DNA of 36,408 nt from Candidatus Methanovirga australis (GTDB taxonomy: Archaea > Methanobacteriota > Methanobacteria > Methanobacteriales > Methanobacteriaceae): contig JAISTD010000224.1 in assembly GCA_031272765.1 (NCBI GenBank), positions 1 to 36,408 on the forward strand, written 5' to 3'. Positions 1-36,408 of the stretch are shown piece by piece. Below the pieces are notes generated by a model that worked only from the letters and a program-made list of their open reading frames with translations, was not told where the DNA came from and made no database searches. Each line of letters starts with the position of its first letter. Within the stretch, counting starts at the first letter, position 1. Position numbers and translations under genes: made by a program.

Positions 1-1
1 T

Positions 2-106
2 GAAGAACACATTAAAAATGAATTTGAGGAAAAATTTTATCAAGAAGTTTATAAAGAATCTTATTTTGAAGAATGGGTGGACGAATATATTTATGCAAAA
101 AGTTAG
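2..106 (+). CDS. C-terminal fragment of an unidentified protein (cut by window edge)
   Basis: An open frame enters from the left edge and ends at a TAG at 104-106. The 34 visible residues are very acidic and aromatic (ending in VDEYIYAKS) and have no stop. Nothing in this tail identifies a family. It converges on the reductase gene on the other strand. It could be the end of a real gene or a chance frame; the charge pattern favours a real gene. Confidence 0.45.
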   Translation, partial: EEHIKNEFEEKFYQEVYKESYFEEWVDEYIYAKS

Positions 107-178
107 GTAAAAAACTATAAACGTGGATCTGATTAGGAAATATATGAAAATAATGTTTTTGAAATATTGCGTATTTTA

Positions 179-868
179 TTATAATTGACTTAAGTTTTTA
201 ACAAAGTAATCTAACACTAAACAATCATTAAGAAAATAACTATTTTTTATTTTAAGTTGAACACTATTTTCCATAAATTCAAATCCCTCGCCATCCACTA
301 AAGTTTTGGATTGACTACCACCTACGATCATTGGACCTATACAAACGCTTACTTCATCAATTAACTTTTCTTTAAACATTGAAAAATTAAGTGTTGAACC
401 ACCTTCCAACAAGAGAGTTTTAATGCCTTTAATATATAAATATTCCATTAGTTTTTTTAAATCAACATATTCTTCTCCACAAATGAAAACATCAGCTTTT
501 TCTCTAAGTGATGAAAGAGTTTTCTTGTCTTCCAATATCTTATTAGATGTAGCTATTATTGTTTCGCTGTCAGAATTTAATACATTGGAATCAAGTGGTG
601 TTCTCCCATTACTATCAACAACAATCCTAATAGGATTTATTTTTTTCATATCACCAATAGATTTGTCTTTTTCAGGTAATTTATGGGCTGTTAACTTAGG
701 ATCATCAATTAAGACTGTATTTATGCCAACCATAATTCCATCCAGCTCTTTTCTAAGTTTATGGACTCTTTCAATATCTTTCTCATTGGATATTTTTGAA
801 CTTCCATTTTTTGTAGCTATTTTACCATCTAAAGTCATGGCTGCATTTAATATTGTGTAAGGTCTCAT
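179..868 (-). CDS. arfC: 2,5-diamino-6-(ribosylamino)pyrimidinone 5'-phosphate reductase, RibD C-terminal family
   Basis: The 229-residue protein has the RibD-C/dihydrofolate-reductase-like fold throughout and no deaminase domain, as in the archaeal stand-alone reductases. N-terminal MTLDGKIATKNG, then VGINTVLIDDP around residues 47-57 and LLLEGGSTLNF around 151-161 are the family's substrate and NADPH-binding motifs. The enzyme reduces the ribosylamino-pyrimidine intermediate to the ribitylamino form in the pathway to riboflavin, FAD and the deazaflavin coenzyme F420. It appears to be monocistronic. The family assignment is strong; the exact substrate rests on archaeal homologues. Confidence 0.9.
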   Translation of the reverse strand: MRPYTILNAAMTLDGKIATKNGSSKISNEKDIERVHKLRKELDGIMVGINTVLIDDPKLTAHKLPEKDKSIGDMKKINPIRIVVDSNGRTPLDSNVLNSDSETIIATSNKILEDKKTLSSLREKADVFICGEEYVDLKKLMEYLYIKGIKTLLLEGGSTLNFSMFKEKLIDEVSVCIGPMIVGGSQSKTLVDGEGFEFMENSVQLKIKNSYFLNDCLVLDYFVKNLSQL

Positions 869-892
869 AATAACACTTTATTTTCCCATATT

Positions 893-1000
893 TTGGCTTG
901 ATGAACTTTCACTGAACTAAGTGAGAAACTTAGGAACTGAAGGTTTTGGTTTATTTGAATAGAGTTGAACAGAGTGAGAAATTTAGGAATGAAATTCTTG
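893..1000 (+). repeat. Two copies of the TTAG-linked double-hairpin unit
   Basis: Two units sit side by side upstream of the reductase gene. Each has a GAAC-A/G-AGTGAGAAA-like segment, then TTAG, then a small hairpin with a GAA loop. The hairpins are GGAACT-gaa-GGTTTT (933-947, partly G-U paired) and GGAAT-gaa-ATTCT (986-998). They match the layout of the array at 4741-5031. Confidence 0.55.
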
Positions 1001-1235
1001 TTAAAGTCTAATTCCATTCCTTTTTCTTGAAAAATTAATAGCTATTTCTAACTTACATTCTATTTTACTCTTTAATTCTCATTCTTTCATTCATTCTTCC
1101 GTGCTGTGGATTAATTCTCTTTCAAATTCCATTTTGGCCAATTATCTCACTTGATAATCGTGAAAATCCTCTTCATCAGAAAGTAGTTCATTAGATTTTT
1201 CATCTGCTAATCTTATATTTTCATCCATTCAATCA
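1001..1235 (-). pseudogene. Decayed C-terminal fragment of an Rpn-family (PD-(D/E)XK) nuclease/transposase-like gene
   Basis: This stretch is recognisably similar at the nucleotide level to the 3' part of the intact Rpn gene at 31730-32677. Shared blocks include gtctaattccattcctttt, the tgctgtgg block, ctttcaaattccattttgg and agtagttcatt, in the same order and strand. It carries frameshifts and lacks the lysine/glycine repeat block and the whole nuclease domain. It is a dead remnant, pointing to a former Rpn copy here or to recombination with the copy 31 kb away. Confidence 0.7.
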
Positions 1236-1348
1236 CTTTACTAAAAGAGATGCTGATGAAAAATTATCAAAACATTATATAAAGAATTTATACAGAAAAA
1301 CATTCATGTCGCGACAGTAGTTATTTTCAATTATATAAATAATATGTA

Positions 1349-2173
1349 TTAAACTCTAATATTCAGACCTTTCTTATTTAAATAACTCTTAACAACTGGA
1401 ACTGGATATTCATTAAAATGAAAAATGCTTGCAGCCAACGCAGCATTAACATCAGTTTTTTTAAAAACTTCATAAATATCTTCAGGACTTCCTCCACCAC
1501 CAGATGCTATAACTGGAATATCTACTGCTTCATTAATAGCTTTCGTAAGTTCTATATCATATCCTTCTTTTGTTCCATCCTTATCCATTGAAGTTAAAAG
1601 AATCTCACCAGCACCTCTTTCCTGACATTCCAATGCCCAACTTATTGCATCCATTCCTGTAAACTCTCTTCCACCGTAGATACTACAATCAAACCAACAA
1701 TATCCATTTTCTGTCTCAACAATATTTTTATCATTATTTTCCTTAGGATTCTCAAGATATCTTCTTTTAGCATCAATTCCAACGACACATGCTTGTGAAC
1801 CAACAACTTGAGATGCTTCATTTATCAGGTCAGGATTATGAATTGCTGCTGTGTTAGTAGAACATTTATCAGCTCCAGATTTAAGCATATTAATATAGTC
1901 CTCAACTTTCCTTATCCCCCCACCAACACAAATAGGTGTGAAGACTTCTTCAGTGACTTTTTCAATAACATTAGCCATTGTGCCTCTTCTCTCATAGGAA
2001 GCCGTAATATCTAAAAAAATAATTTCATCAGCACCATCTTCATAATACTTCTGTGCAAGTTCAGACGGCTCACCAGCATACTTTACTTCTTTAAATTCAA
2101 CACCTTTAACAACTCTTCCTTGTGGAACTCCTAAATCACAGTCAAGACAAGGTATAATCCTTTTAGTTAACAT
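1349..2173 (-). CDS. hisF: Imidazole glycerol phosphate synthase, cyclase subunit HisF
   Basis: This 274-residue TIM barrel joins ammonia from HisH to PRFAR, giving imidazole glycerol phosphate for histidine and AICAR for purines. The start [11 protein letters not shown] holds the first catalytic aspartate (D11), and VGIDAKR carries the second at about residue 134. Phosphate-binding loops CVGGGIR and ASGGGG are intact. Relative to the usual 250-residue enzyme it has an insertion near residues 140-155 ([10 protein letters not shown]). A GGTG ribosome site precedes the ATG. No hisH or other his gene is next to it. Confidence 0.97.
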
Positions 2174-2296
2174 AGTACACCATTAAATAATGAGAGAAAA
2201 TAATGATTTATATTAAATTTAAATAAATCTTATTAAAAATTTATAGCATAAGACAAATTTTTTACATTTTATTAATTTTTTTTATTAATTTTAGTA

Positions 2297-3160
2297 TCAA
2301 TTAAGTATTCCATCAAAAACTAACTGAGCATCTCCTTTCATAAAAGCACCGAAACTATCATCTTTTTTATAGACTTCAATCTCCAAATCTCCACCTGGAA
2401 GATGAACAAGAACCTTACTATCTAATTTAGATAATTTATAACCTGTTAAAACAGATGATGTAGCTCCAGTACCACAGGCATGAGTATATCCAGCACCTCT
2501 CTCCCATGTTAACATTTTAATCTCTTTATCAGATAGTATCTCAACAAAATGAACATTAATTCTCTCAGGAAATACTTTATGATTTTCAATAGCTGGACCA
2601 AATCTATCTAAGTCAATATTATCAACATTATCTACAAATATAATTGCATGAGGGTTTCCAACACTAGCAACAGATAAAGATATATCCTCACCATCAACAA
2701 CCAAACTATCTTCTAAAAATTCATCATTCTCAGATATCATAGGAATATCAGAAGTATTAAATGTAGATAAACCCATATCCACCCTAAATAATTTAGAAAT
2801 TCCATTTTCACTTGTCACTTCAACTGTTTTAATCCCACCTAAAGTTTCAACATCAATTAAATCTTTTTTTATTATATTATTATCATATATAAATTTAGAG
2901 AAACATCTAATACCATTTCCACACATTTCTGCTTCACTACCATCGGCATTGAATATTCTAAAACAAATTTCGCCCTTCCCATCAGCCTTAGTCACAAATA
3001 TAACTCCATCAGCCCCTATTGAAAATCCTCTTCTACAAACTTCAATAGAAAACTCAGTTTTATTCTCTTCAGCTATTTTTATTTCTTGACTTTCATCTAT
3101 AACAATATAATCATTACCAAGACCATGCATCTTAGAAAATTCTAATCCTTTTAAATCCAT
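2297..3160 (-). CDS. dapF: Diaminopimelate epimerase
   Basis: The 287-residue enzyme interconverts LL- and meso-diaminopimelate, the last step before lysine. It is cofactor-independent and uses two cysteines. Both are present: C80 in EMCGNGIRC and C229 in THACGTGA. The N-terminal [13 protein letters not shown] is the family signature. GGATGG lies 7 nt before the ATG. It precedes hisF on the same strand by about 120 bp, so the two may be cotranscribed, although an AT-rich gap with TATA-like sequence allows separate promoters. Confidence 0.97.
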
Positions 3161-3277
3161 TAACTATCCATCCTATTTTTCTAATCAAAGTCATTGAAAT
3201 AAGAAATAATATATTTGTCTAACTTTATTAAGATCATATCTTAAAATATTAGAAGTATATTATACTAGAAATCCTTA

Positions 3278-3934
3278 TTAACTGCCACCAGCAATTAATT
3301 TTGCAAGAAACATTAAAATTTTATTCAATGAAGTCATAGAAATGTAAACTAATCCACCAGCTGCTGCTGCTGTAATAAACCATATTATTGGATCCCATCT
3401 GAAAACTTTAACACCATCTAAAATAGCGAAAGGTATTAAATTAAAAAGTGCTAACCAAGCATTAACAGAAAAACCTAAAATACACATATTTATTAAGAGT
3501 CCATTACCAAAGTTTAACAATGTTGAGTCAGTTAAAATATACGCTCCAGAGATTAAAAACATTAAACTTAATAAGATGTTAGTTATAGGTCCAACTATGG
3601 ATATTATTCCATTTATCCTATCACTTATATAATTTCCATATATATGAACCGCTCCTGGAGCCGCAAACATGAATCCTATCATTGGACTTACTAATGATAA
3701 AATTAAACCTGGAATCCATTTTTTAAACTCTGCTTGGTAGTTGTAATGCAAAGCTGCAAACTTATGTGCTAATTCGTGGAAAATAAATCCTAAACCAGCA
3801 CCCACCATAACAATAGGAAGAATACTGATCGTCTGATTCATATCAGCTCGTGTATATAACATAGAAAATGCAATTGAAATCACAAAGAAAGATAATGTAA
3901 TATCTGCTATTTCATCAAAACTAAATCTAAACAT
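3278..3934 (-). CDS. M50-family (site-2-protease-like) integral membrane metalloprotease
   Basis: The 218-residue protein has about five or six hydrophobic segments. It carries the zinc motif HELAH at residues 53-57 in the second segment, and a second motif NLIPFAILDG with the third likely ligand D173. This is the compact archaeal M50 form without PDZ or CBS domains. By family it would cleave substrates within the membrane; no substrate can be inferred from the neighbours. The start at MFRFSFDE follows an oligo-A/T stretch with no clear ribosome site. Confidence 0.88.
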   Translation of the reverse strand: MFRFSFDEIADITLSFFVISIAFSMLYTRADMNQTISILPIVMVGAGLGFIFHELAHKFAALHYNYQAEFKKWIPGLILSLVSPMIGFMFAAPGAVHIYGNYISDRINGIISIVGPITNILLSLMFLISGAYILTDSTLLNFGNGLLINMCILGFSVNAWLALFNLIPFAILDGVKVFRWDPIIWFITAAAAGGLVYISMTSLNKILMFLAKLIAGGS

Positions 3935-4084
3935 GAATGTACTTTTGTTTTTTTTAATTAATAAATCTTATTATAATATGTTACTAATTAAATTAAAAAA
4001 ACTGGATTATTATAATAATAAACTTATTATTAGTGTTTTGCAAAATTAATTATTTTGAACTTAACTAAAAAATGGAATTTTTTT

Positions 4085-4365
4085 TAATTTTTTTTAACTT
4101 GATTAAAATTCTTAAATTTCATTTTAAATTATTAAAATTACATTATTTTTTTATAAATAATCTTATAAAAATTAATTTAATAAAATAAACTTATTATTTA
4201 TAAAATCTCTGATTTTATAAATATTAAAAATCTTCGATTTTGTAATATTAATGTTTAATTTATATTTTATAGATTAATTATTAAACTTTTTTATATTATT
4301 AAATTCCAAAAGTTTATTTAAAAAATAATTGAATATCCAGAAATAAATATACAAAACACTATAAA
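4085..4365 (-). repeat. Degenerate inverted copy of the MITE-like repeat found at 34740-34970
   Basis: The reverse complement of this segment aligns with the element at 34740-34970. Shared blocks include TTTCTGGATATTCAATTATT, AAATAAACTTTTGGAATTTA, AAAATATAAATTAAACATTA and TTTATAAAAAAATAAT, in matching order. Compared with the other copy, this one has about 55 extra bases near 4190-4250 that form two perfect or near-perfect hairpins. No terminal inverted repeats were recognised at its ends. Confidence 0.65.
4197..4248. repeat. Two strong adjacent hairpins inserted in the repeat copy
   Basis: TTTATAAAATC-tct-GATTTTATAAA is a perfect 11-bp stem (4197-4221). It is followed by AATATTAAAAATC-ttc-GATTTTGTAATATT, a 13-bp stem with one bulged G (4219-4248). 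Both use three-base loops like the double-hairpin units downstream. Confidence 0.6.
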
Positions 4366-4627
4366 AAAGAATAAAAAAGAAGTTTTTAATAAAGCTTCAC
4401 AAAAAAATTACTTAAAAAAGAGGAATCATCAAATTGAACATTCACGATAAGATGCAGAATTACTATCAAATATCTAAAATATTTTAAAGTTTAAATTTAA
4501 TCTTTTTAAACAAGGTGTCTGATTTTCATGAAAATTTCATCAGATTTTTGAAAGTATTTCCACATAAAGGATCATTAAATTCAAAATAAAAAAAAATTTT
4601 GAATTAAAGAAAATAAAAAATTTTCTA
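4366..4627. other. Gene-free AT-rich stretch
   Basis: No reading frame, RNA gene or recognisable protein remnant is visible. The palindrome ATTTTCATGAAAAT near 4524-4540 lies inside a longer imperfect hairpin (CTGATTTTCATG...CATCAG). Nothing else stands out. Confidence 0.5.
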
Positions 4628-4694
4628 AGTTAAAACAAGTTTTAACTAAAGAAAAACTTCGCTTTTCTAAATTACAAAATCAGAGATTTTATAA
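4628..4694. repeat. Hairpin cluster, apparently the double-hairpin unit in reverse orientation
   Basis: Three stem-loops lie head to tail: AGTTAAAAC/GTTTTAACT (4628-4647), AGAAAA/TTTTCT around acttcgc (4650-4668) and AAAATC-aga-GATTTT (4676-4690). Short CTAA strings separate them; CTAA is the reverse complement of the TTAG linker seen downstream. Confidence 0.5.
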
Positions 4695-4740
4695 TTAAAG
4701 AAAACCATGAAAATTGAAAAACCTCCACAACTTCAGTTTC

Positions 4741-5031
4741 CGTTTGTTTTGAAGGTCGTGGGAAACTTAGGAGACGAAGTCTCCGTTGTTGAAGACAACT
4801 TAGAAACTGAAGGTTCCTTTTGTTTCGAATGAAATGAGAAACTTAGGAGAATCTTTGATTCTCTGTTTATTCTCAAGCGAAGCATGAGAATTTAGATAAT
4901 CTTTGATTTCGAACAGAGCGAGAAATTTAGGATAGAGTTTCCGTTAGTTTTGAATGAAATGAAAAACTTAGGAAAATCCCTGATTTTTCGTTGTTCCGAA
5001 CAAAGTGAGGAACTTAGTAAACGAAGTTTAC
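4741..5031 (+). repeat. Array of about seven TTAG-linked double-hairpin units
   Basis: Units of roughly 40 nt repeat irregularly. Each has a first hairpin with a 10-11-nt loop resembling GAACAAAGTGA, the linker TTAG, and a second hairpin with a 3-nt loop (GAA, TTT or GAG). First-stem pairs include GTTTC/GAAAC, GTTTT/AAAAC, GTTCC/GGAAC and ATTCTCA/TGAGAAT. Second-stem pairs include GGAGAC/GTCTCC (4770-4784), GAGAATC/GATTCTC (4847-4863) and GTAAAC/GTTTAC (5017-5031). Stems change in sequence yet keep pairing. Some units are imperfect (GGATA-gag-TTTCC; GAAAATC/GATTTTTC). No protein frame explains it. Confidence 0.75.
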
Positions 5032-5184
5032 ATTATTTTCGTTTATATAAAAACATGATTTTCATGAAAACCTCCACACTTTTTGACATATCTCATACTA
5101 TATAACAACATTTATATACTATCACAAACTATGTTAATATGTGAGTTTCATAAATTACCAAAAATTTTTAATTTTTGTAATTAT

Positions 5185-5267
5185 GAAAATCCAAAGGATT
5201 TTCAGTATTTATAACTTTTATCAAAATATGCTATTTTTTCTGAAAGAAAATTAGAAGACAAAGTCTT
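5185..5267. repeat. Two isolated hairpins of the same style
   Basis: GAAAATCC-aaa-GGATTTTC (5185-5203) is a perfect 8-bp stem with a 3-nt loop. AAGAC-aaa-GTCTT (5255-5267) follows a TTAG at 5251-5254. They look like outlying or partial members of the double-hairpin family. Confidence 0.5.
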
Positions 5268-5349
5268 TGTTTTTGATAGGTTAATAGAAACTCTCATTAG
5301 TAAATATTTGTCAATGTATGCCCCCAATTCAAATCATTAAAAGAGAAAT

Positions 5350-5574
5350 TATTTGTTTTACGGTCTAAATGGAAGGATTTCAGATGGACAAGGTGGAAAA
5401 TTGAAGAATTTTTCAAATTCTTGAAGAATGAATTTGGATTTAAAGAATATTCTCATCTTTACAAAGAGATCTGTTTATAAGTATGTGTATTTAAATGTAT
5501 TTTTAATAGGGATAATCATTTTTAGAGATTACAAGGAAATTAGAGAGATTACCGAGCTTGTTGATTATCAATAA
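5350..5574 (+). pseudogene. C-terminal remnant of a DDE-type transposase, frameshifted
   Basis: One frame reads DFRWTRWKIEEFFKFLKNEF, then after a frameshift near 5460 the text continues KRSVYKYVYLNVFLIGIII and ends ELVDYQ. The W-K-I-E-E-F-F pattern with a following aromatic helix is typical of the last catalytic glutamate region of IS4/IS5-like transposases. The 5' part is missing. The exact IS family cannot be settled by eye. Confidence 0.5.
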
Positions 5575-5609
5575 ATCAGACACATCGTTTTTAAAGTTTA
5601 AATTTACAA

Positions 5610-6584
5610 TTACATTAATTTATACACATTTTCAACAATATAATCTAAGTTTTCCTTATTTAAAGATCTTGGACTTAGATTTTTAATTTCAATATCTATT
5701 CCTTTTTCTTTCACTCGATTATAATTTGGGCATCTCGTTATAAATGAACTTTTATCTATTTTAAACTCTTTTTTTAGTTCAATAGCTATTTTCTTTGGGT
5801 TATCTGTTGACAATATAACATTTATTCCTCTTTCATCCTTATGGATAACATTTTCCAAATTTTTTTTCAAATATTTGCATGTTTTAATAGCTATTTTAAA
5901 GAATTTTTCACCATTATCTATTTCATTTATTAACCCTTTAGCTATTTGATTATTTAATGAGAGTGTTTTAATTAATAGATTAGATTTTTCAAGTATTTCT
6001 TGATTATTTGTTGATATAAAGCCACCATATCCAAGATTTATTATTTTTGGAGAGCCTGTTGAAGAAATAATAATATCAGAATATTTTCCGTTCCCTAATT
6101 TTTTTTCATTGTCTAATATTCCTCCTGAGGCATCTTCAATAAGTATTAAATCATTTTCATTTGCAAATTTAGATATTTCCTTAATTGGTTGTTCAGCTGT
6201 GTATCCTGCAAAACTCGTTAATAGTATTGCTCCTTTAGGATAATCACTTTCATTTAGATTTGTAATAGCTTTATCAATTTCTTCTGTATTAATTAAGCCT
6301 TTATTGGTTTTTATTTCTACAACATCTTTACTTAAAAATTTAGCTATTTGTTTGAATCCATGCCATCCTCCTTGATCTGGAATTAAGATAGGGGAATTTA
6401 TTGAATTTAAACTGGCTAAAATAGCTGAATTTCCAGTGTTAACTAATTTAACATGTTTATGATTAGTTTTAGATTTGATTTTATCCTCTGCTTTTCTAAT
6501 ATAATTTTCATCTCCATAATTTTTATAAGCATTAGAAATAGCTATTCTGGCTTCCTTTGATGGTTTTCTAAATTCAAAATTCAT
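5610..6584 (-). CDS. DegT/DnrJ/EryC1/StrS-like PLP-dependent aminotransferase-fold protein
   Basis: The protein has 324 residues, short for the DegT family (usually 360-400). Visible fold type I motifs are VNTGNSAIL near residues 48-56, LIEDASGG with the pyridine-nitrogen aspartate at D151, and SSTGSPKIINLGYGG with the likely PLP-binding lysine K180. The family aminates keto-sugars or related carbonyl compounds for surface polymers and metabolites. The nucleotidyltransferase gene lies 54 bp upstream on the same strand, so the two may act in one pathway making an activated amino compound. The substrate is unknown. Confidence 0.75.
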   Translation of the reverse strand: MNFEFRKPSKEARIAISNAYKNYGDENYIRKAEDKIKSKTNHKHVKLVNTGNSAILASLNSINSPILIPDQGGWHGFKQIAKFLSKDVVEIKTNKGLINTEEIDKAITNLNESDYPKGAILLTSFAGYTAEQPIKEISKFANENDLILIEDASGGILDNEKKLGNGKYSDIIISSTGSPKIINLGYGGFISTNNQEILEKSNLLIKTLSLNNQIAKGLINEIDNGEKFFKIAIKTCKYLKKNLENVIHKDERGINVILSTDNPKKIAIELKKEFKIDKSSFITRCPNYNRVKEKGIDIEIKNLSPRSLNKENLDYIVENVYKLM

Positions 6585-6638
6585 GAATAAAACCTCAACT
6601 TAAAAACATGGAATAAAAACTTCAAATTAAACCTTAAC

Positions 6639-7307
6639 TTATTTAAGAAAGGTTTTATAATCTTTATATTTGTTAATGTTTATTAGTTCTGATTCATGTT
6701 TTTCTTTAATTGCGAAGAATTTAAAATCATCTTCAAACATTTCTCTCAGTATTGGGTTTAAATCACTGTTTTTATTTTCTAAAAAGCTTATGAGTTGTTT
6801 TTTATCTGTGGCAAATGGCATTCCAAGACCTTCAGCTGAATTCAGTTCTCCAATCTCTCTTCTTCTAAGAACTGTTAATATTTTATTTTGTTTGTTGTCC
6901 TTAATCTTACTGAAATAGGTGTTAATAAGATTTTGATATGTTTCAGTGCTTATGTTTGATTGGTCACCAGCAACAGCTAATATGTATTTTGATTTTGAAT
7001 TTATTAAAGCATTGTATAATGAGACAGAAAGATCTATTCCTATAGGATCATTATACACTATTTTTATTCTATCATCGTTTATTTTTAAGATTTCTTTTTT
7101 TATTTCCTCTTTAAAGTGGCCAAGTACTATAATACATTCATCAACATCTGCATTTAAAACATTGTTTATTGTTGTTTCAATGATTGTTTTACCTTTATTA
7201 AAATTAAGAGTTAGTTTAGTGGTAAGTGGAAGACCCATATTTTTCATATCATCAATCATTCTTGAGCTTTTTCCAGCAGCAGTTATAATTCCAGTGAAAT
7301 TAACCAT
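6639..7307 (-). CDS. MobA-like/sugar-phosphate-type NTP transferase domain protein
   Basis: The 222-residue single-domain protein begins TGIITAAGKSSRM, the nucleotide-binding loop of the GT-A nucleotidyltransferases. AVAGDQ near residue 117 provides the metal-binding aspartate. KGKTIIETTINNV resembles MobA/MocA/GlmU-type enzymes that test a substrate and attach a nucleotide. Cytidylyl-, guanylyl- and uridylyltransferases share these motifs, so the substrate is open. It lies upstream of the DegT-like gene in the same direction. Confidence 0.75.
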   Translation of the reverse strand: MVNFTGIITAAGKSSRMIDDMKNMGLPLTTKLTLNFNKGKTIIETTINNVLNADVDECIIVLGHFKEEIKKEILKINDDRIKIVYNDPIGIDLSVSLYNALINSKSKYILAVAGDQSNISTETYQNLINTYFSKIKDNKQNKILTVLRRREIGELNSAEGLGMPFATDKKQLISFLENKNSDLNPILREMFEDDFKFFAIKEKHESELININKYKDYKTFLK

Positions 7308-7414
7308 TTAATCACATTTTTACAAAATTTAAAAATATGTTCAAATTTTTTTAAAAGATTTAATAGAGATACTACTTTTAAAAAAAATTGAAAAAATAAT
7401 GATTGACATTAAAT

Positions 7415-7675
7415 CTAATCATCATCTAAGTCTACACCTAATTTTCCTAATGTTCTTCCTAAAAAAACAGTTACTAAAACAGATATTATTGTCACGATAA
7501 TTGCATAAGATACCAATCCTGTTATTGCAGAGTCAGATTTGAAAAACTCTTTTATCACTGCTTGAATAGCTGAATTCCATGCTAAACCTGCAACTAAAGC
7601 AAAAGCTGTTGTAATTAATGTTGCTATTGTTTTTAACATCTGTATTTTTATATCATTGTCTTTTTTATTCACCAT
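7415..7675 (-). CDS. DUF5654-family small membrane protein
   Basis: The 86-residue protein has two hydrophobic helices, about residues 15-35 (ALVAGLAWNSAI) and 50-72 (ITGLVSYAIIVTIISVLV). A charged N-terminus and an acidic tail (DLDDD) flank them. This layout and the ALVAGLAWN motif match the DUF5654 family common in archaea, whose function is unknown. It sits 27 bp after pyrF on the same strand, so is likely cotranscribed with it. Confidence 0.75.
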   Translation of the reverse strand: MVNKKDNDIKIQMLKTIATLITTAFALVAGLAWNSAIQAVIKEFFKSDSAITGLVSYAIIVTIISVLVTVFLGRTLGKLGVDLDDD

Positions 7676-7702
7676 AGCTTAACCTCAATATTTTTTATTT
7701 AA

Positions 7703-8353
7703 CTATTTAATTGAATCAATAATATTTTTAATAGCTATTTCTGGGTCTGGAGCTTCATAAATTGACCTTCCAATAATTAAAGCATCAGCATATTTTAATG
7801 TTTCTTTAGGATCTCCTCCTTGAGTTCCAACACCAGGAGATATAATAAAAGAATCTTCTCCTACCAAATCCCTAATTTTTGATAACTTATCTATCTTTGT
7901 AGATGGAGCAACATAATTTTTAATCCCTAAACTTAAACCTATTTTAGTTATTTCCTCTGAAACAGGTTTAAAAAACATGTCTGCTCCTGGATGAGACATC
8001 TGCGAAAGTAGAAAAATATCTTTATCATAAGATTTTGCAACATCTAAACAAGCTTTTACACTATCTGGTCCCACAAATCCATGAACAATTATATAATCTG
8101 CACCTTCATCATAAGATAATTTAGCTATTTTTTCATTGGTGGCTGGAATATCTGCAAGTTTATAATCACATATAACTGTGAAATCAAAGTTTTCTTTAAG
8201 GACTTCTATGGAATTCAATCCTTCAGATAATGTTAATGGATAACCAATTTTTATAGTGTCTATGTATTTATAGGTAGCTTCACATAGATCATAGGACTTC
8301 AATATATCGATTAAATCTACTGCCAAAACTACATTATTTTTTACTTTGTTCAT
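7703..8353 (-). CDS. pyrF: Orotidine 5'-phosphate decarboxylase
   Basis: The 216-residue TIM-barrel enzyme converts OMP to UMP, the last step of de novo pyrimidine synthesis. The catalytic array is present as CDYKLADIPATN (D63, K65, D68 in the chosen numbering), and SPGVGTQGGD with IIGRSIY binds phosphate. The track starts two codons earlier, but GGAG at 8361-8364 is 7 nt from the second ATG and only 1 nt from the first, so 8353 is preferred. The UPF0058 gene is 34 bp upstream and DUF5654 27 bp downstream. Confidence 0.95.
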   Translation of the reverse strand: MNKVKNNVVLAVDLIDILKSYDLCEATYKYIDTIKIGYPLTLSEGLNSIEVLKENFDFTVICDYKLADIPATNEKIAKLSYDEGADYIIVHGFVGPDSVKACLDVAKSYDKDIFLLSQMSHPGADMFFKPVSEEITKIGLSLGIKNYVAPSTKIDKLSKIRDLVGEDSFIISPGVGTQGGDPKETLKYADALIIGRSIYEAPDPEIAIKNIIDSIK

Positions 8354-8387
8354 TTCCATTCTCCATAGTTACATATTAATCAATTAA

Positions 8388-8684
8388 TTAAGAATTGCTT
8401 GTTTCATTTAATTCCTCTTTTGATTTTTTCACAAGTTCATTTAATGAAGTGGTAATGTTCCTTGGTAGTGAATTATCATCATTTTCTCTAATTAGCTTAG
8501 AAATTATGGAGGATAATAAAAATATCGCATATTTATGTTCTGATTTTGTTTTATGAATGTGATGAGGTCGTATATTCAATAATATGTATTCACTACATGT
8601 TTTTTGTAGTTCATCTTCATCTTCTAAATATTTCAAAACATATAACAAAAATTGGTGTATTTGAATCATTTCATCTTTATACAT
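8388..8684 (-). CDS. UPF0058-family protein
   Basis: The track's start at 8696 is a GTG that forms part of the ribosome site itself (AAGGTGGGG). The ATG at 8684, with that site 5-9 nt upstream, gives a 98-residue protein starting MYKDEMIQIHQFL. The helical sequence with YILLNIRPHHIHKTKSEHKYAIFLL matches the small archaeal UPF0058 family. Its role is unknown. It heads the apparent operon with pyrF and DUF5654. The C-terminus is charged and probably disordered. Confidence 0.88.
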   Translation of the reverse strand: MYKDEMIQIHQFLLYVLKYLEDEDELQKTCSEYILLNIRPHHIHKTKSEHKYAIFLLSSIISKLIRENDDNSLPRNITTSLNELVKKSKEELNETSNS

Positions 8685-8696
8685 TAAAAACCCCAC

Positions 8697-9087
8697 CTTA
8701 TAGATTTTTATTACAATTTTTATTAATTATCGTAAATTATTAAATAATATACTTTAATTAAATTATATTAAATTATTTTATTATATAATTTGTAATTGAA
8801 TTAATTAATTGTTTATAATTATTTTTTTCAGAATTAAAATCATTTTTAGAATTTAATAAAATATTATAAAATTTAATATAATAATTATAGAATTTAATAT
8901 ATAAAAAAATTTAATATTTGAAATACAATGACTTTATTAAATGAATAAAAAATTACTCTTTTAACCTTAATTTAATTATAATCTTCATTTAATATTATTT
9001 AAAATTGTTGATTAAAATTTTTTTAAAGGATTCTTCTGATAACTTAAAAACTTGGGTTATAAGTTAAAGACTATGATTTTTTTAAAT
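8697..9087. other. AT-rich intergenic stretch
   Basis: This 390-bp gap lies between the UPF0058 start and the U32 gene stop. It should contain the promoter of the UPF0058-pyrF operon (TATA-like TTAAATAATATA near 8735-8755). Direct variants of AGAATTTAATAAAATATTATA recur two or three times at 8850-8920. No gene was found. Confidence 0.5.
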
Positions 9088-11484
9088 TTAATAACTATTT
9101 AAATAATGATTATAACTTGATTCAACATAATTTTTTGATCGCCATCTACAATCAATTGCAAAATTACTAATAAAATTTGCTCTTAACGATTGAATATCAT
9201 CAAATAGGATATTATTCTTATTACTTAAAAGGATAGTTGGATTTCCTAAAATATTTCTTTTAATAGGATATAGATTACCTTTTAAATCATCTAAAAATAA
9301 ATTTTGAGACGAATTCGTGAGAGTAATATTAATTTTAGTTCTTAAAAGTTCAGTATTCCCACCAATTATTATTTCAGCCTCGGGTAAATTTTCATATTTG
9401 GATAAAACCATGTATTTATTCATGAAATCAACTATATCATCTTTTAAAAGCTTTGAAGATAAAGTTAAAACAGAATAATCTCTTAAATTTGAAAAAGCCA
9501 TTATATTACAAATATTCAAGGCTTTTGATCCTAAAATAGATATATTATACCTCTCTCTTAAATAATTATCTAAACCCAAAAATCCAGTCATTATACCAAG
9601 TCTAATGTTCAGCTTATTTAAAATGCCTAATGTTTTAAAGAAACCATTTTTAATTTCTTCACTGGTAATATCCTCCCATTTCCAAATAAGTTCATAATTT
9701 CCATTCTTTGAAATATCTGCTGCGGCCTTCATAAAGTTTACAATATAATTGATATTAATCCTATTTTTTTTACTATTACTCTTATTTTCATAAGGAACTT
9801 CTAAATAAACTCTTTTAAAATTAAAATTATTTTCAGTTACGAACTTAAGAATATCCAAATCATTTATATAAATTGACAAATTAAAATCATTAATTTCATA
9901 TTTTTTAGATATTTGAGTGGTATAGTTTGAATAAAATCTTTCAAACCTTTTATCAACATAATCTACATCCTTAGGTAAATAGTCATTAACAATCAAATCA
10001 ATAATTTCATTATAAAAATCTCTTCTAAAATTATTAATTTGACTTATAGGTGCAAAAAGATTTTCATCATACTTGAATTTAATATCTGTCACAATAAAAG
10101 GAAGTTTTCCGATCTTTAACAAACTGTTTTTAAGATTATGAATAGTAAGAGGTTTATTGTGAGCGATTTGTAAAGGTTCCTTACCTTTTTTTCTTATAGA
10201 TAATTTTTTTCCATTTGCTAAACTAATAAAGCCTTTTAAAATAGGAAAGTTATTTTTATCAACATTAAAACTGATGGCAAGCTTTGATTTTTTTATTCTC
10301 CAAAGAGTTTCATTATTGATTAAATCCTTACTAAATTGTGACATGACACTACTTTTAACAATATAAACCTTAGAACCTTCAGATACTTTAAATTTCTTAT
10401 CTCTATTAATCTTTTTTATAAATAATTTTCTCCCTTTTAAAACAGGTTTATTTGAAACCTCAAAAGTGAAAAAATCATCTCCATCTTCAACAGCTAAAAC
10501 ATCACCTAAACCAACTGAAGTCAAAAGTTCATGTTTTAATTTAATTGTTAGACCCTTAAAATCAACTTTTTCTGTCATTCCAATAAATAGACCAGAACCC
10601 ATATTTTTCATATCAATTAGATTATTATCAAAGATATGACCAAAAGACTGTTTTCTATTAAAACCCAAACTTAATTTTTCAATAGCTATTGGGTCTCTCC
10701 AATTCTTTTTAAATTTTATTTTATTTAAAGCCACCCTATAGCTATTTATAACTATCGCAAGATAATTTTTATCTTCAATACATTCAAACTTAAAACAATC
10801 AATATTCAACTTCAATAATTCATTTAACTTAGAATACAAAGAAATATCCTTTGTTGAAAGCAAAAAAGAACCTACTTCATCAGATTTTCCATCACTTATC
10901 CTAAACTTAGCTCTACAGAATTGATTACATATCCTTTTATCTTCATCAGTGAATGAACACTGCCCAGAATAAGCAAAACATAAACCTCCATGAACGAAAA
11001 TTCCAAGTTCAAGGTTTAATAAATGACCCAAGCTCACAAGATAATCTAATTCTTTATAATCTAACTCACAAGCCAAAAAAATTCTTTTAATATCAAGATC
11101 TTTAACCCAACTCAAACCTAAACTATTAATTATATTTAACTTATTAGAAATAAATATCTTAAATTTAGGCAATATATCATTAATAACCTTAATCAAACCC
11201 AAATCCTGCACTAACACTCCATCAATGCCAATCTTATAAAGATTGACGATGAATTCTACAAGCTCAACAAAATCATCTTCCCTTACTAAATCATCAACAT
11301 TTAAATATATATCAACATTATAAAGATGAGCTGTTTCAACAGCCATTTTAATTTTTTCAATACTTAAAGTATCATCAAGCCAAAATGATTCTTTTTCAAA
11401 TAAACAAACAGAACTTGCTCCAGCAAAAATAGCTATTTCAATATTTTCAATAAAAACAGGAACGAATAATTCAGGTAATTTCAA
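9088..11484 (-). CDS. Peptidase U32 family protein, probably an Fe-S RNA-modification-type enzyme
   Basis: This 798-residue protein has an N-terminal U32 barrel with the signature FVHGGLCFAYSGQCSF at about 164-178. Four cysteines, C169, C176, C186 and C190, match those that hold a [4Fe-4S] cluster in the U32 members UbiU/UbiV and RlhA/TrhP. A DUF3656-like region follows, with a second barrel-like part in the C-terminal half. The combination resembles RlhA, which hydroxylates 23S rRNA, more than a collagenase. True protease activity is doubtful for the family. The RimI-like gene ends 2 bp upstream, so the two are cotranscribed. Confidence 0.82.
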   Translation of the reverse strand: MKLPELFVPVFIENIEIAIFAGASSVCLFEKESFWLDDTLSIEKIKMAVETAHLYNVDIYLNVDDLVREDDFVELVEFIVNLYKIGIDGVLVQDLGLIKVINDILPKFKIFISNKLNIINSLGLSWVKDLDIKRIFLACELDYKELDYLVSLGHLLNLELGIFVHGGLCFAYSGQCSFTDEDKRICNQFCRAKFRISDGKSDEVGSFLLSTKDISLYSKLNELLKLNIDCFKFECIEDKNYLAIVINSYRVALNKIKFKKNWRDPIAIEKLSLGFNRKQSFGHIFDNNLIDMKNMGSGLFIGMTEKVDFKGLTIKLKHELLTSVGLGDVLAVEDGDDFFTFEVSNKPVLKGRKLFIKKINRDKKFKVSEGSKVYIVKSSVMSQFSKDLINNETLWRIKKSKLAISFNVDKNNFPILKGFISLANGKKLSIRKKGKEPLQIAHNKPLTIHNLKNSLLKIGKLPFIVTDIKFKYDENLFAPISQINNFRRDFYNEIIDLIVNDYLPKDVDYVDKRFERFYSNYTTQISKKYEINDFNLSIYINDLDILKFVTENNFNFKRVYLEVPYENKSNSKKNRININYIVNFMKAAADISKNGNYELIWKWEDITSEEIKNGFFKTLGILNKLNIRLGIMTGFLGLDNYLRERYNISILGSKALNICNIMAFSNLRDYSVLTLSSKLLKDDIVDFMNKYMVLSKYENLPEAEIIIGGNTELLRTKINITLTNSSQNLFLDDLKGNLYPIKRNILGNPTILLSNKNNILFDDIQSLRANFISNFAIDCRWRSKNYVESSYNHYLNSY

Positions 11485-11486
11485 AT

Positions 11487-11918
11487 CTACAACTCCAAGT
11501 ACATAGACACTCCATTAGAACCATCTTCATAATAATTTTCTAAAAGATTTTTCTTCTTAAAACCAAGTTTACTGTAGAAACTTATTGCCATATTTTTAGA
11601 AGATTCAACTTCTAAACAGACAACATTAGCATCAAAACTTTTTAATACATTAATAGCTGTTTTAAGAAGAGCCGAACCCACATTTTGATTTCTAAATTCC
11701 TTACTAACAGCTATTGATATGATATGTCCTTGATTCTCATTTTTAAAGGAAAATATTATATAACCCACTATTAAATTTTTATCCTCAGCAACTAAAAACC
11801 CTGTTCCAATATCATATAGCCATTGTAACATGTTTTTTTCATAAGAATTAGAAAATGTTTCTTTTTCAATCTCATAAACTCTAATTAAATCTATGGTTTG
11901 AAATTCTCGTATTATCAT
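11487..11918 (-). CDS. rimI: GNAT acetyltransferase, RimI-like (protein N-terminal alanine)
   Basis: The 143-residue single GNAT domain shows the acetyl-CoA loop EFRNQNVGSALL (R/Q-x-x-G-x-A form) near residues 96-107 and C-terminal FYSKLGFKKKNLLENYY, typical of RimI/Ard1 proteins. In archaea this group acetylates protein N-termini rather than only ribosomal S18. It starts directly at MIIREFQTIDLI and ends 2 bp before the U32 gene. GNAT subfamily calls by eye carry some doubt. Confidence 0.82.
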   Translation of the reverse strand: MIIREFQTIDLIRVYEIEKETFSNSYEKNMLQWLYDIGTGFLVAEDKNLIVGYIIFSFKNENQGHIISIAVSKEFRNQNVGSALLKTAINVLKSFDANVVCLEVESSKNMAISFYSKLGFKKKNLLENYYEDGSNGVSMYLEL

Positions 11919-12028
11919 TAATATAATATTATGAATTTTTTAATATATAACTATTATTATATTATTTTAAGAATAATTATGATACTATTTTAAGAATCCC
12001 ATTTAGACGAATAAATAACTTCATATCC

Positions 12029-12158
12029 CAATGCTGTCAACTTAAAGCAATGAAACTCTAAGTCTTAAAATATTTAATTAATATTTTTATAATTTAAGTA
12101 CTTCAAATCAATTAATAACAACAAATTTTTAATAAAATTTATTATCTTGACAGCATTG
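12029..12158. repeat. Perfect 12-bp inverted repeat about 106 bp apart, possible tiny MITE
   Basis: CAATGCTGTCAA at 12029-12040 is exactly complementary to TTGACAGCATTG at 12147-12158. The interior is plain AT-rich sequence without a frame. It could be the ends of a very small non-autonomous element or a long-looped hairpin. No flanking target duplication is obvious. Confidence 0.45.
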
Positions 12159-12225
12159 CATGATACCCAAAAAAATAATCTCAATAGCCATATTCAGCCA
12201 AAACTTTTAGAAACAGAAAACAGCA

Positions 12226-12312
12226 GAAACCTCGTTTCATAAATTTCTCAATTCCTTTGAAATCAAAGATTTTCCTAAATTGTTCATTTTGTTCACAACA
12301 AAAGTTTGATCA
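12226..12312 (-). repeat. Two double-hairpin units in reverse orientation
   Basis: Read on the minus strand, the first hairpin TTGT-gaacaaaatga-ACAA is followed by TTAG and GAAAATC-ttt-GATTTC (12259-12274). A second unit ends in GAAAC-gag-GTTTC (12226-12238). The layout equals that of the 4.7-5.0 kb array, but with different stem sequences. Confidence 0.55.
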
Positions 12313-12357
12313 AAAACATTTTATAGATAGAATATAGAATTAAATTTTACTCAATTT

Positions 12358-12372
12358 TTTCTAAAAAAAATT
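12358..12372 (-). terminator. Oligo-U terminator after the ModE/LysR-like gene
   Basis: A run of eight A on the plus strand (12363-12370) reads as U8 on the minus strand, about 64 nt past the regulator's stop codon. It is preceded by another U-rich tract. Archaeal RNA polymerase stops at such tracts. Confidence 0.4.
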
Positions 12373-12433
12373 GGACTTAAATTTTATAAAGAAAAAATAT
12401 ATAAACCTAACTATGAAATATTAAATACAAATG

Positions 12434-13321
12434 TCATATTTTCCAGGGTTTCATCGGTTTAAAACCCTGTTTAGCTATTTTTTCCTGAGAATTTAGAACA
12501 TAATCTATAAATTCATTAACTCCTTCTTTGTCTTTATTCAAAGGCACTAAACTGATAATATGTTCTGTTTCTCTTTTTAATATATCGTTTCCTTTAAAAA
12601 AACTACCATTTAAAAAAGTGTATGCTGATTTGGAATTTTTAACAAATTTAAAAGCATCATATTGGGAATTAAGGGTTTTAATAATGTTAAAATTTATGTC
12701 ATTATCATCTAAAGTTTGCCAAGCTAACCTTTGAGCTGTACCATTCACTGACACGAATTTAAGATCATTCAAATCATCAAGATATTTTATATTCTCATTT
12801 TTAAGATTTTTATCGTTTGTTATTAAAACCAAATTGTCATGAGCTATTGGAACAAATTCTAAATCTTTTTTAAATCCTATTAATGGATCATCTAAAGCTA
12901 AAATGTCGACTAAACCTCTTTCTCCTAAACTATAAGAATTCTCATCACTACAACTATAAAGTCCAAGATCCATTGAAAAATCTGTGTTTAGATATTCTAA
13001 AAGCCCAATTGTTATTGGACCACCATATATCATGATTTTTTCTACTTCATTAATCTTATCTTGGTATTGAAGATATTTTTTTAGTAGTTCGTTTCCTTTT
13101 ATTGTTAGTTCTGTTCCAGATTTATTTGATTGGACTAATTGAAAACCTAACTTATCTTCAGCATTTTTAATTCTGCGATTAAGAACACTATGTGATATAC
13201 TTAATTTATTTGCTGCTTTTCTTTGGGAAAAAGTTTCAGTTATTGTTTCTAATGTTTTAAATAGATTATAATCATATTTTTTTCCATCGACATTCATTCC
13301 AATTTCAGCTTTAAATTTCAT
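12434..13321 (-). CDS. ModE/LysR-type transcriptional regulator with substrate-binding-like domain
   Basis: Of 295 residues, about 20-95 form a LysR/ModE winged helix: FSQRKAANKLSISHSVLNRRIKNAEDKLGFQL, followed by LTIKGNELL. Residues 105-290 resemble a periplasmic-binding-protein effector domain, with DILALDDPLIGF and YLDDLNDLKFV, rather than the TOBE domains of E. coli ModE. Archaeal proteins of this shape are usually annotated as molybdate-dependent or LysR-like regulators; the ligand here is unknown. TTTATATA at 13371-13378 sits at a good distance for its promoter. The RHH-iorAB operon lies about 1 kb away on the opposite strand. Confidence 0.82.
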   Translation of the reverse strand: MKFKAEIGMNVDGKKYDYNLFKTLETITETFSQRKAANKLSISHSVLNRRIKNAEDKLGFQLVQSNKSGTELTIKGNELLKKYLQYQDKINEVEKIMIYGGPITIGLLEYLNTDFSMDLGLYSCSDENSYSLGERGLVDILALDDPLIGFKKDLEFVPIAHDNLVLITNDKNLKNENIKYLDDLNDLKFVSVNGTAQRLAWQTLDDNDINFNIIKTLNSQYDAFKFVKNSKSAYTFLNGSFFKGNDILKRETEHIISLVPLNKDKEGVNEFIDYVLNSQEKIAKQGFKPMKPWKI

Positions 13322-13370
13322 ATTTTTTCATCTTTAAATTATTTATATCTTAAACTATCTAATAATTTAT

Positions 13371-13378
13371 TATATAAA
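13371..13378 (-). promoter_or_regulatory. Likely TATA box of the ModE/LysR-like gene
   Basis: Minus-strand TTTATATA lies 50 bp upstream of the start codon, which would place the transcript start about 25 nt before the ATG. Confidence 0.4.
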
Positions 13379-13453
13379 TAGATACTGAAAATAGAATAAG
13401 TGCTAAAAATTAGAATTAAATAAGAATATAACTAATATAAAATAATATCTAAG

Positions 13454-13552
13454 TTATATTCCCAAGGATATTCCAATACTTGATCCAATTCCAAATGATA
13501 TTAAAAGAAGAATTAGAATTAGCATAACTTTTCCTTGACTATACACAACCAT
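13454..13552 (-). CDS. 32-residue single-helix membrane peptide (not in the ORF track)
   Basis: The frame reads MVVYSQGKVMLILILLLISF then a Gly/Ser/Ile-rich GIGSSIGISLGI and a stop. A short positive N-terminus precedes one transmembrane segment with a small-residue GxxxG-like face. A good ribosome site, GGAGTG, lies 5 nt before the ATG on the minus strand. Small hydrophobic peptides of this kind are common in methanogens and some are conserved complex subunits. No family was recognised. It precedes the ModE/LysR-like gene by 130 bp on the same strand. Confidence 0.6.
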   Translation of the reverse strand: MVVYSQGKVMLILILLLISFGIGSSIGISLGI

Positions 13553-13975
13553 ATTAACACTCCATTTCACTTATTTTTTTATTCATTTATCGAATTTTGT
13601 ATTGAATTCCATTTTTGTGTCTAAATTTATTATAGTTATTAATGATTTAAATTCCAAATTGATTATTTATATGAGTAGTGTTTCATTTTTAGAATGAAAT
13701 TTGAGGGTAATTTTTTATTTAGGTTAATATTTAGTAATTAATTTTTATTAGAGTTTATTAATTCAAATAAATATCCGCACTAAAATTTATATATTCATTC
13801 TATTTTTCATTGTTTTACATTCATACAGATTATTGGGAATCATCATATAATTAATAGACTATATCTTTTATTCAAAGTAATCATATATATTATCAACAAT
13901 AAAAGAATATTATTTGAAGTCAAAATACCTTTTTTACATAATTTATATATGATTAAATTAATATATTATTGTAGT

Positions 13976-13985
13976 TTTATATATA
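13976..13985 (+). promoter_or_regulatory. TATA box next to operator-like palindrome 1
   Basis: TTTATATATA is placed so that transcription would begin about 25 nt downstream, inside the palindrome at 13996-14021. A protein bound there would block initiation. The transcript would run toward the RHH gene with a long leader. Confidence 0.4.
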
Positions 13986-13995
13986 CTTTATTCTT

Positions 13996-14021
13996 TGTGT
14001 AAGTGTGTACACACATACACA
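13996..14021. promoter_or_regulatory. Operator-like palindrome 1
   Basis: TGTGTAAGTGTGT is followed at once by its near reverse complement ACACACATACACA, with 12 of 13 pairs matching. This GC-containing 26-bp palindrome is striking in an otherwise AT-only gap. It shares the 15-mer TGTGTAAGTGTGTAC with the site at 14191-14215. Confidence 0.7.
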
Positions 14022-14190
14022 TAAATTTTTATTTAAAAATCTTTAATTTAGTTTTATTAGAATATTTCATGAATATTCAGATTTTAAATAGCTAAATATT
14101 AATTTATAAATTTTATTTTTTTATTATAATTATTTAAATAACTTATCTTACTAAATAATTAATTTTAAATCAAAAAGAAAAAAGTAATAA

Positions 14191-14215
14191 GTGTGTATGT
14201 ACACACTTACACACA
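14191..14215. promoter_or_regulatory. Operator-like palindrome 2
   Basis: GTGTGTATGTACACACTTAC followed by ACACA contains the same 15-mer as palindrome 1 but in the opposite orientation (14199-14213). It lies about 75 bp upstream of the TATA region of the RHH-iorAB operon. The spacing of about 195 bp between sites would permit looping. Confidence 0.65.
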
Positions 14216-14287
14216 AAAATATTTATCTTCATATAAAATATAAATAAATAAGAAATCAAATAAATAAAATTTAAAACATTTAATAAT

Positions 14288-14305
14288 TTATAAAAATATA
14301 TAAAT
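14288..14305 (+). promoter_or_regulatory. Likely TATA region of the RHH-iorA-iorB operon
   Basis: TTTATAAAAATATATAAA offers one or two TATA boxes 65-80 bp upstream of the RHH start codon and just downstream of operator-like palindrome 2. Confidence 0.5.
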
Positions 14306-14369
14306 AATGGATTACATAATTCCACTAATAGAAAATAAATATATATAATCAAAAACAAAGTTAAAATTC

Positions 14370-14567
14370 ATGGTTGAAAAAGATGAAGTTGATAAAATTT
14401 GGAAACTATCTGAAAAGTCGAGAATGAACATATCATTACCAGAAGAGTTAGCTAACTGGTTAGATGAAAGAGCATCAGATAATTGGAGATTAGACAAAGG
14501 TGCAAGGTCTAAAGAAGTAACAAAAATATTATTAGAAGCTAAAAGAACAAGTGATGAAAAAATTTAA
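14370..14567 (+). CDS. Ribbon-helix-helix (CopG-like) regulator ahead of iorA
   Basis: In this 65-residue protein, residues 18-32 (RMNISLPEELANWLD) are the RHH beta strand and first helix, and GARSKEVTKILLEAK is the second helix. RHH dimers bind short inverted repeats. Two unusual palindromes lie upstream, so autoregulation and control of iorAB is a natural inference. Its stop is 35 bp before the iorA start, on the same strand. No toxin gene accompanies it, so a toxin-antitoxin role is less likely. The ribosome site is weak. Confidence 0.75.
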   Translation: MVEKDEVDKIWKLSEKSRMNISLPEELANWLDERASDNWRLDKGARSKEVTKILLEAKRTSDEKI

Positions 14568-14602
14568 TAGCTATTTCAAATCAATGATGATAGGTGTATT
14601 AA

Positions 14603-16606
14603 GTGCCATTAGAAGACCTTTTAATTAACAAACCTAAGAAAAAATTATTTTTACTTGGAAATGAAGCTGCAGTCCGAGGAGCCATTGAAGCAGGAGTTTC
14701 AATTGCAGCCACTTACCCTGGAACTCCATCATCTGAAATAGGAGATGTACTACATTACTTAGCAAAAGATGCTAACATCTACTTTGAATTTTCTGTCAAT
14801 GAAAAAGTAGCTATGGAAGTTGCAGCAACCGCAGCAGTGTCAGGACTTAGATCATTTACTTTTATGAAACATGTTGGTTTAAATGTTGCCTCTGACTCAT
14901 TTATGACAACGGCTTACAATGGAGTCAACGGTGGAATGGTAATATTAACTGCAGATGACCCTTCGATGTTTTCATCCCAAAATGAACAAGATAACAGACA
15001 TTATGGGAGATTAGCTAAAATACCAATCTTAGAACCTTCCAATCCACAAGAAATAAAAGATATGATGGTTTATGGATTTGAACTTTCTGAAAAATTCAAA
15101 ACTCCAGTTATAATCCGTACAAGCACCCGAATATCTCATATGAGAGGAATTGTAGAATTAAATGAAATAAAAGCTTCAAATAATATTAATGAAAATATTC
15201 ATTGGAAAAAAGGGTTTTTTAAGAAAAATCCAAAGCAATGGGTTCCTGTTCCTGGAAATGCAGCTGAAATGCATAAAAATTTAGCTCTAAAGTTTGAAAA
15301 TATTAAAAAAATAAATACAAAATTAAACAAGATCTATTCTGCTCCAAAGGCCACAAAAAATAAAAATTCCAAATTCAAACTAGGGATTGTTTCAAGTGGA
15401 AGTAGCTTTAACTATGCTTACGATACAATAAATAAATATGATTTAGGAATTGATATTCTCAAACTTGGATTCACCTATCCATTTCCTGAAAAAGAAGTTT
15501 TAAACTTCATTAAAGACTTAGATGGGGTTTTTATAGTTGAAGAAGTAGATCCTATAGTAGAAAAAGAAATCTTATCAATAATAGGAAAAAATCAGCTGAA
15601 AATATCTGTTTTTGGAAAATTAAACAATGTATTCCCTATGATTTACGAATTTAATCCAGATATTTTATTAAACTCATTTAAAAAATTCTATAAAATAGCC
15701 AAAAAAGAAAATGAAAAAGTAAATGGGGGAAAAAATAATATAAACGATATTTATGATGAATTTTCTAAAGAAGAGATTAACATTAATGAATACAATCAAA
15801 ACACAAAATTAGAAAATACTCAACTTAACAACTTAATTGAAAGCCTTCCAAATAGACATCCAACCTTATGTCCTGGTTGTCCACATAGAACCTCATATTT
15901 TGCAGTTAAAAAGTCTATAGAAGAACTTGAAATCTCCGAGGATAATGTGATATTTGCATCAGATATTGGATGCTATACATTAGGTATCAGTCCACCATAT
16001 CAAACAGCTGATTATCTATTATCCATGGGTTCAAGCATAGGGAATGGGGGAGGATTCTCAAAAGCAACAAATCAAACTGTCATGAGTTTTATTGGTGATT
16101 CTACATTCTTCCATAGTGGAATATCCCCACTAATAAACTGTATACATAATAAAAACAAATTTGTTCTTACAATATTGGATAATAGAACAACTGCAATGAC
16201 TGGAGGTCAATCAAATCCAGGGCTTAATGTAGATGGTATGGGTGATCCTGCACCAGAAATATCTATTGAAAAAATAGCTATTAGCTTAGGAATCAAATTT
16301 GTAAAGACAATAAATCCATTGAATTTAAAAAAAACAATTGAAACTTATAAAGAAGCCATCAAATATGATGGTATATCAGTTATAATAGCTAAATCTCCAT
16401 GTATATTAATAAAAGGATTGAAAAAGAGAAAACCTATGGAAATTGATTATAATAAATGTAATAAATGTTTAGAATGTCTTAAATTTCTTGCATGTCCAGC
16501 TATTTCAATGAAAAATGATGAAATAATAATAGATTCACTTAGTTGTAAAGGATGTACAACTTGCAGGCAAATGTGTAAAGAGAAAGCTATTAAAATTAAA
16601 AGATAA
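14603..16606 (+). CDS. iorA: Indolepyruvate:ferredoxin oxidoreductase, alpha subunit
   Basis: This 667-residue TPP enzyme subunit, with IorB, oxidatively decarboxylates aryl pyruvates to aryl-acetyl-CoA; methanogens may run it in reverse to make aromatic amino acids. The N-terminal domain has GNEAAVRGAIEAGV and TYPGTPSSEIGD. CPGCPHR near 423 and DIGCYTLG then GDSTFFHSG form the TPP-binding half. The C-terminus carries two [4Fe-4S] motifs (CNKCLECLKFLACP and CKGCTTCRQMC). The start is GTG, with AGGTG 6 nt upstream. A Lys/Asn-rich linker lies near 365-415. Confidence 0.97.
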   Translation: MPLEDLLINKPKKKLFLLGNEAAVRGAIEAGVSIAATYPGTPSSEIGDVLHYLAKDANIYFEFSVNEKVAMEVAATAAVSGLRSFTFMKHVGLNVASDSFMTTAYNGVNGGMVILTADDPSMFSSQNEQDNRHYGRLAKIPILEPSNPQEIKDMMVYGFELSEKFKTPVIIRTSTRISHMRGIVELNEIKASNNINENIHWKKGFFKKNPKQWVPVPGNAAEMHKNLALKFENIKKINTKLNKIYSAPKATKNKNSKFKLGIVSSGSSFNYAYDTINKYDLGIDILKLGFTYPFPEKEVLNFIKDLDGVFIVEEVDPIVEKEILSIIGKNQLKISVFGKLNNVFPMIYEFNPDILLNSFKKFYKIAKKENEKVNGGKNNINDIYDEFSKEEININEYNQNTKLENTQLNNLIESLPNRHPTLCPGCPHRTSYFAVKKSIEELEISEDNVIFASDIGCYTLGISPPYQTADYLLSMGSSIGNGGGFSKATNQTVMSFIGDSTFFHSGISPLINCIHNKNKFVLTILDNRTTAMTGGQSNPGLNVDGMGDPAPEISIEKIAISLGIKFVKTINPLNLKKTIETYKEAIKYDGISVIIAKSPCILIKGLKKRKPMEIDYNKCNKCLECLKFLACPAISMKNDEIIIDSLSCKGCTTCRQMCKEKAIKIKR

Positions 16607-16621
16607 TTAACAGAATAGAAA

Positions 16622-17266
16622 ATGATTAATATGATAGAAGATATATTCTCAAAAAATCCTGAATTTTGTAAAGACTCATACACCATATATATATGCGGTG
16701 TTGGAGGACAAGGAATAATAAAAACATCAACAATCATCGGAAACGGAGCTATAAATGAAGAAAAAAATGTGGTAATGAGTGAAGTACACGGAATGTCTCA
16801 AAGAGGAGGAATTGTATCTACGGAACTTAAAATTGGAAACTATAAGAGTTCACTTATTGAAGAATTTAGTTCAGATATGATTATCGGTTTTGAACCGATT
16901 GAAGTTGTTAGAAACTTAAATAAAGCAAACAAGGACACTAAAATAATAATCAATACACAGCCAATAATTCCTTCTAACATTAGCTCTCAAAAAAATAGCT
17001 ATCCTGATATTAATGAAGTAATAGCCATTCTAAGAGAAAATTATAATTATGTGTATCCTATAGATGGTAGTCAATTAGCTAAAGAATCTGGGAATATACT
17101 AACTTTAAATATGGTTTTATTAGGTGCTGCAACTGCAGATGAAACCTTTCCAATATCTAAAGACAATATTATAATAGCTATGCAAAATAATCTAAAAGCA
17201 AATTTCTATGATATAAATGCTGAAGCTATTGAAAAAGGATATGAAAAAGTTAAATCACTTCAATAG
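16622..17266 (+). CDS. iorB: Indolepyruvate:ferredoxin oxidoreductase, beta subunit
   Basis: The 214-residue gamma-type oxidoreductase domain starts near residue 20 with IYICGVGGQGIIKTS, followed by SEVHGMSQRGGIVSTELKIG, both standard for IorB. It partners with IorA, whose stop is 15 bp upstream. The family is usually 190-210 residues, and the extra N-terminal 15 residues suggest that a later ATG (MIEDIF) is possible. An AT-rich, T-run-rich stretch follows the stop. Confidence 0.96.
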   Translation: MINMIEDIFSKNPEFCKDSYTIYICGVGGQGIIKTSTIIGNGAINEEKNVVMSEVHGMSQRGGIVSTELKIGNYKSSLIEEFSSDMIIGFEPIEVVRNLNKANKDTKIIINTQPIIPSNISSQKNSYPDINEVIAILRENYNYVYPIDGSQLAKESGNILTLNMVLLGAATADETFPISKDNIIIAMQNNLKANFYDINAEAIEKGYEKVKSLQ

Positions 17267-17409
17267 ATTTATCTTTACTTTAATTTTATTTAATTTAACT
17301 TTATTTGATAATAATATTTATATCTTATTTAATTATATTAATTATTAATCTTGTTTGATTTTAATATTTTACTTAATTAATACATTATATTGAAGTTGGA
17401 ATTGGAATT

Positions 17410-17691
17410 ATGGGATTTAAATTAAGACATAGTATACTTAAAAGAGACAGCATAGATGAAAGTTTTGAAGTTGTGGGTTCTGAAAATCATTTCGAAAATG
17501 AAGAATATATTATAGGAATAGATAGTGATACATTAATTGGAGTAGAATTAATTATAACAACTATTTTAAATAACGATTTTAAAAATTGGAATATGATTAA
17601 AGAAAATGATGAAATTAATTCATTTTCAAGCCTACTTTTAAAATTAGGTTATAAAAAAGAAGAAATAGAGTATATTTTAAATGAAATGTGA
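17410..17691 (+). CDS. Hypothetical acidic 93-residue protein
   Basis: No family is recognised. The protein is acidic and soluble, with an alternating strand/helix pattern (GFKLRHSILKRDS... then YIIGIDSDTLIGVELIITTIL). It ends in a helical segment, LLKLGYKKEEIEYILNEM, that looks like a UBA- or HTH-type helix pair. GGAATT just before the ATG provides a weak ribosome site. It lies 143 bp after iorB and may be separate from that operon. Confidence 0.65.
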   Translation: MGFKLRHSILKRDSIDESFEVVGSENHFENEEYIIGIDSDTLIGVELIITTILNNDFKNWNMIKENDEINSFSSLLLKLGYKKEEIEYILNEM

Positions 17692-18001
17692 CTAAATATC
17701 TTCATAAATTAAAATGGGGTATTATTCTAAATTTTATAAGTTAAAATATCTTTTATTATATTTTTTATTAAAAAAATTAATTTAAATAAATAATCCCTAA
17801 TTTTGAATTAAATTAAGATCCTAATGATAAAAATCTCTATTTTAAATTCATAAATTTTAACACATATTATAAACAAAAAACTAATATTAGATTAAAATTA
17901 TATAAAACACTTTACAATATTGCATTATTTATCTAAATTATGAAAACATAAAATTAACCAAAAGTCAGTTTAATATAAATAAGTTTTAAACAAGTGAAAT
18001 T
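17692..18001. other. AT-rich intergenic region with a promoter
   Basis: No gene is visible. TTTAATATAAATAAG at about 17969-17983 is a plausible TATA region for the Asn-rich protein downstream, giving a leader of roughly 10 nt with a GTGA ribosome site. Confidence 0.4.
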
Positions 18002-18874
18002 ATGGAGTCTACAAATCATTCCAATGATGAACAATCTGAGATTGAAAAAAAATATGAAAGATACTTAGATGATTTATACTATGATGAAGATGATGAAAAT
18101 ATTGAAAGAAGTAAAAAGATTAAGAGAAATAAAAGACATGACCCTTCTCTAAAAGATCAATTATTATCTTATGAACGAGATCACGGTTCAATATCATCCA
18201 TTCCAATACCAAAATCAAATTTAAAAAATCCAGATAGAAGTTTAACATTTGAAAAGAAAGACAATAAAAATTATAACAACAAAAATAATAATAATAAGTT
18301 AAATAAGCAAAATACAAATACAATGAGTGAATATGGCACTAATAAAACACATGATACTTATAATTATACAATGAACAATGATAACGAAGAGGATAAATAT
18401 TATATTAAAACTGAATCCAATCCTTTTCCTAATTTATCAACAATTAATAAGTCATTGAATAGTGATATAAACAATAATGACTCCCATATTGAGGCATATA
18501 TCAATGACAAGATATCAAAAAGAGATATAAATAAAATAAATCCAAAGGATAATAGTAATAATAGAAATAATAATCAATTAAACAATACAAACAGGAAATC
18601 TTCCAATAAAGATCACAATTATATTAAAAATGAAAAAAGAAAAATGGAAAATAAAATAATGAACAAAAAAGCTGAGTATACTAATAGAATACCACTTCAT
18701 AAAAAATCTGTCTTTAACCATGATAACTCTAAACCAAACAAAACCAATGAAAATAACGACTCACAATTCATCACCACTATTTTTATTATACTAATCATTT
18801 TTATAATCTTAATGATAGTCTATGGATTTCATTTAATAACAGAACAATCAATCTTTGATTATCTGAAACTATAA
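18002..18874 (+). CDS. Asn/Lys-rich, low-complexity, tail-anchored protein
   Basis: In this 290-residue protein, residues 1-60 are strongly acidic with YERYLDDLYYDEDDEN, then basic (KKIKRNKRHD). Residues 75-245 are an Asn/Lys/Ser-rich disordered tract with runs such as NNKNNNNKLNK. One hydrophobic helix, FITTIFIILIIFIILMIVYGF, lies near residues 257-277 with a short tail. There is no signal peptide, so a C-terminal anchor with the bulk in the cytoplasm is likely. Codon and base composition match the AT-rich host. No function can be assigned. It may be fast-evolving. Confidence 0.7.
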   Translation: MESTNHSNDEQSEIEKKYERYLDDLYYDEDDENIERSKKIKRNKRHDPSLKDQLLSYERDHGSISSIPIPKSNLKNPDRSLTFEKKDNKNYNNKNNNNKLNKQNTNTMSEYGTNKTHDTYNYTMNNDNEEDKYYIKTESNPFPNLSTINKSLNSDINNNDSHIEAYINDKISKRDINKINPKDNSNNRNNNQLNNTNRKSSNKDHNYIKNEKRKMENKIMNKKAEYTNRIPLHKKSVFNHDNSKPNKTNENNDSQFITTIFIILIIFIILMIVYGFHLITEQSIFDYLKL

Positions 18875-19225
18875 TCCTTTGGATTCTATCCTAAAAATAA
18901 GATTAATGTTATCACTTTCCATCAAACCAATACAATATATTAAAATAATATAATATAACTTATATATGCGAATATTATTGAAATTATTATTGTAAACCAG
19001 TTAAAAATAGAAAAAGTTGTTAAAAGGATACATAAAATATTTTTAATGTTTTAAGATTAAATGTTAAAAATAAGATAAAAATGTTTAAACTGAAAATATT
19101 TTCACAATAACTTATTGCAACCACTATTAAATGGTAACAACATTTTTCCTTGGAGATATATTTATTTAAAATTTAGAGTGAAAATTTTAGGTCTCTATAG
19201 TATTTTTTCATTCATTAATTGTTTA
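18875..19225. other. Intergenic stretch, nothing recognised
   Basis: This 350-bp gap between converging genes is AT-rich, with no frame, RNA gene or clear repeat. A few T-rich tracts could end transcription from either side. Confidence 0.4.
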
Positions 19226-19366
19226 TTATTTTTGTAAACATCTGAAATGAATATACCAACGAATATCTTCACTCATACTTCTACCTTTACCAGCACAATA
19301 ACTTTTGAATTTATTCTTTAGTTCATCACTAATATGAACATTCACGACAGAAATTTTATCCATCAT
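19226..19366 (-). CDS. Orphan ribbon-helix-helix protein, VapB/Arc-like
   Basis: The ORF track starts at 19417, but GGAGG at 19372-19376 lies 5 nt before the ATG at 19366, giving 46 residues: MMDKISVVNVHISDELKNKF then SYCAGKGRSMSEDIRWYIHF. The first strand and both helices of an RHH fold are present. It looks like an antitoxin of VapB type, yet no toxin follows it, only an empty 350-bp gap. It may be an orphaned antitoxin or a small regulator. Confidence 0.65.
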   Translation of the reverse strand: MMDKISVVNVHISDELKNKFKSYCAGKGRSMSEDIRWYIHFRCLQK

Positions 19367-19686
19367 ATCATCCTCCACATTAACACTCAAATCATTAAAA
19401 ACATCACATAAAAGCATTTTTAGATTTAGATATTTCTTTATAAAAAGAATACAATTGTTACATAAACCAATGATATTTATTTATAACATTCATTAGTATA
19501 TAAATGTATCGACATAAAAATGATAAAACTAAAAAATACAGTTTTATCACTAATCTCTTAAATATGAAAGAAAGTATGCTAAATATTAAATAGCTATTGT
19601 CAAGACAACTTAATTTAGTAAGATTTTAAAAATGAATTTTCAGATAAATCATAGAAAATATTCATATTTAGATAGATTTTCATTGA

Positions 19687-19712
19687 GAGGCTGTTGCACA
19701 ATTATTTTTTTA
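19687..19712 (+). repeat. Left terminal inverted repeat of an IS1182-like element
   Basis: GAGGCTGTTGCACAATTATT lies 110 bp before the transposase start. It closely resembles the element ends at 34691 (GAGGCTGTCCAACAATTATT) and 36064 (reverse strand). No matching right end remains at this locus. Confidence 0.6.
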
Positions 19713-19796
19713 ATCCTGTTTAGAATAGTTAGATTTATATGTGAGTAAATATAATACTATAATATAAGAAACCGAAAATAGTTTTAGGTGTAAATT

Positions 19797-20153
19797 ATGA
19801 CTACCAAAGAGTACAATAAAAATATAGAGTTTTTACTACCGATGAAACTAAATTATGCTGAACCATCGGATAATTGTCTTTTAGTGGAAAAAGTCATAGA
19901 CTCCATGAAAGGCACAAAAAGGTATAAAAAAGAGTTAAAAAAGTACAAAAAAGCTCATAAGTTTAAGCCTGGTCCATCTGCTTATAGTATGGAAATGATG
20001 TTAACTATAATAATGGTTGGTGTTGTTGATGGTATTTTCAGTTCGTAGGTTAGCCAAAGCTGTTAAAAGAGATGTTGCCTATATGTATTTATCTGGCTGT
20101 CAAATGCCAGACCACTCCACATATCAGTCGATTTAAAAAAGAACACAAAAACT
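19797..20153 (+). pseudogene. 5' fragment of an IS1182-like transposase, frameshifted
   Basis: The intact frame runs 83 residues, with the family-typical lysine-rich FKPGPSAYSMEMMLTIIMVG. After a one-base deletion at about 20045 the reading continues RRLAKAVKRDVAYMYLSG and CQMPDHSTI. After a second shift it reads SRFKKEHKNY, which is characteristic of IS1182-type N-terminal regions. It stops exactly where the ISH3-like element begins. The catalytic DDE domain is gone. Confidence 0.75.
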
Positions 20154-21530
20154 ATAATCAGTAGTTCGTAAAGTGTTTTTGTATTTTGTGTTTTTTGTTT
20201 TTTATTCTTTTTTTATCAATTGTTTTTATTCTGTGCTTGTAATTGTTTTAGATTGTTGTGTATTTTAAGTTTGTTAGTTTGAAATTTCATGATTTTATGG
20301 CATTTTTTAGGAAATTTTTCATGGAGCTGTTAATTTTATAAAATTGTTATGCTGTTATTAAATCCTAATTTTTCTTCTGTTATTCTGTTGATCTGTTTTA
20401 ACATTGTTTTGAATGTCCATGTTACTGGTTGGCGACCACCTTGTCGTGGCATGCTGAGATATGTCCATTGGATGTAAATCCAAATATTAACTAACAGAAA
20501 ACTTAATCCCACATATAATAGTCTCAATACTGGATTTTTTGTGCTTGTGCGTATTCGTGCTTGGTTCATTAGTCGGTAGCTGGATTCTATTCCAAAACAT
20601 TTTCTATATTCTTTAAATGTATATTTTCACTGAAATATCCATATTATACACTGCATATGCAAAATATTCTACTCCATTTCGACCATATTTACCCTTAGAA
20701 TATTTAACCACTACATTAACTTGAAAAATAACTTCTTTTTCTTTTGAATACATAGTGTAGTTGGTAGAGTAGCTTCTCCTACCTTTGAAAAGTTTTCGTA
20801 TCCCTCCAGCAGATCCTCTCTTCACACAAGGCATAATATAAGGTATATTCTCTATCCTGAAGATAATCTATAAACTTCTACTGTGTAAAACTCCCTATCA
20901 AGGTAAAGCCCCTTAACTTTAAACCCATTATTCTGAATTTCACTTATTAAGAAGTCTACAGTTGTACTCTTAAACTATCTCCTTTTCTGATAGGTTTCGC
21001 GGCTAAAGTATAACGTTTATTCCTTAATATCATATATATGGAAGCATAAGCAAAAAATCGACCAGTTCCTTGCTTAGGTTTAGTTTTTATAGTGTCACCA
21101 TCATTTTTTTTCCTCACCATAATATGGGATGTTGACAAAATCAATAGCAAAAGTATTACTTTTTCTGTGTATGGTTTTACTCGCATGAATTTTCAATTGA
21201 TCATTCAAACTCTGTTGAAATTGATTTGAATCCAGGTTACGAAGCCTATATCTAATTGTTCCTTCCGAAGGAGCATCAATAGAAAGGTTACTGACCTGAT
21301 TAATACTAGTTTGAGATGCAGCAGCATTAAAAAGGTGATAAATAATAGTTTTATCACTATATATTGAATTAGGAGCTGAATTCAAATTTAACAAATCTTT
21401 AATCACATGTACCGAAAAGTTTAATACATCATTATTCAATAATACTTTATGTGGGTTGTTTTTTTTTGGCATAAACTTAAATATTACAACCCACAACATA
21501 TAATTTTCTACTTTGCGAACTACTGATTAT
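20154..21530 (-). mobile_element. ISH3-like insertion sequence, 1377 bp, inactive
   Basis: The ends are an imperfect inverted repeat. ATAATCAGTAGTTCGTAAAG at the left equals the reverse complement of the right end (ATAATCAGTAGTTCGCAAAG) except for one base. The length fits the ISH3 family. It directly abuts the truncated IS1182-like transposase, so it probably inserted into that older element. No clear target duplication is visible. Confidence 0.75.
20336..21499 (-). pseudogene. ISH3-like transposase, broken by several frameshifts
   Basis: Four consecutive minus-strand fragments together read as one transposase. The N-terminal 132 residues include RYRLRNLDSNQFQQSLND and FAIDFVNIPYYGEE, which contains the first catalytic aspartate. 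Next comes GTGRFFAYASIYMILRNKRYTLAAKPI. A decayed stretch near 20850-20950 reads VKGLYLDREFYT and likely holds the second aspartate, followed by GRRSYSTNYTMYSK and a C-terminal part ending near 20336. Every junction changes frame or meets a stop, so no active protein can be made. Confidence 0.8.
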
Positions 21531-22397
21531 GTTTAATTTAGAATTTCGCACGGAATCTATTTTTTTCACATGAATTATATTATGTTTTTAATAGTATATT
21601 ATGTTCAGCATTTTGCTTTAGAAATCCAATGTTTTTTCTACTCTTTAAATAGCAAATTTATCCCCCGTTCCTAAAACTTATACTATATTCTAAACCCCCT
21701 TTTTTTTGTACAATAAATTTACCTGGTTTTACACTATATTATCATACATTGATTCATCTAAATGAGCCTAAATATTTCTTCGTTTATATTCACTTCCTTT
21801 TTTTTAAGGATTCTTCTGCATTCTCATGGTCTTATACCAAGAATTTTTGCCAAGGTTTACGATAATATATAATCTAAGCTTTTACAAATATAGTTTCACA
21901 TTTTTGATTGAATTATTCAACACCATAATACTCTTATTCTATAATTTTTCGAGCTCTATTCAAGAGTTAAATACTACTTCATTTTCCAATATTTTGTCTA
22001 TATTCATCTTTCTCATCATCAGTTAAATATTCGAAGGTCCTCCCAAGTATTTATAATGTTTGGGATTCATAACCCTTCTAATCCTTTCTTCTATTATACT
22101 ATATCCACCCACCTGGTGACCTGTAGGTTCACTTATAATTTAAAAATTCAGAAAGCCATCAGGCGATTTTTCACCATATTTTTAACAGCTTTTTATGAAA
22201 GTTTAGCTTTTGAAACATATTTGCAATCTTTCTTCTTGGTTTTTATAAAGAACATTTAACTCTATCATCCAATAGATGATTTTCAATTTTCTTTTGAATC
22301 ATATTAACCGTAAATAACCATCCATATACTAAATAAGTATATAAAAATCATTACTCATAAAATTTTCGTCAAGGACTATAATATGAAAAAATAAAAT
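21531..22397. other. Gene-poor region beside the insertion sequence
   Basis: Two track ORFs here (21826, 22056) have Phe/Ile/Ser/Tyr-rich composition typical of noncoding AT-rich DNA and lack ribosome sites. A run of C5 then T8 occurs at 21700-21710. A small hairpin, GTGACC-tgta-GGTTCAC, lies near 22118-22134. Nothing else can be supported. Confidence 0.4.
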
Positions 22398-22639
22398 ATG
22401 GAGAAAATTGCAATAGAATTTTGTGTATTTAAACAAAGAAATATTGGAACAAGGGAGAAAATTGCAAAAAAAGTAGGAATCAAAGAAAATGATGCATTAC
22501 ATACATCTTGTGCAATATTTAGTAATTGTTCTTATTTTTTAACAGCAGATTATAAACTAACTATAAAAATTTAGATAATAGAATAATCAATCCAATTGAA
22601 TTTATTAAAGTAATGGATGGAGAAATATGGAAATTATAA
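22398..22639 (+). pseudogene. C-terminal remnant of a PIN-domain toxin, frameshifted
   Basis: The frame from ATG 22398 includes EKIAKKVGIKENDALHTSCA and FSNCSYFLTADYKL. The D-A-x-H and YFLTADY patterns are the third and fourth parts of a PIN nuclease active site. A one-base loss near 22570 introduces a stop; in the next frame the sequence goes on NLDNRIINPIEFIKVMDGEIWKL to a stop at 22637-22639. The N-terminal half with the first catalytic aspartate is absent. Confidence 0.65.
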
Positions 22640-22749
22640 TAAGAAATGAAGCTATTGAGATTTTAGTTAAGAAATTAGGATTAGTTGATACTGAAAGATT
22701 CATTGATTCAATAAAGAAAATTAATTATTATTTTCTAAAACAAACATAG
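22627..22749 (+). pseudogene. Truncated partner gene of the PIN toxin remnant
   Basis: An ATG overlaps the end of the PIN frame by 13 bp and opens a 40-residue frame starting MEIIIRNEAIEILVKKLGLV, then DTERFI and a divergent end. Such proteins accompany PIN-type toxins in methanogens and are normally longer (about 60 residues or more). The last nine codons overlap the 3' end of gatA on the other strand, so the original tail was probably lost here. Too short for the ORF track. Confidence 0.5.
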
Positions 22750-24091
22750 TTTCAAGGATTTTATAATCATCTTGATGTTTAGATTGAATTTGCAATCCAA
22801 CAGGGATCCCATTAGATTCTCCTGCCTTAATACTTCCTGCAGGTATCCCAGTTAAATTAGCAATAACAGTTAAAATATCATAAGCATACATTTCCATTGG
22901 ATCTAACTTATCTCCTATTTTGTGTGGTAGTTTAGGAACAGTTGGACCAGTAATTAAGTCAACATCACTCAATAATTTATTTATTTCATTTCTAATAAGT
23001 GATCTTGCTTGTAATGCTTTTTTATAATATTTTTCACTGAATTCCTGCTGTGAAATATAAGAACCTAAGCCAATTCTTCTTAGAACTTCTTCTCCACAAA
23101 CATCCTCAATTTTATGACCATACTTTCTTCCATCATATTTTCTTGTGGCTGAAAAGAACTCAACATAATTGATTAAATAATATGTTGGAAGAGCTAAATC
23201 AATGTAGTTAAAGTCTAATTCAACAATTTCAGCTCCAAGATCCTCAATTTTAGAAATAGAATTATTAACTACCTTATTAACCTTTTCATCACTAACCTCA
23301 TGGAATTGTTTTATTGTAGCTATTTTTTTTCCTTTTAAATCCGCAGTATCTTTAGCATCTAAAAAATTAGGAGTATTCCATTTTAGACTTGTACAATCAT
23401 AAGGATCATTAGCTATTAAATTATTTAGTGCAATAGCTATTCCATAGCTATCATTTGCTAATGGACCAATTTGATCCAAACTCATTGATAAATCTAAGAG
23501 TCCTTGTCTTGAAACTCCACCATAACTTGGTTTAAATCCTATAACTCCACAATGAGAAGCAGGATTCCTAATTGAACCACCCGTATCTGATCCAATAGCT
23601 ATATCACACATTTCACCAGCTATAGCAGCAGCACTTCCTCCACTTGAACCACCAGGTATTCTTCCAGGTGCAGAAGGGTTCTCAGTTACCCCATAATATG
23701 AACTCTCAGTTGAACTTCCTGCTGCAAATTCATCCAAGTTTGTCATTCCAATTATTATTCCATCTTCTTGTTTAATTTTTTTTATTACTGTTGCATCATA
23801 ACTACCAATATAATTTTCCAATGTTTTTGATGCTGCAGATATTGTAAAGTCCTCTACATTAATATTTGCTTTTATACCAAAAACTAAACCTGCTAAACTA
23901 CCAGTTTTTTCTTTATTTTTAATTTTATTACTAATTTCTTTGGACTTCTCAAGAGCATAGTCAGTATTAATTTCTAAGAATGCATTTATAGATTTGTTAC
24001 TTTTGTTAATATTATTAATGAAGTTTTCTACATTATTCTCTACTGTCATTTCTTGATTTTTAATTAGTTCTCTTTTCTCCAAAATATTCAT
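22721..24091 (-). CDS. gatA: Aspartyl/glutamyl-tRNA amidotransferase subunit A
   Basis: The 456-residue amidase-signature enzyme releases ammonia from glutamine for transamidation of Asp-tRNA(Asn), working with GatB and GatC. The catalytic triad is intact: K74 in FGIKANI, cis-Ser S149 in GGSSGGS and nucleophile S173 in DTGGSIRNP. It is shorter than bacterial GatA (about 485), as usual in archaea. The start MNILEKREL at 24091 is preferred; the track's ATG four codons earlier lies in a GGATGG that serves as a weak ribosome site. gatB and gatC are not in the window. Confidence 0.95.
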   Translation of the reverse strand: MNILEKRELIKNQEMTVENNVENFINNINKSNKSINAFLEINTDYALEKSKEISNKIKNKEKTGSLAGLVFGIKANINVEDFTISAASKTLENYIGSYDATVIKKIKQEDGIIIGMTNLDEFAAGSSTESSYYGVTENPSAPGRIPGGSSGGSAAAIAGEMCDIAIGSDTGGSIRNPASHCGVIGFKPSYGGVSRQGLLDLSMSLDQIGPLANDSYGIAIALNNLIANDPYDCTSLKWNTPNFLDAKDTADLKGKKIATIKQFHEVSDEKVNKVVNNSISKIEDLGAEIVELDFNYIDLALPTYYLINYVEFFSATRKYDGRKYGHKIEDVCGEEVLRRIGLGSYISQQEFSEKYYKKALQARSLIRNEINKLLSDVDLITGPTVPKLPHKIGDKLDPMEMYAYDILTVIANLTGIPAGSIKAGESNGIPVGLQIQSKHQDDYKILETMFVLENNN

Positions 24092-24247
24092 TGAAAAAAC
24101 CATCCGTTAATAAAATAATTTGTTAATAAAAATATAAGTTTAAATAGTTGTAATATCAGTATATTGTCTAATTTAGTCAAAATATATCTCTAATTCAACT
24201 ATATATTACATCATATATTCTAATTTAAGCACATCTTTAATTTAAAC

Positions 24248-24715
24248 TCAATAAAATTGTGCTTTAATCTCTTCAGCAGTGATCAGTCTATCACAATAGT
24301 AACATCGAAGAAGCACAGGTGTTTCCTTTACAAATTTAAACTTTGGTTTAATAGGTTCGTTAGTGTTTGTAACACATTTTTGATTTGTGCATTTAATTAT
24401 AGAGTTTAATTCATTTCTAAATTTGATTTTTTCTTTAGTAACTATCTCATAGTTCCGTATAATATTAATAGTAGCATTCGGAGCTATTAATGCAACTTGA
24501 TCAAGTTCAGTTGGCTTAAGTTCTCTACTTTCAATTTTTACAATATCTTTAAATTCAATAGCATCTGACGGAACATTCATAGCTATTGTTAAGCTTGTAT
24601 TCTTTTTTGGAAGCCCTAAAACATTTAAAACATGCAATGATTTATTAGCAGTTATATGATCAATAACTGTGCCATTTTCAATCTGTTTAACCTTCATTTC
24701 ACGATTTTTTTTCAT
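24248..24715 (-). CDS. pyrI: Aspartate carbamoyltransferase regulatory chain
   Basis: Residues 1-100 of this 155-residue protein form the nucleotide-binding allosteric domain (VKQIENGTVIDHITANKSLHVL, VALIAPNATINII). Residues 105-155 hold a zinc site with CTNQKC and CYYC. PyrI binds PyrB catalytic trimers and transmits CTP/ATP control to pyrimidine synthesis. GGAAGTG lies 4 nt before the ATG at 24715, so the 11-codon extension in the track is not used. pyrB is not nearby. Confidence 0.95.
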   Translation of the reverse strand: MKKNREMKVKQIENGTVIDHITANKSLHVLNVLGLPKKNTSLTIAMNVPSDAIEFKDIVKIESRELKPTELDQVALIAPNATINIIRNYEIVTKEKIKFRNELNSIIKCTNQKCVTNTNEPIKPKFKFVKETPVLLRCYYCDRLITAEEIKAQFY

Positions 24716-24842
24716 CGAACACTTCCAAACAAATATTATAATAGACAATACAACAAATTATAACACAATAATAAGATTTAGGATAATAAATCATATAATA
24801 ATAATGTTATATTAATTAGAGAAGTTAAAAATTATTAATTCT

Positions 24843-26090
24843 CTAATCAAAGAATAATTCAACGAATTTAGCATAAACTGGTCTTGTAATGAAAATACCA
24901 ACTAAAACACCAAGTATTGTTGTAAATGCAAACCCAGCTAAAACACCAATACCACTTGCACCTCTTGAAAATCCTACATATACCAATGGTAACATTGCTG
25001 CAATTAATGTTCCAGCTGATGCAAAAATGATAAATAATGCATTTTTAACATTTGTTCTTGTTCTTGCTTTTCTTCGTCTTTCGGCTTTTTTGCTTTTAGT
25101 AGAATCATCGTGATGAAGAACTTCATCAGTGATGATGATCTGGTCATCCACACCTGTTCCTATTGATGCAATAAGACCCACAATAGCTGCAAGGTCTATG
25201 TTCCATTTAATTGCTGATGCTATTCCCATAACTATTAAAACCTCAGATATACTTGTAATTACTATAGGGATAGCAAGGAAAGGTTTTCTATATCTAATAA
25301 AAATCACTGCAGATATTGCTAAAATAGCTAACAGTCCTGCAAAAATAGCTCCACTAAAGAACTTATCTCCTAATTCTGGAGAAATAGTACTTGAACCTAT
25401 AACTTTAACTTTCACAGGCATTGAACCAGATTTAAGAACTGTAAAAAGTTCTTTTGCCTTAGCTTCAGCTTCAGCAGGACTATTAGCTGTTCCTTGTACT
25501 TGAACTGTTTTAGCTGCTTCCCCATTTGCTAACTCTTCACTAAGTTCAGGAGCATTTTGATCAGTTAAATTACCATCTAAGTACATATAAACCTTAGAAC
25601 CTGCCTTACCTTTCACATTAGCAGCAAATTTTTTAGAACCTTCTGTGGTAACAGTGAAAGGTACATTCCAACTGTTACCTTGTGCTTTATAATCGTCAAC
25701 CTTTTCAATATCAGTTCCAGACAAAACTGTCACATTATCAACTTTTGCTTCAAAAACACCAGGATTACCAACTAATTTCTCTATTTCTGCTGCTGTCACA
25801 CCAGCCATTTCAATGATAACCAATTGGTCTCCACTTGATCTAACTTTAACATCTTTTACTCCAAATGTATTTAAACGTTTGTCTATAACATTTGTAACAA
25901 TGCCCATCGTATCTTTATCTACAGGATGTTCTAATTGTAGTTGGACTAAAGAACCTCCCTTCAAGTCAAGACCTTGAGATATTCCATGGAAGGAAATTAA
26001 TAGAATACTTCCTAAAACCAAAATTATCATTAATATTGTTTGTTTATCTTTAAGGAATTCAGATAAGTTTCGAGATCTTTTAGATTTCAT
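24843..26090 (-). CDS. secD: Protein-export membrane protein SecD
   Basis: The 415-residue protein has one N-terminal membrane helix, then a large extracytoplasmic domain opening with [16 protein letters not shown]-terminal five-helix RND-type block follows, with [21 protein letters not shown], the SecD D4-D5 motif. With SecF it uses the ion gradient to help proteins through the Sec channel. Archaeal SecD is of this compact size. Its start overlaps the secF stop by 4 bp (ATGA), showing translational coupling. Confidence 0.96.
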
Positions 26091-26935
26091 ACATTATCAA
26101 CTCCTTTGTCTCCTAAGTACCATCTTATAATTCCAAGGTTCATTAACCATGTAGCTATTATATCTCCAAGTAAACCAAATATTAAAACTATTGCAATATT
26201 ACTTAAAGTACTTGCTTCAGGTATGTAAATAATAGTGACCATATATAAAACTGCCATTGCAACAATAGCTGCAATAGACATTGTAAGGCCAGTTTTCATA
26301 GCATTTAAAGCTCTTTGAGAAACTGTGCCATCTTTTCTTTTTAAAAGTCTTGTTGTAAGTAAAATATCACTATCTACACTATAACCAATTAACATCAATA
26401 TTGCTCCAACAGACGCAATTGATAAATTTATATGGAATATTGACATTCCTCCAACAGCCACTACAATATCACTAACAGCAGCTAAAATAATCGCAATGGA
26501 AGGAACAAATTCTCTAAATATTATAAAAACAGTTATTGACATAAATATAAATGCAAAAGCTATTGCCCAGTAAATCTGCACCATTGCCTCAGCACTTAAA
26601 ACAGGTCCAATTGCATTGTATGAAATTATTTTACCTGTATCACCAAGTGCATCAATAAAATGGGTTTCATTTATCTCAGTTCCTATTTCAATACTTGTTT
26701 TTGAACCAGTTCTACTTAAAACTTCAACATCAGTACCATTTAATTTAGTTGATAGTAGATTTTTCAATTCTGGAGAAGATATATCCTTATTTAATTCTAA
26801 ATTAGCGATTGATCCACCCTTTAATTCAATTCCTTCTTCAAGACCATTTGCAAGTACAACTCCAAGCATTATCACCGTGACAATAACAGGTATGGCAATT
26901 AATAGCTTATAATTCTTCATCATTTTCTCAATCAT
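26087..26935 (-). CDS. secF: Protein-export membrane protein SecF
   Basis: The 282-residue protein has a helix near 12-30, then a short outer domain with [14 protein letters not shown]. Five C-terminal helices carry [20 protein letters not shown], the SecF signature. The order secF-secD is the one found in archaea. AGGTG lies 6-7 nt upstream of the ATG, and tandem TATA-like boxes (TATATAAAAA-type on the minus strand, near 26969-26993) provide a promoter for both genes. Confidence 0.96.
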
Positions 26936-26968
26936 TAAACTACACCTAAATATTTCATATTTTTAATT

Positions 26969-26993
26969 TTTATATGCTTAAATTTTTATATAC
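26969..26993 (-). promoter_or_regulatory. Tandem TATA boxes of secF-secD
   Basis: Minus-strand AGTATATAAAAATTT and GCATATAAAAATT lie 35-55 bp ahead of the secF start. The farther one is at the better distance for a transcript that includes the AGGTG ribosome site. Confidence 0.4.
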
Positions 26994-27478
26994 TTAATAA
27001 ACATTATTAAACTTTTGTCTATTATTAATTAAGTAACATTTTAAATTATTATTACTATTATTTTAAATATTATTATTAAAATTTAAATTATTATTAAAAT
27101 CCATTTTTAGAAATTTATATTTAAATTAAATTTTTAGAATTAAGAAATTAATTAAAAAATTAAATTCATTTATCAAATTCAGTTTAATATTAGTTAGATT
27201 AATTATTTAATTTGATAATTTAAACATGATTTTATATATTCAAAATAATTTCATGAAATAATTTAGAATTATAATAATAATCTATATAATTATTAAATTT
27301 ATATCATATATAAGTTTAATTTTAGTTATTTATAAATTTTTATTAGCAAAAATTTTTTTTATTAACAAAAATGAAATTTAGTAAACAAATGAAAAATAAT
27401 TACAATAAAAAAAAACAATGCAAAATTAGAATAATATAAGCTTTTTAAGATAAGAAGTCAACTATTAAAATGATATAA
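26994..27478. other. AT-rich intergenic region
   Basis: No gene is seen in this 485-bp gap. It is almost pure A/T with short repeats of TTATTATT/AATTATTA type and holds upstream sequence for secF. A-runs near 27407-27416 would act as U-runs ending the metallophosphoesterase transcript on the minus strand. Confidence 0.45.
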
Positions 27479-28561
27479 TTAAAGTTCATACTTCTTTTTT
27501 AAATTTAATAAAACAATCTCACTGTGGGTTCCTAATCTTAATGGGGGGCTCCCTGTTCCAACGCCATCGCTAACAGATAAATAGCTATTTCCACTTTTAA
27601 AAATTCCTCTTATATATGGAAACATTCTTTTAAAAATTAAATTTATTGGATAAAATTGCCCCCCGTGTGTATGACCTGAAAGCTGAATATCAAAACCAAT
27701 TGAACTAAAATATTCCCAATTGACTGGAACATGGTAAACTAAAATATTTACCTGTTTTGGATTAATTACTTCTTCTATTTTTTTAATTGTCTCTAATTGT
27801 TCATCTTGATTTCCAAAAGAATAAGCTAATCCAAAGATATTTAATCCTTTAAATTCAAGTTTTTCATTTATAATGCTTGTAATACCTGCATTTTCAGTTG
27901 CTTTTAAAAGTTCATCCATTTCCCTATAATAATCATGATTTCCAAATACAAAGAATATTGGTATATTAGAATTCTTTAAAGTAATAAACATATCTTCTTT
28001 AATTGGTGAGTATCCATCAGCCAAATCTCCTGAGATTATTATTATATCTGCAGTTATAGAGTTAAGTTTATTAACCAAATCTTTCAACATTTTCTTATTT
28101 CTTATTGAACCTATATGTAAATCTGAGATATGTATAATTCTAAGTTCTTCACCTAAGTTAACAATCTCAAGGTTATGCTCATTTATGACAATTCTATGAG
28201 CATTAATATACCCATAAATTCCAATTGAAACAACAACTAAATATAATCCAACGATTATATTTTTTGGAAGAGAAATAGCTATTTCAACAATATAAATTCC
28301 AAAGGTCAGTATTCCACACATTAATACGAACCATTTAAGTATTTCAGATAATGTGATTGAAAATCTTGTAATTGGATTTGAATAGGAATACTCAACTGTA
28401 AAAGACATTAAATCAATGAAGACAATAGCTATTGTAAGAGCAATAACATTAACCTCTTCCACAAAAATAAGACTCATAAAATATATAAGAAAATAAAGAT
28501 AAAAACCATAAAATAATGATTTTACAGGACCCATCATCAAAAATCTCATGTTTAACTTCAT
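27479..28561 (-). CDS. Membrane-anchored metallophosphoesterase, YkuE/YaeI-like
   Basis: About 130 N-terminal residues of this 360-residue protein form four hydrophobic helices. A calcineurin-like phosphoesterase domain follows: ISDLHIG (D147, H149), ISGDLADG, FGNHDYY, VYHVP and SGHTHGG, the complete di-metal set. Relatives include YkuE and UDP-diacylglucosamine hydrolase-like enzymes acting on lipid-linked phosphates. The substrate here is unknown. The track start is a TTG; the ATG two codons later, behind a GTGATTG site, is preferred. The mmp7 gene ends 43 bp upstream. Confidence 0.88.
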   Translation of the reverse strand: MKLNMRFLMMGPVKSLFYGFYLYFLIYFMSLIFVEEVNVIALTIAIVFIDLMSFTVEYSYSNPITRFSITLSEILKWFVLMCGILTFGIYIVEIAISLPKNIIVGLYLVVVSIGIYGYINAHRIVINEHNLEIVNLGEELRIIHISDLHIGSIRNKKMLKDLVNKLNSITADIIIISGDLADGYSPIKEDMFITLKNSNIPIFFVFGNHDYYREMDELLKATENAGITSIINEKLEFKGLNIFGLAYSFGNQDEQLETIKKIEEVINPKQVNILVYHVPVNWEYFSSIGFDIQLSGHTHGGQFYPINLIFKRMFPYIRGIFKSGNSYLSVSDGVGTGSPPLRLGTHSEIVLLNLKKKYEL

Positions 28562-28603
28562 AATCAATCACAAAAACATTATAAACTATTAATTTTAGTA
28601 AGA

Positions 28604-29524
28604 TTATGAATCAGGGATTATTGAGCTTTCACTTAACAAACTCACCCAAATATAGTCATACATATGAGATTTTCTAATATCTGCAATATCTTTAAGTAAT
28701 TTATCCTCAATTAAAACATTTTCAACATCCTCATGATATTTATCATAATTAAGTTTTATTCTAACACCACTTAATTGGCTTGTTACAGGAGTTGGAGAAT
28801 TAACATATTTAATAGCTTCAACCTGATTTTCAATTGCATTTTTAACAAAAATAGATGGAGCTATTGGAGGATCAGAAATCATTTCCTTTCTTTTCTCATC
28901 TAAAATCTCTTCAACTGTTTTAACTAACTCTCTTAAAGCTCTGATGTTTTCTCCTCTTTTTAATCTTCTTGGAATTCTACCTAAACCAGGAACATATCTA
29001 TCAACACCGTTCAAATCTTTCACATCAATATCAGGAGCACCAGTAACAATAACAGGAATATCAATATTGTTATATAAGAAAAATTTATCTATTATACATT
29101 GTTTAAAGCTGCCTAAAGCAAAAACAGCCACATCATGTTCTTCAATTAAAGCTATTTCCTTTTGAGTTATTCCAGCTATTCCCTTCCCAGCCCCTCTTGC
29201 CAAACCAATCATATTATCCTTAGCACCAAAACGGCGAAGATATTCTGAAATATCACAAGCTGCATGAGGAAGATGATGCCTTGCAAGAGTTGGTGAGACA
29301 ATAGCTATTTCAGTTCCAGCCATAGGTGCAACAGAAACTTCTCCTAAAAGTTCTTTAGCCTTTTCTTTAATTCTATCAACATCTTCAATAGGAATAGCCA
29401 TATTTAAAACTAAATCCATCTGTATAATGTTTTCTTGAAGTATGAATCCACCCAAATCATCGATAAGTTCTTTCATTTCCTCACTTTTATGAATTCCACC
29501 AGAATATGTTAAAGTTTCATACAT
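28604..29524 (-). CDS. mmp7: Methanogenesis marker protein 7
   Basis: The internal ATG at 29524 is preferred because [20 protein letters not shown] is the conserved start of the family, and AGGAG lies 11 nt upstream. This gives 306 residues instead of 367. The extra 61 codons in the track are Lys/Ile/Leu-rich and overlap promoter sequence. Motifs: [20 protein letters not shown] and [22 protein letters not shown], with conserved His and Cys that could bind metal. The family is nearly restricted to methanogens. The exact role is unsettled; links to methyl-coenzyme M reductase maturation or activation have been proposed for marker proteins. Confidence 0.93.
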
Positions 29525-29546
29525 TAACCAAATAACTCCTTTAAAA

Positions 29547-29576
29547 TCCTTTTTATAGACTTTTAACTTTTTATAG
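29547..29576 (-). promoter_or_regulatory. Duplicated TATA-like boxes ahead of mmp7
   Basis: On the minus strand GACTATAAAAAG and GTCTATAAAAAG occur 19 bp apart, 25-50 bp before the preferred start codon. The upstream one is well placed to start a short leader containing AGGAG. Confidence 0.4.
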
Positions 29577-29703
29577 TCTTTTAAATCATTATAAACTTTA
29601 AATATTTTTAATAATATTTTATCATAAGGTATTTTGTTTATTGAAAGCAGAATTGTACAAGTTATTAGAAATATATTATTCAAAGTATTGGTTATTTTTG
29701 TAA

Positions 29704-29725
29704 CCAATCATATATATACTATTGG
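29704..29725. promoter_or_regulatory. CCAAT...ATTGG inverted repeat enclosing a TATA-like core
   Basis: CCAAT and ATTGG flank CATATATATACT between the divergent mmp7 and truA genes. The arrangement could be an operator over a promoter. The arms are only 5 bp, so chance is possible. Confidence 0.3.
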
Positions 29726-29995
29726 CTATTTTCAAATTCAAATATTTATATTGTGAATTGTACATATTCTTTTTTTTATATTAAAAAAAATCATTGCATA
29801 ATAAAGAATATCTATAACTGATAATATAAATTTAAGAAAATTATATAAAAGAAATTATATAAATTTAAGAAAATTCATTTTTAATAATAACATTATCACT
29901 TACTATGAATTTAATAATTAATTTTATAAAAAATGTGCCATAAACTATAATAACAAACATAGAATATAATGATTTATAGCTATTTGTGTGATTTT

Positions 29996-30820
29996 ATGAA
30001 GAGGTTTGCATTAAAAATTGCATATATTGGATCTAATTTTTATGGATTCCAAAGACAACCAAATCATAGGACTGTTGAAGGAGAAATCATAGATGCTTTA
30101 ACTGATTTAAAATTAATAACTAATGCAACGAATTCTAAATTTTCCATTGCTGGGAGGACAGATAAAGGTGTTCATAGTTTAGGGAATGTTATAGCATTTA
30201 ATTCAGGAAAAGAACCAATACTAAATCAAATAAACGATTTTTTAAGTGATGAAGTCCAATTAATAGCTAAAACCTCTGTTCATTTTGGATTTAAACCCAG
30301 ATATGCGATAATGAGACATTACAGATATTTTTTAGAGAATTTTTATGATGATGAATTAGATATTTCATTGATGAGAAGGTTAGCTAAACTTTTTGAAGGA
30401 GTCCATGATTTTGCAAATTTCACAAAGAGAAATCAAAGAGTGTCTATTCGTAAAATTGATAAGATAAATATTAATCAGATTGATGGTGACAACGGAACTT
30501 ACCAGATTTATATTGATGTCTTTGGTGAGAGCTTTCTTTGGAATATGGTTAGGAAAATGATGGCTGTGTTCTGTAATGTAGGGAAAGGTAAGTTAAATAT
30601 AGAAGATGTAACCGATTATTTTAATCCTTCTTTTAAAGCTAATATTAAAGCATTACCTTCAAGAAATTTGATTTTGGTTGATGTTCATTATAAAAATATT
30701 ATATTTCAGTATGATGATTATGCAATGGAAAGATTTCAAAGAGTTTTAAAAAGAAAGATGTTTGAATATGAGAAAAACTACTCTTCAACTAAGAATATCT
30801 TATTCAGCCTTCCTGATTAA
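29996..30820 (+). CDS. truA: tRNA pseudouridine synthase A
   Basis: This 274-residue enzyme makes pseudouridine at positions 38-40 of the tRNA anticodon stem. Catalytic D56 lies in AGRTDKGVHS. ALKIAYIGSNFYGFQRQP is the conserved N-terminus, and SFLWNMVRKMMAVF the C-terminal signature. The ATG at 29996 is chosen because the family begins right before the first strand; GTGTGATT provides a weak ribosome site. The nine-codon extension in the track is not conserved-looking. It is divergent from mmp7. Confidence 0.95.
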   Translation: MKRFALKIAYIGSNFYGFQRQPNHRTVEGEIIDALTDLKLITNATNSKFSIAGRTDKGVHSLGNVIAFNSGKEPILNQINDFLSDEVQLIAKTSVHFGFKPRYAIMRHYRYFLENFYDDELDISLMRRLAKLFEGVHDFANFTKRNQRVSIRKIDKININQIDGDNGTYQIYIDVFGESFLWNMVRKMMAVFCNVGKGKLNIEDVTDYFNPSFKANIKALPSRNLILVDVHYKNIIFQYDDYAMERFQRVLKRKMFEYEKNYSSTKNILFSLPD

Positions 30821-31729
30821 ATAATGAAGATTACTATTCATATTAAAATTTTTTACCTTAGATATTCATCAATATCATCCACTGATCTCATTATCCACAT
30901 ATTTTTGCAAGAGTATTAATATCTCCTGTAACACATTTTCCAGTTTTTTCTTTGGATCTTATTTATCTAATTTTTCACTAAGTTCTTTATAATTAAAAGG
31001 TATTTCTTTTATTTTTAATTCTATTCTACCATCTTCTTTAGTTTGCTATTTTATTATTTTTGAGGATGGATGAGGTTAATGTTTTTTTTGATTTTTTAAT
31101 ACTTTTTCTGTATCTGTCTAAAATTATGGTGATAGATCTATAATGTAAAAATATTTTGACTTATTGAATACTATACTTTTCATTGATTTTGGGGTTTCTT
31201 ATCAACTCTTAATTAAAATATTTTTTAGTGCATAACAATTGTTATCACCAATATTTTTGGCAGAGTCCTTAAATAAAATGGTTTTTATGATAAATCAACA
31301 GTTATAGATAATTTTTTATTATTCAGTACATTATCTTATTTTTTACTTTTTTTTTAATTTTAATAACCTTTACAAGTTTCTAATTGTTTAATTTTTAGGC
31401 ACTGTACCTTTTATGTGCTGATGTTTTTATGATATGAGAAAGTTAGTATCTCTTTTAAAGTCCACATATTTGTATGTTAACCCTGTTGACATCATAGAAC
31501 TTAGTTTATCATATTTTTTCAAAAACATTATCTCTTAATCTTTTTTAAATTAAGTTTCTTCAAAAAAAATGCACTTGTGCAAAGTTCATGATCGGTTATT
31601 TGTAAAAGTAAGATGGTGTTGCAACCATTCATCTTCTTTTAGAATATACTAAGGTTTTTCGTGCCAATTTTTTTTGTTCTATTGCCTTAAATTTATTTTT
31701 TATCCCTCAAAAAATTCATTATCCTAAAA
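30821..31729. other. Decayed region, possible dead gene on the minus strand
   Basis: No intact frame is present. On the minus strand, 30870-31035 reads GRIELKIKEIPFNYKELSEK, then after a stop DPKKKLENVLQEILILLQKY, which looks like a former coding sequence of unknown family. The rest is T-rich with no recognisable feature. Confidence 0.4.
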
Positions 31730-32665
31730 TCAGTATTTTAGGCTTTTAAGTTTTGAAATTGGGAGATTGGTGACTTCACTGACTAAGTCTAATTCCATTC
31801 CTTTTCTTAAAAGATTGATGGCTATTTCCAACTTACCATCATTCATTCCTTTTTGCTCTCCTTTTATTATTCCTTCTTTCATCCCTTCTATTTTACCTTC
31901 TTTTATTCCTTCTATTTTTCCTTTTTTTATTCCTTTTAATTCTCCTTGTTTTCTGCTGTGGTTTATTTCACTTTCAAATTCCATTTTTGCTAATTGTCTC
32001 ATTTGATAGTCGTGAAAAGCTTTTTCATCTGAGAGTAGTTCATTGAATTTTTCATCTGCTGCTTTTATGTCTTTATCCATCTTAATCACCTCATCTATAA
32101 GTTTTTTTGGGCTTTTTTTATCAAAGAATATCATCCATCTATGTAACGGGTTATTCAAGTCTTTTTGTTTTAGTTTTCTGAATGCTGGAATGTTTATATT
32201 GTATATTGTCAGATAGTCTGAGTATAGACATTGATCTTTATTTCCAAGTATATTAAACTTTTGGTTAGTGAGATTATTCTGACAAAATTTAAAATCCAAG
32301 ATATTGATTAATGTATGTGGTTTTAAATCATTTAATTCACCTTTTTTCACTGAATTGGAATATTCCCTCGCTAAATACAGTAAACTTCTTTTTTTGAAGT
32401 GGTGCTGATTTTGTCTTTGCACTTCTATTATGAAGTGTCTTCCATCTGATGAAACTGATCTTAAATCAAGTATGCAATTTTTTTTGCCTTTAATTTCGGC
32501 TGAAATTAGTTTATTTTCAATAATCTCTATAAATTCAATTGAGTCATTGTTTTCTTTAAGCACTGCATTGATGAACGATTTTAGTTGTCTTTCCATGCCC
32601 TCACTTGCCATATACTGAGAAAACAAAAAGTCATCCAACGGATCAAAATACCTTGTAGTAATAAT
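31730..32665 (-). CDS. Rpn-family PD-(D/E)XK nuclease / recombination-promoting protein
   Basis: The protein starts within TRYFDPLDDFLFSQYM, the family's N-terminus, with a PD-(D/E)XK core at CILDLRSVSSDGRHFIIEVQ (D and E-x-Q). The C-terminal part is a charged repeat of KGKIEG/KEGKIEG blocks ending in a short helix pair. Rpn proteins promote RecA-independent DNA exchange or act in phage defence. The start is odd: the best ribosome site, GGAGGT at 32672-32677, is followed 6 nt later by ATT, with no ATG, GTG or TTG before the conserved sequence. The track's TTG at 32701 lies upstream of that site. Coordinates here assume the ATT start. Confidence 0.75.
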   Translation of the reverse strand: MITTRYFDPLDDFLFSQYMASEGMERQLKSFINAVLKENNDSIEFIEIIENKLISAEIKGKKNCILDLRSVSSDGRHFIIEVQRQNQHHFKKRSLLYLAREYSNSVKKGELNDLKPHTLINILDFKFCQNNLTNQKFNILGNKDQCLYSDYLTIYNINIPAFRKLKQKDLNNPLHRWMIFFDKKSPKKLIDEVIKMDKDIKAADEKFNELLSDEKAFHDYQMRQLAKMEFESEINHSRKQGELKGIKKGKIEGIKEGKIEGMKEGIIKGEQKGMNDGKLEIAINLLRKGMELDLVSEVTNLPISKLKSLKY

Positions 32666-33033
32666 AATATTACCTCCATAAAAAAATTTCTTAATCAACA
32701 AGTATCATTTAGTAATATTTTATTTTGTATTGATTCATATATTAATAATACTTTTAACTAAATTAATATTTATAAGTGATGTTAATTTTTAGGAGTATGT
32801 ATTGATATTTTCAAGTTAATAATTAAATATAAATTAGAATATTATTTTACTGAAATTTTACAATTATGATCAATTTTTTTAAGAATTAAGACTGTTTTTT
32901 TTATTTGGTGGGCTTTTTCTATTATATTGAAATATTCGATATGTTTATATGGTATGAAAATATAATATTCTATGTTCTAATTAAATGGAATTATAAGTAT
33001 AAAAAAAATAATGATGATGGAGTGTATAAATGT

Positions 33034-33948
33034 ATGTATAAGAAGAGTAGAAAGATGGTATTAATGATGTTAGGCATTGCATTGTTTATGGTTTGTGGTT
33101 TGACTGTGGCTCATGTTTTCACAAGTTCCCAAAATATCAATACAGGTCAAACTAGTGGTGGTTGGGGGGGTGATGTTTATGGTAGTTATGATGGATACAC
33201 TCACCAATTAACTTTAACCCCACAAATCACTCCTGGACCAAGTGGTAGTATGCCAGCAGCTAATTTAATGTATTGGTTTGAGATTTTCAATAATGGTACT
33301 CCATTACCTATGAGCACTTATCTTGGGTCTACTCCAGCTATTGTGGATGGTACTGTTCCAAGTTTCAGCACGAATTTACTGGGTTTTGGAGATATTCCAA
33401 GTGGAAATATTAGTATTAATGTTGCTTTTGGTGGAACATCTTACACTTCAAGATTTAACTATTTTGATCAAACTATTTTTTTGAGCGTGACTGGTAATGA
33501 CAAGCCTGATTTGAATACAAGTATTCTTGGTGAAAATATAACTGTTAATAGTGGTGATTCTTTAGATTATAAGGTTAGATTGGTTGATAGTAATGGTAAT
33601 CCTGTAACTGGTGCTCCTGTTACTTTAACCGCAAATGGTGAGGATCATACTGTCACTACTGATGTTGATGGTTATGCATCCTATGAATTCACTAATATTA
33701 AAGAGGATATGACTGTTACCGCTGCTTTTAATGGTGTGGAAGGAGCTAATGTTTATTATCTTTCTTCAACAGGTAGTTTTATGATTACTGTGAATCCTGC
33801 ACCTAACCCTGATAATAATGGTACAGGTGGTAATGGTGGTGGTGATTGGTTTGATAGTTTCTGTGATGGTTTGCCTTGGACTGGTATTCCTTTATTGGTT
33901 TTAGTGTTTGCTATTGTTGGTGGAGTTTATTACTACAAGAAAAAATAA
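33034..33948 (+). CDS. Short adhesin-like surface protein with Ig-like domain
   Basis: In this 304-residue protein, the ATG at 33034 with GGAGTG 9 nt upstream is preferred over the track's start 43 codons earlier. An N-terminal signal/anchor helix (MVLMMLGIALFMVCGLTVAHV) precedes a Gly/Ser/Thr-rich region. A bacterial Ig-like/Big_1-type domain follows with VRLVDSNGNPVTGAPVTLTA and DGYASYEFTNI at about 195-245. A Pro/Asn/Gly linker and a C-terminal membrane helix with a YYYKKK tail complete it. Methanobrevibacter adhesin-like proteins share this layout but are usually far larger. It would sit outside the cell, anchored at the C-terminus. Confidence 0.8.
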   Translation: MYKKSRKMVLMMLGIALFMVCGLTVAHVFTSSQNINTGQTSGGWGGDVYGSYDGYTHQLTLTPQITPGPSGSMPAANLMYWFEIFNNGTPLPMSTYLGSTPAIVDGTVPSFSTNLLGFGDIPSGNISINVAFGGTSYTSRFNYFDQTIFLSVTGNDKPDLNTSILGENITVNSGDSLDYKVRLVDSNGNPVTGAPVTLTANGEDHTVTTDVDGYASYEFTNIKEDMTVTAAFNGVEGANVYYLSSTGSFMITVNPAPNPDNNGTGGNGGGDWFDSFCDGLPWTGIPLLVLVFAIVGGVYYYKKK

Positions 33949-33959
33949 GTTTAAACCCA

Positions 33960-33967
33960 TTTTTTTT
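33960..33967 (+). terminator. T8 tract after the adhesin-like gene
   Basis: Eight T begin 12 nt past the stop codon; this is the normal archaeal termination signal. Confidence 0.5.
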
Positions 33968-34025
33968 AGGGGAAAAGATTGGGGTTTTCAAACACTTTAA
34001 AATATTCTTTTTTCTTTTATGAGGA

Positions 34026-34185
34026 TTGGGATATGGTTAAAATATACCTATTTCAGTATGGATAGTTGGTTGTTTGTAATAAGTTTCGACAGTGAGGGAA
34101 GCGACATAATAGCTATTAACAAGTATGGATAGTTGGTTGTTTGTAATAAGTTAATGGCTTGGGATATGGTTAAAATATGCCTATT
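34026..34185 (+). repeat. Nested direct repeats, order A-B-spacer-B-A
   Basis: Motif B (AGTATGGATAGTTGGTTGTT and 11 more bases) occurs at 34055-34085 and 34122-34152, identical. Motif A (TTGGGATATGGTTAAAATAT) occurs at 34026-34052 and 34159-34185 with one difference. All copies are in the same direction. An AATAGCTATT palindrome lies in the spacer. No coding capacity. Confidence 0.65.
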
Positions 34186-34430
34186 ATTCAGTGGAAATTC
34201 AATGTTTTTAAATTTGATTTAAAGATAAATTTAGCTTTTAAATCTAAAATTTTAATTTATAGCACTTGAAATAATTTTCTTAAGTTGTGGACTTTCTAAA
34301 TAAATATTGTTTTATTTTAAGTTTTTTGCTTAATTGAATAAAGATGTTTTTTAATATAATTAATTTTAATATTATTTAATAAGGAAATAAATTATATTTG
34401 AATGATGTTTTTAAACAGAGAATAAATTCT
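34186..34430. other. AT-rich spacer
   Basis: No gene or repeat is seen between the nested repeats and the long direct repeat. Confidence 0.4.
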
Positions 34431-34659
34431 TCTAAAATAAATTTTTAACAATGAAGAATAAATCCTTCTGCTGATTTTATGGTGATGAACAGGAAAATAA
34501 GGAAATAGTTGTAACAATAAAGAATAGGTCCTTCTTCTGATTGAAAATAATTTTTTAATATAGTCATTTTGTAAGATTTTTATAAAATTATAAATCTTAA
34601 TACTTAATATATATTATTTAAATTTAATTTAAAGATATTATAAGATATAATTAATATTA
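34431..34659 (+). repeat. Long direct repeat, copy 1 (229 bp)
   Basis: It is nearly identical to 36065-36295 with only a handful of substitutions and a 2-bp length change. It also contains an internal short duplication: AACAATGAAGAATAAATCCT and AACAATAAAGAATAGGTCCT, about 65 bp apart. Confidence 0.85.
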
Positions 34660-34690
34660 ATAGTTGATAAACATGACCATAATGACTATA

Positions 34691-35027
34691 GAGGCTGTCC
34701 AACAATTATTTTTGTTCAACCTATATATAGTGAATTGCATACTTATTTCTGGATATTCAATTATTTTTAAATAAACTTTTGGAATTTAATGATATATAAT
34801 AGTATAAGAAAATTTAATGATTAATCTTAAAATATAAATTAAACATTAAAAATGACTTTATTTTATCAATTAATTTTAATAAAGATTGTTTATAAAAAAA
34901 TAATATAATTTTAATAATATTAAAATGAAATTTAACAATTTTAATCAATTTAAAATAATTTAAATAATTTTCAATAAAAATCAATAGATTAAACTTTTGT
35001 TGTGAGTCAGAATTGTTAGACAGAGCC
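34691..35027 (+). mobile_element. MITE-like element 1, 337 bp
   Basis: It starts GAGGCTGTCCAACAATTATT and ends with TTGTTAGACAGAGCC, an imperfect inverted repeat with a 2-base gap. The inside is AT-rich and noncoding. A diverged inverted copy of its interior lies at 4085-4365. The ends resemble the left end of the IS1182-like element at 19687, so that transposase family could have moved it. Confidence 0.65.
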
Positions 35028-35148
35028 TATGATTTGTAATTAAAAAAGTTTAATATAAATGAGTATCAAACATAGTATAATAAAAAAGGAGAAATATAAC
35101 TCTACCAACTGTAAATATAAAAAAAATTTATATATGGGGCTGGTACTA

Positions 35149-35457
35149 ATGACAACAGTTGAAATAGAACCAAAATTATTAAAAAAAATCACTAAAATAG
35201 CTAAAAAAGAAAATAAAACAGAAAACAGTATTATAAACGATGTACTGAAAAAAGGATTGGAAAACAGGGAAAGTAAAGAAGTTGCTTTTGCAAGAATGGA
35301 ACGATTAACTAATGGAAAAATAAAAATACTTAATAAAGACACTTATAACCCTAATCCTACTGATGAGGAATTAAATTCAATAGTTGGAATAGTTAAAGCA
35401 CCAAAAGGAATAGATCCTGTTAAAGCATTGCTTGATTTAAGAATGGGAAAGGATTAA
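35149..35457 (+). CDS. vapB: VapB-type antitoxin (ribbon-helix-helix)
   Basis: The chosen ATG at 35149 gives 102 residues beginning MTTVEIEPKLLKKITKIAKK. The N-terminal 45 residues form an RHH fold for operator binding; the tail (DEELNSIVGIVKAPKGIDPV) would wrap the toxin. The 30-codon extension in the track is Lys/Asn/Tyr-rich noncoding-type sequence. Only 4 bp separate it from vapC. TTTAATATAAAT at 35047-35058 is a likely promoter. Confidence 0.82.
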   Translation: MTTVEIEPKLLKKITKIAKKENKTENSIINDVLKKGLENRESKEVAFARMERLTNGKIKILNKDTYNPNPTDEELNSIVGIVKAPKGIDPVKALLDLRMGKD

Positions 35458-35461
35458 AACT

Positions 35462-35857
35462 ATGATATTTGTAGATGCGAGCTTTTTAGTAAGTTTAATC
35501 ACTAAAGAACCAGGATCTTATGATAGAGCTATCGAATTATGGGAGAAAAATAAGCATGAAGACAAGCTAATTACTCCTTCTGTTATTAGTGAAGTCATCA
35601 ACACTTTAAATGTTAGATTAAAAGTGGATATAGAATTAATTGATTATGCTTGTGAATTTATGCATGATAATTTAGTAATAACCGATGATTATGAATATCA
35701 TGTTGGTGCTGTAAAGAATATTAAATCGTTCCAGCCTTCAAGAGTACCTTTTTTTGATTGTTTATATATGAATGTAATGGAAGAGTTGGGAATAAAAGAA
35801 ATATTATGTTTTGATAAACATTTCGACTTAAACAAAAACATAAAAAGAATATACTAA
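35462..35857 (+). CDS. vapC: VapC-type PIN-domain ribonuclease toxin
   Basis: In this 131-residue PIN domain the acidic active site is intact: D5 (FVDASFL), E44 (VISEVINT), D99 (PFFDCLYM) and D118 (CFDKHF). VapC toxins cut tRNA or rRNA when the antitoxin is lost. The gene is complete and presumably active. The pair lies between two TIR-bearing mini-elements and long direct repeats, in contrast to the dead PIN system at 22.4 kb. Confidence 0.9.
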   Translation: MIFVDASFLVSLITKEPGSYDRAIELWEKNKHEDKLITPSVISEVINTLNVRLKVDIELIDYACEFMHDNLVITDDYEYHVGAVKNIKSFQPSRVPFFDCLYMNVMEELGIKEILCFDKHFDLNKNIKRIY

Positions 35858-35871
35858 CATTATAATAATTA

Positions 35872-35889
35872 TTTTTTCTAATTTTTTTT
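35872..35889 (+). terminator. T-rich terminator after vapC
   Basis: T6 and T8 runs lie 15-32 nt past the vapC stop codon, enough for archaeal termination. Confidence 0.5.
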
Positions 35890-35960
35890 ACATAATTTTA
35901 TTGAAAAGTCATCTGAAATACAAAATAAATTACTAACTTTAAAGATATTTTTTTATTCTT

Positions 35961-36064
35961 GAGGTTGCCCAACAATACAGGGTCATGAAAAATGATTTGC
36001 TCTATTTTCAATTTAAATACTTGTACGGTCTTACACCGCACGAAAATAATTGTTAGACAACCTC
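35961..36064 (-). mobile_element. MITE-like element 2, 104 bp
   Basis: The ends are GAGGTTGCCCAACAAT and, on the other strand, GAGGTTGTCTAACAAT (14 of 16 identical). The short interior has no frame. Its right end matches the left end of element 1 over about 26 bp with four differences, better than element 1's own two ends match each other. Confidence 0.7.
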
Positions 36065-36295
36065 TCTAAAATAAATTTTTAACAATGAAGAATAGGTCCT
36101 TCTGCTGATTTTATGGTGATGAACAGGAAAATAAGGAAATAGTTGTAACAATGAAGAATAGGTCCTTCTTCTGATTGAAAATAATTTTTTAATATAGTCA
36201 TTTTGTAGGATTTTTATAAAATTATAAATCTTAATATTTAATATATATTATTTAAATTTAATTTAAAGATATTTTATAAGATATAATTAATATTA
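36065..36295 (+). repeat. Long direct repeat, copy 2 (231 bp)
   Basis: It begins at the base after MITE-like element 2 and repeats 34431-34659 in the same direction, 1634 bp away. The internal AACAATGAAGAATAGGTCCT duplication is also kept. Confidence 0.85.
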
Positions 36296-36322
36296 TAGTC
36301 TTTTTGGTATATTTTATAATTT

Positions 36323-36408
36323 TTAATTTATTGAAGTCCAATGTTCGTAAATCCATTTTTCAGCACACTTTGTATATTTTAAAAAATTTTCAAATCCATT
36401 TACAACTT
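36323..36408 (-). CDS. C-terminal end of an unidentified protein, cut by window edge
   Basis: A minus-strand frame enters from the right edge and reads VVNGFENFLKYTKCAEKWIY then EHWTSIN and a stop at 36323-36325. Trp- and Cys-containing sequence is unusual for noncoding DNA here, so a real gene is likely. The family cannot be named from 27 residues; a transposase is one possibility. Confidence 0.45.
   Translation of the reverse strand, partial: VVNGFENFLKYTKCAEKWIYEHWTSIN

Follow-up and report, generated by a model that had tools for sequence, protein, structure and literature searches.

A tandem array of double-hairpin units nested in MITEs on a Candidatus Methanovirga chromosome

Described hairpin elements and the archaeal host

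Short, intergenic double hairpins, the double-hairpin elements of Allomyces mtDNA, are summarized in PMC2800124 (citing Paquin et al. 2000), and related repetitive hairpin-forming elements occur in sponge mtDNA (PMC2800124). By resemblance, these mitochondrial elements appear to be the closest kin of the units described here, in which two adjacent hairpins likewise form one repeated unit and mobility is likewise visible as presence and absence (paralogous pairs in four hosts and orthologous whole-unit differences). As far as that account of the Allomyces and sponge elements goes, the likeness extends to confinement to close relatives, variability between these, and clustering by tandem insertion (PMC2800124). 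Unlike the mitochondrial elements, the units lie on an archaeal chromosome and are nested in MITEs; their stems show compensated variation and their loops and linker are conserved, the opposite of the sponge elements, in which the stems are conserved and the loops vary (PMC2800124).

Yeast mitochondrial GC clusters, in the outline given by the same source, are mobile hairpin-forming clusters thought to transpose as DNA (PMC2800124); measured against that outline, sequence and composition differ, and the alternating hairpin grammar is seen only in the archaeal units. REPINs and REPs with RAYT are also small non-autonomous hairpin DNA with compensatory changes and a hairpin-adjacent tetranucleotide (PMC3116915, PMC3733652), but the chains here consist of two different hairpins, the tetranucleotide is TTAG and not GTAG or CGTC, and a RAYT partner was not found. 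Inverted ends, target duplications and insertion of one element into another are shared with prokaryotic MITEs and pneumococcal BOX/RUP/SPRITE clusters (PMC10969869), from which the present case differs in its cargo, which is modular and made of chained 36-51 bp double hairpins that several MITE families have in common. In the way they work, the units are comparable to nested MITE clusters and to the double-hairpin elements of mitochondria; by the tests made, they are not a REP/RAYT system. In the literature searched, a limited selection, double-hairpin units are described only for mitochondrial DNA, and no description of archaeal ones was found.

Methanovirga comprises uncultured methanogens of lower termites, living in gut flagellates, and its genomes have a low density of coding sequence and are rich in pseudogenes (PMC13135261, PMC11287868). 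The stretch analysed here, termed the window, is 36,408 nt of Candidatus Methanovirga australis and codes for methyl-coenzyme M reductase operon protein C. By BLAST, 54 places were found in the same genome; the unit model gave at least 134 matches there, in keeping with the many genomic copies named as support in the first inspection, and at least 176 in Candidatus Methanovirga procula, counts that are probably too low. Elsewhere, there were 13, 2 and 2 matches in three congeners and 7-8 in two other genera, with almost none beyond, and an exact unit-derived pattern occurs in 52 stretches of Candidatus M. procula and one unrelated contig. The same grammar, in other letters, recurs in congeners where close matches are few or absent (e.g., ATTCAC aaa GTGAAT TTAG GAAAATC ttt GATTTTC TGTTT). 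The phage and plasmid records searched for units gave no match.

Two further features of the window may be recorded. A PD-(D/E)XK nuclease family transposase gene (PF12784) lies at 31730-32701 and contains internal tandem repeats of 24 bp at 31845-31952. A second family of double-hairpin repeats that has the linker TAATTA (TGAAAATC..GATTTTCA, CAAAAATTGC..GCAATTTTTG) is present at 5150-5215 as well as at about 12960-13120 of L161 and at L069/L162, and shows one whole-unit difference of 56 nt between M. australis and M. procula.

Unit plan and covariation

A first-pass annotation made from the sequence alone had described an array of about seven units of one plan at 4741-5031. Seven tandem units are found there, each composed of hairpin 1, TTA(G), hairpin 2 and GTT, and all the stem pairs quoted are present (Table 1); the plan holds, but some units are degenerate, such as hairpin 1 at 4746 and hairpin 2 at 4906. 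A covariance model for which most training copies lie elsewhere (a few of the 99 units come from the window) recovers six of the seven (E 1e-14 to 2e-4), the unit at 4869 being recognized by eye only; the module of this unit occurs with an intact hairpin 2 at L027, L029, L030 and L042. Leftward, the array extends as a second chain in opposite orientation. The extra copies proposed at 893-1000 and 12226-12312 are real, with model matches at 906-998 (+) and 12225-12299 (-), and one more was found at 5237-5268. The separation from CRISPR also stands, as adjoining modules are all repeats of one plan and no constant repeat with unique equal spacers is present.

Table 1. Positions of units and MITE ends within the window
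Feature	Position	Strand	Description	Evidence
Unit 1, double hairpin	4746..4784	+	hairpin 1 decayed, GGAGAC gaa GTCTCC intact	R1 45.8 bits, E 4.7e-10
Unit 2	4788..4817	+	GTTGT tgaag ACAAC, TTAG, hairpin 2 decayed	R1 E 2.3e-4
Unit 3	4822..4864	+	GTTTC/GAAAC TTAG GAGAATC ttt GATTCTC	R1 E 2.6e-9
Unit 4	4869..4905	+	ATTCTC..GAGAAT, TTAG, decayed hairpin 2 fused to unit 5	read by eye
Unit 5	4906..4942	+	ATTTC gaacagagcga GAAAT; hairpin 2 decayed	R1 E 6.9e-8
Unit 6	4947..4989	+	GTTTT/AAAAC TTAG GAAAATC..GATTTTTC	R1 E 9.7e-10
Unit 7	4993..5031	+	GTTCC/GGAAC TTA GTAAAC gaa GTTTAC	R1 63.8 bits, E 1.1e-14
Second chain, same grammar	~4578..4700	-	AGTT..AACT t AGA..TCT tt	one weak R1 match at 4652-4680
Two further units	906..998	+		R1 E 3.7e-5 and 3.4e-4
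Two further units	12225..12299	-		R1 E 4.3e-8 and 9.1e-5
MITE-1 right end	5040..5097	+	TTTATATAAAAACATG..CATGAAAACCTCCACACTTTTTGACATATCTC	end common to MITE-1 family
MITE-1 left end	4700..4735	-	inverted, without outer ~15 bp	MITE-1 family comparison
Single unit in MITE-3 (host 3)	5237..5268	+	ATCAAAATATGCTATT^TTTGATAGGTTAATAG, also ATCAAAATATGCTATT^TTTGATAGG	R1 E 1.2e-4
Single 51-nt unit in MITE-4 (host 4)	4195..4245	+	repeat about 4064-4380	17 empty matches

The unit formula is RTT-hairpin 1-AAY-TTAG-hairpin 2-C-GTT, with a size of 36-51 bp (typically about 42), and hairpin-1 and hairpin-2 types combine freely. In the common form of hairpin 1, 5 bp are followed by tandem GA/GA, then by 2 bp and a triloop; what had been taken for a GAACAAAGTGA-like loop is thus by plan not single-stranded, being made up of the tandem GA/GA, two covarying pairs (AC/GT, AT/AT, GC/GC) and the triloop. 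Pairing was assessed on 99 distinct 39-nt units drawn from M. australis and M. procula, in whose TTAG linker T22, T23 and A24 are invariant and G25 is kept in at least 90%. Base-pair cells are paired in 94.2% of cases against 83.5% after shuffling, a difference that includes some built-in bias because up to three mismatches per stem were tolerated in collecting units; cells altered on both sides, which this does not affect, number 167 against 43.7 in the shuffled set. All 11 variable pairs covary, and the signal is lost when the partner position is slid. Stem-only variation with pairing kept, as first claimed, is borne out. Among mismatched copies of hairpin 2, 15 of 39 have arms from two different perfect hairpins (15% expected), an excess which suggests loop-internal recombination and makes the high level of pairing more notable. 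Orthologous units of the two species are few and mostly near identical.

The array is also predicted to fold beyond chance expectation. With 4741-5031 folded as RNA, none of 200 dinucleotide shuffles equals it (z -3.7); folded as DNA, the + strand is equalled by none of 200 (z -4.7) and the - strand by one of 200 (z -4.8).

MITE shells and the presence or absence of units

Many arrays terminate in GAAAACCTCCACA, which is the end of MITE-1; recognisable ends of this family number 96 in the genome and 0 in the control. MITE-1 qualifies as a MITE by its inverted ends, 8-bp target duplications, lack of an ORF and multiple copies, and no transposase was found between its ends in the stretches of DNA sampled. 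Empty copies measure 98-99 bp, most with 8/8 target duplications, and filled copies measure 140-146, 184, 211, 230, 276, 279 and 369 bp, rising in steps of about 42-48. Perfect 8-bp target duplications occur in both classes, and the MITE-1 at L031, with a duplication of 8/8, carries the window array's own unit type. As chain-bearing MITEs have 8-bp target duplications, the MITE moves together with its cargo.

The window locus itself would be either a single MITE-1 whose left half is inverted or a fusion of two partial copies. At this place M. procula lacks the array and carries a different gene, with homology ending at 5584, and for this reason the window locus offers no clean empty site of its own. 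The ORF that replaces the array (L135, procula C26, 200-1700) lies directly beside the DegT gene and resembles, by eye only, a DUF1703/PD-(D/E)XK-type protein.

For single units, the flanks were joined and the joined sequence was searched for; matches within arrays fall mostly between tandem units and are little informative, and the informative cases come from four unrelated hosts, in each of which filled copies have clean empty counterparts. The first is the MITE-1 centre (junction TTTTCTTTA^TATATAAAA), where L199 and L246 are 98.9% identical and ungapped across the joined junction. The second is the hairpin-1 loop of another unit (AATTCAAAATTTTTTATT^TTGAATT; about 34 empty and 15 filled copies), and the unit is present in the loops of three different hairpin-1 types. 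MITE-3 is the third, with seven filled copies of 71-72 nt (+36 nt) against about 18 empty ones of 34-36 nt. In MITE-4, the fourth, the difference is +51 nt and both states lie in the window, the empty copy being at 34701-34985 on the reverse strand. As a separate observation, the motif GGTTGAACAAAAATAATTGTTGGACAGCCTC recurs at species-specific DNA junctions (L098 140-190, L161 about 13100, and near 34.70 kb of the window), and may be the terminus of a further mobile element.

In the 150 kb alignment of M. australis with M. procula, indels inside arrays are 42, 42, 42, 48 and 90 nt long, that is, one or two whole units, and longer presence/absence differences carry whole arrays. No newly inserted single unit in unique DNA was found in this alignment of about 150 kb.

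Origin and meaning of the chains

The array probably consists of linked, non-autonomous insertion units of double-hairpin type, which sit inside MITEs and inside one another and owe their spread to transposition of the MITEs and recombination of modules. Each unit would insert independently, in the form of a folded single strand or a cruciform, chiefly at the centres of existing palindromes, by means of an enzyme supplied in trans. Chains would lengthen by insertion beside or inside older units, and also where conserved loops and TTAG linkers recombine, after which MITE transposition would disperse them. Pairing may be maintained in that only folding copies move, or in that one arm templates repair of the other; the units would have no evident host function and would multiply in an eroding, symbiosis-prone archaeal genome. 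Several points weigh against this account: empty copies can also come from hairpin deletion, as L229 appears to, the palindrome-centre targets could be coincidence, and no clear target duplication was found for the unit itself. Filled copies of one host mostly carry one common unit, which implies few independent insertions. With regard to candidate enzymes, IS110, for which palindrome targeting is known, is absent from the genus, and TnpB/IS605 is present but its end hairpins are unrelated to the units. At L258, an IS605-type TnpB element (ends CTACGGACT..AGTCCGTAG) adjoins a double-hairpin array, upstream of the TnpB gene.

Chains could instead have been born inside MITEs through replication slippage, unequal recombination and palindrome template switching, with quasipalindrome repair keeping the arms complementary and the empty copies being deletions, an origin that we consider unlikely. 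The array indels are indeed whole units between similar sequences, the mismatched hairpins look as if recombined, and the equality of G-T and A-C pairs is what a mutational process predicts; nevertheless, the same plan occurs in at least four unrelated hosts, the unit sits in three different types of hairpin-1 loop, and empty MITE copies are numerous with their target duplications still perfect. The first-pass claim that this is not ordinary duplication is accordingly half right: whole-unit gain and loss within arrays resembles repeat recombination, but single units are also present as inserts in unrelated hosts.

It is decidedly improbable that the arrays are transcribed and that the hairpins act in RNA, whether at 3' ends, in processing or as small RNA. 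Strong covariation and a stable RNA fold would suit such a role, but both DNA strands fold equally well, an Rfam scan of the window gave no family at gathering score, and arrays in tandem intergenic gaps are oriented at random to the adjacent genes (18 sense, 22 antisense), and gap types match the background, the genes there being simple ORF calls. Non-standard pairs (G·T 51, A·C 46) likewise have no wobble bias on the unit strand, and this, together with random gene orientation, argues against a transcribed structure. The multi-hairpin RNA once suggested thus finds no backing, the evidence favours DNA over RNA, and a structural repeat acting as single-stranded or cruciform DNA is supported.

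Movement of REP/REPIN-type elements by a RAYT-like Y1 transposase is very improbable. A tetranucleotide tag, TTAG, precedes a hairpin, target duplication is not clear, and two congeners have intact Y1_Tnp genes; against this, Y1_Tnp is only a remnant in the two unit-richest genomes, M. australis and M. procula (8 stops; 3 stops), and was not found in G004, though G004 shows a similar-looking chain. No array flanks the intact Y1 genes (including G003 C66), where a cognate gene flanked by repeats would be expected, and local IS605 ends (CTACGGACTccatAGTCCGTAG) are unrelated to the units. The linker of the 99 units is TTAG in place of the expected GTAG or CGTC tag, and the chains are direct, head-to-tail successions of two unlike hairpins in place of an inverted REP doublet. 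The units are therefore REP-like by resemblance only. Finally, use of the structures by the host under selection, for example as protein-binding or nucleoid sites, is hardly credible, for despite intergenic placement and the conserved GA/GA motif and TTAG, presence at the same place differs between sister species, many units are decayed, and placement is random relative to gene arrangement.

Returning to insertion units, these may, as a tentative proposal, form an archaeal class of 36-51 bp non-coding double hairpins that are moved by an enzyme into palindrome tips without target duplication and whose arms co-evolve, which would join prokaryotic MITE biology to the mitochondrial double-hairpin elements. 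How very short palindromic repeats multiply and retain stem complementarity is an old question, mainly known from organelles. The present case also shows that covariation by itself is no proof of a functional RNA. In the two sister archaea, copies run into the hundreds, sites occur both empty and filled, and arrays differ by whole units; this makes it testable whether a hairpin of 40 bp can act as an insertion unit, and whether the arms stay complementary through selection or through repair templated by the hairpin.
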